From: Candidatus Nitrospira allomarina
GTDB taxonomy: Bacteria > Nitrospirota > Nitrospiria > Nitrospirales > UBA8639
Direction: 5' to 3'
DNA length: 64,000 nt
NCBI RefSeq assembly: GCF_032050975.1
Contig: NZ_CP116967.1
Coordinates: forward strand, 1,237,001 to 1,301,000
Below the pieces are notes generated by a model. The model saw only the letters and a list, made by a program, of their open reading frames with translations. It was not told the origin of the DNA and made no database searches. Position 1 is the first letter of the stretch. Every line of letters begins with the position of its first letter. Below are positions 1-64,000 of this stretch, in pieces. The translations under genes and the position numbers were made by a program.

Positions 1-970
1 TGACATGTTGCAGTCCGGTGACCACTCGTGCGAGGTGGTCGAAGTGAATGTGATCAGGTGTATCGTTCGAGGTGTGGTAATTCGGATCCCGAAACAGAGC
101 GGTATCCGTGACCATGAGGGCGGGGAATCCTTCCTGCCAGAATGCCCAATGATCCGACCAGCCTACTCCAGGCAACCACTCAGGTAACGCAGCCCCTTCT
201 GAAGGAAACTGGGTGTGCTGTCGAAAGGACCATACCGCCTGCTGCACCCAATCCCTGTTCGCAAGGTTACTCACAAAACCGATGAAATTTCCCTTTGACG
301 GGTAAATGAGGCTGAGCGGCGGTGGGTATCTTTGGCTGTTCGGTGCCTCTGTATAGTAGCCAATGGTTTCAAGGCTAAGCATGAGGATAATGCGTTCATT
401 CTGCTGGCGACTGCGCTGGGCATACACGCGGCTCCCCATGCTTGGGGTTTGAAAAAATGGAGGTTCTTCGTTGGCGAAGGCCACAAATCTGAGAGTGCGA
501 GAAACAGGGGATTGGGCGAATACCCGGGCCAGGGCCAACATCGCCGCGATTCCGGTCCCGTTATCATTCGCGCCGGGACTCCCTTTGACGGAATCATAGT
601 GTGCGCCAATAAGAAGGATGTCTTCCCGGCGATCCGTCCCGCGTACCTCGGCTTCGATGTTTTCACAGATGTTTCCGGAAACGTCGAATTTTTGGCTGAG
701 GACATCATATCCGGCGGCTTTGAATTCAGTGCGAATGTATTCGGCCGCGAGCATGAGTTTGTCATAGTGAAAGAGATTGCGTTCTCCTATTTGTGTGCTC
801 AGCGTGTGGACATGGGTGTGAAGTTTTTGCTCCAGGTCACGTATTTCGTCGGTCGCTAATGGCAAGGCGCCTTGATAACTGCTCCCCGGCATCCAAATCA
901 TTCCGTACCATCCTCCTGCACACACAACGATCAAGGTTCCCGCCATGACGACCCACCGTGAAGTGTTCAC
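1..970 (-). CDS. M28-family metallopeptidase (partial, 3' end beyond left edge)
   Basis: Read on the minus strand, one open frame runs from a GTG at 970 to the window edge with no stop. It encodes a membrane-anchored or exported zinc aminopeptidase of family M28. The N-terminus has a hydrophobic stretch (MAGTLIVVCAGGWYGMIW). The core carries GAHYDSVKGSPGANDNGTG (metal-ligand His and Asp), then FANEEPPFF (catalytic and ligand Glu pair), a later SDHWAF and near the edge HTSNDTPD, the last metal-ligand His region. AGGAG lies four bases before GTG 970, which decided the start; an internal ATG at about 946 is the alternative. M28 enzymes trim N-terminal residues from peptides outside the cytoplasm; the substrate is unknown. 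The C-terminus lies outside the window. Confidence 0.85.
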   Translation of the reverse strand, partial: MNTSRWVVMAGTLIVVCAGGWYGMIWMPGSSYQGALPLATDEIRDLEQKLHTHVHTLSTQIGERNLFHYDKLMLAAEYIRTEFKAAGYDVLSQKFDVSGNICENIEAEVRGTDRREDILLIGAHYDSVKGSPGANDNGTGIAAMLALARVFAQSPVSRTLRFVAFANEEPPFFQTPSMGSRVYAQRSRQQNERIILMLSLETIGYYTEAPNSQRYPPPLSLIYPSKGNFIGFVSNLANRDWVQQAVWSFRQHTQFPSEGAALPEWLPGVGWSDHWAFWQEGFPALMVTDTALFRDPNYHTSNDTPDHIHFDHLARVVTGLQHV

Positions 971-1371
971 CTTTCTCCTTCGACCTTTCAGAATCAGGGC
1001 CGATTCATTCCTGCCCGTGTATCTGCCGACTGAGGTGCGGTGTTATTTGGCATTCCGAAGGATTGTTACGATAGGATTATGTGATGAAACAGGAATTGGA
1101 TCGTCATCAATTTTTATTAACCTTTGAATTTTTGGGATTGCTTGTGCCAGGGGGCTGGCCGGATACGCCTGGGATGAGCTTAAAAAGGTTATGAGGTGAT
1201 GCATCAGACTCAGCAATGTTTGAAGGTTCCGTCGCGGCATCCATCGGATTGCATCAATCACCAATTGTATGACTCATATGAGCGGCAACAATCGACTTCA
1301 TCACGGTTGCTTGTGAGCCGTGAGGGTATCTCTACATTCAACCGGCAGAGAATCAGCTCCCAAAACCGGTC
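971..1371. other. Intergenic region, no gene recognised
   Basis: About 400 bases lie between the divergently placed 5' end of the M28 peptidase gene and the 3' end of the downstream methyltransferase gene. Short open frames occur on both strands, but none has a ribosome-binding site with a recognisable protein. The promoter of the peptidase gene should be here; I could not assign it. Confidence 0.4.
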
Positions 1372-2382
1372 TCATTTGATGCCTACTACCATGGAATCCG
1401 CTCCGATTAAATGCTCCACGCGGGTTTCGCGAAATCCGGCTTCCCGCAACCACCCGGTGCAGTCCGCGCCGGTATAGTCAAACCCCCCTGGCAACTCGAT
1501 CAACATATTCAAACTCATCAAGAGACCGAAGGCGTTTGAGCGTCGCTCATCATCGATCAACGACTCGAAGATAATCAGGGCGCCGCTTGGGGGCAAGGCG
1601 TCATAAGCTTTGGCGATCAACATTTTCTTTTCTTCCAAATTCCAGTCGTGGAGAATATGGCCCATCGAGAGCACTTCGGCTTTTGGAAGGGGGTCCGAGA
1701 AAAAATTTCCTGGATAAAATTGCAATCGGGAGGACAGTCCGAAGGAGTGGACGTATTCCTTAAAAATTGGACCCGTGTCGGGTAAATCAAACCCACCGCC
1801 GGTAATATGTTCATGCGCCAATCCCACCTGCACCGCTAATCCGCCTTGGGCGGATCCGACATCAATGAAGGTGTGGTATTGTTTCCAGGGAAATTGAGAG
1901 GCGATCTTCCTGCTGGCTCCCATGCTCAACCCTGTCATGGAACTTAAAAACTCTTTCAGGCGCTGAGGATCGCTGTATAATTCTTCAAAGAAATTCTTGC
2001 CTTCTTTGACTTCGTTCTGCGGTAGCCCGGTCCGTAATCCCTCGGTCAGATTTCCCCAAAATCGGTAAAGACGGAAATTGACCATTTCCAGCCACCCTCC
2101 CAAGTAGGTGGGTTTGGCTCTATCTAAAAACAGGTCGGTCTCGGATGTATTGGCATAGTGTCCATTCTGCCTATCCAACATGCCCAGTGCGACAAGCGCA
2201 TCAAAAAAATCCCTCGCGCTGCGAGGATGAAGCCCCAGACGTGCCTGCAGGACCTGGGCATCAAGCGGCTGTTTGGCCAACTCGGAGAAGACGCCGAGTT
2301 CCACGGCGCTCAACAGTGTCTTGGAGCCCCAGAAGGCCATTCCCAATTGCATGATTCGATCCGGCGTCACTTCCTCTGCCAT
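1372..2382 (-). CDS. SAM-dependent O-methyltransferase (family 2 type)
   Basis: A 336-residue cytoplasmic methyltransferase. Residues 1-100 form a winged-helix dimerisation domain ([18 protein letters not shown], then [19 protein letters not shown]) as in plant-type and bacterial family-2 O-methyltransferases. The C-terminal half has a Rossmann fold with glycine-rich motif I ([16 protein letters not shown]), followed by FDLPDTGPI and [16 protein letters not shown], which resembles the catalytic His-Asp-Trp segment of the family. It transfers a methyl group from SAM to a hydroxyl of a small molecule; relatives act in carotenoid and aromatic secondary metabolism, but the substrate here is unknown. 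Another methyltransferase gene lies 80 bases upstream on the same strand, so the two may be co-transcribed. Confidence 0.8.
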
Positions 2383-2462
2383 TTTCCAGTTCCCTTCTCT
2401 TCTATAAGAGCCGTGTGGAAAAATAATCGTGCTCGTTGAATTCGGTTAGAGCCCCAGGATGC

Positions 2463-3290
2463 TTATGGCTTTGGCAACCAACCAGCCATGACACAGCGTT
2501 GCGCGAAAAGCGGCACAAAGCTTCGGGTGTCGAGGGAAATCGTATTCATGAATTGGTCTGCCAATGTTTGATCGGCGAAGCATTCATAGACATCGTCTAA
2601 GAATCCCCCACGGAGCAACGGATGATACAGGAACTCTTGACCTGGACCGGTGTGCACTTCCAGGGGATATTCTGTCACGTCAATGTTGACCAATCCGCAG
2701 GCTGCCAGCCATGTTCGGGCATCCACCGCCGAAGGCCGTTCGGCAAGATAATCGGCAAATGCCTCTCGTTCTTTCGTGAGCCCTTGTTGGGTCATTTCCC
2801 GGTCCACGCGTTTCCATAGGGAATCAAACGTTCCAAGGGAGGGAAATGTGAGAACCAATTGCCCTCCAGGCTTGAGAAATCGAGCCAATTGCTGAAGGGC
2901 CTCCAGACGGTGAGGCCGAAAAAACATAAAGGACAGGTTGCCCGTGATGCGATCGAATTGGCCGAGATCGGGGGGCAAGGTTCGGACATCCCCAAGGCGA
3001 AACTCCAGCCAGGGGAAATATGGTCCCTGAACGGCGCGGGCACGAATGAGTTGGGCGTGATTGGCATCAATTCCAATGACATGGCCACCTGGTCCAACAT
3101 GATGAGCGAGATAAAAGGCAGGAATCCCATCTCCACAGGCCACATCCAGTATGGTTGCGCCTTCAGAGAGATCCAAGTGGGTCAACAGGCTTTCGGCAAA
3201 TGGTCTGGACCAGGGATCTTTTTTCGGCAGTTCACACAGCCATGCCGGCGGGTTCTTCAACGAAGATGAATGGGAAGGAGTGGGCATCAT
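2463..3290 (-). CDS. Class I SAM-dependent methyltransferase
   Basis: A 275-residue soluble protein with a single UbiE/type-11-like Rossmann methyltransferase domain. Motif I is ILDVACGDGIPAFYLA at about residue 45, followed by VIGIDANHAQL (acidic end of strand 2), FRLGDVRTLP and the post-motif LKPGGQLVLTFP. It uses SAM to methylate an unidentified small molecule. It lies upstream of the O-methyltransferase gene on the same strand, suggesting a two-gene unit. The first ATG is used; a later start is possible because the first 15 residues (MMPTPSHSSSLKNPP) are low in complexity. Confidence 0.75.
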   Translation of the reverse strand: MMPTPSHSSSLKNPPAWLCELPKKDPWSRPFAESLLTHLDLSEGATILDVACGDGIPAFYLAHHVGPGGHVIGIDANHAQLIRARAVQGPYFPWLEFRLGDVRTLPPDLGQFDRITGNLSFMFFRPHRLEALQQLARFLKPGGQLVLTFPSLGTFDSLWKRVDREMTQQGLTKEREAFADYLAERPSAVDARTWLAACGLVNIDVTEYPLEVHTGPGQEFLYHPLLRGGFLDDVYECFADQTLADQFMNTISLDTRSFVPLFAQRCVMAGWLPKP

Positions 3291-3740
3291 GAACCACCGC
3301 GGCTGAGCATCAATGAAACCCTAGCATGGTGAGAGCGGATTATTCGAGTGCCCTTGCACCCCCCACATTCTCAAAAGGGCTGTTCCCGGGAAACCCCTGC
3401 ATGGAGAGCCCCCACAACAGTTTTCAATTTCCTTTGTTGTTCAATCCTGTTCTGGGTCTGAAACAGAGAACGGGGAAACATGAAATTCAAAGAAAACGTG
3501 GCGCTTTTTCCTGTGAGGGCCTTGAGATCTAACCATTCCGTGGTGTCCACAATCCCCCATATTTGGAATCTACGGGATTGACGGAGTGGGCTCTGCCTGC
3601 ACAAGCGGATCCCGTTCTTGGAGCTCTGGGCTGGAAGGATGCACATTTTCCAGGGATTCAGGGGCTGTTAGGGGAAGTGATCGAGTCATGACAACGGCTT
3701 TCAAGGCATGCTTCACCAACTGAGAGAACAGGAAATCGGT
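3291..3740. other. Intergenic region with weak small ORF
   Basis: About 450 bases between the methyltransferase pair and the PhoD-like gene. Reading on past the phosphatase stop codon in the same minus-strand frame gives about 56 open codons ending in VQAEPTPSIP near 3585, with possible TTG, GTG or ATG starts. I see no ribosome-binding site and no known family. It may be a tiny gene or decayed sequence. Confidence 0.3.
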
Positions 3741-5066
3741 TTAATTTTCTTCAAGGATGACTTGGTGAAGCAAAGTCTTGTTGGCATCAAACCACTCTAT
3801 GTGGACCGAGGGCTTCAAGCCATTAGGATCAACGGTGATTTTCCCAAAATTTCGTGAGGCGTCGTTAAAGTACTCAAATCGTGGCTCTCGATCAGAAATT
3901 CTGTAATTCATCGAAGCGGCCAGGGGACCGAAAATAAATTCTTTGCGATCCGTCAAACCAGGCATGCGACTCACCGCTCCAAGATGCACATCACCGGCAA
4001 GGAACACCACTCCCGTAATGCCCATTTTGTCTAAAAACCGCAAGATCTCATCTCGCTCATCGGGATATTCTCCCCATTTATCGACCCGAGGATCGGAAAA
4101 GGGGACGGAGGAGATAATAAATTTAAATCTGGCGGAAGAGGCCTCGAGCTGGGCCAGAAGCCATTGTTTTTGATCAGCTCCCAACATCGTGTTGGTTGCC
4201 GGATTTCGATATTGGCGGGTATCCAGGAGAAAGAGTTCCACGGCTTTTCCCCAGCGAAATGTCCGATAGAGACGGGTGGGATCCGGCGTATACTGGCGAA
4301 TGGGCCAGTAGGTAAAAAAGGCCTCGCGACCAATAGGCATGAGTGGATTCGTTGAAGTGAAGTCACTGTCCACTTCGTGATCGTCCCAGATGGCATAGAC
4401 ACTTGTTTCTGCCAAAAGCCGTCGAGCCAATCCGTCACGGTTTTCTCGATATTTGTGCCAATAGTCCGATAATTCTCGGGCAGGCGTGTCTTTGTCCGCG
4501 TAAATAGTGTCTCCCAAAAACACAAAAAAGTCTGGACTCACCGTGCGCATGGTTTCCATAATTGAAAAAGGTTGAAAACTATGGCGCGTATCTCCTCCAA
4601 CCACAAAGGTCACGGTCGTCACGTCATCTTCAAGTGGAGCCGTGATGAATTGACATGGTCGTCCGGGATCTTTTCCCGGCTCCAGGCTCCGATACCAATA
4701 CCGTGTTTTCGGGGTCAAAGCCCTCAGGGGAATGTGGGTGGTGAAATCGGTTTCCGGAGAGGTTGTCACCATTTTGGTTTCTTGAAAGGTGGACCACTCT
4801 GGGTCAGGGGAATATTGAATTTTCAGGGTTTGGGGGCCAGTGCTTTGCAACCACACGATGGCTTCATGCGGCGTCACATCTCCCACGGCGCAATTAAATT
4901 CGCTGCCCCTCTGTTCTGCACTATCCGGCAATTCTATGGAGGCGCACCCTCCCAACACTCCACAAAAGCAGATGAGCAATACCCATTCTTTCATGTGGGC
5001 CGGAGCAAGCCTCCATCCCGTTATCCAGGGTGGTTCCGCTTTCATCGTATGGTCAATCCTTTTCAA
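3741..5066 (-). CDS. PhoD-like alkaline phosphatase, lipoprotein
   Basis: A 441-residue exported phosphatase of the PhoD family (metal-dependent phosphoesterase). The segment MKEWVLLICFCGVLGGCAS is a lipoprotein signal with an LGGC lipobox, so the mature protein is probably anchored to a membrane on the periplasmic side. An N-terminal beta domain is followed by metal-binding motifs: FVVGGDTRHS, FFVFLGDTIYAD, YAIWDDHEVDSDF and VVFLAGDVHLGAVSR. The listed start is a TTG at 5066; the ATG at 4994, immediately before the lipobox signal, is an attractive alternative although its ribosome-binding site is poor. It hydrolyses phosphomono- or diesters to supply phosphate. No phosphate-regulon operator was recognised. 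Confidence 0.85.
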   Translation of the reverse strand: MKRIDHTMKAEPPWITGWRLAPAHMKEWVLLICFCGVLGGCASIELPDSAEQRGSEFNCAVGDVTPHEAIVWLQSTGPQTLKIQYSPDPEWSTFQETKMVTTSPETDFTTHIPLRALTPKTRYWYRSLEPGKDPGRPCQFITAPLEDDVTTVTFVVGGDTRHSFQPFSIMETMRTVSPDFFVFLGDTIYADKDTPARELSDYWHKYRENRDGLARRLLAETSVYAIWDDHEVDSDFTSTNPLMPIGREAFFTYWPIRQYTPDPTRLYRTFRWGKAVELFLLDTRQYRNPATNTMLGADQKQWLLAQLEASSARFKFIISSVPFSDPRVDKWGEYPDERDEILRFLDKMGITGVVFLAGDVHLGAVSRMPGLTDRKEFIFGPLAASMNYRISDREPRFEYFNDASRNFGKITVDPNGLKPSVHIEWFDANKTLLHQVILEEN

Positions 5067-5285
5067 TTTTTCCAGTCGGGAGAAATCTTCTGATGAATAT
5101 AATAGGGTAAGAGGTTGGAAGGGGATGTCATCCCATTTGACATAATTTCCTCAAACCTGTTAGCCCGCGGGTAATTCGGATAAGGTTCAATCGGGTTCCA
5201 TCCTTCACCAAAATTTGCACCTTTGCTCTGGCAAAGAATACAATTTTGCTAGTCTCCCTGAATGACGAGGATAAGAGCAACTTTT

Positions 5286-5852
5286 ATGACGCCATTTCCC
5301 TTTCTCTGTATTGCCTTGCTTGGGGCATTCCATCTCACTTCCCGGGAGGAGGCTGTCTTCCCTTATCAAGCTGATCACCAACCTTCAATCCGGGTTCAGC
5401 CTGTGGCCATGAATACCAATCCGTTTTCGTCGCTTCAAACACGCCCAAAGCTTCCGGTGGAACCGGATGAGTTCGATCCTCGGGAGATCAACGCCTATTA
5501 TGATTGGCGCAACGATATGTTCTTCAGGGAATTTGACCTGACCGGCTCCGGGTCCGTTAATTTTATGACGGCACGTCGAACCTATAAGGTATGGCTCGAC
5601 GAGTTCGGCACCCCGGTCGTCTTGACCGTGGGCGATCCGGTGTTTTTTTGGATTGATTTAAATGGAAACGGGAAGTTTGAGCAGGAGCTGGGTGAGATGT
5701 TCAAGGATTCCTATGAGGATGGGGTCACCGGCAATGAAGAGCCTTATGATAATAGCGATCTTCAAGAGCCTGCGGGTCCTGGACCGGAATGGAACCCTCC
5801 TCCACAAGGAGGTTTTAAGCTCCCGCCCTGCGATTCACGGTTCGGGTGTTGA
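5286..5852 (+). CDS. Secreted hypothetical protein with EF-hand-like loop
   Basis: I do not recognise a named family. The product of about 188 residues begins with a signal peptide (MTPFPFLCIALLGAFHLT). The mature part has an acidic segment (WIDLNGNGKFEQELGEMF) resembling an EF-hand or dockerin calcium loop (D-x-N-x-N-G-x-F-E), preceded by EFDLTGSGSVNFMTARRTY, a second degenerate loop. It ends with two cysteines. A calcium-binding envelope protein is plausible. An ATG at 5262 would add eight residues, but 5286 gives a cleaner signal peptide. It converges with the cupredoxin-like gene at 5889. Confidence 0.6.
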   Translation: MTPFPFLCIALLGAFHLTSREEAVFPYQADHQPSIRVQPVAMNTNPFSSLQTRPKLPVEPDEFDPREINAYYDWRNDMFFREFDLTGSGSVNFMTARRTYKVWLDEFGTPVVLTVGDPVFFWIDLNGNGKFEQELGEMFKDSYEDGVTGNEEPYDNSDLQEPAGPGPEWNPPPQGGFKLPPCDSRFGC

Positions 5853-5888
5853 TGATACCCCGGGACCATTCATTTCTTCAGTTGCCCT

Positions 5889-6698
5889 TCATTCATCCAC
5901 GAAGGCAAATCCCACCTGCAAATCTCCCCGTGCTTCAATGGTGACTTCCTGGCGCTGTTCACCCAACACCGGATGCCGGACTAACAACGTATAGGTTCCC
6001 GGCGGAATTTGTTCAATGGTGAACCGGCCTTCTTGATCAGAAATGGCAAAATACGGGTTGTCCACGACGTACAACCAGTTCTGCATGAAGTCATGCCGAT
6101 TACATATGATCCGCACCACGACCCCGTCTTCCATTTTGTCTGAGGGAAATACCTGGACGATCTCATCATGAGGTTGAAGATCCTGATTATGAACCGTGCG
6201 CAGAATTCTTCCCCTGGTATCCTTGGATACAAAGGAGTGCAGGACATGCTTGATCGAATCTTGGTTCTCAAAGCGCACCGCTTCATTGGCTGCGATCACA
6301 CCCGTGAAAGGACCAAAATTGCAATCTTGGGTCTCGACCTGAAGTCCGAGGGATTCCCCTCCCAGGTATCGAAATTCACCCGTTCCAGGTAAATTCCCCG
6401 TGAAGGTTTTTGGAAAGAACGGTTTTCCCGTATCAATGCCCTCAAGCACGACCACCGCACCAGTCAGGAATCCATCTCGAGATTCAACTTTCATGAGCCT
6501 GCGTTCTTGGCCACAAACCTCTGGATTTTTTTCTACCTTAAAGTGTAAAGGCTCTGGCGGGGAGCCTAGGAAAGAAACCCTCCCATGGATGGATCCACCA
6601 GTCTGAACATGTCCCACTTCATACGCATGGGACGCACCGGGACCCATGACCAGGGATAGACTAGCCAGTAATATCCACAAAGCATTGTTGATATTCAT
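5889..6698 (-). CDS. Periplasmic cupredoxin-like protein with carboxypeptidase-regulatory domain
   Basis: A 269-residue exported protein. The signal peptide starts MNINNALWILLASLSLV and ends near SHAYE. The middle contains a plastocyanin-like fold with candidate type-1 copper ligands: His in SIKHVLHSF, then ICNRHDFMQNW, which supplies a C-x2-H-x2-M cluster. Residues from about 215 (ISDQEGRFTIEQIPPGTYTL) form a carboxypeptidase-regulatory beta-sandwich. AAGGAG lies just upstream of ATG 6698, which sets the start; a longer reading from 6749 lacks such a site. It may carry or buffer copper or electrons in the periplasm. Its neighbour at 6768 is an outer-membrane transporter-like protein rich in Met and His. 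Confidence 0.75.
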   Translation of the reverse strand: MNINNALWILLASLSLVMGPGASHAYEVGHVQTGGSIHGRVSFLGSPPEPLHFKVEKNPEVCGQERRLMKVESRDGFLTGAVVVLEGIDTGKPFFPKTFTGNLPGTGEFRYLGGESLGLQVETQDCNFGPFTGVIAANEAVRFENQDSIKHVLHSFVSKDTRGRILRTVHNQDLQPHDEIVQVFPSDKMEDGVVVRIICNRHDFMQNWLYVVDNPYFAISDQEGRFTIEQIPPGTYTLLVRHPVLGEQRQEVTIEARGDLQVGFAFVDE

Positions 6699-6767
6699 GA
6701 TCCATCTCCTTATTTTGCGTTTTCCTAGACTCTCCGGAATTTGAGCCATCCCTACACAATCTTTTTT

Positions 6768-7910
6768 CTACATAACCATTTGCCATCCAACCCAAAAAGA
6801 CCAGGCTTGCTTCAATTGCGGACCGTCAAGATATTGATAAATAGGCGCGCCGGCTTCAACATTCAGGTGATTCTCGAGGCCCATAAACTCCGGAAACAGA
6901 ATATTCACACCTCCCATAAGGTCCAACCGCTGTCCCCCTTGTCGATCAGGGTCGGCGGTTGGGACGAGAGGGATTTGTGCGGGTCCAACTGTCGTTTGGA
7001 GTTGGCCGTCTTCTCTCTTGATGTTGTACCATTGTTGCCAGTTCAAGCGCGCAGACGTGCTGATCCAATCAGCCCAACGGTAGGCCCCCCAGGAGTTCAC
7101 CTTATATTGATTGCCCTCCTTATAACCCTGCTGATTGTATCCGAGACGAACCGTTCCAAGTGCCTGAAACCCCCACGACACATTGTTCCGAACCCCGGTA
7201 TAGGTCAGTCCGGGTAACAGGTCGACGGTGCCTGAACCCAATCGCATTGGATAGGGCAGCAATGAGTTGTTCCCTAACGGTGTGTTATCCGTAGGATTGA
7301 TATCGCCGGTCGGCAGCGATACGCCCGTATTCAAATGAAACCGATGGGAACCGATACTGGGTGTTTCAAACGCATACAGTCGCCAAAGGGCCGCCAACTT
7401 GGTATCCCCGAATCCGCTGGAGTTGGTCGTAAAATTAACCCCGGCTCTGTTCTGATGTTCCATCTCTTTCATGACGTAGGGAAGCATGGCCATCAGGGTA
7501 ATTGTATCATTCAAGCCATACATCGCACTGAACATGTGCATCTGCGTCGTCATGTTTTTAGGAGTCACTGCGAAATCCTTTAACACGTCATTGCTGGAAA
7601 GATTGTCGGTTCCATTCCGCATCTTGTCCATATACATGTACATATACCGGTAGGTAAACATGAACTCACCCTTGTTATGCGTATGATCCTGCATGACCCC
7701 GATGGGAGCGTGGGAATCGGGGCGCTCCGCCTGATAAAAATTGCCGATGATGAGCCGCTCCCCTTTTTCGTCGGCCTTCTTCCCTAATGATTCCTCCACT
7801 CCCCCCATGAGACCATCCAATAACGCCCCTTCAGCAGGCGGGAGGGCATAAACGATGCCAACACTTCCAACGATGAGCCCAAAACATAGATATCGAATAC
7901 TCCTAGTCAT
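6768..7910 (-). CDS. Outer-membrane transporter-like beta-barrel, Met/His-rich
   Basis: About 380 residues starting with a signal peptide (MTRSIRYLCFGLIVGSV). The body has alternating aromatic and polar residues typical of an outer-membrane barrel, with phrases such as GVMQDHTHNKGEFMFTYRYM, TTQMHMFSAMYG and a terminal aromatic strand (WSFWVGWQMVM). It resembles transporter/Phenol_MetA_deg-type barrels. The many Met and His residues in the first half suggest contact with soft metals such as copper, which is inference. ATG 7910 is chosen because the residues upstream of it are not signal-like. It lies 69 bases upstream of the cupredoxin-like gene on the same strand, with the small His-rich protein gene further upstream. 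Confidence 0.65.
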   Translation of the reverse strand: MTRSIRYLCFGLIVGSVGIVYALPPAEGALLDGLMGGVEESLGKKADEKGERLIIGNFYQAERPDSHAPIGVMQDHTHNKGEFMFTYRYMYMYMDKMRNGTDNLSSNDVLKDFAVTPKNMTTQMHMFSAMYGLNDTITLMAMLPYVMKEMEHQNRAGVNFTTNSSGFGDTKLAALWRLYAFETPSIGSHRFHLNTGVSLPTGDINPTDNTPLGNNSLLPYPMRLGSGTVDLLPGLTYTGVRNNVSWGFQALGTVRLGYNQQGYKEGNQYKVNSWGAYRWADWISTSARLNWQQWYNIKREDGQLQTTVGPAQIPLVPTADPDRQGGQRLDLMGGVNILFPEFMGLENHLNVEAGAPIYQYLDGPQLKQAWSFWVGWQMVM

Positions 7911-8123
7911 ATTCTTGCCGATCCTTGTCTTGAATAAATTTTCAGTCAATACAGGTCCAATAAATGAATGATGGCGAATTCTTTCCGAATAAAACCTGTT
8001 TAGGGTAAAGGGTGTTTCCGCAGTGCAAAATTCCGCTCGCAAGCTTGTCTAACCAAAGCTTACGAATGAAACACTCTAAATCGAATGTTTTTTTATAACC
8101 AATGAAATGCGTAATGATAAAAG

Positions 8124-8423
8124 CTAAAGGGAGGAAGGGGGGGCACGGGAAGCTGGAGGGATAACAAAAATAACTTGATGAGTGATTGGACGCCAATCTC
8201 CAATTTGAAGAAAAGACTCAACCGGCCCATCCACCAGCACCTGTTTAGTTTCTAGTGTTTGCCCTGCAGCACAAAACCAGGTGCAGAGAAGTGTGGAATG
8301 AGTCCCTTGATGGTGTTGGGAATGGTGTTGACTGTGTTCAACAGCCTGGGCGGCGAGTATGCCACTCAGGGTCAGTAAACAAAAAACCAGGACGACAACA
8401 AATAGGTGAGAAATACGCTTCAT
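8124..8423 (-). CDS. Small exported His/Cys protein (DUF2946-like)
   Basis: A 99-residue protein. It begins with a signal anchor (MKRISHLFVVVLVFCLLTL), followed by a His-rich run (HSQHHSQHHQGTH) and a C-x3-C motif (LLCTWFCAAGQ). This layout resembles DUF2946-type small proteins seen beside copper-resistance genes; the family assignment is tentative. The ribosome-binding site is weak. It lies about 210 bases upstream of the barrel gene on the same strand and may share its transcription. A role in metal binding at the periplasmic face is inferred from the His and Cys residues only. Confidence 0.55.
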   Translation of the reverse strand: MKRISHLFVVVLVFCLLTLSGILAAQAVEHSQHHSQHHQGTHSTLLCTWFCAAGQTLETKQVLVDGPVESFLQIGDWRPITHQVIFVIPPASRAPPSSL

Positions 8424-8838
8424 TGTGTGGGAGCATAATATTCTTTAAGGCCTGTAATTTTAGTAACAGATAAGGAGACCCCACTTCAACCCTATAAAGA
8501 TGGGGCATTTTTCTACAAAGCCAGCTTAAAAATGGCTCAAGCTTAAAAATGCAACGGAGGTGTGGGTGAACTGAAATGTTTTGGACGAACAAGACCCCTC
8601 AGGATTGCGAGTCCTATGTCAGTAGAGGCACTGAGTCGTATCGAATCTAGGCGTACTTTCTTAAGAAGCGGACATGAAAGATTATTCACTAGAGAGGATG
8701 ACATGAGGCAAGATTAAAGAAACCCTTTTGCTTACAGGCGTAACAATCACGTGGGAATAATACCCTACACAACATTGATGGCTCGCGAGTATTTCCCCCC
8801 TATATTACAAATTTTTTTTGCCACCTTGATTCGCTGAA
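8424..8838. other. Intergenic region, nothing recognised
   Basis: About 415 bases containing only short overlapping open frames without convincing starts. A T-rich tract around 8810 precedes (on the plus strand) the 3' end of the CBS gene and, read on the minus strand, is A-rich, so it is not a clear terminator. Confidence 0.4.
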
Positions 8839-9234
8839 TTAATCTACCCCTATTCTGGGTTCCGAGACACTTCCAAAATACACCAGAAGATCCCGTGCTG
8901 AAATTAAACCGACAATTTTCGGTCCATCACACACAACGAGATGGCGAACGCCTAAGTCACCCATCAAATCCAACGCATCGTGCGAAGTTTGGGCCAACTG
9001 AATTGTAGGGAGTGGGGAGGTCATGAGATTCTCTACTTTGGTCTCATCCAGGTTTTTCTTGAGGCCAACGGCCTTATGAACAATAGCTGTATCAGTAATG
9101 ATTCCAACTGGAATACCCTTCCGTTCAACCAACAAGCTTCCAATTCCTTCTTTTTGCATCTTTTCGGCCGCTTGAGTGATTGAAAAACCTTCAGAAATGG
9201 TTTTCAGTTCTTTCTGCATAATTTGGACGATCAT
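8839..9234 (-). CDS. CBS-domain pair protein
   Basis: A soluble 131-residue protein made almost entirely of two CBS motifs (a Bateman module): ISEGFSITQAAEKMQKEGIG through GIITDTAIV, and LMTSPLPTIQLAQTSHDALD through IVGLISARDLLVYFG. Such modules bind adenine nucleotides or SAM and act as energy or redox sensors; the partner is unknown. An AAGGG lies about eight bases before ATG 9234, so this start is preferred over an upstream in-frame start at 9303. It stands alone between two gene-poor regions. Confidence 0.8.
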   Translation of the reverse strand: MIVQIMQKELKTISEGFSITQAAEKMQKEGIGSLLVERKGIPVGIITDTAIVHKAVGLKKNLDETKVENLMTSPLPTIQLAQTSHDALDLMGDLGVRHLVVCDGPKIVGLISARDLLVYFGSVSEPRIGVD

Positions 9235-10640
9235 GTATGGTTCCCTTCTGATGATTGATGTTTGTAATCTTTTTATATTATACCAATTTTCCCATACCGT
9301 CACCGTTCTTTTTTATTCTAAATCAAAGGCCAATCGATTAGGCAGGACCGGTCATCACCTAACAAGATTTACCTTATACGGGCCGGAACAACTCCGGGAG
9401 ATCACCAAAAAAGGCGGAATTCTTTCGCAGATTATTGCCACTTCAAAAGTGGGTATTGGAAATTTTTTCAAAAAACCAATATCGGCCTCGGGCTACTTCG
9501 TGTGTCATCACCTATTTTTAACCGAGAAAATAAATGGATTTTTCCCCATGTGTTCTTCACTCACTCATTTAAACCTCGAAGCAATGACCCCATTCCGTAT
9601 TTTTTTCCAAAAAAGCCGCTAAATCCAAAGGATCCGTGTTCTGATAAATACAGCTTTTTAGAGTCTAGAGATGCTATCCTATTTCTATGCACTCGGAACG
9701 TTCACAAAAACCCGCAAGTGATCCAGAAGGAGCACCCTCGCTTCAACCCCAAAAAAGGATCCAAACTCAAATTCACCGTCGTCAGAAAGCAAAAGCGGTT
9801 TCTCCTCTGGAAGACGAGTGGAATGACCAATCAGATACCCCGCCTCATCTTCGCACTCCATCCTCGGAGATGAAAAAACACTAAGTTGTTTTGTTGTGGG
9901 GGGTGCATCTTCAAGCAGGAAAGGCTTTTAAGACCATTCAGGATTTTGGGGAATATCCGCCTCAACCCTCTCCTTTGTACGTCATTTCCTTCATGGCTTC
10001 AGATTTGGCGGTGTATATTGCTTTCTTCAGGGACCTTTCTCCCCTTAAAAATATAATAAGGACATCGGGCACAAAAATTTCAGATTCTTTTGGTTAGGTA
10101 CCATTTCCCTCTTCCTCCATTTTTATGGTGAAAATCGGAGGCAGACGTTGAATTAAAAGAGTTATATAGCAAGAAAGATGACATTTTTCTAGAATGTATT
10201 TAAGCTTTTATACCTAGTTGTGCGATATTTCCCACAACCATTAAAGCTTTAAATGTCAATTGAGTGTCGGGATTACCTTTGCCTTTCTGTCTTGAACAGA
10301 GGAACAGCAGGCATGTGCCGAACCTTGATTGAAATGCCAGGAGGCCCAAGCCGTCCAGTCTGATGGGTGGGGAATTTATTCTCTTCCACTTCGGGATATT
10401 CATATACTCAAGCTGGTGGAAAATTTTTTACAAGACTATTACCTGTCTACGTTTCCAGGCACAGTATGCGATGAAATCTTATGAAAACTTTACGTTAATC
10501 TTCATTTCGAGTGGTGTTGGTCTGAATGGTCCTTAGTCTGTTAGGTCTTTCGTTCCATTGATTCACAAAAAAATAGAGTGCTACGATGCCGGCCTCGGTA
10601 GAAGGCTTTGAATTGTAAACTATTTTAGGGGAGTCCCCGG
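9235..10640. other. Long gene-poor region upstream of the nuo operon
   Basis: About 1.4 kb with no confident gene. The best small frame is 9687-9884 on the plus strand (65 codons, charged, disordered composition, ending in PSSEMKKH), without a clear ribosome-binding site. Longer overlapping frames at 9176-9873 have poor protein composition. A 12-base palindrome TTAAAGCTTTAA lies near 10241. The promoter of the nuo operon should lie near the right end. Confidence 0.4.
10558..10587 (+). promoter_or_regulatory. Possible sigma-70-type promoter for the nuo operon
   Basis: TTGATT at 10558-10563 and TACGAT at 10582-10587 are separated by 18 bases and lie about 55 bases before the nuoA start. Each hexamer matches four of six consensus bases, so this is a weak, position-supported guess. 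Confidence 0.25.
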
Positions 10641-11024
10641 ATGTCTGGCTCAGACCTTCTCCTTGAGTATCTGACCAAATTCCTTCCTATCCTGATCTTC
10701 ATTGGTCTTGCCATGGGGTTTGGGCTGGTCACTCTTGCTCTGTCCTATCTGGTCCAACCTAAATATCCCGAACCCGAAAAGCTTTCGACCTACGAATGTG
10801 GATCTGAACCCTTTTCGGATTCACGTATGCCGTTCCCCATTCGCTATTATGTCATTGCGATGCTGTTTGTGATTTTTGATATCGAGGTGATCTTCCTTTA
10901 TCCTTGGGCAATTACCTTTAATCAATTGGGCATGATCGGGTTTATTGAAATGATGATATTCATTGGATTATTTGTCGTGGCGTATGTGTACGCTTGGCGT
11001 AAAGGGGCCTTGGAATGGGATTAA
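10641..11024 (+). CDS. nuoA: NADH-quinone oxidoreductase subunit A
   Basis: A 127-residue inner-membrane subunit with three predicted helices. The conserved loop [20 protein letters not shown] (between helix 1 and helix 2) and the following [15 protein letters not shown] are diagnostic of NuoA. This loop contributes to the quinone-site junction between the peripheral and membrane arms. It is the first gene of the operon, preceded by AGGGGAG about nine bases upstream. Its stop overlaps the start of nuoB by ten bases, implying coupled translation. Confidence 0.95.
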
Positions 11025-11530
11025 TTCAAATCGGGAAGCCACAAAAAGACGGCGATCTGGGGATTATGACTCTTTCCCTCGAAAAAGCCGTAAACTGGGC
11101 CCGAAAAGGCTCTCTCTGGCCCATGACATTCGGTTTGGCCTGTTGCGCCATTGAAATGATCGCCGCCGTGTCATCCCGTTATGATATTGACCGGTATGGC
11201 GCAGGAGTGTTCCGTGCCTCGCCCCGTCAATCTGATTTGATGATTGTGGCCGGAACCGTCTGTCGCCGAATGGCTCCGGTTATTCGAAAAATTTATGACC
11301 AGATGCCTGAACCAAAATATGTGATTTCCATGGGGTCATGTGCCACATCCGGAAATATTTATGATAGTTATAGCGTTGTTCAGGGTGTCGATCGGTTCGT
11401 TCCTGTTGATATTTATGTGCCGGGTTGTCCCCCGACCCCGGAAGCATTGTTTGATGGGATTTTGAAATTACAGGATCGGATCATGCAAAAACGGGTGTTC
11501 ACCAAACAACCGGAGCAGGTCAAAGTCTAA
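11015..11530 (+). CDS. nuoB: NADH-quinone oxidoreductase subunit B
   Basis: A 171-residue peripheral-arm subunit holding the terminal [4Fe-4S] cluster N2, which passes electrons to quinone. Ligand cysteines are visible as C43 and C44 ([10 protein letters not shown]), C109 ([10 protein letters not shown]) and C138 ([11 protein letters not shown]). An additional Cys sits at position 83 ([10 protein letters not shown]), where relatives usually have Thr. The start ATG lies inside the end of nuoA. Length and motifs are normal for the family. Confidence 0.95.
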
Positions 11531-11549
11531 GGAAAGTCACGAACAATTC

Positions 11550-12044
11550 ATGCATCCGATCGCAGAAATGATCCAGAACCGATTTCCTGGAGGGTTTGTG
11601 GGGGCCAATGAATGGCGGGGGGACTTGGCGATTACTGTCAAGCGGGAAGCCCTGCATGATGTCTGTTCATATATCCGGAAGGATCCTGACCTGGACTGCG
11701 ATTACATGGTACATGTCAGTTCAGTGGATTGGCCTGATGATGAAGAACGATTTGAAGTGGTCTATGAAGTCTACTCGATTCGGAAACGCCATCGCATCCG
11801 AATCAAAACCCGAGTTCCCGAACACGATTGTCTGGTGGATTCCATGACGGATCTTTGGATGGGAGCGGATTTTATGGAACGTGAAGTGTTTGACATGATG
11901 GGGATCCGGTTTAATCGCCATCCGGACCTTCGCCGCATTTTGATGCCGGATGATTACACCGAAGGATATCCGCTTCGCAAAGATTTCCCCGTTCAGGGAA
12001 AAGGCTGGCGTGATACCTTTGATTTTTTAAACGACCCGACGTGA
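11550..12044 (+). CDS. nuoC: NADH-quinone oxidoreductase subunit C
   Basis: A 164-residue subunit of the hydrophilic connecting module, separate from NuoD rather than fused as in E. coli. The family signature is complete: GADFMEREVFDMMGIRF, HPDLRRILMPDDY and GYPLRKDFPVQGK. It starts 19 bases after nuoB, with AAGGAAAG upstream. It carries no cofactor; it supports NuoB and NuoD near the quinone site. Confidence 0.95.
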   Translation: MHPIAEMIQNRFPGGFVGANEWRGDLAITVKREALHDVCSYIRKDPDLDCDYMVHVSSVDWPDDEERFEVVYEVYSIRKRHRIRIKTRVPEHDCLVDSMTDLWMGADFMEREVFDMMGIRFNRHPDLRRILMPDDYTEGYPLRKDFPVQGKGWRDTFDFLNDPT

Positions 12045-12100
12045 TTGCCGAGTCCCCCCTTATCGGGGCAAGGTGATCCGGCAGGCTCTAGGCCGATATC

Positions 12101-13345
12101 ATGAAACTGGAAGATCAACGTACGACCGTCTATAAAGTCGATCCGAACCACCCGGAAACGGAGTCGTTGCCCACGCTCCGGACGGAAGAACTGCTTTTAA
12201 ATATGGGGCCACAACACCCGAGCACCCATGGGGTGTTGAAGGTAATTTTAGAGCTTGAGGGTGAGCGGATTGTAAAATCGACCCCGGTACTTGGCTTTCT
12301 TCACCGAGGAGTTGAAAAACTGGCTGAGGGTGGAACGTATCACCAGTTTATACCCCATACCGATAGGCTGGATTATGTTTGCGCGATGTATAACAACTTC
12401 GCGTACTGTCGGGCTGTGGAAAAACTCATGGACATCACTCTTCCCGACCGGGCGGAATATCTCCGGACTCTTGTGGCTGAAGTGCAGCGTATTATCGGCC
12501 ATTTGTTCTGGTTGGGCACCCAGGCCTTGGATATCGGGGCGATGACCGTGTTCTTTTATACGTTTCGTGACCGGGAGATATTGTTGGATTGGTTCGACGA
12601 ACTGTGTGGTGCCAGACTGACAACAAGCTGGTATCGCATTGGAGGGGTCGAACGCGATTTCACCCCTTCGTTGACGGAAAAAGTCCAAAAATTCCTGGAC
12701 TACTTTCCTCCCAAAATTGAGGAATATGTGGTATTTTTGGAAAAAAACCGCATCTGGTTGGCCCGAACACGGGGTGTGGCGGTGATCTCTGCCGAAGATG
12801 CGCTGAGTTTTGGATTGAGCGGTCCGACCTTGAGAGGATCCGGAGTTGATTACGATCTGCGGAAATATGAACCCTATAGCGCGTATCCTAAATGTGAATT
12901 TAGTGTGCCGGTGGGAAAAAATGGAGACACCTACGACCGGTACTGGATTCGGATTGAGGAAATGCGTGAAAGCCTCAAAATTATTCAACAATGCTTGCAG
13001 CAAATGGAGCCAGGGCCGATTTTGGCGGATGTGCCGAGTGTGACTTTGCCTCCGAAGGATCGGGTGTTTACGAATCTGGAGTCGATGATTCAACAATTCA
13101 AACTTTTTTCGCAGGGATTTGATGCACCAGCCGGGGAAATCTATTGCGGAACGGAAGCCCATAAAGGCGAACTGGGATTTTATATCGTCAGTACTGGTGG
13201 CGGTCGGCCTTACCGTCTGAAAATTCGTGCTCCCTCCTTTATTCATATGGGCGCATTCGATTATATGGCCAAAGGCTATATGATCGCCGATGCGGTCACC
13301 ATTTTTGGCACGTACGATATTGTCATGGGGGAGTGTGATCGGTAG
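12101..13345 (+). CDS. nuoD: NADH-quinone oxidoreductase subunit D
   Basis: A 414-residue 49-kDa-type subunit that forms the quinone-binding pocket with NuoB. Visible signatures are MGPQHPSTHGVLKVIL (quinone-site His and Thr loop), GFLHRGVEKLAE, CAMYNNFAYCRAVEKL, GEIYCGTEAHKGELGFY and the C-terminal DIVMGECDR. AGG lies nine bases before the ATG. It is intact and of typical length. A long minus-strand frame that overlaps most of it is a shadow. Confidence 0.95.
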   Translation: MKLEDQRTTVYKVDPNHPETESLPTLRTEELLLNMGPQHPSTHGVLKVILELEGERIVKSTPVLGFLHRGVEKLAEGGTYHQFIPHTDRLDYVCAMYNNFAYCRAVEKLMDITLPDRAEYLRTLVAEVQRIIGHLFWLGTQALDIGAMTVFFYTFRDREILLDWFDELCGARLTTSWYRIGGVERDFTPSLTEKVQKFLDYFPPKIEEYVVFLEKNRIWLARTRGVAVISAEDALSFGLSGPTLRGSGVDYDLRKYEPYSAYPKCEFSVPVGKNGDTYDRYWIRIEEMRESLKIIQQCLQQMEPGPILADVPSVTLPPKDRVFTNLESMIQQFKLFSQGFDAPAGEIYCGTEAHKGELGFYIVSTGGGRPYRLKIRAPSFIHMGAFDYMAKGYMIADAVTIFGTYDIVMGECDR

Positions 13346-13406
13346 GGATGCCCTACCGGACTACGGCTTGAATTATGGTATCGGCTACGGTTAGAAAAGG
13401 ACCTCA

Positions 13407-16097
13407 ATGGGATTAAAGCCTGTCACGACGCCTGATGTTGAAGCAGCGACGATTGAACTGACCCTGGATGGTGAAGTGGTCCAGGCCAAGGAAGGGGTCT
13501 CTCTTTACGACGTCATATCCAGCACGGGCAAAATTGTGCCTGCGATGTGTTACCACTATACATTCGACCCCTTCGGATCCTGTGGGATGTGTCTTGTTTT
13601 TCAAGAAGGGAAAAAAGCGCCTGTCCGGTCTTGTACCGCGAAGGCCGCAGCCGGAATGGTCATCCAGACCGAGGGCGAAGATCTGTTTCTGGCCAGGAAA
13701 AAAGCCGTGGAGAAGCATCTGTCCGTCCATCCGCTGGATTGTCCGGTGTGTGACGCCGATGGCCACTGTGAATTGCAAGACATGGCCTTTGAACATGGCG
13801 TGACCAACTTAGCCAACGCGAAACAAAAAAACATTCCGGAAGATACGCGCAGCCTGGTTCTTGATTTCAACATGAACCGCTGCATCGCTTGCGGAGAATG
13901 CATCAATATTTGCAAAGACGTGCTACGCATCGATGCCCTGCAATTTATGAAAAAGGGCGGGTTTACCCAGGTAGTGGCGAAAGGCGATCAAGCGCTGGAT
14001 TGTGAATTCTGCGGGGATTGCCTGGCGGTGTGTCCGGTTGGAGCCATCACCAATAAATTTTCAAAATATGCCTATAAACCCTGGCAGCTCAAAAAAACGA
14101 CCACGACGTGCAATTATTGCGGTGACGGTTGCCAAATTTATGTGGAAACCAAAGATACGGAAGTGGTTCGGGTGACCTCCCCCCTTTCCTGGAAAAACAA
14201 ATGGGGAGATCGCACAGATACGGTAAATGGGCATGACGGTATCTGTGTGCGTGGCCGCTTTGGATTTCAGTTCATTGATAGTGACACCCGTCTGAAAACT
14301 CCATTGGTTCGTACCGAATCCGGATTGCAACCTTCCCCCTGGCTTGATGCGTTAGATTTGGCTGCAGGTCGTTTAGCCAATGTCAAAGCGCAATATGGTG
14401 CGCAAGCCATCGCGGGGCTTATTACAGCCCGGTGTACCAACGAAGATCTGTATGTGTTTCAAAAATTTATGCGTTCGGTTATTGGCACCAATCATCTGGA
14501 CAGCAGTGCCAGATACGGGCATCTGAATTTTGTCAGGGCCATGAAGCATGCCTTGGGCCTTCATCGCATGATGAATACCTCGGAAGAGATCAATAAAGCG
14601 AAGGCAGTCCTCATCATTGGAGCCAACATTACCGAGACCAATCCGGTTGCCAGTTTGCGAGTGAAATCGGCTATGGGGTTGTATAAGGCTCAAACCATTG
14701 TTGTGGATTCCATGCAAACTAATATCGCGAAATTGGCTTCTCATCCCATGATGGTGAAGCCAGGGACCGAGGGCCTCTTTGTTCAAGGTCTGGTGAAGTC
14801 GGTCCTGGATCAGGATTTGATTGACGAAGAAGCCACGTCGGCATTTCCCGAAGCCTTGCATGCGTTAAGGCAGGCAGTTGGGCTACTTTCTCTTGAGGAC
14901 ATGGCCAGCCGGACTGGGGTGGGTCTGGAGCAAATTCATGAGGCAGCCCGAATTTTTGCTGAAGCGTCCCGGTCGATCATCATTTGCGGGGAGGGTATTC
15001 TCCGGCATGCCGGTGGCTATCAGCATATGTTGAATCTTATCGACCTAGCCTGGATAACAGGAAAGCTTGGTCGAAAGGGATGCGGCATTAACACCTATAC
15101 CGAGGAAGCGAACGAACAAGGGGCAGTCGATATGGGTGTCGCACCGGAATATCTGCCCGGTCCGGTTTCCTTCACTGATTCCCAAGCCCGGGAAACATTT
15201 GCTCGTGTCTGGGGCAACAACCTTCCGGACGTTGACCGCGGAGCCAATCTCACGGAAATTCTGGATCGTTGTCAAAAGGGGGAAATTAAGGCCCTTTATC
15301 TGGTTGGCGAAAATCCATTAGAAACGCTTCCCGTTTCCTATGATGTCACCAGTGCATTAGCGAAGTTAGAAGTTCTCATTTGCCAGGACCCCTTCTTAAC
15401 GGAAATCGCCAAAATGGCCCACGTGGTTTTTCCAGCTTCCACCTTTGCGGAAAAAGACGGCACAGTGACCAATCAGGAAGGAAAGGTTCAATTTCTCCGT
15501 CCGGCCCTGGATTCTCTCGGCGAAAGCACCTTGGATTGGCACATCATGGTCGGCATGGCAAACGGGTTAGGCTCGCCCATGGAATACGAAACGACCCAGG
15601 ATATTCAAAATGAAATCCGAAAGGTCCTTCCGGGTTATTATAATCTGGGGAAGGTCTCTCATGTGGCTCCTGCCCCTTCGGAGTATTTCTCAAAGGCTTT
15701 TTCCGAGGAAGTGGCGTTGCGGTATCCCGTAGGGATGAAGAGTCCTACTCAACGGCCTTTTGCCTTACGCATGATTCAATTAATTTATCATTCAGGGAAA
15801 CTTTCCACCCGGGCTTCCGGCCTGATGGAAATTTCACCCAATACGTCCCGTCTTTGCATGAGCACCCAGGACTTCAACAATCTTGGGCTCGGAGTTCATG
15901 ACCGGGTGCGGGTCACTTCAGATCAGGGCACAGTGGAGATGGGAGTAGAAGAGGATACGTCGTTATTGCCAGGGACCTGTACAGTTCCTGAACATTTCAA
16001 TGATCCACCCGTAAAAGACCTGATGTCGGTTCAGGTCGATCCTGTCACAGGGGTTCCTTATTTCAAGTTAACCTATGTTTCTATTGAAAAGGCCTGA
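13407..16097 (+). CDS. nuoG: NADH-quinone oxidoreductase subunit G (75-kDa type)
   Basis: An 896-residue iron-sulfur subunit. It contains an N-terminal [2Fe-2S] ferredoxin domain (C48, C59, C62, C76), a His/Cys site (H108, C112, C115, C121), two [4Fe-4S] motifs (CIACGECINIC at 159-169 and CEFCGDCLAVC at 199-209) and C235, C238 and C242 with a later Cys, matching cluster N7. Residues 270 onward form a molybdopterin-oxidoreductase-like domain and a C-terminal Asp-decarboxylase-like barrel. NuoG normally takes electrons from NuoF, but no nuoE or nuoF is present beside it, so the electron donor to this complex is open. AAGGAC precedes the ATG. Confidence 0.95.
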   Translation: MGLKPVTTPDVEAATIELTLDGEVVQAKEGVSLYDVISSTGKIVPAMCYHYTFDPFGSCGMCLVFQEGKKAPVRSCTAKAAAGMVIQTEGEDLFLARKKAVEKHLSVHPLDCPVCDADGHCELQDMAFEHGVTNLANAKQKNIPEDTRSLVLDFNMNRCIACGECINICKDVLRIDALQFMKKGGFTQVVAKGDQALDCEFCGDCLAVCPVGAITNKFSKYAYKPWQLKKTTTTCNYCGDGCQIYVETKDTEVVRVTSPLSWKNKWGDRTDTVNGHDGICVRGRFGFQFIDSDTRLKTPLVRTESGLQPSPWLDALDLAAGRLANVKAQYGAQAIAGLITARCTNEDLYVFQKFMRSVIGTNHLDSSARYGHLNFVRAMKHALGLHRMMNTSEEINKAKAVLIIGANITETNPVASLRVKSAMGLYKAQTIVVDSMQTNIAKLASHPMMVKPGTEGLFVQGLVKSVLDQDLIDEEATSAFPEALHALRQAVGLLSLEDMASRTGVGLEQIHEAARIFAEASRSIIICGEGILRHAGGYQHMLNLIDLAWITGKLGRKGCGINTYTEEANEQGAVDMGVAPEYLPGPVSFTDSQARETFARVWGNNLPDVDRGANLTEILDRCQKGEIKALYLVGENPLETLPVSYDVTSALAKLEVLICQDPFLTEIAKMAHVVFPASTFAEKDGTVTNQEGKVQFLRPALDSLGESTLDWHIMVGMANGLGSPMEYETTQDIQNEIRKVLPGYYNLGKVSHVAPAPSEYFSKAFSEEVALRYPVGMKSPTQRPFALRMIQLIYHSGKLSTRASGLMEISPNTSRLCMSTQDFNNLGLGVHDRVRVTSDQGTVEMGVEEDTSLLPGTCTVPEHFNDPPVKDLMSVQVDPVTGVPYFKLTYVSIEKA

Positions 16098-16120
16098 TCA
16101 GAAAGGCCAGTCGTCAGACC

Positions 16121-16690
16121 ATGAATAATTCTCCAACGACAAAAAAGTTTTTTGACGCCGTGCTCTTCCGAGAAATCTGGGATGCGATGAAGGTAACGCT
16201 TAAGCATTTGCTGCATCGCCCCATTACGTTTCAATACCCACGGGAGAAACGAACGATTCCTGATGCCCATCGTGGCGCACTTTGCCTGTTACGGTATGAA
16301 GATGGGACCGAACGCTGTGTGGGCTGTGATTTGTGTGAAGCGGCTTGCCCTTCACGCTGCATTAAGGTTATCAGCGAAGAAGACAAAACTCTCCCGCTCC
16401 AACGGTATGCCTCCGAATTTTACATCGACATTACGAAGTGCGTGTTTTGTGGATACTGCGTCGAAGCCTGTCCGGTAAATGCCCTGGCGATGACGAAGGT
16501 CTATGAATTTTCGACTCATGATAAGCGGACCCTCCTCTTTGACAAGGCGCGGCTCTACCAGATTGGAGAGCGTCATATAGATGATGCCAAAAAGTATCTC
16601 TATGCTCATAACCAAGAGAAGGAAGGGGAGGAAGGCCGCGCCTACCGCTACCATTTTCCTGTTTCAATAAAAAGCACCCAGGAACCGTAG
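16121..16690 (+). CDS. nuoI: NADH-quinone oxidoreductase subunit I
   Basis: A 189-residue ferredoxin-like subunit with two [4Fe-4S] motifs: C66-x2-C69-x2-C72-x3-C76 (RCVGCDLCEAACP) and C107-x2-C110-x2-C113-x3-C117 (KCVFCGYCVEACP), which hold N6a and N6b and link NuoG to NuoB. It begins only 23 bases after nuoG, at the place where nuoH normally sits. The C-terminal extension after residue 145 is charged and variable in the family. Confidence 0.95.
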   Translation: MNNSPTTKKFFDAVLFREIWDAMKVTLKHLLHRPITFQYPREKRTIPDAHRGALCLLRYEDGTERCVGCDLCEAACPSRCIKVISEEDKTLPLQRYASEFYIDITKCVFCGYCVEACPVNALAMTKVYEFSTHDKRTLLFDKARLYQIGERHIDDAKKYLYAHNQEKEGEEGRAYRYHFPVSIKSTQEP

Positions 16691-16697
16691 TTTCATC

Positions 16698-17240
16698 ATG
16701 ATGTGGCTTCTTTTCGGATATTTTGCCACGGTGAGTGTCGTGGCAGGGGTTTTGACTGTGGCATTGCGAAATGCCGTGCACTGTGCCTTGGCCTTGCTGA
16801 CGCTCCTGCTCCATGTGGCCGGTTTGTTTGTCCTGCTGAATGCGGAATTCCTTTTCGCGGTGCAAATCATCGTGTATGCCGGAGCCATTCTTATTTTGTA
16901 TCTTTTTGTGTTGATGTTGATGAATTTGAAAACAGAGGAGCAGCATCTCCATAAAAAGTATGCCTTTTTAGTATTTGCCGGAACCGCAATATTTGGAGAA
17001 CTTCTGATTCTCCTCATTCAGTCCCCTTATGGCGGTGTGATTGGAGCGGCCACGCCTGACCTCATCCTGCAAACGGGACCCAGCCATGCTATTGGGATCA
17101 CGATGTTTAGCGATTATTTATTGCTCTTTGAAGTGATTGGGATTTTCCTGTTAGGGGCTGTAATTGGTGCCATCGTTCTTGCTAAAACACCAGCCAAGAC
17201 TGACCCACAAGAAGAGCCAGGCATTTCTTCCATGCCCTAA
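16698..17240 (+). CDS. nuoJ: NADH-quinone oxidoreductase subunit J
   Basis: A 180-residue inner-membrane subunit with five predicted helices. The signature AVQIIVYAGAILILYLFVLM around residue 55 includes the helix 3 region that undergoes the pi-bulge transition in complex I. It starts seven bases after nuoI; the first ATG of ATGATG is used. It has a proline-rich and acidic C-terminal tail. Confidence 0.93.
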   Translation: MMWLLFGYFATVSVVAGVLTVALRNAVHCALALLTLLLHVAGLFVLLNAEFLFAVQIIVYAGAILILYLFVLMLMNLKTEEQHLHKKYAFLVFAGTAIFGELLILLIQSPYGGVIGAATPDLILQTGPSHAIGITMFSDYLLLFEVIGIFLLGAVIGAIVLAKTPAKTDPQEEPGISSMP

Positions 17241-17253
17241 AGCCCCATAACTC

Positions 17254-17556
17254 ATGATTCCTCTTTCAGCCTATGTGGCCCTTAGCGCTATTTTGTTTAT
17301 GACCGGACTCGTCGGGGTCTTGATCCGCCGGAATTTTATTGTCGTCCTGATGTCCGTGGAGATTATGTTGAATGCGGCCAATATCAATCTGGTGGCTTTT
17401 TCTCATTACCTTCATTCCATGTCCGGGCAAATGGCGGCACTCTTTATCATTGCGGTGGCCGCAGCGGAAGCCGCTGTCGGATTAGCGATAATCATTGTGG
17501 TGTTTCGCGGGAAAATGGCCACGAACGTCGATCAAATTAATATTTTAAAGTGGTAA
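17254..17556 (+). CDS. nuoK: NADH-quinone oxidoreductase subunit K
   Basis: A 100-residue membrane subunit with three helices. The two conserved membrane glutamates of the proton path are present: one in LMSVEIMLNAANINLV and one in AVAAAEAAVGLAII. Only one nuoK gene is seen in this operon. It lies 13 bases after nuoJ and one base before the GTG start of nuoL. Confidence 0.95.
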   Translation: MIPLSAYVALSAILFMTGLVGVLIRRNFIVVLMSVEIMLNAANINLVAFSHYLHSMSGQMAALFIIAVAAAEAAVGLAIIIVVFRGKMATNVDQINILKW

Positions 17557-17557
17557 C

Positions 17558-19555
17558 GTGTTCGATCTGCTCGTTCTTCTGATTCCTCTTTTTCCTCTGC
17601 TGGCCGTGTTGGTCAACGGGCTGTTGGGCTCTCGCTATTCCCACGATATGGCAGGGCGCCTGGCTTTTGGCTCCGTCGGATTGTCATTTCTATGTGTGCT
17701 CGGTGTGTTCGTTTCGATTCTCGGAGATCCTACACCGCGTGAAGTCATCGCCTACTCCTGGATTTTCGGCGGCGATCTCTCCATAAATCTTGCCTTCCTC
17801 ATCGACCCGCTGAGTGTCATCATGCTGTTAGTGGTGACCGGTGTGGGGTTCCTCATCCATGTCTATTCCGTAGGCTATATGCATGGTGAAGAAGGGTTTA
17901 CCCGCTTCTTCACCTATATGAACCTTTTTATGGTTTCCATGCTGCTGCTCGTCATGGGAAACAATTATGTCGTGTTGTTCATTGGGTGGGAGGGCGTGGG
18001 TCTCTGTTCCTACCTGTTGATCGGGTACTACTATGAAAAAATCTCGGCGGGGAAGGCGGCGACCAAAGCTTTTGTCGTGAACCGGATTGGCGACGCCGGA
18101 TTTTTGTTGGCGATATTCCTGATCTTTTCCCATTTCGGCACACTCGATTACACGGCCGTGATGGCCCAAGCCTCGACCCTTTCAACTGAAATGGCCACCG
18201 CCATCTCGCTCTGTTTGTTAGTTGGCGCGATCGGCAAGTCGGCGCAATTACCCCTGTACACCTGGTTGCCCGATGCGATGGAAGGCCCAACTCCGGTGAG
18301 TGCGCTTATCCATGCGGCCACCATGGTCACCGCAGGGGTCTATATGGTGGTGAGAAACCATGTGATATTTGATATGGCGCCGATGGCTTTGGCTACCGTG
18401 GGCATTGTTGGAGGCGTCACGGCACTGTTTGCCGCCACAATTGGACTCGTTCAAAACGATATTAAACGAGTGTTGGCCTATTCAACCGTCAGCCAGTTGG
18501 GCTATATGTTCCTGGCCTGTGGGGTTGGCGCCTATACTGCCGCCATCTTTCACCTGATGACCCATGCATTTTTCAAAGCTCTTCTATTTTTGTCGGCCGG
18601 TTCCGTCATTCATGCATTGGGTGGGGAGCAAGATATCCGGAAGATGGGCGGACTCCATGACAAGATCCCGACGACCTATCGGGTGTTTCTGATCGGAACT
18701 CTGGCCATTGCGGGTATACCTCCCTTGGCAGGCTTTTGGAGTAAAGATGAAATTATGGCCCATGCCTTCGTCCATGGCTATTATCACTTGTATCTTCTAG
18801 CCGCTGTTGGAGCGTTCTTGACCAGTTTTTATATGTTCAGGCTCACGTATCTTACGTTCTATGGATCATCTCGAGTCGATCCGCATGTGGCCCACCATAT
18901 TCATGAATCACCTTCGGTGATGACCGTTCCGCTCGTGATTTTGGCGGGGTTGGCCCTTTTCGGAGGATTCCTTGGCGTACCCCCTGAGCATGGCTGGTTT
19001 CATGGATTTTTACATGATGTGGCGACTCCATTGGGTGCTGAGGCCCATGAAGTGGGATGGGGAATGTTGTTGGGTCTCATGAGTGTGGCCATAGCTATCG
19101 CTTTGGGTGGATGGGGGTTAGCGCATTATATGTATGCCATGCGTCCTCAGATGGCCGACGAATGGGCTGCAAAATCTCCGCGGGCCTACACCACGATTCT
19201 GAATAAATATTACGTCGATGAGATCTATGACTTCTTGATTGTGGAATTCTTTAAGAAGGTTGGGATGTTATTGGACTGGTTTGATCGCCAGATTCTGGAC
19301 CGCTTTGTTATAGGAATTGGCAAAGGAACCGATATCAGCGCAGCAGCCATTACCTGGACTGAAAAGCACGTGATCTACGCAGGATTGAATGTGGTGGGTT
19401 ATTCCAATCATCTTCTCTCGTGGTCGTGGCGAAAAATACAAAGTGGCATGGTCCATCATTATGCCGCCATTATTGTTATTGGGCTGGCGCTGCTCATTCA
19501 TCTGGCCCTGGTTTGGTTTATTGGATCTTCCGCCGCCGGCATGTCCATTCGGTAA
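17558..19555 (+). CDS. nuoL: NADH-quinone oxidoreductase subunit L with long lateral helix
   Basis: A 665-residue antiporter-like proton-pumping subunit that begins with GTG. The key TM7 lysine motif is intact (IGKSAQLPLYTWLPDAMEGP) and the TM5 Glu lies in FIGWEGVGLCSYLLIGYYY. The C-terminal amphipathic lateral helix region, from NKYYVDEIYD at 549 to HHY at 635, spans about 87 residues. My estimate for ordinary NuoL is about 60-65. This agrees with the insertion described for '2M' complex I, in which NuoL must reach across an additional NuoM. Two nuoM genes follow directly, which supports that reading. Confidence 0.95.
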   Translation: MFDLLVLLIPLFPLLAVLVNGLLGSRYSHDMAGRLAFGSVGLSFLCVLGVFVSILGDPTPREVIAYSWIFGGDLSINLAFLIDPLSVIMLLVVTGVGFLIHVYSVGYMHGEEGFTRFFTYMNLFMVSMLLLVMGNNYVVLFIGWEGVGLCSYLLIGYYYEKISAGKAATKAFVVNRIGDAGFLLAIFLIFSHFGTLDYTAVMAQASTLSTEMATAISLCLLVGAIGKSAQLPLYTWLPDAMEGPTPVSALIHAATMVTAGVYMVVRNHVIFDMAPMALATVGIVGGVTALFAATIGLVQNDIKRVLAYSTVSQLGYMFLACGVGAYTAAIFHLMTHAFFKALLFLSAGSVIHALGGEQDIRKMGGLHDKIPTTYRVFLIGTLAIAGIPPLAGFWSKDEIMAHAFVHGYYHLYLLAAVGAFLTSFYMFRLTYLTFYGSSRVDPHVAHHIHESPSVMTVPLVILAGLALFGGFLGVPPEHGWFHGFLHDVATPLGAEAHEVGWGMLLGLMSVAIAIALGGWGLAHYMYAMRPQMADEWAAKSPRAYTTILNKYYVDEIYDFLIVEFFKKVGMLLDWFDRQILDRFVIGIGKGTDISAAAITWTEKHVIYAGLNVVGYSNHLLSWSWRKIQSGMVHHYAAIIVIGLALLIHLALVWFIGSSAAGMSIR

Positions 19556-19564
19556 CTGACTATC

Positions 19565-21121
19565 ATGCAAGAAGAATTACAATTTGGGTTCCCCATTCTG
19601 ACCTTTCTGACGTTCTTTCCGTTTCTCGGGGCGATGGTTATTTGGGCTTTGAAGGATCAAGACCTGATCCGGAAAAGTGTGCTGGGGATTGCGAGCCTGG
19701 AAATGGTCGTGGCGTCGCTGATGTTATGGCGATTCGTCCCGGAGACAGCGGCCATGCAGTTCGCTGAACGTCATGAATGGATTCCTTTCCTAGGGATTAG
19801 TTATCACCTGGCGGTGGACGGAATCAGTGTTCTGTTCGTGGGCCTGAACGCTTTCCTCATCCTGCTTCTGGTTCTCTACGCTTGGGATACGGTTCATGCT
19901 CGTCCAAAAGCGTTTTATATGTGCCTGCTGGGCATGGAAGCGACGATGATGGGGATTTTCGTCTCTATTGATTTGATTCTCTTTTTTGTCTTTTGGGAAC
20001 TCATGCTCATACCCAGTTATTTCCTGATTAAACTCTGGGGCCCTGGAGAACAACGCCAATATGCCGCGTTGAAGTACGTCCTCTATACTCTCCTGGGGAG
20101 TGTGTTCATGCTTGTGGGCTTTTGCCTTCTGAGCTTGAACTATTTTGAAGCGAAGCAGGTGTATAGCTTTGACTTACTCGATTTGCTTGCTGTTCAGATT
20201 CCTCTTAGTCAGCAACTGCTGATTTTTTGGTTGGTATTTTTGGGGCTGGCCTTTAAAGCGCCCATATTTCCATTTCATTCCTGGTTGCCCGATGCCTTGG
20301 TTCAAGGGCCGATCCCGATGTCTGTCATGCTGGCGGGGATTAAATTGGGTACCTATGGTTTCCTTCGTTTTTCATTCCCTTTGCTCCCCGACGCCTCTCA
20401 GCACGCCACGGTGGTCGCCATTCTCATGACCCTGGGTCTGACCGCTATTGTGTATGGAGCGATTGTCGCAATCATCCAGCCTGACTTCCGGCGTTTGCTC
20501 GTGTTTAGCAGTATTAGCCATTTGGGTTTTGTGGTCGTGGGCATGTTTGCGCTGAATTTTCAAGGAATACAAGGCAGCCTGATCACCATGATTAATTTGG
20601 GATTCAGTACCGCGGGATTATTCTTCCTGGCCGGGTTCATTTATGAACGTCTGGGCCATAATGACGTACGACGATACAGTGGGTTGGCAAAGAAAATGCC
20701 GCTTCTTGCCACGTTCATGCTAATCATTGGGATGGCCTCCATTGGTTTGCCGGGAACCAACGGTTTTATAGGGGAATTCCTCATTTTATTGGGCGTATTT
20801 CAAGTCTGGTGGCTCTATGGAGCAATCGCGGTCACCGGGATCATTTTTGCTGCAGCATACTTTTTGTGGTTTTATGAGCGGTCCATCTTTGGACCATTAA
20901 AAGACAGTGTGCCGGCAGCCATTAAGGATTTAAATAGTCGTGAATGGGCAATCGGGGTGGCATTGTCGGTCATGATTTTTTGGATCGGCATTTATCCTTC
21001 CCCGTTCTTGCGGATGGTTAATGGATCCGTGCAGGAGGTCGTAGATCGGTTGCACCCAGGAATGGCGACAGCTCAACAGCATGATGACTTCCTGCTTTCC
21101 ACTGAGGTCATCAGGAATTAA
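19565..21121 (+). CDS. nuoM: NADH-quinone oxidoreductase subunit M, first copy
   Basis: A 518-residue antiporter-like subunit with about 14 helices. The TM5 glutamate is E145 (FVFWELMLIPSYFLI) and the TM7 lysine is K231 (LAFKAPIFPFHSWLPDA). The next conserved lysine is K260 (MLAGIKLGTYGFLRF), giving a spacing of 29 residues; the E. coli NuoM equivalents K234 and K265 are 31 apart, so two residues are missing in the segment before it. It starts nine bases after nuoL and is followed five bases later by a second, divergent nuoM. Confidence 0.93.
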   Translation: MQEELQFGFPILTFLTFFPFLGAMVIWALKDQDLIRKSVLGIASLEMVVASLMLWRFVPETAAMQFAERHEWIPFLGISYHLAVDGISVLFVGLNAFLILLLVLYAWDTVHARPKAFYMCLLGMEATMMGIFVSIDLILFFVFWELMLIPSYFLIKLWGPGEQRQYAALKYVLYTLLGSVFMLVGFCLLSLNYFEAKQVYSFDLLDLLAVQIPLSQQLLIFWLVFLGLAFKAPIFPFHSWLPDALVQGPIPMSVMLAGIKLGTYGFLRFSFPLLPDASQHATVVAILMTLGLTAIVYGAIVAIIQPDFRRLLVFSSISHLGFVVVGMFALNFQGIQGSLITMINLGFSTAGLFFLAGFIYERLGHNDVRRYSGLAKKMPLLATFMLIIGMASIGLPGTNGFIGEFLILLGVFQVWWLYGAIAVTGIIFAAAYFLWFYERSIFGPLKDSVPAAIKDLNSREWAIGVALSVMIFWIGIYPSPFLRMVNGSVQEVVDRLHPGMATAQQHDDFLLSTEVIRN

Positions 21122-21126
21122 CGATT

Positions 21127-22722
21127 ATGGGTGAATATTCCCTACTCATTATTCTGTTTGCGCCATTTTTTGGCGCGATCGCTTTAATGTTCGTCCCCAG
21201 GGAGGAAGCGCTCCTGGTGCGAATGACTGCGGCTATTTCTGCGGGTATTTCCCTCCTGGCCTCCTTCTACATTTTTTATGCTTATGATACGGCGAAAGGC
21301 GGATTTCAATTTGTCCAGCGGTATGTCTGGTCTGAAGAATTAGGCATTGCCTTTTACCTCGGGGTGGATGGCATCGGTGGCCCGTTGGTCTTTGCCTCCG
21401 CAATCTTGTTATTTGCGGGCATCTTTGTTTCGTGGCACATCAAGGATCGGACCAAAGAGTTCTATATGTTCCTCCTAATCCTTGCGGCCGCGACCATTGG
21501 GGTCTTCATGTCGCTGGATCTCTTTTTCCTCTATTTCTTTTATGAAATGTCGGTGTTGCCCATGTACTTATTACTGGGCGTGTGGGGAAGTCATACCAAA
21601 GGGTATCTCGCCATGACCGATCCCGAAGAGCGAAAGCTTCGGGATTCTATCGGATTTATTTTCAACTTTGGATCCAACAGCAAAGAATACGCAGCCATGA
21701 AGCTGACCCTATTTCTGTCTGCAGGGGCGGTGGTGGCTTTGATGGGGATCCTCTTGATTTACCACCTTTCCGGTCTCCACACCTTTGACATTGTGGTGTT
21801 GCGTGAACAGGCTCATTTTTCGGATACGGTCGCGACGTTAATCTGGTTTCTGATCTTTTTTGGTTTTGCCTCTATCGCCCCGATATGGCCTTTGCATTCC
21901 TGGTCACCCGTCGGTCATGCCGCTGCCCCGGCAGCTACCAGCATGTTGCATGCCGGTGTGTTAATGAAGCTTGGACATTTTTCCATTATTCGTGTGGCCT
22001 TTGAAATCCTGCCTGATGCGACGCGGGAGTGGATGTGGGTGGCGGCTGTTCTCTGCGTTTTTTCGATCGTCTATGGGGGACTGGTTTCTTATTTTGCCAA
22101 AGACACCAAATATGTCATTGGTTATTCCAGCTCCAGCCATATGGGCTATATCTTCCTGGGCATGGCCGCATTGAGCTATATCAGTCTCTCCGGCGCCGTT
22201 ATTTATATGTTTGCCCATGCTCTGGCAACCAGCATGTTGTTTGCCATGGCTGGCTGGGTGTATGACCAAACCCATTCACGAGACATTCCATCCTTGGGAG
22301 GACTCGTGGAAAAGATGCCGTTTATTGCCGGGGCCTTTATCGTCGCCTGTATGGCATCAATCGGCATGCCGGGGACGATCAATTTCATTGCTGAAGTGAT
22401 GATTATTGTGGGGAGTTGGGAGGCATATCCCTTTCAAGTCGTCGTGGCGGTGCTCGGCATCGTTCTGACCCTTGCGTATATGTTCAAAATGATGCGGGGG
22501 CTGTTTTACGGAAGATTAGATCCGGAATACGCTCATGCCACCGATGCCAGACAATGGGTGGATCGCATGCCATTACTTCTTTTAATAGTCTGTAGTATTA
22601 CTCTTGGGATTTTCCCCGGGCATTTTTACGAAGTGGTACGGTCGACTGTGGAGCCTATGGTAGACCGGATTAACCAGGTGGCCCCACTCATTACCCAAAA
22701 CACTCAGGGCCTTTTACCGTAA
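21127..22722 (+). CDS. nuoM2: NADH-quinone oxidoreductase subunit M, second divergent copy
   Basis: A 531-residue antiporter-like subunit, the fourth pump-type subunit of a '2M' complex I. The TM5 glutamate is kept (E140, FFYEMSVLPMYLLLGVWG). The position of the essential TM7 lysine is Ile250 (FASIAPIWPLHSWSPVGHAA), whereas the next lysine is kept at K281, exactly 31 residues on. A segment of 33 residues (155-187, rich in charges and Phe) sits between helix 5 and YAAMKLTL, where the first NuoM has only six. Identity to the first copy is clearly low, so this is an old duplication. It probably sits between NuoN and NuoL/M in the membrane arm. Confidence 0.92.
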   Translation: MGEYSLLIILFAPFFGAIALMFVPREEALLVRMTAAISAGISLLASFYIFYAYDTAKGGFQFVQRYVWSEELGIAFYLGVDGIGGPLVFASAILLFAGIFVSWHIKDRTKEFYMFLLILAAATIGVFMSLDLFFLYFFYEMSVLPMYLLLGVWGSHTKGYLAMTDPEERKLRDSIGFIFNFGSNSKEYAAMKLTLFLSAGAVVALMGILLIYHLSGLHTFDIVVLREQAHFSDTVATLIWFLIFFGFASIAPIWPLHSWSPVGHAAAPAATSMLHAGVLMKLGHFSIIRVAFEILPDATREWMWVAAVLCVFSIVYGGLVSYFAKDTKYVIGYSSSSHMGYIFLGMAALSYISLSGAVIYMFAHALATSMLFAMAGWVYDQTHSRDIPSLGGLVEKMPFIAGAFIVACMASIGMPGTINFIAEVMIIVGSWEAYPFQVVVAVLGIVLTLAYMFKMMRGLFYGRLDPEYAHATDARQWVDRMPLLLLIVCSITLGIFPGHFYEVVRSTVEPMVDRINQVAPLITQNTQGLLP

Positions 22723-22767
22723 ACGATTCAACATTGAACCTTCTGAGGACTGTCTGATTATTTTGCA

Positions 22768-24255
22768 ATGATCTTTCAACTTGACCTTTCCGTCGCTGAT
22801 CTGCTCCTGCTTCTGCCTGAGATTTTTCTCACACTCTGGCTGTGTCTCCTTCTGTCACTGGACTTTTCGCTGAAGCGAATGACCCACCAGCAATTGGCCT
22901 ACCTGAGTATTGCGGGGTTGGCGGTCACCGGTCTGATCCTATTGGGATTTGACCAAACCGGGACCACAGGGGCCTTGTTTAAAAACATGTTCGTGCTGGA
23001 CCGGATGGGCATCTTCTTTAAGCTCGTTATTGTGGGCGCCACCGCCCTTGTTCTGTTTATGTCGATTGATTATGTGCAGGACTTCCGGTTCTTTCGTGGC
23101 GAATATTATGTCATGGTCGTCATGTCGGCCCTCGGTATGATGTTCATGGCCTCGTCGAATGACCTTCTCTCCGTCTTTGTCACCCTGGAGTTTTCAACAT
23201 TTGGATTTTATGTCCTGGTCGCCTATCTCAGAGATGACCAGCGCTCATCGGAAGCCGGCCTCAAGTTTTTTATTTTAGGAGTATTTGCGGCTGGCCTTTT
23301 AGCCTATGGCATCAGTTTGGTCTATGGCGAAACCGGGACCTTAATATTCTCTGAAATGACCGGCACCCCAGGAAGTTATGGATTGGCGATTGGCTACATT
23401 TTGATTTTTGCCGCCCTGGGATTCAAGATCGGGGCCGTCCCTTTTCACGCCTGGATTCCTGATACCTACCAAGGCGCGCCGACACCTGTGACGGCCTTCC
23501 TCTCCATTGCACCGAAGGCCGCAGCATTGGCTATCCTTATCAGAATGTTTTACGTGTCTCTTGCTTCATTCAAGCCGATGTGGGTGTTGTTATTTGTCGT
23601 CGCATCCATCTTCTCGATGACCTACGGCAATATCGTGGCCATTGCCCAAAAGAATATTAAACGGCTGTTGGCCTATTCCGGTATTGCGCAAATTGGAAAT
23701 ATCATGATCGGATTAGCCGCAGGAACGAAACAAGGCAGCGATGCGATTATGTTTTTTCTCCTGACATATCTTTTTGCGAATTTGGGAGCTTTCGCCGTCA
23801 TCATTGCCGTGAGCCGGGTCATGAAAAGCGACGAAATTGAAGATTATAATGGTCTGAATCGACGTTCCCCGTTTTTGGCGGCGTCCATGTTGCTCTTCCT
23901 GTTGTCGCTGGCTGGAGTCCCTCCGCTTGCGGGATTTATCGGGAAAATCTATTTATTTATTGCTGCCATGAAAGAGGAGCTATACACCCTTCTGATTGTC
24001 GGACTCATCAATATCGTCATCTCCATGTACTACTATTTAATTGTCGTTAAAAAGATGTACATCAACGAACCCACCGATTCTTCGCCAATTCTTGCATCCA
24101 TGCCGATCAAAGTTGCGGTGTACGTCGGGATTGTCGGAACCGTGTTGTTGGGTGTGTACCCAGGACCGTTTATCGACTGGGCCGTTAGTGCCTCCCTTAT
24201 GTTCTCCAATATCGCAGGACCCACCGCCGCCGCGTCCCTACTTCCTGGCGGATAA
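22768..24255 (+). CDS. nuoN: NADH-quinone oxidoreductase subunit N
   Basis: A 495-residue antiporter-like membrane subunit. The TM7 lysine is present in LGFKIGAVPFHAWIPDTYQG and the TM5 glutamate in VTLEFSTFGFYVLVAYL. Later family motifs include AIAQKNIKRLLAYSGIAQIG and LAGVPPLAGFIGKIYLF. It is the last gene of the operon, 45 bases after the second nuoM. The gene is intact. The operon lacks nuoE, nuoF and nuoH. Confidence 0.95.
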   Translation: MIFQLDLSVADLLLLLPEIFLTLWLCLLLSLDFSLKRMTHQQLAYLSIAGLAVTGLILLGFDQTGTTGALFKNMFVLDRMGIFFKLVIVGATALVLFMSIDYVQDFRFFRGEYYVMVVMSALGMMFMASSNDLLSVFVTLEFSTFGFYVLVAYLRDDQRSSEAGLKFFILGVFAAGLLAYGISLVYGETGTLIFSEMTGTPGSYGLAIGYILIFAALGFKIGAVPFHAWIPDTYQGAPTPVTAFLSIAPKAAALAILIRMFYVSLASFKPMWVLLFVVASIFSMTYGNIVAIAQKNIKRLLAYSGIAQIGNIMIGLAAGTKQGSDAIMFFLLTYLFANLGAFAVIIAVSRVMKSDEIEDYNGLNRRSPFLAASMLLFLLSLAGVPPLAGFIGKIYLFIAAMKEELYTLLIVGLINIVISMYYYLIVVKKMYINEPTDSSPILASMPIKVAVYVGIVGTVLLGVYPGPFIDWAVSASLMFSNIAGPTAAASLLPGG

Positions 24256-24330
24256 TCGCCTGGCCGGATATTGGGGCGTTCCACCCTCCTTCTCCGGATT
24301 GACAGGCACAATTTCTTTTTCCGCAGTTCC

Positions 24331-24358
24331 ACATGACCTCCTTGAAGGGAGGAAATGT
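24331..24358. repeat. Hairpin between convergent genes
   Basis: ACAT-GA-CCTCC, loop, GGAGG-AA-ATGT forms a short imperfect stem-loop between the convergent ends of nuoN and the zinc-ribbon gene. There is no T tract directly after it on either strand, so terminator function is only suggested by its position. Confidence 0.35.
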
Positions 24359-24415
24359 GCGCTAAGGATGAGCACAGCTTGATGGGGTATTAGGAAAAAG
24401 GGAAATTTGGTGGAC

Positions 24416-25042
24416 TTACATCCGCCACGAGAAGATGGTTTCTAGGGGATTGAGCCCATTAAGTTGCCACATCGCTCCGAACACCACGGATATGGTCACA
24501 ATCACTAAGAGAATCAGACCGATGAGGATCGAATTTTTTTTGCTACGGGGATAACGGGGGAGAGGAACTTTTTGGGACCCCGACGGGTCTTGCCACAATG
24601 CGGAGGGTCGTCGTGGCCCCAGAAGTGCTGTGGTTTTCCGGAGAGGTTCCACTTGACTGACTCGTGAGGCTTTTGTGGCTCCCCTTTTCACTGGGGCGAC
24701 TGAGGGTATCTTCCCTGGTGACGTTGTCTCTGGCTTTACAGGTTGGGGAACTTTCCTGGTATGGATATAGGATGCTCGACAATGGGGACACACCAGCGTT
24801 TCCTGGATTGATTCGCTGTTATCCTCCTGCTGTGGGTGTCCTCCGGCTAACGACACCCGGCAATATGGGCATGTGCGGGCATCCGGCGAGACCAGACCGT
24901 GACATTGTGGGCAGGTGTGTAGTCCGGATGCCCGTTCCTCTTCTAACGCATGCTTCCCGGGAGAAGGGAAGGCGCATTGAGGACAGGCTCGAGCTTCGGT
25001 CGAGACCTCTTTGTGACATTCAGGGCAGGGAACAAGGGCCAT
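24416..25042 (-). CDS. Membrane-anchored zinc-ribbon protein
   Basis: A 208-residue protein. It has three C-x2-C...C-x2-C zinc ribbons in the first 100 residues (CPECHKEVSTEARACPQC, CPQCHGLVSPDARTCPYC and a half-ribbon CPHCRASY), a basic proline/serine-rich linker, and a single C-terminal transmembrane helix (ILIGLILLVIVTISVVFGAM). No enzymatic domain is visible. Such proteins usually act as tethered scaffolds; the partner is unknown. It faces the nuo operon convergently. Confidence 0.75.
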   Translation of the reverse strand: MALVPCPECHKEVSTEARACPQCAFPSPGKHALEEERASGLHTCPQCHGLVSPDARTCPYCRVSLAGGHPQQEDNSESIQETLVCPHCRASYIHTRKVPQPVKPETTSPGKIPSVAPVKRGATKASRVSQVEPLRKTTALLGPRRPSALWQDPSGSQKVPLPRYPRSKKNSILIGLILLVIVTISVVFGAMWQLNGLNPLETIFSWRM

Positions 25043-25433
25043 GGAGTAAATTTCCGTTTTCGCTATTTCACAGATTTTTCGAGCATATTTCTTCCTGATC
25101 TTTCAGGAAGGCAACGTCGATACCTGGAAGATTTGTTTGAATGATGTGTAAATGCAGGAGTGTCTTCCTCCTTCTTGAACCGAATCAGAGATGAAGGGAA
25201 GAGGCTAGCCTTCCGCTATTCTCTCTCATCTGATTTGCTCTTCTCAAGGGAGGGCGGGTTTTTTCACAATTGGGTTTCTTGACTTCATCTCTCTGTTCTC
25301 TTTTAGGGGTAAAATGTGTAACATTTCCAGGCATGTCCAGACAGTGTTATCTTGGATTGATTCCTTGTCCTATGTCTTAGTATGACAGGATGCAAGGAAC
25401 TAACAGGGTTTCTCAAATTTCCATGAGGGTACT
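25043..25433. other. Divergent intergenic region upstream of arsM
   Basis: About 390 bases between the divergent zinc-ribbon and arsM genes; both promoters should lie here. I see pyrimidine-rich and G-rich tracts (GGGAGGGCGGG near 25248, followed by TTTTTT) but no convincing ArsR-type operator or riboswitch. Confidence 0.35.
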
Positions 25434-26639
25434 ATGACCAATGAAACAAAAGAGGAAAATCATTCTATCACCCAGGCGGTCAGCCAGCGATACGCTAAAG
25501 CGGTAACCAACGGTGAACAGTTGTGTTGCCCGACCGGGTATAACCATGAAGATTTGGGACAATTTATACCAGAACCGGTCTTAAATGTGTCGTATGGCTG
25601 CGGAACTCCGGTTGGCCTATCAACTGTCCAACCTGGTGAAGTCGTCCTGGACATTGGTTCTGGAGGCGGGATCGACTGTTTTGAAGCGTCCCGGAAAGTC
25701 GGGCCCCGAGGTCGTGTCATTGGCATTGATATGACCGATGAAATGTTGGCGTTGTCGCGTACGCACGCCCCAACCGTTGCCAGCAATCTGGGTTATCCGG
25801 AGCCGAATGTGGACTTTCGAAAGGGATTTGCCGACGCCATGCCTGTTGAAGACGATCAGGTGGATCTCATTATTTCGAATTGTGTCATTAATCTCGCTCC
25901 GGATAAGAGGAAGGTCTTCCAGGAAATGTTGCGCGTGCTTCGACCTGGTGGACGGTTCACCATTTCCGATATTGTTGCCGACCAACCCATTCCGAATTAC
26001 TTAATCTATGACAAGGCCAAATGGGGCGATTGTTTGTCCGGCGCCCTTACGATCAAAGACTATTGGGGCGGGCTTCGAGACGCCGGATTTAAAGGGCTTC
26101 ATCAGGTCAATAGTATTCCATGGAGAGTGATTGACGGCATCCAGTTCCTCTCGGTGACACTCACGGGGTATAAACTGGCCTCCACATCGACCGCTCCGTC
26201 GTCCGTCTTTGCAACCCTTACCGGGCCATTTTCCCAGGTGCTGGATGAGCTGGGTACGACATTTACTCGAGGCAATCCTCAGCAAATCGATGAACGAACG
26301 GCCGAATTATTGGCATTAGCTCCTTATCATGAGCGATTCATTATTGACGAGAAACCGGTGGCTCTGACGGTTCAAGATTCTCGAATGCTGGCGGTCTATC
26401 CCGAAGATGCGCCGTGTCTTTGGGAAGGACAATTTGCCGTGTTGACCGGACCGTTCTTAGAGGTCTGTGATGATGACGACCATACGTATCGATGCGGTGA
26501 GCCGGTGGAAATTTGCTCTAAAACACACAACGTCCTCCAGACCACTTCGTATCAACCCTATTTTGCGATCATTAATCGATCCAGAGAGGGCGTGGACTCC
26601 GAACCCGTCATTTGTGGACCATCCACCGGGTGTTGTTAG
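25434..26639 (+). CDS. arsM: Arsenite S-adenosylmethionine methyltransferase
   Basis: A 401-residue cytoplasmic enzyme that methylates trivalent arsenic using SAM. Signatures are SYGCGTPVG, motif I VVLDIGSGGGIDCFEASRKV, GVIGIDMTDEML-type strand 2, SNCVINLAPDKRKVFQEMLR with the conserved Cys, and WGDCLSGALTIKDYW. The C-terminal 130 residues form the additional domain seen in ArsM proteins of the arsenosugar type, ending in CGPSTGCC. The start ATG follows GAGGG. The arsS gene begins 54 bases downstream, which supports the assignment and suggests a two-gene operon making an organoarsenical. Confidence 0.9.
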   Translation: MTNETKEENHSITQAVSQRYAKAVTNGEQLCCPTGYNHEDLGQFIPEPVLNVSYGCGTPVGLSTVQPGEVVLDIGSGGGIDCFEASRKVGPRGRVIGIDMTDEMLALSRTHAPTVASNLGYPEPNVDFRKGFADAMPVEDDQVDLIISNCVINLAPDKRKVFQEMLRVLRPGGRFTISDIVADQPIPNYLIYDKAKWGDCLSGALTIKDYWGGLRDAGFKGLHQVNSIPWRVIDGIQFLSVTLTGYKLASTSTAPSSVFATLTGPFSQVLDELGTTFTRGNPQQIDERTAELLALAPYHERFIIDEKPVALTVQDSRMLAVYPEDAPCLWEGQFAVLTGPFLEVCDDDDHTYRCGEPVEICSKTHNVLQTTSYQPYFAIINRSREGVDSEPVICGPSTGCC

Positions 26640-26693
26640 GAATATCCGGAAAATCACCCTCTCGGTGTGTGAAGAATTACGGCCATCAAGACG

Positions 26694-27704
26694 ATGAAAA
26701 CTTCAGCTCTCCCCATGGTTGCCCCGAATCAATCTTCTGGGATGGTTCCGTCGTTTGAGAAAGCGCTGGCCCCCCATTATTCCCTGCCCCTCAAGGCCCA
26801 ATCTATTTCCACGCTTCAGGTTAATGTCGGGAAGGTTTGTAACCAAACCTGTCACCATTGCCATGTCGATGCCGGGCCTCACCGGACGGAAAGCATGAGC
26901 AAAGCCACTATCGATCAAATCCTGGACGTGCTCGATCGCACCCCTCAGATTATGACGGTGGATATCACCGGTGGGGCGCCGGAAATGAACCCCCATTTTG
27001 AGTATCTGGTTGAGCAATGTCGGGTCCGAAACCGGAAGGTGATCGACCGCTGTAATTTGACGGTGTTCTATGTCAAGGGGAAAGCGCATCTTCCTCAATT
27101 TCTTGCAGACCATCACGTGGACATTGTCGCCTCCCTCCCCTGTTATGAAGCCGACAATGTCGATCAGCAACGGGGAAAAGGCGTGTTTAATCGGAGCATT
27201 ACCGCGCTGCAGACTCTCAATGGCTTGGGATATGGAACAGACGGCACCGGCCTCATGCTGGATCTGGTCTACAACCCATTAGGTCCGGTCCTTCCGCCGC
27301 CTCAAATCGAACTCGAACAGGACTTTAAAGGAGAATTGGGCCAGCGATTTGGGATTCGGTTTAACCGGCTCTATACCATTACCAATATGCCGATCAGTCG
27401 TTTCTGGGATGAATTACACGAGGCCGGACAACTTGAACATTACTACACGCTCTTGTTGAATCATTTTAATCCAATGGCTATCAATGGGCTCATGTGTCGG
27501 TCTCTGCTGAGTGTGGGATGGGACGGGCGGCTCTATGACTGTGATTTTAATCAAATGTTGGATCTGCCGATCCAGCCGGAATCTCAAGCCTGGATCGACC
27601 GGTTCAATTTGACGGAACTGAAACACCGACCAATTGCGGTCGGACCCCATTGCCTGGGATGTACGGCAGGTTCCGGTTCATCGTGTGGTGGAGCCCTGAC
27701 CTAA
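26694..27704 (+). CDS. arsS: Radical SAM protein ArsS (arsenosugar-type)
   Basis: A 336-residue radical SAM enzyme. The cluster motif C-x3-C-x2-C is in NVGKVCNQTCHHCHVDAG near residue 50, followed by the SAM-binding VDITGGAPEMNPHF. The C-terminal DUF3641-type region has additional cysteines (MCRSLLSVGWDGRLYDCDF and HCLGCTAGSGSSCGG) that probably bind another cluster. ArsS transfers a deoxyadenosyl group to a methylated arsenical in arsenosugar formation. It follows arsM closely. No arsenic efflux or arsenate reductase gene is in the immediate vicinity. Confidence 0.9.
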   Translation: MKTSALPMVAPNQSSGMVPSFEKALAPHYSLPLKAQSISTLQVNVGKVCNQTCHHCHVDAGPHRTESMSKATIDQILDVLDRTPQIMTVDITGGAPEMNPHFEYLVEQCRVRNRKVIDRCNLTVFYVKGKAHLPQFLADHHVDIVASLPCYEADNVDQQRGKGVFNRSITALQTLNGLGYGTDGTGLMLDLVYNPLGPVLPPPQIELEQDFKGELGQRFGIRFNRLYTITNMPISRFWDELHEAGQLEHYYTLLLNHFNPMAINGLMCRSLLSVGWDGRLYDCDFNQMLDLPIQPESQAWIDRFNLTELKHRPIAVGPHCLGCTAGSGSSCGGALT

Positions 27705-27753
27705 TTCGCCTGCCTTCCATCGTCTATCATCAGTTTTCGAATCCGGTCTTTCT

Positions 27754-28002
27754 TTAGGTGACGTCCTCAAGCTTGAAATGCCTGGCGCAATCCTGGCTAC
27801 AGAAATAATAATTCTTTCCCTTGAGCTCCTGTACAATCGCTGTGCCCGCAGCTACGTATACCTTACAGACGGGGTCTTGAATCATCACATCTTTTCCTGG
27901 GGTGGCGGGGTCAAGTTTGGGCTGACTCCATTCACGGAAAGCTCGACGAACCATAAAGAATAAGATCACTAAAAGAATGAGAATTGTAATTATTTTATAC
28001 AT
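27754..28002 (-). CDS. Small membrane protein with YHS-like metal motif
   Basis: An 82-residue protein with one N-terminal membrane helix (MYKIITILILLVILFFMVRR) and a C-terminal YHS-like/TRASH-type domain (DPVCKVYVAAGTAIVQ, then YYFCSQDCARHF) whose three cysteines could bind a metal ion. An in-frame start at 28083 would extend it by 27 residues, but ATG 28002 begins exactly at the membrane helix. It converges with arsS. A link to metal or metalloid handling is inferred from the motif and from its neighbour. Confidence 0.7.
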   Translation of the reverse strand: MYKIITILILLVILFFMVRRAFREWSQPKLDPATPGKDVMIQDPVCKVYVAAGTAIVQELKGKNYYFCSQDCARHFKLEDVT

Positions 28003-28204
28003 GATGTGTGATGGGCCTTTTGAGATAGATAGCATTTTGTACCATGTTTTCAGTTTTGATTCCACATATGCCGTCAACGGCATTTCCCAAAGATGTTTGT
28101 TGATTCACAGGGACTTTCTTTCATTGCTGTGCCCTTTCTCAACTTGTTAGGATTTTCCCTATGCTGCCGTTGGTCATTATTCTGAATCTCGTAGGTCTCA
28201 GCCC

Positions 28205-28975
28205 ATGTTGATCCGGGTCTTGCTAATGGTTCTCGCATTCGGGGGATGCACCATGAGCCAACCCCTTACGGGAACAATCGTCGATCTGACCTATCCCTTT
28301 GATGAGCATACCGTGTATTGGCCAACGAATGAGTCCTTTCACTGGAAGAAAACGAATTGGGGTCCCAGCAAGCAGGGGCATTGGTATGCATCGGCAGTCT
28401 ACTCCGCTTCAGAGCATGGTGGCACTCATCTCGATGCCCCAATTCATTTTGCAGAGTCCGGATGGAGTGTGGACGAAATCCCCGTCGACCAGTTAACAGG
28501 TGACGCGATCGTGCTGGATATTCGAGCACAGGTGGAGTCCAATCCGGATTATACTTTACAGGTTGACGATATTGCCCAATGGGAAATCTCTTACGGTCCA
28601 ATCCCTCCCAAAGCCATCGTGTTACTCTTGACCGGGTTTGGACGGTATTGGCCGGACAAGGTCCGATATCTTGGTAGCTCCACTCCGGAAGATCCCGCTA
28701 CGCTCCATTTCCCCGGGTTTTCCGCCAAAGCCATCACATTTCTGCTTACGAAAAGAGAAATTTTAGGAATTGGAATAGATACAGCCAGCATTGATGCCGG
28801 GCAGTCACGAGATTTTCCAGTTCATCAAATTCTGGGTCGAGCAAATCGCTATGCGTTGGAGAATGTGGCGCACCTCGAACTGTTGCCACCCAGAGGAGCT
28901 CGAATGACGGCCCTCCCGATGAAGATTCATGGAGGCACAGGAGGACCGGCTCGAATTATTGCAACCGTGCCTTAG
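28205..28975 (+). CDS. Cyclase/kynurenine-formamidase-like lipoprotein
   Basis: A 256-residue metal-dependent hydrolase of the cyclase family. The hallmark HGGTHLDAPIHF at about residue 75 supplies metal-binding His and Asp residues, and GIGIDTASIDAGQSRDFPVH is the second conserved region. The N-terminus (MLIRVLLMVLAFGGCTMS) resembles a lipoprotein signal with FGGC as lipobox, so it may act in the periplasm. Members hydrolyse N-formylkynurenine, isatin or similar amides; the substrate here is unknown. A MoaD-like gene follows 88 bases downstream. Confidence 0.8.
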   Translation: MLIRVLLMVLAFGGCTMSQPLTGTIVDLTYPFDEHTVYWPTNESFHWKKTNWGPSKQGHWYASAVYSASEHGGTHLDAPIHFAESGWSVDEIPVDQLTGDAIVLDIRAQVESNPDYTLQVDDIAQWEISYGPIPPKAIVLLLTGFGRYWPDKVRYLGSSTPEDPATLHFPGFSAKAITFLLTKREILGIGIDTASIDAGQSRDFPVHQILGRANRYALENVAHLELLPPRGARMTALPMKIHGGTGGPARIIATVP

Positions 28976-29063
28976 GGGCTCATCAGATCAACCACCGAAT
29001 GAAAGGTTTCCGGGCTCTCATGAAGATCCTTGGAGAAATATTGATAATGAACAAAAGGAAATT

Positions 29064-29339
29064 ATGGTTACGATTACGTTAATGGGTGATTTGCAAACTG
29101 TTGATGGGGAGCGAGCCCTTGGATGCGAGATTGCTGACTCCGTCACCGTGAAGCAACTGATCAGAAAACAAGGTAAACCGCTTCGGGAAATCTTTCAGTT
29201 GTTAAAAGAAAAAAAAGTCATGGTAACCGTGAATAAACGAATTGCCAGTGAAGAGACTAAAGTCTACGATGGAGATGCCGTCTATATTGTCGCTCACGAT
29301 GGAATGGGACAAAGCGGACTTACGCTCTCCCATTACTAA
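29064..29339 (+). CDS. MoaD/ThiS-like ubiquitin-fold protein lacking the GG tail
   Basis: A 91-residue beta-grasp protein. The pattern VTITLMGDLQTVDGE, VKQLIRKQGKPLREIF, KKVMVTVNKRIASEE and VYDGDAVYIVAHDGMGQ matches MoaD/ThiS folds. MoaD and ThiS need a C-terminal Gly-Gly for adenylation, but this protein ends in SGLTLSHY. It could be a non-activated relative or a protein processed at the C-terminus. AAAGGA lies seven bases before ATG 29064, so this start is preferred over an earlier in-frame one at 28929 that would overlap the cyclase gene. Confidence 0.65.
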   Translation: MVTITLMGDLQTVDGERALGCEIADSVTVKQLIRKQGKPLREIFQLLKEKKVMVTVNKRIASEETKVYDGDAVYIVAHDGMGQSGLTLSHY

Positions 29340-29500
29340 TTTAAGATGACCATGTTGACGGGCTTGGGCCAACGGGGGTCTCCAGTGGTTCACCCATGGG
29401 CTTCAGTCTTCTGGCAGAGACTTCTGACCTGAGGCGGACCTCCTGGCAGCGTATCAAAGGGCTCAAAATCGTCCATCCCCGGTGAGCGATCACCCACGCA

Positions 29501-29535
29501 AAAAAAGGGGAGCCGCCGTACTTGAACGGCTCCCC
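29501..29535 (-). terminator. Intrinsic terminator of the hsp20 pair
   Basis: GGGGAGCCG at 29507-29515 and CGGCTCCCC at 29527-29535 form a perfect nine-base stem with an eleven-base loop. On the minus strand it is followed by seven T residues (A tract at about 29500-29506 on the plus strand). It lies about 20 bases after the stop of the second hsp20 gene. Confidence 0.85.
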
Positions 29536-29554
29536 CTCGAATGTTGAGATCTGA

Positions 29555-29962
29555 TTACCCTTCAGTGATTTGAATTTTGCGAGGTTTTGCAGGCCCCACC
29601 TTTGGCAGGGTTACTCGCAATACTCCATTATTCAGTTTGGCTTCAATGTGTTCCTGATCAATTACTTCAGAAAGAGTAAATTGGCGGAAATATTTCCCGG
29701 TCTCGTACTCGCGTAAAACATGCTCCTCTTTCTCAGGAACAGAAACTGACGGCACACCGCTCAAAGAAAGCACATCGTTACGCAGATCAATTGAGACATT
29801 TTCGGATGGCACCCCGGGCATATCCGCCACAATTGTCAGGGCCTGATCGTCTTCAAATATGTCAACATTGGGTGAAAACACTCGACCAGGGATTGTTTGT
29901 TCCGCATCCGATTTGACTTCCCGCTTATCCCGCACTTGTATATCCTGCGTTTGTGTTGTCAT
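29555..29962 (-). CDS. Hsp20 small heat-shock protein (second of a pair)
   Basis: A 135-residue alpha-crystallin-type chaperone that holds unfolding proteins. The alpha-crystallin domain runs from FEDDQALTIVADMPGV to the end and includes SIDLRNDVLSLSG, the conserved turn LNNGVLRVTLPK and a short tail. AGGAGG lies before ATG 29962, which makes the longer reading to 30019 unlikely. It follows the first hsp20 gene by about 60 bases on the same strand and ends at a clear intrinsic terminator, so the two form a bicistronic unit. Confidence 0.9.
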   Translation of the reverse strand: MTTQTQDIQVRDKREVKSDAEQTIPGRVFSPNVDIFEDDQALTIVADMPGVPSENVSIDLRNDVLSLSGVPSVSVPEKEEHVLREYETGKYFRQFTLSEVIDQEHIEAKLNNGVLRVTLPKVGPAKPRKIQITEG

Positions 29963-30022
29963 AAGTTCATCCTCCTTTGTATTGAATGGGGTCTTCCCCA
30001 TTACTCGCCTCAATTTCAATCT

Positions 30023-30484
30023 TTATCCTGTAATGGCGATTTTTTTTGGTTTAGCCTTTTCGGCTTTAGGCAAGACCACCATTAAAATACCGTGTTGATA
30101 TTTTGCTTGCACTCGCTCACTGTCCACATCAGTGGGCAATGTTAACTGTCGCCGGATTTTTCCAGATTCCCGTTCTCGGCGATGATATCGCACATTAGAT
30201 TGCTCATCCGGAATCGCCCGCTCACCTGTGACAGTAAGATTCCGGCCTGTGACCGACACCTCCAATTTATCGAGCGTCATGCCTGGAACCTCCGAGCGAA
30301 CATATACATTATCGCTATCCTGTGACACATTCATAAGCGGATAGACGCCCGCTGGAGAATCCCAACCATTTACCCTGGATAGTCCATTGAACAAGTGACC
30401 AAGATCTCGTCGAAGCCGGTCTAGCTCTGAAACTCCGCCCGAAAAACCATCAAACGGCCAATTTTCAAATCTTCGAATGACCAT
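30023..30484 (-). CDS. Hsp20 small heat-shock protein (first of a pair)
   Basis: A 153-residue small heat-shock protein with an N-terminal arm (IRRFENWPFDGFSGGVSELD), an alpha-crystallin domain (VYVRSEVPGMTLDKLEVSV through YQHGILMVVLPKAE) and the C-terminal motif KPKKIAITG, which resembles the I-x-I oligomerisation tail. AGGAGGGG precedes the ATG. The two encoded chaperones differ strongly from each other, as is common for class A/B hsp20 pairs. Confidence 0.9.
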   Translation of the reverse strand: MVIRRFENWPFDGFSGGVSELDRLRRDLGHLFNGLSRVNGWDSPAGVYPLMNVSQDSDNVYVRSEVPGMTLDKLEVSVTGRNLTVTGERAIPDEQSNVRYHRRERESGKIRRQLTLPTDVDSERVQAKYQHGILMVVLPKAEKAKPKKIAITG

Positions 30485-31096
30485 AGTTTACCCCTCCTCT
30501 TTGAACTTCTCCTACTTCATTCTTCCAAATGCTAGGTAATTTGTCGGGATACCTTCGAAGGTCACACATTCATCGATGTTACTTATAAAATAATTTCAAA
30601 ATTCCGGGAGTCAAGTAGGACGATCATTTTCGGGGGAAATGCGTAAAAGGAGTGGGAGATTGTTTGGGACACCAGATCGAGGTAGGAACGAGAATGGAAG
30701 CGGAAATAATGAGAAACAGAGGGAGCCCAATCAGCGTAATTGACCTGAAGAAAGCCATGACCACAACCCTCTCGCTTCAACCGTAAGGCCTTTTAGAGAA
30801 TCCGATAAGGAATGCCAAAACCTTGTAATGGCGTGCCTGTTTGTCGGAAAAACAGACAAGACTTATCCTGATCGTAGGATGGGAATTGTTCGCCGACATT
30901 GGGGAAAGTTTTTTGAAAACGTCTTTGTGTAAACCGTATTTGTGTTGGTGTATGGGCGTTCGGGCCATGACGACCATGAGGGTGAACAATCTGGCCGCTA
31001 TTGACATTGTTCAATCCAAATCGTGAATGTATTACTTTCCCAGGAGTGTTTCGCGGTCTGCTGGAGGGCCGCTCACCATTTCATAAGGAGGATACG
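30485..31096. other. Divergent intergenic region upstream of hsp20 and the TPR lipoprotein
   Basis: About 610 bases between divergent genes; both promoters should be here. A perfect 12-base palindrome ACCTTCGAAGGT lies at 30551-30562, upstream of the hsp20 pair and a possible operator. I found no clear RpoH-type promoter. Short frames on the minus strand at 30583-31014 have no ribosome-binding sites or recognisable products. Confidence 0.35.
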
Positions 31097-31546
31097 ATGA
31101 ATCAGCGATCTTTCGGTCTCGGATTACTGTTCCTCATGATGTTGGTTTTGAGTGGATGTGATTCCGGCGAATACGGAAAAGAAACGAAACCGGAACCCAA
31201 AGCGGAAAGTACGCCAATGTCGCCGGCCGAGGCTCCGGGCATGGCGGAAACTTCACAGGTTGAAGGTGCCCTGATGGTAACTGCCGGAGTTGCCGGTGCA
31301 GCAGAAAATGAGGAAGGGGTCAACCATTTTCAACAGGGGCATTGGGACGTGGCCCAAGAACATTTTACGAAAGCCATAGCCGCCAATGCTGACCTTCCGG
31401 AAGCGCATTACAATCTTGCGCTCGCCTTGGATAAGTTGGGAAACCACGCCGACGCGACGAACCATTTCAAAAAGGCCTTGGAGCTGGCTCCGGCTGATCC
31501 GATGATTGCCGGTTCTAAAATTCTTCAGGCCCATGTGGGCGGGTAA
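31097..31546 (+). CDS. TPR-repeat lipoprotein
   Basis: A 149-residue exported protein. The signal MNQRSFGLGLLFLMMLVLSG ends in the lipobox LSGC, so Cys21 is the lipidation site. A Pro/Glu/Ala-rich linker follows. The C-terminal half contains about two TPR units (NHFQQGHWDVAQEHFTKAI and AHYNLALALDKLGNHADATN), ending with a conserved LELAPADPMI. AAGGAGG lies just upstream of ATG 31097. TPR lipoproteins scaffold envelope complexes; the partner is unknown. Confidence 0.85.
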   Translation: MNQRSFGLGLLFLMMLVLSGCDSGEYGKETKPEPKAESTPMSPAEAPGMAETSQVEGALMVTAGVAGAAENEEGVNHFQQGHWDVAQEHFTKAIAANADLPEAHYNLALALDKLGNHADATNHFKKALELAPADPMIAGSKILQAHVGG

Positions 31547-31696
31547 ATGCTCACGTTGATATTGGTCTAACCCGTCAGAAGGATTGTCACAGGACTTTTA
31601 CGGGCATTCTTATTCCTCCCGTTGAGTCCAACGTTGCGCCGAATTCCGGTAAGATCTGTTTCACCGGTGGAAGTTAAGGTATGTCTTGAGTGCTGG

Positions 31697-31873
31697 CAGG
31701 GTGTTGAAAAAGCCTGCCAGCGACGTTCCTGCTTCGCCGGTGCGGCTTCATGCAGGCAGTCGACCCTTGTCCGTGCTCAGGTTATTTTTGTACGCTCCGC
31801 CCGTCCAAGCGGCTGCGGCGTTCCCTTCGAGAGGCCTCAGGGCAGGACTGGATGGGCCTGTTTGAACATCCTG
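31697..31873. repeat. Palindromic repeat element, copy 1
   Basis: About 177 bases with imperfect inverted ends: CAGGGTGTTGAAAAAGCC at the left, and GGCCTGTTTGAACATCCTG at the right, whose complement reads CAGGATGTTCAAACAGGCC. It has no coding content. The left end resembles the start of a second copy near 32740. A 14-base identical segment GAAGTTAAGGTATG precedes both copies (31670-31683 and 32692-32705). It resembles a small non-autonomous or REP-like dispersed element. The rest of 31547-32068 holds no recognisable gene. Confidence 0.5.
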
Positions 31874-32068
31874 CTTTGCTCATGGAAAATTTAAGAATTT
31901 TTATCCTGATATGCCTCAGAAAATTATTGATTTTTCAACCGCCTGCCAGGAGCTTTTCTCAAAACTCGGGTCGCAACGAGATTGTTTTTCCTAATACCAC
32001 ACTCGTTACGAGAGCCGGTTTCACCTTACTCCACGCTCCTTGAAACAATTTTGCCAGGCTCTCCCCCG

Positions 32069-32731
32069 ATGGATGCATTGTATTACCCCTTTCATTTGTG
32101 TCACGAAAAGACTCTCCATCAGCTTGTGGAGAACTATTCACATGTCCATTTTCTGGATTTTATGGCCTTGCAATTAACCCCATTCATGGGGGCAACAGGG
32201 TTTCCAGACCGGATGGGAGATTATTATCCGGAACTATTAGAGACAGGTAGAATCATCCAAGGGCATGGTGTCAGTGGGGCACTGAGTCCGACGATGGTTA
32301 CGGCGGTCAATCATGATCTCGCCGATCCTCTTTGGCGCTCGATCTTTCATGAGGCCTTGAAGGATAATCGACGGTTTCAGAGAGGGTTAGTGGCGTTCTC
32401 CCAGGATAGCCAAGGGCGAAGTTCCGTTCCGACAGACGTTGCGCTTTTGGCGGCATTCCAACAGCCGGAAAGAGAGTTCGCGTCTTATACCGTCGAAAAC
32501 CTTCAAGTCATGAGCCGAAGGCGGTTGTCTGAACAGGAGAAACTGACATTTGAGTATGGATTTGGATTGATAAAAACATCTGCAGCTCTGAACTATAGTA
32601 TTCAGCTCTGCCGACACCTGAGTCTTGTTGCCGTCACCGATTCGCCTGGGCATCATCAGCTGCTGGGAAGGACGTGTCGGCGGGCCAATGTGAAGTTAAG
32701 GTATGGCTGTGTGAAGCGGGAAGGTTACTGA
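32069..32731 (+). CDS. Conserved-looking hypothetical protein
   Basis: I cannot name a family. The 220-residue soluble protein begins MDALYYPFHLCHEKTLHQLV and has recognisable blocks FLDFMALQLTPFMGATGFP, MGDYYPELLETGRIIQGH, a long helix-rich middle and YGFGLIKTSAALNYSIQLCR. There are no signal peptide, membrane segments or zinc motifs. An earlier in-frame ATG at 31982 would add 29 low-quality residues. The gene is flanked by two copies of the palindromic repeat, and its 3' end contains the 14-base segment shared with the upstream copy. Confidence 0.6.
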   Translation: MDALYYPFHLCHEKTLHQLVENYSHVHFLDFMALQLTPFMGATGFPDRMGDYYPELLETGRIIQGHGVSGALSPTMVTAVNHDLADPLWRSIFHEALKDNRRFQRGLVAFSQDSQGRSSVPTDVALLAAFQQPEREFASYTVENLQVMSRRRLSEQEKLTFEYGFGLIKTSAALNYSIQLCRHLSLVAVTDSPGHHQLLGRTCRRANVKLRYGCVKREGY

Positions 32732-32739
32732 ATTGAACG

Positions 32740-32840
32740 GTTGAAAAAGTCCACCAGCGGCCTTCTCGTTACTCGAGGGGCTCAACGTACCCTCCCCTTT
32801 GCGCCTCGCCCTCTTCGCCGCTTGCGGCTTTGCCCGCGGA
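32740..32840. repeat. Palindromic repeat element, copy 2 (partial)
   Basis: GTTGAAAAAGTCCACCAGCG matches the left end of the copy at 31697 (GTTGAAAAAGCCTGCCAGCG) at 17 of 20 positions. It is followed by a GC-rich palindromic stretch (CTCGCCCTCTTCGCCGC, then TTGCGGCTTTGCCCGCGGAG). A matching right end is not apparent, so its extent is approximate. Confidence 0.45.
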
Positions 32841-32942
32841 GAGGCACGTCTTGGCGTGCCGGGGTTTGGCGGGTAAGAAGACAGCCTTGCCGAACGGAGC
32901 CAGGCCATGGATATCTTTTACCCCCGTGGGCACAACCTCTGG

Positions 32943-33866
32943 TTAACGGGGTTCCTCATCGCGGATTCGTACAAAAACCGGAAAGCGAGGGATGCCGTTT
33001 CCGGTCAATCCCTGATGCCGAAACGTGATCCGGCTTTGTAACGGTGGCGGGCGACGCCGCTGCTCATGACTGAGCCCGCTTCCGATAAAGAAGATAATCC
33101 CATTATCCGAGCGCACCTCGAGTGAACCAATCAGACCGACAAACTGACCTTTGCCTGGTCGATACCCGATGACTGTGGCCTCGGCATCAGTAAATAATTT
33201 TAACTTCAGCAAATCCTGACTACGGCCACTGGCATATAACGCGGTGTCCCTGTGCAGCATCAACCCCTCACCGCCTTCATCGATCACTCTGTGCAACCAT
33301 TTCAACAAGTCCTCTTCGCTCCCGACCCGCTGTTGTTCAATGATCCCTAAATAGGGAGAGGCGCTTTCCGTCTGCAAGCCATTCATCGCGATCACCCGTT
33401 GGGCAAAGGTTCCGCCGTGTGTCGGGAGATCAAAGATCATGTAACGCACATGTCCCCACCCATCATGGGGGTGTTGTGTCCGGACAATCGACGATACCTC
33501 TTCATATCGACCTCGCCCCACCCACAACTCTCCGTCCAAGGGCATGGCTGGCAATCCTGTGATAAACCATTCCGGTGCCGCAAACACCTTGCCTCCTCGC
33601 GAAATCAAATGTGTCCCATCCCAACGAGCGCGGACGCCGTCAAGTTTTTCGCTGACCCGGTATTGGCTGAGATCAAGACCCTGCCGATAGACGTCAGCCA
33701 ACATCAGCTCGGGGATCGCGCTGCCTTCTCCGGCAGAGAAGGGAAGAAGAATGATGAGGAGAATAACCGGAAGCAGGCAGTTCTGAAGCCTGCGGCCCGA
33801 ATCCGACAGGTCGATACGATCAGGCGTCAAATGTGGCCGGGATAATCCAGGAAAAGGGTGGTCCAC
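32943..33866 (-). CDS. Secreted ATP-dependent DNA ligase (LigE-like)
   Basis: About 307 residues. The nucleotidyltransferase motif I is YRVSEKLDGVRARWDG, with the lysine that accepts AMP; further motifs are LDGELWVGRGRYEE, FDLPTHGGTFAQR, GGEGLMLHRD and LLKLKLFTDAEATVIGY. An OB-fold lies at the C-terminus. A hydrophobic signal-like segment (LLPVILLIILLPFSAGEG) precedes the catalytic core, as in periplasmic LigE enzymes linked to DNA uptake in other bacteria. GTG 33866 follows GAGGGGGAG and avoids overlap with the aldo/keto reductase gene, whereas the frame could extend to 33965. It seals nicked DNA; extracytoplasmic action is inferred. Confidence 0.8.
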   Translation of the reverse strand: MDHPFPGLSRPHLTPDRIDLSDSGRRLQNCLLPVILLIILLPFSAGEGSAIPELMLADVYRQGLDLSQYRVSEKLDGVRARWDGTHLISRGGKVFAAPEWFITGLPAMPLDGELWVGRGRYEEVSSIVRTQHPHDGWGHVRYMIFDLPTHGGTFAQRVIAMNGLQTESASPYLGIIEQQRVGSEEDLLKWLHRVIDEGGEGLMLHRDTALYASGRSQDLLKLKLFTDAEATVIGYRPGKGQFVGLIGSLEVRSDNGIIFFIGSGLSHEQRRRPPPLQSRITFRHQGLTGNGIPRFPVFVRIRDEEPR

Positions 33867-33894
33867 ATCTCCCCCTCGGGAAGGAGTGGTCTGG

Positions 33895-34734
33895 TCAATC
33901 GGCAATGGTGTCAAGAAGTTCGATTTCTTCAGGCAATAACGCCAATTGTCCGGCCTGGAGATCATCTTTCATATGTTGGTCGCTGGTCGTTCCGGTCAAC
34001 GGGAGCATCCCGATCTGCATGGCAAAGCGAAAGACCACTTGCGCCGGACTTGTCCCTAACCGTTTGGCGATGGCCCGTATGTCGGGATCGCCCATCACGT
34101 CCCTGTTGGCCGTAAGGAGTGAAAAGCCCTGGTAAATGATGCCATGAGTCTGACAAATCCCCCTCACTTCTCTATCCCATCCTTGGGAGGCATAACACCG
34201 GTTCTGTACGACCATGGGTTTGATCTTCGCTTCCGAACACAGTTGGGTGAGTTGTCCGGCTGTGACATTGCTGATGCCAATCATTTTCGTCTTCCCGGAT
34301 TGATAGAGCTCCTCCATGGCCGCCCACACTTCCCGGTCCGATTCTCCCAAACCGAATCGTGAATACGGCCCGTGCAAGACATATGAGTCCACATAGTCGG
34401 TGTGGAGGTGTGCCAGCGAACTGGCAAATGATTGCTGCACCTGAGTGGTGAGATCGGCTGAGGCATCATAGGGGGTTCGATGGTCCTGTCCGTTCACCGG
34501 CGTAAATTTCGTTTGCAAAAACAGGGCCTCCCGCTTCACTCCTTGCTTGTCGAGGACCAGCAGAGCTTCCCCCACCAGGTCTTCCCGGTAATGAATGAGT
34601 TGGTTGGCCGTATCAATGGCCGTGAATCCCGACGCCACCGCTAATTGCACCAGATGGGTCGTAGCACCTTCTTTCCACGCCGTGCCATACATCAACGAGG
34701 GAAGGGGGACATTATTATGTGCGATCAATGTCAT
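33895..34734 (-). CDS. Aldo/keto reductase
   Basis: A 279-residue NADPH-dependent oxidoreductase. The catalytic residues of the family are visible: Asp in FTAIDTANQ, Tyr in QLIHYREDLVG, Lys in FLQTKFTPV and His in DSYVLHGPYS. Later motifs are GISNVTAGQL and VVQNRCYASQGWDREV, which replaces the common N-E-x-H region. The cofactor pocket is suggested by the final segment (LPLTGTTSDQHMKDDL). GGAGGAATCGTT precedes the ATG. It reduces aldehydes or ketones; the substrate is unknown. The DNA ligase gene follows closely on the same strand. Confidence 0.85.
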   Translation of the reverse strand: MTLIAHNNVPLPSLMYGTAWKEGATTHLVQLAVASGFTAIDTANQLIHYREDLVGEALLVLDKQGVKREALFLQTKFTPVNGQDHRTPYDASADLTTQVQQSFASSLAHLHTDYVDSYVLHGPYSRFGLGESDREVWAAMEELYQSGKTKMIGISNVTAGQLTQLCSEAKIKPMVVQNRCYASQGWDREVRGICQTHGIIYQGFSLLTANRDVMGDPDIRAIAKRLGTSPAQVVFRFAMQIGMLPLTGTTSDQHMKDDLQAGQLALLPEEIELLDTIAD

Positions 34735-34984
34735 AACGATTCCTCCAGATTCAACGACCTACCCGTTTTGCCTTCTTCCTGTCCAATTTCTTTAGTGGAA
34801 AGATGGAAATGTGGGACCTATTCTAGCGACTTCACTTGTATTTTTCAGGTATTCAGACGGTATTTTTGGAGAAATGGAAAGGGCTGTTGAATTTGCCCCC
34901 AGTCAGGAATGGGGTCATGGACTGCCTGGGCAGCGAATTTCCCAGGAGACGCACTATCACTTGCCATGGTTGACGGTTGGCATT

Positions 34985-35926
34985 TTACAGACGTTCCCGG
35001 CCATGGGGAGAACGAAGATCCTGTTCTGGACCGAGGGGAACGATACCCGTGGGGTTAATGTCATCGTGAGTGATGTAGTAATGCCGTTTGATGTGATCCA
35101 TATTGACGGTTTCCGCCACGTCGTCCCACTGATAGAGATCTTTGAGGTAGCCAAACAAATTGGGATAATCCACAATGCGCCGGATATTACATTTGAAATG
35201 TCCGTGGTACACCGCGTCAAATCTGATGAGCGTCACGAACAGACGCCAATCTGTTTCCACCGGTTTCATGCCAAAGAGAAATCGTTGTATGTTTAATCGC
35301 GATTCTAATCCATCCAACGCCTCAAAAAGACGCCGGACAGCCTGTTCATAGGCTGATTGAGACGTCGCAAATCCTGCGCGGTAGACCCCATCATTCACCT
35401 GTTCATAAATATCGTTATTCAGTTGGTCAATCTCCTGCCGGAGATCAACCGGATAAAGGTCTAACGTACTGGTGGTAAACTGATTGAATGCCGAATTCAA
35501 CATCCGCAGGATGTCGTCATCGGAATTACTCACGATACGTTTGGTTTCAGAATCCCATAATACGGGCACCGTCACGCGTCCGCGATAGGCCGGATCGGTC
35601 AAACGATACGCCTCACTCAGAAACTGAAACCCATTGATAGGATCGGTCGAATGTCCAGGGCCGTCTCGAAAGGCCCAACCTCGCTCATCCCGGATAGGAT
35701 CAACCACCGTCATGTCAATCACGTCTTCCAATCGCTTGAGCTTTCGCACAATAATTGTGCGATGTGCCCACGGACATGCCCAAGAGGCATACAGATGATA
35801 CCGTCCACGCGCCGCAGGAAATTTTGAACTCCCATCATCAGTCACCCATTCCCGAAACGCATCGCCTTGCCGTGTAAAAGCGCCGTCACTGGATTGTTCG
35901 TCAGGAAATTGTGGTTTTTTGCTCAT
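34985..35926 (-). CDS. Glutathionyl-hydroquinone reductase (GST superfamily)
   Basis: About 313 residues. The thioredoxin-like domain carries the active-site motif YASWACPWAHRTIIV, typical of Xi-class GSTs (YqjG/ECM4), which reduce glutathionyl-hydroquinones. Further family blocks are VSNSDDDILRMLNSAF, LNNDIYEQVNDGVYRAGFA, RFLFGMKPVETDWRLFVTL and FKCNIRRIVDYPNLFGYL. GAGG lies five bases before ATG 35926, whereas the in-frame extension to 36118 is not family-like. It may detoxify or recycle quinones. Confidence 0.88.
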   Translation of the reverse strand: MSKKPQFPDEQSSDGAFTRQGDAFREWVTDDGSSKFPAARGRYHLYASWACPWAHRTIIVRKLKRLEDVIDMTVVDPIRDERGWAFRDGPGHSTDPINGFQFLSEAYRLTDPAYRGRVTVPVLWDSETKRIVSNSDDDILRMLNSAFNQFTTSTLDLYPVDLRQEIDQLNNDIYEQVNDGVYRAGFATSQSAYEQAVRRLFEALDGLESRLNIQRFLFGMKPVETDWRLFVTLIRFDAVYHGHFKCNIRRIVDYPNLFGYLKDLYQWDDVAETVNMDHIKRHYYITHDDINPTGIVPLGPEQDLRSPHGRERL

Positions 35927-36158
35927 CGCGTCCTCAACGACTTCATCATGATTCTTAAGATGCCTCAGCGGGCATGGTGTTCTCTTCTTGATGGCTTCCC
36001 GGAAGCAATAACTTCGGTGTACAAAATTTCTCCTCACTCTATCATGGGTAGCACTGGCGTTCATCTTATCGAGAGCGGATCTAGGACCTGGCAGAATCGA
36101 CTCAACAGGAATTTGCACGATTTAAAATTTGAAAAACATGCAATTTGATGAGAGAAGG

Positions 36159-36440
36159 CTAGAGTTTATGGCAAACCTGGCAACGGATCTGTGCCCGATT
36201 AAAGAGCCCTGGCGATTTCCGCAAAGGAGGGCGCTCTTCAAGTATGCCGTTTACCTCTCCATGGAAAAATTTCCGGTAGTCTTCCATTTCGAACATATTG
36301 CCTTTGCCCGACCAGTGAACAACACATCCCCTCCGACAATCGTCGCACTCCAACCCGATTCAGCGAATCCGAGGAACAAGAGCAGGCTGACGCAACCAAA
36401 ATTAAAAAACCATGCTAATTCCCAATCCAGTTTTCAGTCC
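36159..36440 (-). pseudogene. Possible frameshifted small secreted protein with CxxCH
   Basis: On the minus strand one frame encodes a signal-like segment (FNFGCVSLLLFLGFAESGWS, near 36410-36350) but lacks an ATG or GTG. An overlapping frame from about 36350 to 36159 continues with CDDCRRGCVVHWSGKG and ends in RAQIRCQVCHKL, including a heme-type CxxCH. Joining the two near 36350 by a frameshift would give a small exported Cys-rich protein. This is speculative; both pieces are short. The rest of 36119-36753 shows nothing else convincing. Confidence 0.3.
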
Positions 36441-36753
36441 AAAACCGGCAGACAGTTTTGGCAGTCCAGAGACCCTTCAAATGGAGCCGAAGCAGAGATG
36501 GTGGATGTCCACGGTTAAAAGACTTAAATTGTAAAAAATAGGTTTTTGCTTTGCTCACCAGGATAATATTACCCCTCAAATTGACTAGATCTACAACGCT
36601 GCCCTTAAGGTTTTTTAAAAGAATTGATGGCATTGAAGATAATTTGGATAAAACTAGGGTTTTATAGAGTACCCATTTCTGAATATTACCCTTATTAATA
36701 CATTAATATGTGCCGGTTTTAATTTCGAAACCGTTTGGAAAGGCGGGCTACTC

Positions 36754-37212
36754 ATGGAACAATTCTCCTTTTGTCCTACACTGGCCTCTCCTCTGAATAC
36801 ATCGGAGATCGCGTCTTCCAGGAAGTTTAAATCTCAATGGAATACCAATGAGAATTGTCCATGTTTAATGATTGTGAGTAATGATTCTGCGACGGGAATG
36901 TTAAAAGAACCACTAGGGGAATGGGGATACCAAGTCGTAGCGGCAAGAAATGGATGGGAAGCCTTGGTTCTGGTGGGTCGCCGACCGGTGGATGGAATGC
37001 TTGTGGATATGGATATGCCTATCATGGACGGGCGGACCATGCTTCGTGAATTGCGATGGTTGGGATATCAGATTCCTGTGCTGATGATGTCAAACGAGTC
37101 GGACGAAAAGGTTCACCGTCAACTGTTGATGGAAGGAGCCCAAGGCTTCTTTTTGAAACCGCCTCATCTTCAATCTCTCCAACAAACTTGCAGACAAGTA
37201 TTTAAGAGTTGA
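36754..37212 (+). CDS. Degenerate receiver-domain protein
   Basis: A 152-residue protein with a short N-terminal tail and one receiver domain. The phosphorylatable Asp (VDMDMPIMDG), the Ser (LMMSNES) and the Lys (FFLKPPH) are present, but the acidic metal-binding pair is replaced: LMIVSNDSATG where the neighbour at 37745 has LLVVDDDPSVG. The domain is otherwise closely similar to the C-terminal receiver of that neighbour, and even the leaders match (AACCG, TTTG-GAAAG, C-rich run, CTC then ATG). It therefore looks like a duplicate that lost the CBS part and probably phosphorylation. It may act as a phosphorylation-independent decoy. Confidence 0.8.
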   Translation: MEQFSFCPTLASPLNTSEIASSRKFKSQWNTNENCPCLMIVSNDSATGMLKEPLGEWGYQVVAARNGWEALVLVGRRPVDGMLVDMDMPIMDGRTMLRELRWLGYQIPVLMMSNESDEKVHRQLLMEGAQGFFLKPPHLQSLQQTCRQVFKS

Positions 37213-37744
37213 GGCCTATACCGCTTCTTATCTTCCCCCTGGCTCGAATGATAAATAAAAGAGTCTCGGTAGCGCGGGCTACCCATTCCATTGCTGCCTT
37301 TAATGTGGGGAGACGTAACTTGCATACACTCTGAGAGTTGGCACCCATGGGGGTTAAGTGGGTGCCAAAGGTAAGGTCTTATGGCTCAAACCGTTACCTG
37401 TCCTGGATGTTTGATGAGGTTTTAACGTTCAGTCCATGGAATTGTTCCACCCTCAGATTGTATGATTTACCCTAATGATATTGTTTATGTTGATACGTCC
37501 AACCTTTATGGAATCTATTGGCAGGTATCCAGGCTCTCCTAAACCATATGAAATAAAAGCGTTTTTTGATAGATGGCTCTTCTAATATTTTTTGGCCTGT
37601 ATATTGCTGTAATTTAATTATAGTTCTATTTTGCTTTCGTCTAGTTCTTTATAGTTAGTCCGATCATCATTGATCGGTTCATCCCCCACCCCCCTTCACC
37701 CAATGGTTTTCTGTTTAAAACCGGTTTGAAAGAGAGGCCCTCTC
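37213..37744. other. Intergenic region between the two receiver paralogs
   Basis: About 530 A/T-rich bases without a gene. They hold the hairpin at 37338-37368 and the leader of the next gene, which resembles that of the upstream paralog. Confidence 0.4.
37338..37368. repeat. Perfect 10-base inverted repeat
   Basis: TTGGCACCCA at 37338-37347 and TGGGTGCCAA at 37359-37368 are separated by 11 bases. No T tract follows on either strand, so it is not a standard terminator. It lies about 130 bases after the first receiver gene and could be an operator or an RNA hairpin. Confidence 0.6.
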
Positions 37745-38773
37745 ATGAACCACCTGCCTTCATCGCCTCCATTGGCAAAAGACTTAATGGACCCAAAAGC
37801 CTTACCACTTAGAAGTGGGAAATTCGAGAACGATCTGGCCTTACAATTCCTCTCCGGTCAATATTGTGGATGGCCGGTAGTTGATTCCACCCGCAAAATT
37901 CTTGGAGTCGTGTCGGATCTCCGGCTGTTCGAGGCCGTTTCACGCTTGGATTCGCTGGATGAGCTTAGAGTCGAAGACACCATAACTTCGCCCGTTTATG
38001 TGCATGAGAGTGAAACGCTTGATACCGTGTTGAATCTGATGACCCAAAGACACATCCAGAGAATGCCTGTGGTGTGTGATCAGATTCTTGTCGGAGTCAT
38101 CTCCAAGGCCAATGTGTTACGGCATTGTCTCCCAACTTCGACTCCCTCCCGATTCGTTTCTTCGTGCGCATGGTGTGAACGCCTGCCGGGTCCCTTTGTC
38201 GTACCGGCTGGTGCGAAAGGAAGGCAGACATTAGCGTCCTTCTTGTCGATGGACCATCTCAAATTCTCTGAGATCGATCTTGTGCATACCTATTGTCCCT
38301 CTTGTTTGCAAACCCTTCAGGCACTCAACACAGCATCCGGGAGTGTGCCTTCTGATGAAACCGAGACCCAGGAAGTCCGTCCATGTCTGTTGGTGGTCGA
38401 TGATGATCCTTCTGTGGGCAGGCTGTTAAGTCAGACGCTCAAGGAATGGGGATATAAGGTCCTCGTTGCGAGAAATGGATGGGAAGGTCTGGCTGTGGCA
38501 AGCCGTCAAACAGTGAATGGCATTCTATTGGATATGGATATGCCCATTATGGATGGGAGGACCATGTTGGATGAATTACGATGGTTGGGACATCAAATGC
38601 CTGTGATGATGATGTCTGGCGCGTCGGACGAACGAGCCCTCCGGCAACTGCTACAGGAGGGGGCTCAAGGGTTTTTTTTGAAACCGGTTCATCTGAAATC
38701 TCTCAAGGAAGCCTGTCGCAGGATCCTGCAAAAGAATGAGGCTCCGTCCTCTTTTCGGTACCATATGGTCTGA
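37745..38773 (+). CDS. CBS-pair protein with C-terminal receiver domain
   Basis: A 342-residue cytoplasmic signalling protein. Residues 1-130 form two CBS motifs (GWPVVDSTRKILGVVSDLRL and ETLDTVLNLMTQRHIQRMPV). The middle has C-x2-C pairs (SSCAWCERL and YCPSCLQTL) that could bind zinc. Residues from about 218 form an intact receiver: acidic pair LLVVDDDPSVG, phosphorylation Asp in LLDMDMPIMDG, Ser in MMSGAS and Lys in FFLKPVH. It combines adenine-nucleotide sensing with phospho-signalling and has no DNA-binding domain. The kinase is not identified; the nearest kinase gene is at 40335. Confidence 0.85.
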   Translation: MNHLPSSPPLAKDLMDPKALPLRSGKFENDLALQFLSGQYCGWPVVDSTRKILGVVSDLRLFEAVSRLDSLDELRVEDTITSPVYVHESETLDTVLNLMTQRHIQRMPVVCDQILVGVISKANVLRHCLPTSTPSRFVSSCAWCERLPGPFVVPAGAKGRQTLASFLSMDHLKFSEIDLVHTYCPSCLQTLQALNTASGSVPSDETETQEVRPCLLVVDDDPSVGRLLSQTLKEWGYKVLVARNGWEGLAVASRQTVNGILLDMDMPIMDGRTMLDELRWLGHQMPVMMMSGASDERALRQLLQEGAQGFFLKPVHLKSLKEACRRILQKNEAPSSFRYHMV

Positions 38774-38855
38774 TCAAGGTACCAAAACCGAGGGCACACA
38801 GGGGCAATCCGGCTGCCGGCTTGTAAACCCTTTTCAGCATGACGGGGGAAAGTTC

Positions 38856-39980
38856 TCACATGGCAATGCCCTCGCGACCTAACAAACTTCTTAAGCTCTG
38901 AATTACCGGAAAAACCTCCTGGTTCCAGTCGGCACCCTGGCGATCATAGGCTTTCTGTTCTTCCTCTACAATCCACCGATCTTGTGCAAAAATTCCATTG
39001 GTAAACCATACAATAAACGGCCACAAGAGGTGGATGAGACCGGGAATTGAAGGTTTCCGGACCATCATCAATCCAAAAGTGTGATTGATTCGTTGTGCAG
39101 GATCAACGGGAACGTACACATTCCAGAGATTTAACGCAGGGTGAATACTTCCGGCTGTCCAAAACTGGAGCGTTTGATAGGGGTAGTTGGTACAGATGGT
39201 CATCAGATCATGCTTTGGCCCATCTGCTGATGCCTTGGTTCTCCCTAGAATGAGTTTCTCCCCGAGTGGTTGTGCGCCTTTGATTCGAGAGAAGGTGTAA
39301 TCGACTTCCACGGCATGCGGCCGCTCCCGAAGTTCCAGAAAGACCGTTCGGATCCCGCCCATGAGTCGACGATGCAAAAATTGATGGTTCATATCCATAA
39401 GGTTTTCATGCATGAATGAGTAATGGCAGCCTACCTGACGGTCAAGGTATCGAGTTTTATATTGTGGATCATCTGCTAAGGATACATCCGGGAACCCGAC
39501 CTCATTCACCCGGCTTACTGTTCCCGGAAACACAAACACCAGCCCATAGGCTTCACGACAGGGAAAGCTCCTGACTCCTGCTGGTCGTGGTTGGTTTTTT
39601 TCTAAATATGGTACACCCATGCATCGCCCTGTCTGGTCAAATGTCCAGGAATGATACCCACACTGGACATATTCCCCATGCACCACCCCGCAATGGAGCG
39701 GTACCTGCCGATGGGCGCATCGGTCTTCGAGCGCATAGACGATGCCGTTTTCGGTTCTGACTAACACGATGGGATTGCCGGCAAAGGACACCCCAAGCAT
39801 TTTCCCTTTTTTCAGATCTCTGGAGCGTGCGAGCGGATACCAATTGTCCGGGTGAAGACCCGTTTTTCTTAAATCAGATGGGAGAGGCGATTTCCCGGAC
39901 CGGGACGCAGAGCCTTCAAGGACAATGAGAGCGTCGCTTACCTTCTGTCTGTCTAAGTGCATTTGAGATTGTTTATTCAT
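38856..39980 (-). CDS. Rieske [2Fe-2S] oxygenase-like protein
   Basis: A 374-residue protein. The N-terminal half has a Rieske cluster motif: C-x-H in RCAHRQVPLHCG and C-x2-H in QCGYHSWTFDQTGRC. The C-terminal half is like the alpha subunit of aromatic-ring oxygenases, with the candidate mononuclear iron site ENLMDMNHQFLHRRLMGG (Asp and two His). It resembles PaO/vanillate-O-demethylase-type oxygenases that need a reductase, which is not nearby. The start ATG 39980 is preceded by GGAG. The substrate is unknown; the Trp-rich C-terminal segment (LIHLLWPFIVWFTNG) may bind membranes. Confidence 0.82.
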   Translation of the reverse strand: MNKQSQMHLDRQKVSDALIVLEGSASRSGKSPLPSDLRKTGLHPDNWYPLARSRDLKKGKMLGVSFAGNPIVLVRTENGIVYALEDRCAHRQVPLHCGVVHGEYVQCGYHSWTFDQTGRCMGVPYLEKNQPRPAGVRSFPCREAYGLVFVFPGTVSRVNEVGFPDVSLADDPQYKTRYLDRQVGCHYSFMHENLMDMNHQFLHRRLMGGIRTVFLELRERPHAVEVDYTFSRIKGAQPLGEKLILGRTKASADGPKHDLMTICTNYPYQTLQFWTAGSIHPALNLWNVYVPVDPAQRINHTFGLMMVRKPSIPGLIHLLWPFIVWFTNGIFAQDRWIVEEEQKAYDRQGADWNQEVFPVIQSLRSLLGREGIAM

Positions 39981-40334
39981 GAATTTCTCCAAGAAAGAAG
40001 ACAACCGTGAAGGGAAAGGCCTGTGGAATTTCAGCGATATAGAGCAATAGCTGGAATCGTATGAGGTCTTGGACTGACATTAAGCGAAATGAAGAATGAA
40101 GAGGGTAGGGACTTGAATGATTCGTTACTGGGGCACAGTATAGATCGTGTGATCAAAAATATCGAGTCGGAGCGAAACTTTTTCGTAAGCCTCCTGAGGT
40201 TACTGGCACCTCACATATCCGTAAGCCATGAGTTTGGAAAAATATCGAAGAATTTAGGGTAGGATGAGAAAGTCAGGAAATTCCTTTATTGTAGGGACTG
40301 AGCGACCAGGGTCTACATTAAAGGATGGAAAGTC
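39981..40334. other. Divergent intergenic region upstream of the sensor kinase
   Basis: About 350 bases between the divergent Rieske and kinase genes, expected to hold both promoters. I see no clear sigma-70 or sigma-54 elements and no small ORF with a good ribosome-binding site. Confidence 0.35.
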
Positions 40335-42308
40335 GTGAAGCCACCCAAACGTGCATGGCTAGGAACAGGATCAATCGGGCGAGCGTTATTGATTCTCTCC
40401 ACCGTGTTTATTTTAGCCTTGTTCGGCATCCTGCTCTATACAATCACCACAATTCAGAATCAAAAGCTCGACAGTGTGATGGTAGATCTGGCGGGACAAC
40501 AGCGGATGTTGTCTCAACGACTCATGAATGAAATTTTATTGATTTCGCAAGGGATTCCTGCTGATTACGGGTTCACCAAAAAGATCCTGAATCAAAATCT
40601 GGATGCCTTACTCCTCGGTGGACAGGTTGTGATAAATCAGGAAAGTGGGGATACGGCGGTCCTTCTTCCCCCTCCAACCCGGGACATACAATTGGCATTA
40701 GGTGCGCAACAAACACTCATGACCGAATTTATGCAGCGGGCCGACACCTTTTTGAAAACGCCATCCGATCATCCCGGATATTCTTTGGGGTTAGACGGGC
40801 TCCTGGCTTCAAATGCCCGGTTAATCGAACTTGCCAACAAGGCGGTCAAGTTATACAGCAGAAATTCCCGGGAAAAGATCTCGAACATGATCGTTTGGGA
40901 ATCGTTGATCGGTACCGTAGTGATAATTTTCGGAATTCTGATAACGAGACAGGTCAAACTGGCCAATCAGGAACTTGAACATGAAATCCAGGAACGTTCC
41001 AGGATAGAAACGGCTCTACGCTATCGAATCGAAATTGAAAATCTCATGACAAATCTTTCAACCCAATTCATCAGTCTTGAAGCAAAAGATTTGGATGCGG
41101 AGATAAATCGGGCGCTGGAAGCCATCGGAACGTTTGGTGGGGTGGATCGAAGTTATGTGTTTATATTTGAGGATGACGGTACGACCATGAATAATACCCA
41201 TGAATGGTGTCAGACCGGTATTGAGGCCCAGCTATCAAGACTTCAGGGCCTTCGAATGCAGGACATACCCTGGTTTGCAGAACGTCTTATCTCCTGCCCG
41301 TTTTATCAAATCTCAAGCGTGGCAAATCTTCCGCTCGAGGCGAATGCCGAAAAGCAGCTATTTCAAATGCAGCAAATCCAATCGCTGGTGATTGTGCCCA
41401 TGACCTTGCGCGGCAAGTTGTTCGGGTTTCTCGGATTTGATTCAGTGATGCAAGAAAAGACCTGGTCTGAAGAAGACATCAGGCTCCTCCAAATGGCCGG
41501 AGAAATATTCGTGAATGGGTTCGAACGGCAACGGGTAGAGGAAAATTTACGAAAAAGTGAAGCCGCAAAAGTTGAGGCCTTTCGCCAAAGCGATGCCCTG
41601 AAAACCGCTCTGCTGTCTTTGGTTTCCCACGAACTACGGACTCCACTTACTGCCATCAAGGCCTCCATAGCCGGGTTGATTGAACTTTCCAGACAGGATG
41701 CGTCCAAGGTGCAGCAGGAATTTCTCCAGGGTATCAATCAGGAAATCGATTTTTTAAATGGATTGGTTGATAATCTTCTGGACATGTCAAAGGTTGAAGC
41801 GGGAACCCTGGTTCCTCATCGTGAATGGCATTTATTGGAAGATCTGGTCGAAGGCGCAATCAGACGGTTGGAAATGTCTTTAAAAGGCCGATCTTTGCAA
41901 GTGAACCTGGGGGAGAAAATTTCCCCTATTTTTGTGGATGGGATGGAAATTCAGCAAGTTCTGATCAACCTGTTGGATAATGCCATTAAATATTCTCCCC
42001 CAGGCTCCTTGGTCAGCATTGTTGGCCGCATGACGCCTAACCAGGTGGAGGTAAGAGTCTCCAGCGATGGAGAAGGAATCCCTCAGGAAGAGTTGGTAAG
42101 TATTTTCAACCGATTCTACCGGTTAAAGGGTCCGCGGACACGACTCATTCGTGGTACCGGTCTCGGATTGGCGATCTGTAAAGGTATGGTCGAAGCCCAT
42201 GGTGGTCGAATTTGGGCCGAATCACAGAATCGAATCGTGACGATTAGCTTTACGTTGCCGACTCCTGATACACCCCCTATGATAGATTTTGACCGGGAAG
42301 AGGAGTAA
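40335..42308 (+). CDS. PilJ/NarX-like-GAF sensor histidine kinase
   Basis: A 657-residue inner-membrane kinase that begins with GTG. The N-terminal helix (ALLILSTVFILALFGILLYT) is followed by a PilJ-type periplasmic region with DSVMVDLAGQQRMLSQRLMN, similar to the P-box helix of nitrate/nitrite sensors NarX and NarQ, and a second membrane helix near residue 200. A GAF domain covers about 240-395. The kinase core has H432 (LVSHELRTPLTAIKASI), the N box (LINLLDNAIKYSPPG), SSDGEGIPQEELVS and GTGLGLAICKGMVEAHGG. The OmpR-type regulator gene begins 11 bases downstream and is the likely partner. The ligand is inferred, not shown. Confidence 0.88.
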   Translation: MKPPKRAWLGTGSIGRALLILSTVFILALFGILLYTITTIQNQKLDSVMVDLAGQQRMLSQRLMNEILLISQGIPADYGFTKKILNQNLDALLLGGQVVINQESGDTAVLLPPPTRDIQLALGAQQTLMTEFMQRADTFLKTPSDHPGYSLGLDGLLASNARLIELANKAVKLYSRNSREKISNMIVWESLIGTVVIIFGILITRQVKLANQELEHEIQERSRIETALRYRIEIENLMTNLSTQFISLEAKDLDAEINRALEAIGTFGGVDRSYVFIFEDDGTTMNNTHEWCQTGIEAQLSRLQGLRMQDIPWFAERLISCPFYQISSVANLPLEANAEKQLFQMQQIQSLVIVPMTLRGKLFGFLGFDSVMQEKTWSEEDIRLLQMAGEIFVNGFERQRVEENLRKSEAAKVEAFRQSDALKTALLSLVSHELRTPLTAIKASIAGLIELSRQDASKVQQEFLQGINQEIDFLNGLVDNLLDMSKVEAGTLVPHREWHLLEDLVEGAIRRLEMSLKGRSLQVNLGEKISPIFVDGMEIQQVLINLLDNAIKYSPPGSLVSIVGRMTPNQVEVRVSSDGEGIPQEELVSIFNRFYRLKGPRTRLIRGTGLGLAICKGMVEAHGGRIWAESQNRIVTISFTLPTPDTPPMIDFDREEE

Positions 42309-42319
42309 ACGGTTTACCC

Positions 42320-43033
42320 ATGGCGCATGGATCTCGAATATTAGCTGTTGATGATGAGCGGCAAATACGTCGTTCCCTACAGATCAATCTTGAGGCAAAA
42401 GGATATGAAGTCCTGACGGCTGACACCGGAGAAGAGGCCCTCCAAATTATGAGCCACCGCCTTCCGGACCTGGCCCTCGTGGATTTACTGCTTCCCGGAA
42501 TGGATGGCATTGACCTGACCCGTCAAATTCGTGAAACCTACCAGATTCCAATCATTATCCTTTCCGCAATTGGAGAGGAAGCGAAAAAAATTGAAGCTCT
42601 CGAAATCGGGGCAGATGACTATGTTACCAAACCGTTTAGCATGGAAGAACTGACGGCGAGAATCCGCTCAGTCCTGCGGAGGACCTCCTCAATTTACGGC
42701 ACCGATCCCGTGTTCACATTTGGAAATTTACAGGTTGACTTCGAGAGTCGAAATGTCTGCATTCGGAACCAGGCGGTGAAATTAACCCCGACGGAATATG
42801 ATCTGTTGAAATACCTCATTCAGAATTCCGGAAAAGTTTTGACGCATGGAACCATTCTCCGGGCCATTTGGGGTGCGGGATATAGCGAGCAGGCTCAATA
42901 TTTACGTGTCTTTATTGGAAATTTAAGGAAAAAATTGGAAAAAAACACGGCAAGACCTCAGTATATTCTCACCGATCCTGGAGTCGGCTATCGATTTGCC
43001 ACCGATTTTGAGGAAAATGAAAGCCTTTCCTGA
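42320..43033 (+). CDS. OmpR/KdpE-type response regulator
   Basis: A 237-residue two-domain regulator. The receiver has an acidic pair in ILAVDDERQIRR, the phosphorylation Asp in LALVDLLLPGMDG, Ser in IILSAIG and Lys in DYVTKPFSMEEL. The winged-helix output domain has the family recognition features LTPTEYDLLKYLIQNSGKVL and VFIGNLRKKLEKN, ending with DPGVGYRF. It most resembles the KdpE branch. It should be phosphorylated by the adjacent histidine kinase and bind DNA; the targets are unknown, but the divergent region upstream of the kinase is a candidate. Confidence 0.88.
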   Translation: MAHGSRILAVDDERQIRRSLQINLEAKGYEVLTADTGEEALQIMSHRLPDLALVDLLLPGMDGIDLTRQIRETYQIPIIILSAIGEEAKKIEALEIGADDYVTKPFSMEELTARIRSVLRRTSSIYGTDPVFTFGNLQVDFESRNVCIRNQAVKLTPTEYDLLKYLIQNSGKVLTHGTILRAIWGAGYSEQAQYLRVFIGNLRKKLEKNTARPQYILTDPGVGYRFATDFEENESLS

Positions 43034-43468
43034 TTGACCGTTTGCATGTGAGGTGTTCCTTATCAATCATTGCCTGTTGCCTTCCCAGTTGCTGTAATCC
43101 TTCCCTCTCCTTGTGGTCTCTCGTGTAATTTCTTAGGCCCCCTTGGATTAAATTTCTTCCAGCGCAACGTCCTTCCAAAACCGCGTCGGCAGGCCCTGCC
43201 ATGCTCATCCGGATAGAGTGTATGGCCTCTTTACTCGCTCGTGGGCTGGTGAGTGGCTCAATCCGTTCTTCTTCATTCCATGGCATTCGTCCCTGCCCAA
43301 CACCGTGTTGATCTAAACAGGAATCAGGAAATGGCGCTATCAGGAATCTTTATGAAATCTTTATTTGAACGGGACACAAATCAAATAGATTCTTTATGGG
43401 TTTGATAATTACCATCTAGATAAACCACTACAACCGCTTGGAAGAAGAAGGAATCGGGAGGTGAACAG
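43034..43468. other. Intergenic region upstream of the cupredoxin gene
   Basis: About 435 bases without a convincing gene. A short inverted repeat CAACAC-C-GTGTTG lies at about 43301. A promoter for the cupredoxin gene is expected near the right end. Confidence 0.35.
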
Positions 43469-43927
43469 ATGAAAAATTTGAATTGGACAACGGCCTCTCC
43501 CGCTCTGACTGGGTTAGGAATTTTCCTTTTATTTCTATCAATCTGTGGCCCTTCCTTGGCCTCCACCCAGTCTTCGGATGTGAGGGTCTCAATGGATTAT
43601 TGGGCACCCTATTATAGACCGGCTTTGGCAATTGTCCCCGATGGAGTCTCGATTCATGTTGTGAATCCGACTTCATCACCGCATAGCGTCACACACGATG
43701 GTTGTCGAACAGGTGGGCCTTGCGCATTTGATACGGGTGGCGTTCAACCCGGGCAGGAATTCACGATCCCTTCACTGCCTCCCGGTCGGTATCCTTATTA
43801 TTGCGTGCTTCATCCCATCATGAGGGGTGAAATTATTGTTCTTCCCCATCACACGGTTATAAGCCAAGGTACGATACACGAACACTTCACGGTCACTGAT
43901 GTCGATGTCAGGGAGTCTAGGGAGTGA
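43469..43927 (+). CDS. Exported cupredoxin (plastocyanin/amicyanin-like)
   Basis: A 152-residue protein with a signal peptide (LTGLGIFLLFLSICGPSLAS). The mature part is a beta-sandwich copper domain. Candidate type-1 copper ligands are His in TSSPHSVTHDGC, then Cys, His and Met in PYYCVLHPIMRGEIIV, similar to the amicyanin loop. An extra Cys pair (DGCRTGGPC) may form a disulfide. GGGAGGTG precedes the ATG. It would shuttle electrons or bind copper in the periplasm. It is followed by a receiver gene about 100 bases downstream. Confidence 0.85.
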   Translation: MKNLNWTTASPALTGLGIFLLFLSICGPSLASTQSSDVRVSMDYWAPYYRPALAIVPDGVSIHVVNPTSSPHSVTHDGCRTGGPCAFDTGGVQPGQEFTIPSLPPGRYPYYCVLHPIMRGEIIVLPHHTVISQGTIHEHFTVTDVDVRESRE

Positions 43928-44024
43928 GATGGGGGTGGGTAGGTATTCCATATTCATTCGTTCATCCATTCTATGGATCGTCATGGATGGGAGGACCTCT
44001 CCATAAGATGACGGTTGACGACCG

Positions 44025-44390
44025 ATGAAAAGTCAAAAGCGCATTCTCATTGTCGACGATGATGCGGACGTCCTCCTGTTTTTGAGAGATCGTCTGAATG
44101 CCCTGGGCTTTGAGGTTCTTACTGCTGCCAATGGGAAGGAAGGGGTTGAGGCTCTTCAACATCACACGGTCAATGGGGTACTTCTCGATTTATGCATGCC
44201 GGTCATGGGAGGCCTGCTTATGCTGGAACAATTAGCGCAGTCCTCAACGCTTCCGCCGGTGATCGTGATGTCACCCTCTGAACACCGATCGGAAATGCAG
44301 CTTGCCATTATTAAGGGAGCGATGGACTATCTCATCAAGCCGATCGCTCCAGACATATTGACCGATAAATGTCTCCGACTCTTTTATTAG
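44025..44390 (+). CDS. Stand-alone receiver protein
   Basis: A 121-residue single receiver domain. All key residues are present: the acidic pair in ILIVDDDADVLLFL, the phosphorylation Asp in GVLLDLCMPVMGG, Ser in IVMSPSEHR and Lys in DYLIKPIAPD. There is no output domain, so it likely acts by protein-protein contact or as a phosphate relay or sink. It lies 45 bases upstream of the globin-receiver gene and may form one unit with it. Confidence 0.85.
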   Translation: MKSQKRILIVDDDADVLLFLRDRLNALGFEVLTAANGKEGVEALQHHTVNGVLLDLCMPVMGGLLMLEQLAQSSTLPPVIVMSPSEHRSEMQLAIIKGAMDYLIKPIAPDILTDKCLRLFY

Positions 44391-44435
44391 AAATCTGTCA
44401 ACCCAGGAAGGATTTTTATCCTCAGAAAGGAAGCC

Positions 44436-45335
44436 ATGAAGAATGGTAAATTGAATATTTCTCGGGGAATTCCCACTCCTGATATATCACGAATTCAGGA
44501 AAGTTTTGAGGTCGTGGCCTCTCACGGAGAGCAGATCGTTTTCCGATTTTATCATGTGTTGTTTGATAAATTTCCGGAGTTTCAGACCTTTTTCTCTCAG
44601 GCCCAGTTAGCCCAACAATATGCGGCGTTTCTAAGCGGATTCCGCACCCTGGTCATGCACATGGAAAACTCTGAGGAATTACGTTCATCCCTCGTTCAAT
44701 TGGGGGAACGGCATAGGAAATATGGTATTAAAAGCAAGCACTATCCTCCTGTCGTATATGCGCTCTTACATGTGCTGATGGAATTGGGTGGGGAAAGCAT
44801 GGATGGAAAAACATATGATGCTTGGGAAAATTTCCTTCACCTGATGAGAGCCATTATGCTTGAAGCCTACTCCCTGGAAATGTTGCCAGGTGAGAATCGG
44901 CAGAAGAATTTTCTCAGCACTGGGTCAGGAGGCCACACTAAAAGAATTCTGCTTATTGATGATGACCGCCAACTTTTGGACCTTTATCAATCATACTTGG
45001 AACTCGAAGGGTATCTATGCAGTCAAGTTTCAGATGTGGCTTGGGCATTTACCCATATTCAAATGAGTCACTATGACCTCGTCCTGACGGATTTCCAAAT
45101 GCCTGCGATGAATGGCATTCAGTTACGGAGAAACCTTGAATATGTGGGTAATGGGTGTTGCCCCCCATTTGTCTTGGTGACAGGCAGTCCCAATCAGGAG
45201 ATTCGTAGGCAGGCGTTAGAGTCCGGATTCGAGGCAGTGCTGAAAAAGCCGCATGATCTTCCTGAGCTGAGTTCTCTCGTAGGAAAAGTCTTGCAAAAAT
45301 CTATGGGTTTTCAGGGAAATCTTCAGGATATGTGA
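44436..45335 (+). CDS. Flavohemoglobin-like globin fused to a receiver domain
   Basis: A 299-residue protein with an unusual architecture. Residues 15-150 form a globin of the flavohemoglobin type: Tyr39 (FRFYHVLFDKFPEF) aligns with the distal B10 Tyr, a Gln near 60 with E7, and His93 (LGERHRKYGIKSKHYPP) with the proximal heme ligand. Residues 168-290 form a receiver with acidic residues D175-D177 (ILLIDDDRQL), phosphorylation Asp219 (LTDFQMPAMNG), Thr249 (LVTGSP) and Lys270 (LKKPH). It could couple heme binding of O2 or NO to a phosphorelay. AAAGGAAG precedes the ATG. There is no reductase or DNA-binding domain. Confidence 0.88.
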   Translation: MKNGKLNISRGIPTPDISRIQESFEVVASHGEQIVFRFYHVLFDKFPEFQTFFSQAQLAQQYAAFLSGFRTLVMHMENSEELRSSLVQLGERHRKYGIKSKHYPPVVYALLHVLMELGGESMDGKTYDAWENFLHLMRAIMLEAYSLEMLPGENRQKNFLSTGSGGHTKRILLIDDDRQLLDLYQSYLELEGYLCSQVSDVAWAFTHIQMSHYDLVLTDFQMPAMNGIQLRRNLEYVGNGCCPPFVLVTGSPNQEIRRQALESGFEAVLKKPHDLPELSSLVGKVLQKSMGFQGNLQDM

Positions 45336-45915
45336 ACCGGGATGAAGGAAATGGGGAGGAAATTTTCCCTTAAGCTAACCATATGTGTTTGCCAGGGCGT
45401 GAAACTGCAGGATTTACAAAAAAAATTACATTTGGCAGGTTTTGATAATCACCAGCCATCTCCGGGTTCGTTGTGGTGTCTTCTGTTCGTTCCCCATGCA
45501 TCGTCCATTTCACTCAGGGGTTTATGTGGGTCGTTCTGGTCAATTAAAATGCAGATGTCATGAACGGTTTGGCAGGCATTCTGAAAAGGTTAACCCACCT
45601 CCATCGCCACCCCTTCGCTGTCCATACCCTCACCAAAGCGAACGCCAGCTCCTAGTAGCTTGGGAAAAGAGTCTATCCTTCTAATCTTTTCCGGCTGTAT
45701 AGGAATATACAGATCAATAGGCACCAAATTATGAAAAGGGCTTTGATGAATTCAGATGACAGGAATGGATTATTGCTTTTTCAGTTCGTGAATTTGTCTA
45801 AGTGGGGATGGGTTACGGTTCGTGTGGCCAATCTTTTCCTCTCGTCTTTTCACAAAAATGTGAGGGTGTGCATTGCATGTGGCTTGTGTCTGGCTGATCC
45901 CTTGAGGGAGATGGT
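45336..45915. other. Gene-poor stretch with weak small ORFs
   Basis: About 580 bases. A frame at 45731-45919 (62 codons, with a CIACGLC segment near its end) overlaps the start of the next gene by four bases, but it has no clear ribosome-binding site or family. Another frame at 45342-45563 has poor composition. Neither is supported. Confidence 0.35.
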
Positions 45916-46278
45916 ATGATGGGATCCTACATTAATTCTCTTGGAGAGGGTGGTCAAAGTATGGATATTGACATATTTCGCCAAATGGTGGCGAAAAAAC
46001 CCGATGGGTTTTTAGGACGATATGGGCTTGGAGACAAGCTACTGAAGGAAGGGGAGCATCTTGAAGAAGCGGTGGAGCACTTGCGTGTTGCTGTCACATT
46101 GGATCCCATTCATGTCGCCTCCCATTTGGCTTTAGGGCGGGCATTGGCTGGACTGAAGCGTCATGAGGAGGCCAAGACTGTGCTGGTGGCTGGTATCGAT
46201 GCGGCTTTGTCAGGCCGGTCCAGCGGGGGTGGGGATCTCGTTCCGGAAATGCGTGCTCTGATTCAGGAATTGGGATAA
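45916..46278 (+). CDS. Small TPR-like protein
   Basis: A helical protein of 105-120 residues with one or two TPR units: GFLGRYGLGDKLLKEGEHLE and LDPIHVASHLALGRALAGLK, then EEAKTVLVAGIDAALSG. It has no signal peptide. Two starts are possible: ATG 45916 with GAGGGAG five bases upstream, or ATG 45961 (MDIDIFRQMVAKKP), where the conserved-looking part begins. It may act as an adaptor; its partner is unknown. The secreted IPT-like gene follows on the same strand. Confidence 0.7.
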   Translation: MMGSYINSLGEGGQSMDIDIFRQMVAKKPDGFLGRYGLGDKLLKEGEHLEEAVEHLRVAVTLDPIHVASHLALGRALAGLKRHEEAKTVLVAGIDAALSGRSSGGGDLVPEMRALIQELG

Positions 46279-46304
46279 GAGACACTTTCCTAACACTTAA
46301 ACTT

Positions 46305-46775
46305 GTGAGGTTTCTCATGTTGGTGAGGATTTCCTACCTATTTGGACCCCTTGTCTTTTTAGCGTTTGGCCTGATCGGGGTGGATGGTTCCTGGGGACAA
46401 GGGGTACCTGGTCAATCTGTGGAAGAATCAGGTGGTTTTGTGATTCCGGAATCGATTAAGGGGTTTGATGAGCAAAAGGTCAAAAATGATCCCATCTGTG
46501 ATTCCAGCGTCCGTCCTCAAATTGATCATGTAAAACCGGACGAAATGAAAACCGGTGATAGCGTTGTGGTAGAGGGAAAGTATTTCGGAAAGAAAAAGGA
46601 GTGTTTGCACGGTGTGACTTTTGGTTCTGTCCCGGCCAAGGCATTTTCGTTTGTGGATGATGAACGCGTGGAAGTGGTCGTACCGGAAGGGTTACGATCC
46701 GGCGTCACATTTTTAAATATTGAGACAGGTGGTGGAACAGCACGAAAGGGAGTTTTGATTCAATCAAAAGACTAA
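46305..46775 (+). CDS. Exported protein with IPT/TIG-like domain
   Basis: A protein of about 152-156 residues starting at GTG 46305 or ATG 46317. The N-terminus is a signal peptide (ISYLFGPLVFLAFGLIGV). The C-terminal 90 residues resemble an IPT/TIG immunoglobulin-like fold (PQIDHVKPDEMKTGDSVVVE, GKYFGKKKECLHGVTFGS, VEVVVPEGLRSGVTFLNIET), which often binds partners in the envelope. The function is unknown. The ribosome-binding site is weak. Confidence 0.7.
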   Translation: MRFLMLVRISYLFGPLVFLAFGLIGVDGSWGQGVPGQSVEESGGFVIPESIKGFDEQKVKNDPICDSSVRPQIDHVKPDEMKTGDSVVVEGKYFGKKKECLHGVTFGSVPAKAFSFVDDERVEVVVPEGLRSGVTFLNIETGGGTARKGVLIQSKD

Positions 46776-47133
46776 GTGTATTTCGCAAGTAATGGAACCC
46801 ATTTTTGAAGATTTCACTCCGTTCCTGGGTTTTCGGTTTTGAGTCATTCCTTGATTGGCCCCCTTTTTAGCCATCGATTATAAAGGTTGTGTCAATCGGC
46901 ATCTTCTCACATCAACAATTGGCTTGATTGGATCGAAAAATTTTCAAATGGCCTGAGAACATATTCAACCGTCCTCCTGTCCCGGTTCTGCGTGGGCTTG
47001 CTCTCCCGACTTTAGCTAACCCGTAAAGGATTTTATGCGGGGAGTGTGAGGAATTTTCCCTGGACCGCCGCGCGCAGGTACTCCTTATTGTCCTGTCCTG
47101 TTCTCATCTTCTTTCTCAACAAAATATGAAACA
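46776..47133. other. Intergenic region between convergent genes
   Basis: About 360 bases between convergent genes. I see no gene and no clear intrinsic terminator. Confidence 0.35.
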
Positions 47134-47697
47134 TTATTGAACTATTTGTTCACGTTTAAAATTTGCCACGGCTTGTTTCTCACATTCCGGGCAAATGCCA
47201 TGGGTAAAGGTCATATTGGAGTGAGCGGTAAAATAGGTTTCCAGTTGGTGCCAGGTCTCCCTCTCATCACGAATTTTTTTGCAATCCGCGCAGATAGGTA
47301 AAAGTCCTTCCAGCAATTGGATTCGTGTGAGGGTCTCTTCTCTTCGGGCGATGAGCGCATTGCGATGATACAACAGTATGGCAATGATCCACATTGCAAA
47401 AAGCGCTAATCCACGATTCGTAAAAACTTTCCAAATTGGGACAACCAATGGTTCGGGTGAGTGAAAAATCCCGACAATGGTCAAGATAGAACACACAAGG
47501 ACTATTGCGGGCATAGCCCATGCGGGATGCAGAAAAGACCCGATCAAGACGGCTAAGATATACGGTATGGCACAGGCAACTCCTAAGGGTATGTGAAGGT
47601 CTACATAGAACGTCGCGACAATTAGGAGAAGGGACAGGGCCCACATCCTCGATTGTGGATGTTGGAGGCTGCGGTCTCTTCTCTTTACGTTCTGCAA
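47134..47697 (-). CDS. Membrane protein with Cys-pair sensor-like tail
   Basis: A 187-residue protein with about four membrane helices (including MWALSLLLIVATFYVDLHIP and AIVLVCSILTIVGI), then a coiled stretch (RREETLTRIQLLEG) and a C-terminal ICADCKKIRDERETWHQLE ... HGICPECE domain. That tail is a common appendage in sensor kinases and regulators and may bind a metal. There is no kinase domain here, so it may be a truncated or partner-dependent sensor. TTG 47697 follows GGAG by seven bases. Confidence 0.7.
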   Translation of the reverse strand: MQNVKRRDRSLQHPQSRMWALSLLLIVATFYVDLHIPLGVACAIPYILAVLIGSFLHPAWAMPAIVLVCSILTIVGIFHSPEPLVVPIWKVFTNRGLALFAMWIIAILLYHRNALIARREETLTRIQLLEGLLPICADCKKIRDERETWHQLETYFTAHSNMTFTHGICPECEKQAVANFKREQIVQ

Positions 47698-47940
47698 GGA
47701 TTTTCTCCAAGTGGACGAACGTGAGAATCGAAGTGCCCTTCCGGGATCCGGCCTTAAGCGCCAAACAAATTTTGCGGCATTATAGTTGAGTGGAGGACGG
47801 TATGATAGTTTCTATTAGTGGGGAGTCTTAGTAGAGCCTTTGGCAATTTGGTCTTGTAGGGGTCACGAGAGATTGAAAATCGTGAGATGGAGTCGGAGAT
47901 CGTTCCCTGTGACAAACAAGCACCAACCAGTTAATTCCCA

Positions 47941-48765
47941 TTACCCATGATGCCAGATGGTTAACACCGGGTCTGCCGTTCGCGGACGGAGGGGAGCTTG
48001 GTGAAGATAGTGGCCGACACAAACGAGGCCGATGTCTTCCGCGATGCCTCCCGCCACCTCTGCTTCGGCGGTACTATGATTGATCATGACGAAGGTTCCG
48101 CCAAAAACGAGATTATTGGCCACTCGGGCGAATATAGCGCTCGGATTGAATAAGCTAAGCGGTAATCGCCAGGCCAGTAGGGGTTGGGGGGTGACGAAGG
48201 GATACCAGGCCGTAATAATATCGGCCTGTCCGGTGAACTGGCGAAAGTCTGCAACCACATACTGGGTTTGCGACAAATCTTGAATGTGGCCCCTGGCATA
48301 ATCGATGCGGCTTCGCCCGTTACAATACAGACGATGCCCATCTATCTCGACGCCGGTCAGGCGGTTGGGATGGAAGAATGTGTGTAGGGCCGCAGCATAA
48401 GCGAAATTGGCACTCCCGAGATCACAGACCCGTTGATTGAGGGGAACAGGCCAACCAAGAGCATGTCTGGCACGATCCAAAATGTCCAAATATGAATAAT
48501 TCAGAAGAGCAGTTTCGGGAGTAAGCGATATTTCGAAGCGCGAACGATATGACTTCGCCAGCTGGTCGATTCTATGTTCTTGGATCGATGTCAGATTGGT
48601 CAATGGCCCTTTGAGACCTTCGCGGAATGGTCCACGAGACCATCGCAGAGCTTGCGAGGCTTCATACCAGAATCGATGATAGCCCGATCGGAGCCGGTCG
48701 GCCAGGGATATCCCTTTTGAGCGTTGGCCCTTGAGCCAGCCGGAGGCTGGTACTGGATTTCTCAT
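47941..48765 (-). CDS. SAM-methyltransferase-like protein
   Basis: A 274-residue soluble protein. The glycine-rich motif is divergent (RVCDLGSANFAYAAALHTFF), followed by TGVEIDGHRLYCNG with the acidic ribose-binding residue and, later, NLVFGGTFVMINHS. This suggests a class I methyltransferase fold with weakened SAM-binding glycines. The N-terminal 90 residues are basic and helical. No substrate can be assigned. Confidence 0.6.
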   Translation of the reverse strand: MRNPVPASGWLKGQRSKGISLADRLRSGYHRFWYEASQALRWSRGPFREGLKGPLTNLTSIQEHRIDQLAKSYRSRFEISLTPETALLNYSYLDILDRARHALGWPVPLNQRVCDLGSANFAYAAALHTFFHPNRLTGVEIDGHRLYCNGRSRIDYARGHIQDLSQTQYVVADFRQFTGQADIITAWYPFVTPQPLLAWRLPLSLFNPSAIFARVANNLVFGGTFVMINHSTAEAEVAGGIAEDIGLVCVGHYLHQAPLRPRTADPVLTIWHHG

Positions 48766-48948
48766 TTCTAGAAGGACCTGTTGAAGAGGGACGGATATCT
48801 CGATCGCTCTTTTATGTATTTCGGTAGGGGCGAGAGTCGTCTTAAATGATCATGCGAGAAAGGCCGGCATGAATCGTCTGAGCGCCTTGTGCTATGGTTA
48901 TTTCTCTTTTACCAGACAAAGGGGGATATCTGACAAGGAGAGAAGCGC

Positions 48949-49434
48949 ATGATTGATGAAGTGGAAGGTGACATTCTATTAAGTGAGGCCGTGGCTGTTG
49001 CCCATGGTGTAGCCCCACATGACAATTTCGCAAATGGATTGGCGCTCGCGTTACGGGAGCGGTGGCCCGCGATGTACAAAGACTTTCGTCATTATTGCCA
49101 GGTTTCCAATCCGAAGTCCGGTGAATTATGGAGTTGGGCCGGGGCCGGAAACGTGCGGATTATCAATCTCTTGACACAGGAAGCTCCACCGAGTCACGGG
49201 GCCAATCCGGGAAAAGCATCGGTTGAAAATATCAATCATTGTTTGAAAGCGCTTCGGAAAATGATTGAATCCGAAAAGTTCAGCAGTGTGGCGTTACCAC
49301 GGCTTGCGACCGGAGTGGGGGGATTGGATTGGAAGGATGTGAAACCATTAATTGAAAAGCATCTCGGAGATTTACCCATTTCCGTGTATGTCTATTCCAC
49401 CTATCATCCAGGAGTAAAAGCCAAAGAACGCTAA
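48949..49434 (+). CDS. Stand-alone macro-domain protein
   Basis: A 161-residue macro-domain protein of the ADP-ribose-binding type. It begins VEGDILLSEAVAVAHGVAP; a typical macro domain has GDI followed by an Asn at the catalytic position, here replaced within AVAHGVAP. Other loops are ALPRLATGVGGLDWKDVKPL and SVYVYSTYHPG. It probably recognises or removes ADP-ribose or related metabolites. AAGGAG precedes the ATG. It converges with the UspA gene, with only 22 bases between them. Confidence 0.82.
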   Translation: MIDEVEGDILLSEAVAVAHGVAPHDNFANGLALALRERWPAMYKDFRHYCQVSNPKSGELWSWAGAGNVRIINLLTQEAPPSHGANPGKASVENINHCLKALRKMIESEKFSSVALPRLATGVGGLDWKDVKPLIEKHLGDLPISVYVYSTYHPGVKAKER

Positions 49435-49456
49435 CGCCGAGCGCAGCCCGTCCTGT

Positions 49457-50320
49457 TTACCGAATCACGAGAATGGATCGCGTTGTCTGGTGGAGCACGG
49501 TATGGGACACGGTGCCCAACACAAACCGAGTGATCGTTGAAGGATGGTGTATTCCCATCACCAGGAGATCTGGTTCTGTGATTGAGGCCTGTTCCAATAT
49601 CGTATTCGCCGGGGCTCCTAATCCCACATATCCCTTGACTGAATCGTAACAACCCTTGAGTTGACTGACGGCCTGCTCAAGGAAGGCTTCGGTGCTCTTT
49701 AAGGCCTGTTCGATTTTGTCCTCCGGTGCAGAGACGCCTCCCCGAAAGAGGGACCGTGGAAGCGGTACCACCGACAAGAGGGTGATCTCTGTCTGTGGTT
49801 GAAAGGGGTGTTTGGTTAAAAACTGGCGCACCTTTTCAACATCAGTGGAGCTTTGGATGGCAATCAGAATTTTCCTGATTTCCGTTAATGGCCCGTTGGT
49901 GATCAGGACTGGACATACTGCGTGGGTCAGAACCCGTTGCGAAACACTCCCCAGAAAAAGCTCCTCTACCTGCCCCCTTCCACGAGCGCCCATCAGAATG
50001 AGATCAGGATGTTCCTCCTGGGCCACCGATAAAATGAGCTCGGCCGGTGAGCCTTCTTCCAATCGGGTTTCCAGCGACTTCACCTTGTCTGAGAGGAGAG
50101 TCTTGCTGCGTGTTAAAGCCTGCTCCCCGTCTTTGCGGAGTGCTTCCTCTGCGACTTTCGACAGGTCAAAGGCAATTTCAGGCCCGAGCATAGAAAAGGT
50201 TAACCGAGGGAGATCTATAACATGCAGAATGGTCAGGGTCCTGACTGAGGTTAAGCTCATGACAGCCTTTGTGGCGTGGGAGGATTGTTCCGATCCATCA
50301 GTGGCCAGTAGTACTCGCAT
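49457..50320 (-). CDS. Tandem UspA universal stress protein
   Basis: A 287-residue protein made of two UspA domains. Domain 1 (about 1-140) has the ATP-binding loop MGARGRGQVEELFLGSVSQR; domain 2 (about 150-287) has MGIHHPSTITRFVLGTVSHT. Both keep the G-x2-G/H...G-S/T phosphate pattern to differing degrees. Such proteins respond to starvation or oxidative stress. GAGGAG precedes the ATG. Confidence 0.9.
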   Translation of the reverse strand: MRVLLATDGSEQSSHATKAVMSLTSVRTLTILHVIDLPRLTFSMLGPEIAFDLSKVAEEALRKDGEQALTRSKTLLSDKVKSLETRLEEGSPAELILSVAQEEHPDLILMGARGRGQVEELFLGSVSQRVLTHAVCPVLITNGPLTEIRKILIAIQSSTDVEKVRQFLTKHPFQPQTEITLLSVVPLPRSLFRGGVSAPEDKIEQALKSTEAFLEQAVSQLKGCYDSVKGYVGLGAPANTILEQASITEPDLLVMGIHHPSTITRFVLGTVSHTVLHQTTRSILVIR

Positions 50321-50570
50321 TGGTCATTTCTCCTCTTTCATCTTTTCATGGTGATCTTGCATGGTCCTGCCTTCTTAGACGCTCTGTGACTGGGGTTTGG
50401 GTCGTCGGTCAGCCCTGTATGTTTTTTATCTTGACTCAGGCACTCAAGTCGAGATGTCCCCAAAAGGATCAAAGAATTGTTGAGCTTCCATCGTTTGGCA
50501 TTATTCCTGTTTTCTCAAGCGGCGTCATTTGTCGAAGATGGAATTTGCATCATTGGTGAGACTGCACTGT

Positions 50571-51602
50571 TCAAAGAGGCTTTCCGCTTTCACATGGGCA
50601 GGGAGCAGGATCTTTCAGAGAAGCCTGTTTTGGGCGGAGCATGGCCTTGAGAGCACCGGTAATTCGTGATTGGGGATCCTGGCGAAAGATCTGTTTCAAC
50701 ATTGCATAGAGTGCAGGGTGTTTCTGTTTCATCTTCGCGGGTTTTTCAAAAAAATATTCTGAGACCACCGCGAAAAATTCCGCCTCGTTTGTGAGCCCAT
50801 AGGGATTGATGTCTGAATGCCCCTTTCGGATTTGGTTCATTTCATTCTGAACCAGGTTAAGCCAGGGTCTAATGGCCTGGCCGGGCAAGGCAACCTCAGG
50901 AACCCCGTCTACGGTGCCATCAGATTTATCCAATAAATGGGTAAACTCATGGATACCCACATTATGTCCATGTGAGGGTTGGAGAAATCCTTGCAATAAA
51001 TCCGGTTTGGACAAAATCATCATGCGGTTCATCGCCCCTGTTCCAACCATGCCTGAGATAGGGTGCTCTTGAGCTGATCCCATTTGATACCCCTCATCGA
51101 AGGAGGTCGGATAAATCAGGATTTCCCTGATATGTTCCCATTCCCAGCCTGGAAATCCAAATATGGGAATGATGGCACTTGCTGCAACCAATACCCGGAC
51201 GGTGTCATCAACCGACGTATTGATGCCGGTGATTCGCTTTTCACGAAGAAAAATATGAACTTCTTCTCGAAAACGGTTTTGGTCGCGGAGAGAAAGCGCC
51301 TGATAGAATGGGACATTCTGTGCCAGAATTTTTTCCCATTCGGTAGGAAACGGGGCTTGACGAATCCTCGCCCGGTGCCGAATATGACGAGTCAGGAAGC
51401 GGTACAACCAGGCGCCGCCCAGCGTGATGCCCAAAAGCCGAATGACGATGTCGAGTAGAGACGGTTGATTTGGCCAAAGAATGACGAAGATGAGGAAACC
51501 CACAATTCCGGTAAAGAGGATGGCTAGGAGACGGGTGAGATGTTCCTGGGGGTGAGCTTTTTCCCCCTGATGGATTCCAGGTTTGTTTGTCAATGGTGCC
51601 AT
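50571..51602 (-). CDS. M90/MtfA-type zinc peptidase with truncated SEC-C tail
   Basis: A 343-residue protein. An N-terminal membrane pair (LLAILFTGIVGFLIFVIL) anchors a metallopeptidase domain with HEFTHLLDKSDGTVDGVP (HExxH) and a downstream Glu (LTNEAEFFAVVSEYFFEKP). The C-terminus ends in PCPCESGKPL, the beginning of a SEC-C zinc motif. A one-base deletion in the GCC at 50578-50580 would continue it as K-L-F-E-Q-C, restoring exact SEC-C spacing, with a stop at 50525. The stop therefore looks like a late frameshift. Confidence 0.82.
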   Translation of the reverse strand: MAPLTNKPGIHQGEKAHPQEHLTRLLAILFTGIVGFLIFVILWPNQPSLLDIVIRLLGITLGGAWLYRFLTRHIRHRARIRQAPFPTEWEKILAQNVPFYQALSLRDQNRFREEVHIFLREKRITGINTSVDDTVRVLVAASAIIPIFGFPGWEWEHIREILIYPTSFDEGYQMGSAQEHPISGMVGTGAMNRMMILSKPDLLQGFLQPSHGHNVGIHEFTHLLDKSDGTVDGVPEVALPGQAIRPWLNLVQNEMNQIRKGHSDINPYGLTNEAEFFAVVSEYFFEKPAKMKQKHPALYAMLKQIFRQDPQSRITGALKAMLRPKQASLKDPAPCPCESGKPL

Positions 51603-51817
51603 GTCGAGTTAATTCTTAAAATTTTCTTTACATTACCAATTTTCGTGGCACTCTCGATGCCAACAAAAATATCTGTGAGGGGAGGGGACAAGTAATGACC
51701 GTGCAAAGTTGGAACAGCATTTCATGTTTTCTTCTGGACCCTACCCGTTTAGTCCATTGATATGGCCAAGGACGCTTTCACGATATCCGGAATTTGCCAG
51801 ATAAGGGGGACTCTACC

Positions 51818-52279
51818 ATGAAGTCAAAAGGCAAAGGGCGAGGGGTTGTCTGGTGGGGGGCAGGGATCTGCCTAGCGATTGCCGTGTGCATGGCCGGTGG
51901 CGGGATAGCGGGGTCTCAAGAGTTATCTTTTTCCACACCTCGCCAGGTGGTGGAACAGTGGTTTGCAGTTTACCCGGGAAATATGGAACGGGCCGCTGAG
52001 CTGACGACAACGGCCTTTAGGGAAGGGGTATCCAAAGAAGAATGGATTGCAATCCGAGGCCCGTATCTTCGGGACCTCCAGTTGAAATATGTGCGTGCCA
52101 AGATAGCCCATGAGAAGATGGTGGGAGAAGAAGCCCATGTGATTGTCCATGCTCACATTGTCACGCTGATGGGTGATCAGCCGCAGGATGAGTTGTATGT
52201 CCTGCTGAAGAATCCTGAGGGCAGGTGGGTAATCGATCAGGTGGAAGTATATACGGAATCGTTTAATACGGGTCCTTGA
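51818..52279 (+). CDS. Exported NTF2/DUF4878-like protein
   Basis: A 153-residue exported protein. The signal segment contains GVVWWGAGICLAIAVCMAGG. The mature part (TPRQVVEQWFAVYPGNMERA, AHVIVHAHIVTLMGDQP, WVIDQVEVYTES) fits a small alpha+beta NTF2-like fold as in DUF4878 proteins. GGGGGA lies upstream of ATG 51818. No catalytic residues are evident; binding of a lipid or small ligand is possible. Confidence 0.65.
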   Translation: MKSKGKGRGVVWWGAGICLAIAVCMAGGGIAGSQELSFSTPRQVVEQWFAVYPGNMERAAELTTTAFREGVSKEEWIAIRGPYLRDLQLKYVRAKIAHEKMVGEEAHVIVHAHIVTLMGDQPQDELYVLLKNPEGRWVIDQVEVYTESFNTGP

Positions 52280-52334
52280 ATCGGAAGGAGTCGGGAGCTG
52301 CAGAGGATGATGCAGCCATGTCCCGGCTTATCTT

Positions 52335-52784
52335 CTACCCCGCGATTTCTTTAATGATGTCCCAGGCAGAGATAATTCCCACCAATTGATGATCTCCTTC
52401 CACCACGGGCAGTAAATAGACCGTTTTTGGAGTTTTCATGATCAAAGCGGCGCAGGCCAGTACGGAGTCATCCGGTCGGGCACATGGAGGGTGGGGATTC
52501 ATGACCTGAGTGACCGGGTTTGGTTTAAGTTCTCCGAGGCGTTCATGAAACCTTACAAGGTTCGGAGCAAAACGAACATCGGGAAGATCCCCTTGAGAAA
52601 TGTAGGGAGGCATGGCCCGTTCAAGAATCTGCCAGAAATTCAGTGTTCCCAGTAACATCTTCTTCTCACCCACGACCGGAAAGTCTTGGAGGCGGAGATC
52701 TGTCATTTGGCGAAGGGCTTCCCCGATCGTGCATTGGGGCGGGATGGTGTGTGCCTGACGGATCATGATGTCCTGGGCCTTCAT
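52335..52784 (-). CDS. CBS-pair protein coupled to the ion transporter
   Basis: A 149-residue protein with two CBS motifs (IMIRQAHTIPPQCTIGEALR and VMNPHPPCARPDDSVLACAA). Its ATG overlaps the stop of the transporter gene (ATGA at 52781-52784), implying translational coupling and a regulatory role for that transporter. The frame could extend to 52976, but that part lies inside the transporter gene and is not CBS-like. Nucleotide-dependent gating is inferred. Confidence 0.85.
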   Translation of the reverse strand: MKAQDIMIRQAHTIPPQCTIGEALRQMTDLRLQDFPVVGEKKMLLGTLNFWQILERAMPPYISQGDLPDVRFAPNLVRFHERLGELKPNPVTQVMNPHPPCARPDDSVLACAALIMKTPKTVYLLPVVEGDHQLVGIISAWDIIKEIAG

Positions 52785-54127
52785 AAATACCTCATCCAAA
52801 TGTAACCGGTGCTGATCAAGACTTGTAGGATCATCAGGGGAAAGGCGACTTTCAAAAATGGCAAAAATCGAAATGGCACGCCATTCCGTTCCGCAATTCC
52901 CGCCACAATCAAATTGGCGGAAGCTCCCACCAACGTCCCATTCCCTCCTAAACATGCGCCTAACGATAATGCCCACCAGAGGGTTTCGGCCTGTTCAAGT
53001 GGAATGCCAGCCTGCTGAAAGACCGGGAGCATGCTTTTGATCATAGGGATCATGGTGGCCACAAACGGTATATTATCCACAATAGCGGAAAGAATAGCCG
53101 AAACCCAAAGAATGGCCAGGGTTGTCACGGTGAAATTTCCTGCGGTGAGACTTAAGGTCCAATCTGCAATGAACTGTAAAAGGCCGGTATGTTCAACACC
53201 GGTGACGATAATGAACAAGCCGCAGAAAAAGAAAATGGTAATCCATTCCACCTGCCCGAATAATGCATGAACTTTATGCCCTGCCTGTTCGTTGTCTAAG
53301 GAGAATGTAACGAGTAACAGGAGCAGGGCGGCGCCACCCAGAGCAATGGTGGCGGGTTCCATGCCTATCGAATGGGCTAAGATAAATCCGAGAATAACCA
53401 GGCTAAAGACCAGGAGACAGTGTTTCAATAAACCAACATCCCGAATGGCTTCATATTCGTTGAAAGCCATAATGCGGGCTCGGGCTTCTGGTGATGCGAA
53501 CATGGTTTTTCCAAATATAAACCAAAGAGGAATGAGTGTGGCACTGAAGGCCACAATGGCGACGGGAGCCAGGTGAATCACAAAATCATTAAATGTCAAA
53601 CTGGTGGCAGAGCCAATCATAATGTTGGGGGGGTCACCAATCAGCGTAGCCGTGCCCCCTGTATTCGAGGCATTAATCTCTGCAAAGAGCAGAGGATACG
53701 GATTGATTTTCAGCTCGTCGGCGATGAGCAGGGTCACTGGTGCGACCAACAGCACCGTTGTGACATTATCTAAAAATGCCGAGAGCACTGCGGTGACCAT
53801 TGAGAGCATAACCAGGATGCCCCACGGACTACCCTTGGCGGCCTTCGCGGCTTTGATCGCGAGAAATTGAAAGATGCCGCATTCTTTGGTAATTCCGACC
53901 AGGATCATCATGCCGGTGAGTAGGCCGATAGTATTGAAATCAATGCCTTGAATCGCTTGGTCCTGTGTGAGGACTCCTGTTCCAATAACGGCAGAGGCTC
54001 CAAGAAGCGCTACAATCGCCCGATTAAACCGTTCAGCGATAATAACGGCATAGGTCAAAATTAAAATTGATGTAGCTATCCAAAGTGGGGAGAGACCAAA
54101 GATGGTCTGGATGGGTGTTTCGTGCAT
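52781..54127 (-). CDS. ArsB/NhaD-superfamily ion transporter
   Basis: A 448-residue inner-membrane permease of the ion-transporter (ArsB/NhaD/SLC13) superfamily with about 11-12 helices. Typical segments are FNTIGLLTGMMILVGITKEC, SAFLDNVTTVLLVAPVTLL, NTGGTATLIGDPPNIMIG and the second-half repeat SAILSAIVDNIPFVATMIPM with GACLGGNGTLVGASANLI. This inverted-repeat D/N-rich pattern supports coupled transport of a cation or an organic or inorganic anion. The family alone does not settle the substrate. A CBS gene is coupled to its end. Confidence 0.88.
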   Translation of the reverse strand: MHETPIQTIFGLSPLWIATSILILTYAVIIAERFNRAIVALLGASAVIGTGVLTQDQAIQGIDFNTIGLLTGMMILVGITKECGIFQFLAIKAAKAAKGSPWGILVMLSMVTAVLSAFLDNVTTVLLVAPVTLLIADELKINPYPLLFAEINASNTGGTATLIGDPPNIMIGSATSLTFNDFVIHLAPVAIVAFSATLIPLWFIFGKTMFASPEARARIMAFNEYEAIRDVGLLKHCLLVFSLVILGFILAHSIGMEPATIALGGAALLLLLVTFSLDNEQAGHKVHALFGQVEWITIFFFCGLFIIVTGVEHTGLLQFIADWTLSLTAGNFTVTTLAILWVSAILSAIVDNIPFVATMIPMIKSMLPVFQQAGIPLEQAETLWWALSLGACLGGNGTLVGASANLIVAGIAERNGVPFRFLPFLKVAFPLMILQVLISTGYIWMRYL

Positions 54128-54165
54128 ATTCCAATAACCTAATTCTTAGGGTCCAAAAATCAGGC

Positions 54166-55863
54166 CTATTCAGAGGGAGTTGCAGGAAGATTCGTGTTTG
54201 GTGCCGAAGGTCGTGGTGGTTCCTTAGAGTGGGCTTTTTCTACCAAGGAGGCTTTCTGTAGGGCCTCCAAACGGCTGGCAAAGCGATGGCCGGGCCGAAT
54301 CTGCACCAGTACTCCCAAGCCATCCAATGCCTCGGTCACGTGAGGCTGCATGCCAACAAAGAAGAGATGTTGGTGGTGGGCCTTGACGATATTCAACATA
54401 TCTTCCACCGCCAATGCCGCTGTCCCGTCTATGGCCGGGACCTTGGATAAATCCAAAACAACGCTAGAAAACGTATTAAAGCCCGGGACGGTTTCCAAGC
54501 GGCGGACCATGGTTTTGGCCGATCCAAAGCTCATAGGGCCATCCACATGAATCAGGAGAATTTTCCCGTTGGCTTGTTCCAGAATTGTAGCTTCTTCCGG
54601 TAAAAGAGGGGTGCTGGGAGTCGGATTCGTCACGATGTGGAGATTAGCCAGTTCCAAATCCGCCATGCGTTTGACAAAGAACAGACTGGCAAAGACCATT
54701 CCCACCGCCACGGCGGTTATGAGATCCACGAGCACGGTGGTCAGTAACACCACTGTCATGATGACGACATCAATACGGGGGGCTTGCAGGATGTGTCGTA
54801 AGAACCGCCAGTCAATAATATCAATGCCAACCTTGAACAAAATCCCCCCGAGAACGGCCAAGGGAATTTTCTCGGCCAAAGGGCCAAGTCCCAAAAGAAC
54901 TGCCAATAAAATTATGGAGTGAAGTACGCCGGAGATCGGTGTCCGTCCTCCGGTTCGGATATTGGCTACTGACCGCATGGTGGCTCCGGCACCTGGGAGA
55001 CCTCCAAATACACCGGCGACCATGTTCCCTATGCCCTGGCCGATAAGCTCACGGTCCGGGTCATGTTGGGCCCGGGTCATGTTATCGCAGACCAGGCTGG
55101 TTAACAGGCTGTCGATCGCTCCCAAAACAGCCAGGATGGCGGCTGATTCTAGTACGATTTGCAGGGTGTCCCAGGTAAATGTCGGCATGAGAGGGGTGGG
55201 GAATCCCCGCGGAACCTCTCCGATGGTAGGAGCATCAGGAAGAAAATTATAGGCGAGTGGGGTAACCACGAGTAAGGCCAATAAAGAAGGAGGAGCCACC
55301 TTCGCAATCCTGCCGGGAGTCAAATACATAATGACCAAAACAAGGACTCCGGCGAGGGCGGCATCCCACACCGGGTTTCCATAAAATCCCGGAATTGACT
55401 TGAGTGTCGTGACTACACCCTCGGGGCTGGAAGCATGGCCAACTAGGGGGCCTAATTGCAAAATGAGAATGATGCAGCCGATGCCGCTCATGAACCCGGA
55501 GACCACTGGATACGGGACCAACGCGATGTACTGTCCCACCCTGGAAAGTCCCAACAGGATTTGAAAGACACCGCCAAGAATCACGGCCATCAGGGCTAAA
55601 CCAGGATTGCCTGCGAAGATTGTGACGATTCCAGCCATCACCACAGTCATGGGGCCCGTGGGGCCGGAAACCTGAGCGGGGGTACCTCCGAAAAGCGCAG
55701 CAAAAAATCCGACGAATATCGCCCCGTATAAACCCGCAATGGCTCCTAGGCCAGAAGCGACGCCAAAAGCGAGCGCCAACGGTAGGGCCACCACAGCGGC
55801 AACCATCCCTCCGTAGATATCACCGCGAAGGTTGTTGAAATGTAACCCGTGAACAAGCCCCAT
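54166..55863 (-). CDS. SulP-family anion transporter (BicA-like) with STAS domain
   Basis: A 565-residue inner-membrane carrier. The membrane domain starts with the SulP signature GMVAAVVALPLALAFGVASG, followed by AQVSGPTGPMTVVMAGIV and LGAIDSLLTSLVCDNMTRAQ. A cytoplasmic STAS domain covers about 440-545 (ILLIHVDGPMSFGSAKTM, VLDLSKVPAIDGTAALAV). The tail is Pro/Ser-rich. It is similar to BicA-type Na+-dependent bicarbonate carriers, which would suit an autotroph; sulfate transport is the alternative. A second SulP gene starts at 62986. Confidence 0.9.
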   Translation of the reverse strand: MGLVHGLHFNNLRGDIYGGMVAAVVALPLALAFGVASGLGAIAGLYGAIFVGFFAALFGGTPAQVSGPTGPMTVVMAGIVTIFAGNPGLALMAVILGGVFQILLGLSRVGQYIALVPYPVVSGFMSGIGCIILILQLGPLVGHASSPEGVVTTLKSIPGFYGNPVWDAALAGVLVLVIMYLTPGRIAKVAPPSLLALLVVTPLAYNFLPDAPTIGEVPRGFPTPLMPTFTWDTLQIVLESAAILAVLGAIDSLLTSLVCDNMTRAQHDPDRELIGQGIGNMVAGVFGGLPGAGATMRSVANIRTGGRTPISGVLHSIILLAVLLGLGPLAEKIPLAVLGGILFKVGIDIIDWRFLRHILQAPRIDVVIMTVVLLTTVLVDLITAVAVGMVFASLFFVKRMADLELANLHIVTNPTPSTPLLPEEATILEQANGKILLIHVDGPMSFGSAKTMVRRLETVPGFNTFSSVVLDLSKVPAIDGTAALAVEDMLNIVKAHHQHLFFVGMQPHVTEALDGLGVLVQIRPGHRFASRLEALQKASLVEKAHSKEPPRPSAPNTNLPATPSE

Positions 55864-56038
55864 AGGGCATATCCTAGGATAAAAATGAAGACAAACTGGG
55901 CGAGGATTTCACTCTATCACACCGTTCTTCGTCAAGTGGGAAGCGAAAAAGGTTTTCACAAGTGTAACGAGGAGAAAAAGAATAAGATTAGAGAAAAGGA
56001 GGTGACCGAAAAGGGCTATAAATTTAATACGGTGAAGG

Positions 56039-56614
56039 TTAGTTAAGGGGAATTAAAATTTCCAGTCCTCCCATGACATCATTTAATTTAAAGTCCCGTT
56101 TAGGACTTTCCTTGTGGGCATTATGGCAGTTGACACAGGCTCGGCTCACTGCTCGATCAGGAAAGATAGCTTGATAATAAGACTGGTTGTCTATCTGGAT
56201 TTCTTGTTCGGTCACTTCTCCGTATTCCACAACTTGTTCCAGGGCTTTACGCTCACGGTCATTGTGAGGTGCATTTTCTGGATTCAAAGGCCAAAGACCC
56301 ATCAGCCGGTATCGAAACGGTTTGCCGGCAACCTGTAATCCACGGGAGGCTTCTTTAAAAAATTGTGCGGGCAAGGGCAATGTCCGTTCTTCCCGCCAAT
56401 TTTCTGTTGCAGTCACAATAAGCATGTCTTCCATCCGTTCCACGACATGTTGGGTGTAAAAGGTCCGGTCTGCTTGAAGAACGGCATGTAAATAGTTTGC
56501 AACCACACGAATAGGCATGCCTTCCTGTGGTGCAAGTCGTCCTCCGATACCCACACCAATTCCCAAGGAAATGAGAATGGAGAAAAGGAGTATAAAAAAG
56601 AACTGACGAGTCAT
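56039..56614 (-). CDS. Tll0287-like (DUF3365) c-type heme protein
   Basis: A 191-residue exported or membrane-anchored protein. It has an N-terminal helix (FFFILLFSILISLGIGVGIG), a PAS-like DUF3365 fold (MPIRVVANYLHAVLQADRTF) and one c-type heme motif (SRACVNCHNAHKESPKRDF). Tll0287-type proteins bind heme in a PAS-like fold and may sense redox or small molecules. The C-terminus (DVMGGLEILIPL) matches the family. The ribosome-binding site is weak. The SulP gene is nearby on the same strand. Confidence 0.85.
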   Translation of the reverse strand: MTRQFFFILLFSILISLGIGVGIGGRLAPQEGMPIRVVANYLHAVLQADRTFYTQHVVERMEDMLIVTATENWREERTLPLPAQFFKEASRGLQVAGKPFRYRLMGLWPLNPENAPHNDRERKALEQVVEYGEVTEQEIQIDNQSYYQAIFPDRAVSRACVNCHNAHKESPKRDFKLNDVMGGLEILIPLN

Positions 56615-56828
56615 AAATTAATCTAACTTGTGAGTCTACATACCATTTTTCTTGCAAACAGTTCACTCTTTGCCTGAGTGGGAGTTATACAAAACTATAG
56701 CAGGAGATCAATAAGACCTCATACCTTTTAAAACATTAAATTGTGTATAGGGCAATCGGACGTTGGGCGAAGAGCAGACGAAGAGCAGCAAAAAACAGAA
56801 TTAGGAAAACCGAAGGGAGGTTCGGAAA

Positions 56829-56903
56829 TTAATCCAAACCCAATCGATTCATCAATGCAATGACTATGATTGTCAAAATTGCGATGAGAGGGACATGTTC
56901 CAT
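56829..56903 (-). CDS. Micro-ORF: 24-residue membrane peptide
   Basis: A 24-codon frame: MEHVPLIAILTIIVIALM followed by NRLGLD and a stop. It is a single predicted transmembrane helix with a polar end. It starts one base after the stop of the neighbouring micro-ORF (TAACATG), so it is probably translated by reinitiation. It is too short for most gene callers. Single-helix subunits of oxidases and transporters have this form; the partner is unknown. Confidence 0.55.
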   Translation of the reverse strand: MEHVPLIAILTIIVIALMNRLGLD

Positions 56904-56904
56904 G

Positions 56905-56961
56905 TTAGAACCTCGAAAGTACCGCCCAGGTGATAAGTAAAATAAGGGTAAAGCCTTCCAT
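56905..56961 (-). CDS. Micro-ORF: 18-residue membrane peptide
   Basis: An 18-codon frame encoding MEGFTLILLITWAVLSRF. A perfect AGGAGG sits nine bases before the ATG, among the strongest ribosome-binding sites in the window. The product is one short hydrophobic helix ending in a basic residue. It directly precedes a second membrane micro-ORF with one base between. The pair lies upstream of the DUF3365 heme gene on the same strand. Confidence 0.6.
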   Translation of the reverse strand: MEGFTLILLITWAVLSRF

Positions 56962-57607
56962 TTTTATCATCCTCCTAATACTTTTTAATCTTGTGTGACC
57001 ACTAAAAGAGCAAGGTAAATGCCAAATTGGTGAAGTGGGATGATTGAGAAATTCATTAAATATTTCATTATCTTATATATCCAAAAGAAAAGTGCATTCA
57101 TTTCTACCCATGAAAATGAGCGGATTTATTAAGTAAGGCCTGTGCGATATCGCTCTAATTTTGAAGGGAAAGGATATAAGACAATAAGAAATACAATCAC
57201 CGTGGCTATAAAAGGAGGGTGGGGCCCGGATGGAATGCCGCTCTGGTTAAGAACATGAAACCTTTGAGAAATCAGCCAAGGACTTTCAAATTTTCACCAT
57301 ATTTCGGAGTAGCCAGAAACAGGATATGTCAGGTGTGAAGATGGGGGCTCGGATGTCCTAGAGCTAGTTCCCTAAACCTATAAATTTCACCATTGCCTAT
57401 AGGATTTCATTCATATTAGGAATTTGCCGGTTATGCCTTGATGAAATCGCCAAAAGGGGTGGCCCATTCAGGGTAATTGCCTGAAATCGGGAGATCTTTT
57501 TTTTGTTCGTTGAAGTTTTATGAGACGTTTCCGGCGTCACTCATTTAATAAATGAGAATTTGCATGGTCAAACAATTATTTTAATTAGTAAAAAAGAATT
57601 AAAATTT
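56962..57607. other. A/T-rich intergenic region upstream of the micro-ORFs
   Basis: About 645 bases with no gene recognised. It should hold the promoter of the micro-ORF pair on the minus strand; TATATAAGATAAT near 57070 (minus-strand reading) is a possible minus-10 area. The left part lies between the LCIB pseudogene 3' end and the micro-ORFs. Confidence 0.35.
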
Positions 57608-58375
57608 TTACAGTAATGGGTTTCTTTTCCCATCAACGAAAACATAAGAAGTCTCGATCCAAATCCAGTCTTTATGGGTTGGACCGTGAATCTGCGCACC
57701 GATAAATACCGCATAGTCGGTTTTGCTGGGATCGACGGTTAGTTGGATCATCCGTTCCAGATCTTCTCGGATGATATGTTGGGTGGCTTTGGTCAAAGTG
57801 ACCAAATCGGGAATTTCTCCGAATCCAAATTTTCTAAACAGGCGATGGGTTAGGAGGCTCTGCTCCACGTCGTCCGGATTCAGGTCAAGGCTGGCTTCTC
57901 CTCGAGAACGGTCTTGGAGAATCTTAATCAATGCGCCACAAGCTTGAGACAAGGCCTGGCGCCCTGTGCGGCGACAATTTCCGAAAGCGCCATTTTCATC
58001 GATGGCAATATGGGGAAAGGCAAAACATACGTATCTTTCTCTGCCATCAGTATTGGGTGCATGATGATGGGCCGCTTGAAATCCCGTGACTCCCAGATAC
58101 AGCATTCCGGCCAGACTTGAAAAGTTAAATGCTCCATTTCAGGCATTATGGAGTCTGTTCATTAATGGGGTGGCTATCTCGTCTCGACACACGCTCACGC
58201 AAGCGATTGAGTTCTTCTGATTTATGCCAAAAGGATGTAACCGGAATTGGGAATATTCCACGAAGGCATCGGAGGGGTAGGCACCTGGGAAATTCCCTTC
58301 CAAGTTTTTCATGAAATCGAAAGATTCTGGATGATTTATCTTTGAAGGAGAAATGGGAGCTGACAGAGTCGGCAT
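57608..58375 (-). pseudogene. LCIB-type carbonic anhydrase gene interrupted by one in-frame TGA
   Basis: Two frame fragments are continuous in the same reading frame and separated only by one TGA at 58139-58141. The first part starts MPTLSAPISPSKINHPESF (ATG 58375) and contains FGINQKNSIACVSVCRDEIA; the second continues FNFSSLAGMLYLGVTGFQAA, HHHAPNTDGRERYVCFAFPH, IAIDENGAFG, SQACGALIKIL and DYAVFIGAQIHGP. This order matches LCIB-type (theta-like) carbonic anhydrases. The Cys of CRDE, the His of AAHHHAP and the Cys of QACGAL are candidate zinc ligands, with Asp and Arg of CRDE as catalytic residues. A Trp, Arg or Gly codon to TGA change would explain the break. The two parts are otherwise undamaged, so the mutation looks recent, or it is a sequencing error. 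Confidence 0.75.
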
Positions 58376-58626
58376 GGGTGCATTTTCCTTTTTCGATGAG
58401 TTTTCGGAATGTGGATAGATTCTCAATAACGAATTGATCGAAGCAAAAGGAGTGCCAGCCCTGGACTCTGCTTTTACCTGACAAATACTAGAATTTACTT
58501 GGGTATATCGGTATTTGCTTTTCCTTAGACAACGCAACGGTAGAGAATGGGTGCGGGATTGCACCATGTGAACTGTGCTAAAAATTTCTTGAATAATAAT
58601 TGTTCGGATTCAGGAAAGGACAAAAA

Positions 58627-58830
58627 ATGGTTGCAATGCATAGCTCTATTGAACTGATAAAAAAATCTTTCCCAGGCGGAAATTTTGGGTCTCTGGAAAG
58701 GAAGCTTCTTTGTTCAAAAAATTTACGCCCTATTCAATGGACAGCTTCGAGGATGATATTGGGAGGAAAGTTATGGCGAATGTTTTTAAATAATCGGTGG
58801 GACCATGACAACTGCCCCATAAAGTCTTAA
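58627..58830 (+). CDS. Doubtful small ORF
   Basis: A 67-codon frame starting MVAMHSSIELIKKSFPGG, with AGGAAAGGA about five bases upstream. The protein is basic and has no recognised family or membrane segment. The strong ribosome-binding site is the only support. It lies in an otherwise empty divergent region between the LCIB pseudogene (58375) and the NtrC-type gene. Confidence 0.25.
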   Translation: MVAMHSSIELIKKSFPGGNFGSLERKLLCSKNLRPIQWTASRMILGGKLWRMFLNNRWDHDNCPIKS

Positions 58831-58939
58831 AGGCCTGCCTTCGAGCTCAGGGAATATGTAGGAATTCTACCCCGTATTAAATAGGAGAGGAATGAAAAAA
58901 GAGAAAGGCGAATGAATGGAGGGACTACCGCCTATTCTC

Positions 58940-60328
58940 TCAGGATCCCTCTGTCTCGTGGGAGAAGTTTTTCCATAATTGAATATGTTCATCCAGTGCC
59001 CGTGTGGAAATGTGAAGATAGCCAGCTGCCTGTTCTTTGTCCTGCTTGGTGAATCTCAAGACTTCATTAATCACCATGACTTGAATATTTTGTAGACTGT
59101 GTTGGCCGATTTCAAAGAGCACCCGACCAGTATTTGGAGGAAGACCTTCTCCGCTGCCAGGATGTTGAGAATAAAAATCCAGAGAAGTAAGGACAGGTCC
59201 TTGCGAGCACAACACCGCTCTGCGAATCATAGCCTCTAATTCTCGAATATTCCCCGGGAATTGGTAGGTATCCAATAGCGGAGGTACCGAAGAATCAATA
59301 TCGAGTTTTGGACGGCCGATCTCTTCACCATAGGCGTGAATGGTTTTGATCACCAAAGGGATGATATCTTCTTTTCGTTCCCGCAGGGGAGGAATGAAGA
59401 GTTGCTGTTTTTCGAGTAGCGAACGTAATTCTGGATGAAATATTTCCTGGTAGCCCGGTTGATCCAGCGGAATCGAACTGGTCACTACAATTCGATTGTT
59501 GATGGGGAGTCTGTCAAATCCTCCCATTCGACAAAATGCACGTGTTCGAATGGCCTCGGCCAATGATCCCTGAATGGGAATTGGCAGATGTTCAATCTCA
59601 TCAACAAATAGGGTTCCCCCATCGGAATGTTCAAATGCTCCCGGCATGCTTTGGCTGGCACCACTGAATGCCCCGCGTTCATATCCAAATATTTGAGGTT
59701 CAAGGAGTGATCCCCTCTGTTCGTTGCAACTGACGGTGACAAACGGGCCGAGCTGTTTGTGGCTATTATAATGAAGAATGCGTGCCAAGAATTCTTTCCC
59801 CGTCCCAACCTCCCCTTGAAGAAACACTAAGGGGACGTCTTGGGCGTCGAAAAATTTGAGTTGTTCAATGACCTTGGTCATGGCTGGACTCCTGGCGATC
59901 ACATGTTCCCATGAATATTGCCGTTGTTTCTCAGAAGCAGAAAACTCAATTCGACGCCGTAGCTCCAGGAAGGTGATGGCTCGATGTAAGGCTGGTTCAA
60001 CCGTTGAGAAATCAATGGATTTTATCAAAAAATCATAAGCTCCGAGCCGCATCGCCTCCACCGCATCTTCCACGCTTCCATAAGCAGTCAACATGACAAC
60101 CAGGGTTTTCGGGATCTTTTGTCGAATTTGGCGTAAGGTTTCGAGTCCATCCATTTCCGGCATTTTAAGATCCAGGAACAGCAAATCAGGCAGTTCATGT
60201 TCCAAAGCCTCAATGAGCGAGGGTCCTGAATGGAAACTTCTTACGAGGTGCCCTTTTCTCACCAACCGGCGACTTAACGCAGAACATACGTTTTGATCAT
60301 CGTCGGTCACATAAATTGTTGCACGCAT
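58940..60328 (-). CDS. NtrC-type sigma-54 response regulator
   Basis: A 462-residue regulator with three domains. The receiver (1-120) has an acidic pair (YVTDDDQNVCS) and phosphorylation Asp in LLFLDLKMPEMDG, but the conserved Lys-Pro is Lys-Ser (FLIKSIDFS). The AAA+ domain has Walker A GEVGTGKEFLARI, a sigma-54 contact loop GAFSGASQS (usually GAFTGA) and Walker B GGTLFVDEIEHL. A C-terminal Fis-type helix-turn-helix lies in EQAAGYLHISTRALDEHIQL. It activates sigma-54 promoters. No histidine kinase gene is adjacent, and no -24/-12 promoter was found nearby. Confidence 0.9.
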   Translation of the reverse strand: MRATIYVTDDDQNVCSALSRRLVRKGHLVRSFHSGPSLIEALEHELPDLLFLDLKMPEMDGLETLRQIRQKIPKTLVVMLTAYGSVEDAVEAMRLGAYDFLIKSIDFSTVEPALHRAITFLELRRRIEFSASEKQRQYSWEHVIARSPAMTKVIEQLKFFDAQDVPLVFLQGEVGTGKEFLARILHYNSHKQLGPFVTVSCNEQRGSLLEPQIFGYERGAFSGASQSMPGAFEHSDGGTLFVDEIEHLPIPIQGSLAEAIRTRAFCRMGGFDRLPINNRIVVTSSIPLDQPGYQEIFHPELRSLLEKQQLFIPPLRERKEDIIPLVIKTIHAYGEEIGRPKLDIDSSVPPLLDTYQFPGNIRELEAMIRRAVLCSQGPVLTSLDFYSQHPGSGEGLPPNTGRVLFEIGQHSLQNIQVMVINEVLRFTKQDKEQAAGYLHISTRALDEHIQLWKNFSHETEGS

Positions 60329-60623
60329 AGCAGTCCTTGTTTAGGAGATCTTTAAAGAAGTTGTACCGGCATTTTTTGTACTTTCCCATCTTTGGTCATC
60401 GATATCAACCGCAGAGGAGTTGCGGAAGCAGTGATTTTTTTCGGTATGGGTCTTTTGTGATAATTGAAAAGAGAGCCTCAGCCATCGTCCTGAATTCATG
60501 GGTAATGGAATTGTCATGACTGACTTTCGGAAGAACTCGACCTCAATGAAGCATGATTGGGAGTAGAGGCATTGCGTTTGGGCAATGCGTTTGAATGTCG
60601 TATATCATCTTTTTTTGCCGCAC

Positions 60624-60764
60624 TCACCATGGCTCCCACGCATAGCGCAGAGGTTCAACCATTTCAAAGTAGTTGTACGTTTCGGCCAGGTAGATGCCGA
60701 TCGCCAATCCCAGAATGACAATAAACAGCCATGCTTTCGTTAATGTATTTGTCGCGTCCTCATT
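60624..60764 (-). pseudogene. Start-less micro-ORF for a 46-residue membrane peptide
   Basis: On the minus strand an open frame of 46 codons reads KAWLFIVILGLAIGIYLAE, then TYNYFEMVEPLRYAWEPW and a TGA stop. It has one clear membrane helix and an aromatic tail. There is no ATG, GTG or TTG in frame before the helix. An ATG at 60763 is one frame off and would join if one base were added directly after it (ATG, AG, GAC). It may be a damaged small-subunit gene or use a rare start. Confidence 0.4.
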
Positions 60765-60813
60765 TTAAACGCTATTACGCAAAGTCTATACCCTAGGGGA
60801 CCTCTGGAATTTT

Positions 60814-60834
60814 GGGGCTCAACAGTTGAGCCCC
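60814..60834. repeat. Perfect 9-base inverted repeat
   Basis: GGGGCTCAA, a CAG loop and TTGAGCCCC form a strong hairpin. No T tract follows on either strand. It lies about 50 bases 5' of the membrane micro-ORF at 60764 (minus strand). The rest of 60329-61240 holds only the micro-ORF and one further hairpin. Confidence 0.6.
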
Positions 60835-61053
60835 ACCAATGGTATTCGTTGGTTCCCCACAATTATCAGTCATGCCTTATCAATAAAGTTTGCGCCCTAT
60901 TGCCAAACACGATCAGCTGGCGTGCGATGATGCACAGGGGGTTATGTGTGAAATGGCACCATTGTTCAGATTTTGGTCACTGTGCATGAAGGCAGAAGCC
61001 AGGGAAAATGGATAGGAACATAAGGCAAATTTTGAAAATTAATCGGAATCCAC

Positions 61054-61086
61054 TGCCTCACCCTTAACCTGACGGTTAAGGCGGCA
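61054..61086. repeat. Inverted repeat upstream of the porin gene
   Basis: CCTTAACC (61062-61069), a TGAC loop and GGTTAAGG (61074-61081) form a perfect eight-base stem, with an outer TGCC/GGCA pairing. It lies about 155 bases before the porin start. An operator or transcript hairpin is possible; no T tract follows. Confidence 0.55.
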
Positions 61087-61240
61087 GGAATGCATCCTAT
61101 ATTGTTTGTGATTCTCAACTACCGTTCCCAGATTCCTCGATGTCTAGAAATTGGTACTAGTTTTGCGTAGCAAAAGAAAAATAGGAAAATTTTGAAAATG
61201 AAAATTATTATGATCGGCTTCTGTCTTGTATGGAGATTCG

Positions 61241-62632
61241 ATGAAAAATATTGGGGTGGTTTGTTTAGGCCTCCTTTTCTTGCTTGGAGGTCTGTTAGAG
61301 GAAAATCCTGCACATGGGGCTGAAAATGGCACTCATACCAAAGAATTTCCGAGTGATTTTGATCGCTTAAAAACTGTTTTGCAACAGCCGAATACTCTTT
61401 CTGCTCTGACGCCGGAATGGCTGGATTTGGGAGTTGAACATCGAACACGCTATGAAACGTTTAATCAAAGTTTTACGAAAGGCACAGCAGGAAGTGATCA
61501 GATGGTTGCGCAGCGGACGAGAATTCTGTTGGGAATTAAGGATATTTGGGACCCTATCCGATTCACACTAGAACTCGCAGATTTTCGGGCCCCTGTGGCT
61601 GATCGGGGGCAGGATCACAATCCCAATTTTGTCGATCATCTGGATATTTTTCAACTCCATCTTGATCTGGTGTCGCAGAATTTTTTAGGAACAGGGACCT
61701 CAGGTAAGCTGGAAGTCGGTCGTTTAGTCATGGATTTCGGAGAAGGGCGTCTCATCGCAGGGCATCGTTTTGGAAGCTTTACTCCATCATTTGATGGTGT
61801 GCAATTAACCCTCGGGGGAGATAAACGCTCTGATTGGGGTCTCCGTGCCTTTGTCACACAACCGGTCCAACGTCATACGGTTAGCCCGGATTGGACTAGC
61901 CCCATTAGCTACTTTTCCGGTGCGGCGATTTCCAGCCGTCATGTCCCCTGGGCTAATGGGGAGTTATATATTTTTCAGTTGAATGAGGGGAGTAATCTTC
62001 AAAAACGTAATCTTTCCACTATGGGATTTCGGGTATTTTCCAAACCTGCAAAAGAACAATTTGATTACGAAATAGAATCGATGTACCAGGTTGGAGAGGT
62101 CGATCATCCGAAACACTTTGCACATCGACATCACGGTGAGGTGGGCTATAGTTTTGCGACTGAATGGCCCTTACGATTTGTCTATCTGTTCGACTACTCG
62201 TCCGGAAATCGGAATCCGGAAAAGAATTTTGATTTCTTGTTCGCAAAACGCCGCGCAGAATATGGACCAAGCGGAATTTTGGGAATTATCTTTCCATCCA
62301 ATATTTTTTCACCTCTTGGGTTTCGCTCGACTCTCCAACCGATCTCCACGGTCAGATTGATGGCATCTTATCGAGCCTTCTGGCTGGCAGATGGCCGCGG
62401 CCCTTTTGTGGGTAGCGGTCTGCAGGATCCGACCGGTCAAGCGGGCACCTTCCTTGGCAATATGTTGGATAGCTCCATAACGTGGGCCCCTCAGAACGGT
62501 TATTTCCGACATACAACTTTTGAGGTGGGATATACGCGTTTTTTCAAAGGCTCCTATTTTAACCGAGTGCCACAAAGCCCTGGGACGGCCGATGTCGATT
62601 ATGTCTATACCATGGCGACATTGACATTCTAA
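61241..62632 (+). CDS. Outer-membrane porin of alginate-export type
   Basis: A 463-residue protein with a signal peptide (MKNIGVVCLGLLFLLGGLLE). The body matches the alginate-export barrel family: LTPEWLDLGVEHRTRYETF, QMVAQRTRILLGIKDIWDP, LEVGRLVMDFGEGRLIAGHR and a last strand VDYVYTMATLTF. It should form an outer-membrane beta-barrel for export or diffusion of an unidentified substrate; alginate synthesis genes are not visible. GGAG precedes ATG 61241, preferred over an earlier start at 61226. Confidence 0.88.
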   Translation: MKNIGVVCLGLLFLLGGLLEENPAHGAENGTHTKEFPSDFDRLKTVLQQPNTLSALTPEWLDLGVEHRTRYETFNQSFTKGTAGSDQMVAQRTRILLGIKDIWDPIRFTLELADFRAPVADRGQDHNPNFVDHLDIFQLHLDLVSQNFLGTGTSGKLEVGRLVMDFGEGRLIAGHRFGSFTPSFDGVQLTLGGDKRSDWGLRAFVTQPVQRHTVSPDWTSPISYFSGAAISSRHVPWANGELYIFQLNEGSNLQKRNLSTMGFRVFSKPAKEQFDYEIESMYQVGEVDHPKHFAHRHHGEVGYSFATEWPLRFVYLFDYSSGNRNPEKNFDFLFAKRRAEYGPSGILGIIFPSNIFSPLGFRSTLQPISTVRLMASYRAFWLADGRGPFVGSGLQDPTGQAGTFLGNMLDSSITWAPQNGYFRHTTFEVGYTRFFKGSYFNRVPQSPGTADVDYVYTMATLTF

Positions 62633-62985
62633 TTCCTCGGTTAATCCTGATAGGGTTTCACCGGCCCCTCCCTTCATCCTTCCTATAAGGGAAGCGTCCT
62701 CTTCTCTTGTTCATGTCGTATCGGGAGTTATTTCGCACAGGTCACACCGTACGAATTCGCACAGGAGGCCTTAGCGAAAAAAATTTGTCTTTAATTTGGA
62801 AGGGATTTGGTTACAGATATTATTGAAAATATAAAGAAAAAATCAACGGAATTTCTTTGAACCCTCATGGTTCGATTATTGGCATGTAAGTTGCGCGTGA
62901 AGCTTGTTGTAAATTTTAAAGGAAAATTTTTGTCTTTTTGTTTAGGCGATAACGAATTAGGCGAATGAGTCGGAGGAAATTAGGA
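62633..62985. other. Intergenic region between the porin and SulP genes
   Basis: About 350 bases, A/T-rich near the right end, with no gene recognised and no clear terminator. A promoter for the SulP gene is expected here. Confidence 0.35.
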
Positions 62986-64000
62986 ATGGAGCACCTGATT
63001 GCGGGTATTCGTGTATATCTTAAAGATTTCAATTTTAAAGATAATTTTAAAGGGATTGCCAGCAATGTGAGAGGGGATGTGTTGGCGGGGATTACGGTAG
63101 CCATGGTGGTGCTCCCCATGGCACTGGCTTTTGGCGTGGCTTCCGGGCTGGGAGCGATTGCGGGAATGTGGTCGGCAGTGGCCGCCGGCCTTATCGCGGG
63201 TCCATTAAGTGGCTCAGCGTGGTCGGTGGGCGGGCCCACGGGGCCGCTGACGATCCAAATCCTCTCCATGACTCAAACCAATCAATTGGCCGATGGGAGT
63301 CCCGATCTGGTTTTCGTATTTACGACCATCGCCTTAGCTGGCTTTCTTTTAATTGTGATGGGCCTGTTGAAGCTCGGGCAGTTTATCAAGTTTACTCCCT
63401 ATTCAGTTATTTCGGGATTTATGACGGGTTTGGGTGTGTTGTACATGCTGTTGCAACTCAACCCATTTTTGGGACTTCCCGGCGTCAAAAGTATCACTTC
63501 CGCCATCACGGAATTACCCTCCAGTTTAGCTCATGCGTCGCCTGTGGCAGTGGGAGTCGGGCTGTTGACTTTACTCATCGTCGTATATTGGCCGAAAATT
63601 TCTCCCGTGACCTGGCTGCCAGGTCCACTAATCGGATTATTGGCCGGCACGGGAACTACGGTTGCTCTCGGGTTAGACATTCCGAAAATAGGAGATATTC
63701 CCACGGGCTTACCTGACCTGTACCTTCCCGATCTTTCCCTTCTGGAAAAAGCCTTTGTCCCGGCTGCGGCTTTGGCCGGATTATGTGTATTCGATAGTCT
63801 CCTGACCTGTCTCATCGTTGATAATATGACCGGCACTCACCACAACAGCGACCGGGAATTGGTGGCCCAAGGATCAGCTAATCTCTTTTCGGGGTTGGTT
63901 GGAGGGTTGGGTGGAGCCACCAATACGATGCCGTGTGTCGTGAATATCCAGAGCGGAGCCCGAACCCGGTTGGCTTCGGTAACGATGGGACTGGTCCTGC
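62986..64000 (+). CDS. SulP-family anion transporter (partial, 3' end beyond right edge)
   Basis: An open frame without a stop from ATG 62986 to the window end (338 codons), preceded by GGAGGAAAT. The signature ITVAMVVLPMALAFGVASG and WSVGGPTGPLTIQILSM parallel the SulP carrier at 54166, and VFDSLLTCLIVDNMTGTHH matches its DSLLTSLVCDNMT region. Identity is only moderate, so this is a separate subfamily member. It lacks the STAS part here because the window ends. Bicarbonate or sulfate uptake is inferred from the family. Confidence 0.88.
   Translation, partial: MEHLIAGIRVYLKDFNFKDNFKGIASNVRGDVLAGITVAMVVLPMALAFGVASGLGAIAGMWSAVAAGLIAGPLSGSAWSVGGPTGPLTIQILSMTQTNQLADGSPDLVFVFTTIALAGFLLIVMGLLKLGQFIKFTPYSVISGFMTGLGVLYMLLQLNPFLGLPGVKSITSAITELPSSLAHASPVAVGVGLLTLLIVVYWPKISPVTWLPGPLIGLLAGTGTTVALGLDIPKIGDIPTGLPDLYLPDLSLLEKAFVPAAALAGLCVFDSLLTCLIVDNMTGTHHNSDRELVAQGSANLFSGLVGGLGGATNTMPCVVNIQSGARTRLASVTMGLVL

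Follow-up and report, generated by a model that had tools for sequence, protein, structure and literature searches.

A globin-receiver fusion protein in a conserved two-component gene cluster of Candidatus Nitrospira allomarina

The last gene of a two-component gene cluster in Candidatus Nitrospira allomarina encodes a globin and a receiver domain in a single protein. This raises the question whether the protein is a haem-based gas sensor and, if so, how a signal would leave it. The cluster was analysed within a stretch of 64,000 nucleotides (contig NZ_CP116967.1, positions 1,237,001 to 1,301,000), referred to below as the window, and its features are given in Table 1.

Table 1. Features of the globin-receiver locus, in window coordinates.
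Feature	Position	Strand	Details
Membrane histidine kinase, PilJ-GAF-HisKA-HATPase	40335..42308	+	
N-box VDLAGQQRMLSQ in kinase sensor domain	40482..40517	+	residues 50-61; published consensus
OmpR/KdpE-type response regulator	42320..43033	+	
Leader element, candidate response-regulator site	43348..43397	+	in gap before cupredoxin gene
Cupredoxin-like protein, first gene of putative operon	43469..43927	+	Cupredoxin_1 26.7 bits against a cut-off of 27
Single-domain receiver, 121 aa	44025..44390	+	acidic pocket, phospho-Asp and Lys intact
Globin-receiver fusion protein	44436..45335	+	299 aa; ORF exact; nine-member alignment
F-type 3/3 globin domain	44478..44870	+	residues about 15-145
Linker, variable	44871..44939	+	residues 146-168; low model confidence; median dN/dS 0.66
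Receiver domain	44940..45290	+	residues 169-285

Pfam searches of the fusion protein returned Globin (PF00042) at residues 38-137 (E 7e-14) and Response_reg at residues 171-280 (E 1.6e-18), and both domains were present in all nine aligned members. The Protoglobin match was weaker (30.6 bits), and the model for NO-inducible flavohemoprotein reached 58 bits against a cut-off of 432, over the globin part only. The original prediction of an N-terminal globin joined to an intact receiver, which takes the place of a reductase, was thus borne out by the exact ORF, by the two Pfam domains with Response_reg at the C-terminus and by the presence of the fusion in nine genomes, which also rules out a frame or assembly artefact. 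The architecture is therefore solid, and its N-terminal globin and C-terminal signalling domain follow the layout of globin-coupled sensors. In an AlphaFold model built on the nine-row alignment, the globin part was of moderate confidence (block means about 68-86) and its helices could be assigned to A-C and E-H, with helix D absent; the linker was disordered and the receiver of low confidence. With Foldseek, the modelled globin part matched Hell's Gate globin I (rmsd 1.5, target-normalised TM 0.91).

The architecture had been called unusual, and the searches agree. Among 60 relatives, the full-length fusion was found in nine genomes, all of the window's genus (Nitrospira-type records), and every full-length relative in the contig scan came from a Nitrospira, Nitrospirales or Nitrospirota MAG record. 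Scanning 396 Nitrospirota genomes for Globin located the fusion in the window's genus only, and no wide spread through the phylum was found. A Bacillota-type sample of 249 genomes held no globin-receiver; all eight Globin matches lay in flavohemoglobin-size frames (398-505 aa), and one of them (L129) looks like a flavohemoglobin when read through. A sample of 51 genomes from a third phylum gave no Globin match, and tblastn against a plasmid collection gave no record covering 80% of the fusion query. Restriction to the genus accordingly applies within the searched set, with Pseudomonadota and most other phyla lying outside the sampling. The pairing was also absent from the literature searched, subscription literature and InterPro being outside that search, and appears to be undescribed.

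Apart from the fusion, the Globin matches read in the Nitrospirota scan comprised single-domain globins, proteins of globin-PAS-chemoreceptor type and a candidate double globin. The latter (L120, G668:C35:1-4000, 332 aa) has an N-terminal F-type globin followed by a truncated-globin-like stretch; it was rejected as a globin-receiver, its second stretch being globin-like. A further candidate of 637 aa (L121) was also among the matches.

In a maximum-likelihood tree of globins, the nine globin-receiver globins formed one clade (100/100) on a long stem. Sequences of flavohemoglobin size formed a separate clade (100/100), with the exception of one Rhodococcus plasmid protein. The tree left the place of the globin-receiver clade among single-domain and chemoreceptor-linked globins without resolution, and DosC appeared in it as a very long branch. 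Score and structure searches put the fusion globin nearer to F-type globins. Because of the separate clades, we class the fusion globin as an F-type globin and not as a flavohemoglobin; membership of the flavohemoglobins was ruled out by the absent reductase and by the tree. The earlier description as flavohemoglobin-like thus holds at the level of the F family only, flavohemoglobins and fusion globins each forming a clade of their own.

Alignment to E. coli Hmp placed Tyr39 at B10, Phe53 at CD1, Gln61 at E7, His93 at F8 and Tyr103 at G5, and all five residues were invariant in the nine fusion sequences. Tyr39 and His93 correspond to Hmp Tyr29 and His85, which upholds the Tyr B10 and proximal His recognised at the outset. 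On these residues, the fusion globin is predicted to bind haem. The alignment rows consist of the window sequence and eight orthologues (61-92% identical). Purifying selection holds both halves of the protein, the receiver (median dN/dS 0.07) more strictly than the globin (0.23); the linker reaches 0.66 (Nei-Gojobori, 36 pairs). The faster evolution of the globin relative to the receiver, together with its long stem in the tree, would suit a globin that no longer binds haem and has become a module for protein-protein contact or for another kind of sensing, like that of Bacillus subtilis RsbR. RsbR, however, lost its proximal His (PMC4476040), whereas in the fusion neither His F8 nor any other tested pocket residue varies, and we consider a haem-less globin very improbable.

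The pocket also bears on the direction of signalling, as the globin could be the output and phosphorylation of the receiver could tune its haem activity (NO dioxygenation or gas binding). The protein would then be a nitrate-induced, kinase-controlled NO scavenger. Tyr B10, Gln E7, His F8 and Tyr G5 of the NO-dioxygenating flavohemoglobins are all invariant in the fusion, the receiver is its more conserved half, and no Globin-family (PF00042) match other than its globin was found in the genome, which therefore encodes no separate flavohemoglobin. Against such a scavenger, no reductase domain is fused, the receiver usually comes first in response regulators, and the column of flavohemoglobin Glu135, fusion residue 145, varies among the members. 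An output role of the globin is thus unlikely. Invariant Glu143, two residues before that column, was considered as the flavohemoglobin proximal Glu and dropped after the Hmp alignment; an acid at its place is also found in several Nitrospirota globin-chemoreceptor fusions and single-domain globins.

In the receiver, Asp175, Asp176, Asp219, Thr249 and Lys271 were invariant in the nine fusion sequences, and the alignment shows in every member the acidic pair, the phospho-Asp, the Thr/Ser and the Lys before Pro. Asp219, named in the original prediction, indeed occupies the phospho-acceptor position. Lys270, named there as the conserved Lys, was off by one: both lysines are invariant, and it is Lys271, directly before Pro272, that fits. 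The position of the aromatic switch of CheY (Tyr106), assigned by alignment of the KP motif, is taken by an invariant Val268. An aromatic switch residue is common in receivers without being universal. With Val268 at this position, the usual Thr-Tyr coupling may not operate in the fusion receiver, and signal output by this route is doubtful.

The gene cluster runs from the PilJ-GAF kinase and the OmpR-type regulator over a 435-bp gap to the cupredoxin, the single receiver and the globin-receiver, which is last; the single receiver gene ends 45 nt before it. In the relatives that bear the fusion, this order was kept wherever contigs reach far enough. The cupredoxin-like protein is probably exported, judging from its hydrophobic N-terminus. 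Within the genus, its orthologue (at least 64% identity) was found in the fusion genomes and in one more (G004), the contig of which stops directly after the single receiver. In genome G019, a second copy of the kinase-regulator-box-cupredoxin-receiver-globin cluster was observed (L152, G019:C604), cut by the contig end; this may be a duplication or a strain mixture in the MAG.

The residues of helix alpha-1 differ among the three receivers of the locus, those of the globin-receiver, the single receiver and the OmpR-type regulator. A kinase shared with the OmpR-type regulator is therefore not implied by sequence. The unlike alpha-1 residues, and the fact that two effector-less receivers adjoin and are co-conserved, would also be expected of a relay or phosphate sink. 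There, the globin-receiver and the adjacent single receiver would work with a kinase or phosphotransferase encoded elsewhere, and the kinase-regulator pair upstream would control expression only. Gene order, however, ties no other kinase to the fusion, and the PilJ kinase keeps its synteny with it on all contigs of sufficient length, which makes such a relay quite unlikely.

Expression of the last three genes may be governed from the gap before the cupredoxin gene, where CTTTAT-N5-CTTTAT was found at 43348-43364 and a third CTTTAT at 43392-43397, 44 bp after the first. The spacings of the repeats thus equal one and four steps of 11 bp. Sites of the OmpR family are typically direct repeats at about 11 bp. 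The element was kept at 11 loci in nine species, the most distant of which differ by one or two bases. A search of the 4.55 Mb genome for the exact 17-bp pattern gave this single site; a search with a 19-bp form that tolerated two mismatches added two poorer ones. By position, repeat form and conservation, the adjoining OmpR-type regulator is the obvious candidate to bind this box.

For the kinase that precedes this regulator, a nitrate signal is suggested. PilJ domains that bind nitrate have been assigned the N-box consensus [IVL][ND]xAGxQRML[ST]Q (PMC6381276); in NarX/NarQ, the nitrate motif reads GxxR (PMC8199190). The segment VDLAGQQRMLSQ of the kinase fits the N-box consensus exactly and lies between hydrophobic segments near residues 14-40 and 184-210. 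Among six orthologous kinases, the N-box was exact in three and differed at one consensus position in each of the others; GxxR was present in all six. A phmmer search of the sensor domain against solved structures gave no match, which leaves the Pfam PilJ match and the N-box as the basis of the nitrate link. The locus kinase probably senses nitrate. As in NarX, NarQ and McpN, its N-box follows the first membrane segment and belongs to a PilJ domain, but the kinase has a HisKA core with GAF and an OmpR-type partner instead of HisKA_3 with NarL.

The genome also encodes a NirK-like protein, with a match below the curated cut-off, and this putative NirK is a possible source of NO. NirK has been reported in all analysed Nitrospira, with its function unknown (PMC8115632). 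In view of the N-box, the NirK-like protein and this report, nitrate and NO are reasonable signals for the locus. The conserved synteny, the N-box of the kinase and the putative NirK fit a nitrogen-oxide context. For the fusion itself, NO or low O2 as the signal and the PilJ-GAF kinase as the phosphodonor, both raised at the outset, are putative.

Taking these lines together, we tentatively put forward, at a little short of even chances, that the fusion is a cytoplasmic haem gas sensor which has its own receiver as output and tunes a nitrate-responsive two-component loop. The haem of the F-type globin would bind a gas, NO or O2, with NO favoured, and the ligand would alter phosphorylation, dephosphorylation or partner binding of the receiver. 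Within the two-component circuit encoded at the locus, the receiver would accept phosphate or serve as an adapter. The nitrate-binding kinase would drive the OmpR-type regulator, which would bind the CTTTAT repeat and switch on the cupredoxin, the single receiver and the globin-receiver, and the last two could return gas information to the circuit. The architecture, the invariant residues of haem pocket and receiver, the synteny, the N-box and the conserved leader element are observed; we infer haem binding, the identity of the ligand, the kinase partner, the link between regulator and box and the direction of signalling.

The gas-sensor model agrees with the invariance of the haem-pocket and phosphorylation residues in nine species and with globin-chemoreceptor fusions of the same order, which use F-type globins as input modules. 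Against it, the order sensor-receiver without an effector leaves the output unexplained, the aromatic switch residue is missing, and the alpha-1 face is unlike that of the OmpR-type regulator; moreover, the N-box is inexact in three of the six orthologous kinases and the NirK-like match falls under its curated cut-off. It is conceivable, though doubtful, that the locus represents a new layout, with direct gating of a receiver by a gas bound to haem: in nitrite oxidisers, NO or O2 would set the phosphate flow of a nitrate-sensing circuit without action of the globin on a kinase or cyclase. If so, the receiver and not the kinase would be the point at which haem gas sensing joins two-component signalling. 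Nitrite oxidisers of the marine type would then own a compact circuit that links nitrate to NO or O2, and a regulator responsive to gas, encoded next to a nitrate sensor, would offer a concrete way to approach the question of NirK function in Nitrospira (PMC8115632).

The closest described architecture is HGbRL of Methylacidiphilum infernorum, an F-type globin with a Roadblock/LC7 domain, limited to Methylacidiphilum and termed a putative globin-coupled sensor (PMC4476040). Both proteins join an N-terminal globin that lacks helix D and has Tyr B10 and Gln E7 to a small regulatory C-terminal domain, and both are limited to one genus, the fusion within the searched set. The output of HGbRL is Roadblock/LC7, whereas that of the fusion is a receiver, and HGbRL is not described in a two-component locus. 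The globin-coupled sensors HemAT, AfGcHK, NmpU and DosC likewise join an N-terminal globin to a signalling module, but they combine an S-family globin with a chemoreceptor, kinase or cyclase output, where the fusion has an F-type globin and a receiver; in AfGcHK and NmpU the gas sensor sits on the kinase itself. Hmp shares with the fusion the broad globin family, Tyr B10, Gln E7, His F8 and Tyr G5, whereas the fusion has no FAD/NAD reductase, lies outside the flavohemoglobin clade and has not kept the Glu135 column. A related globin serves as N-terminal input in the Nitrospirota F-type globin-PAS-chemoreceptor fusions (L122-L128), but with a chemoreceptor signalling output, and most of these come from other families of the order or class, where they are frequent.

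Other genes of the window were also noted. Two more receiver proteins, a single receiver and a CBS-receiver protein, are encoded at 36754-37212 and 37745-38773 (+), just upstream of a Rieske oxygenase gene, and were kept with the locus in several relatives. Complex I genes at 12101-22722 (+) include more than one proton-pumping antiporter-type subunit, in agreement with a report on marine Nitrospirales of an alternative complex I that has two M subunits (PMC10579370).
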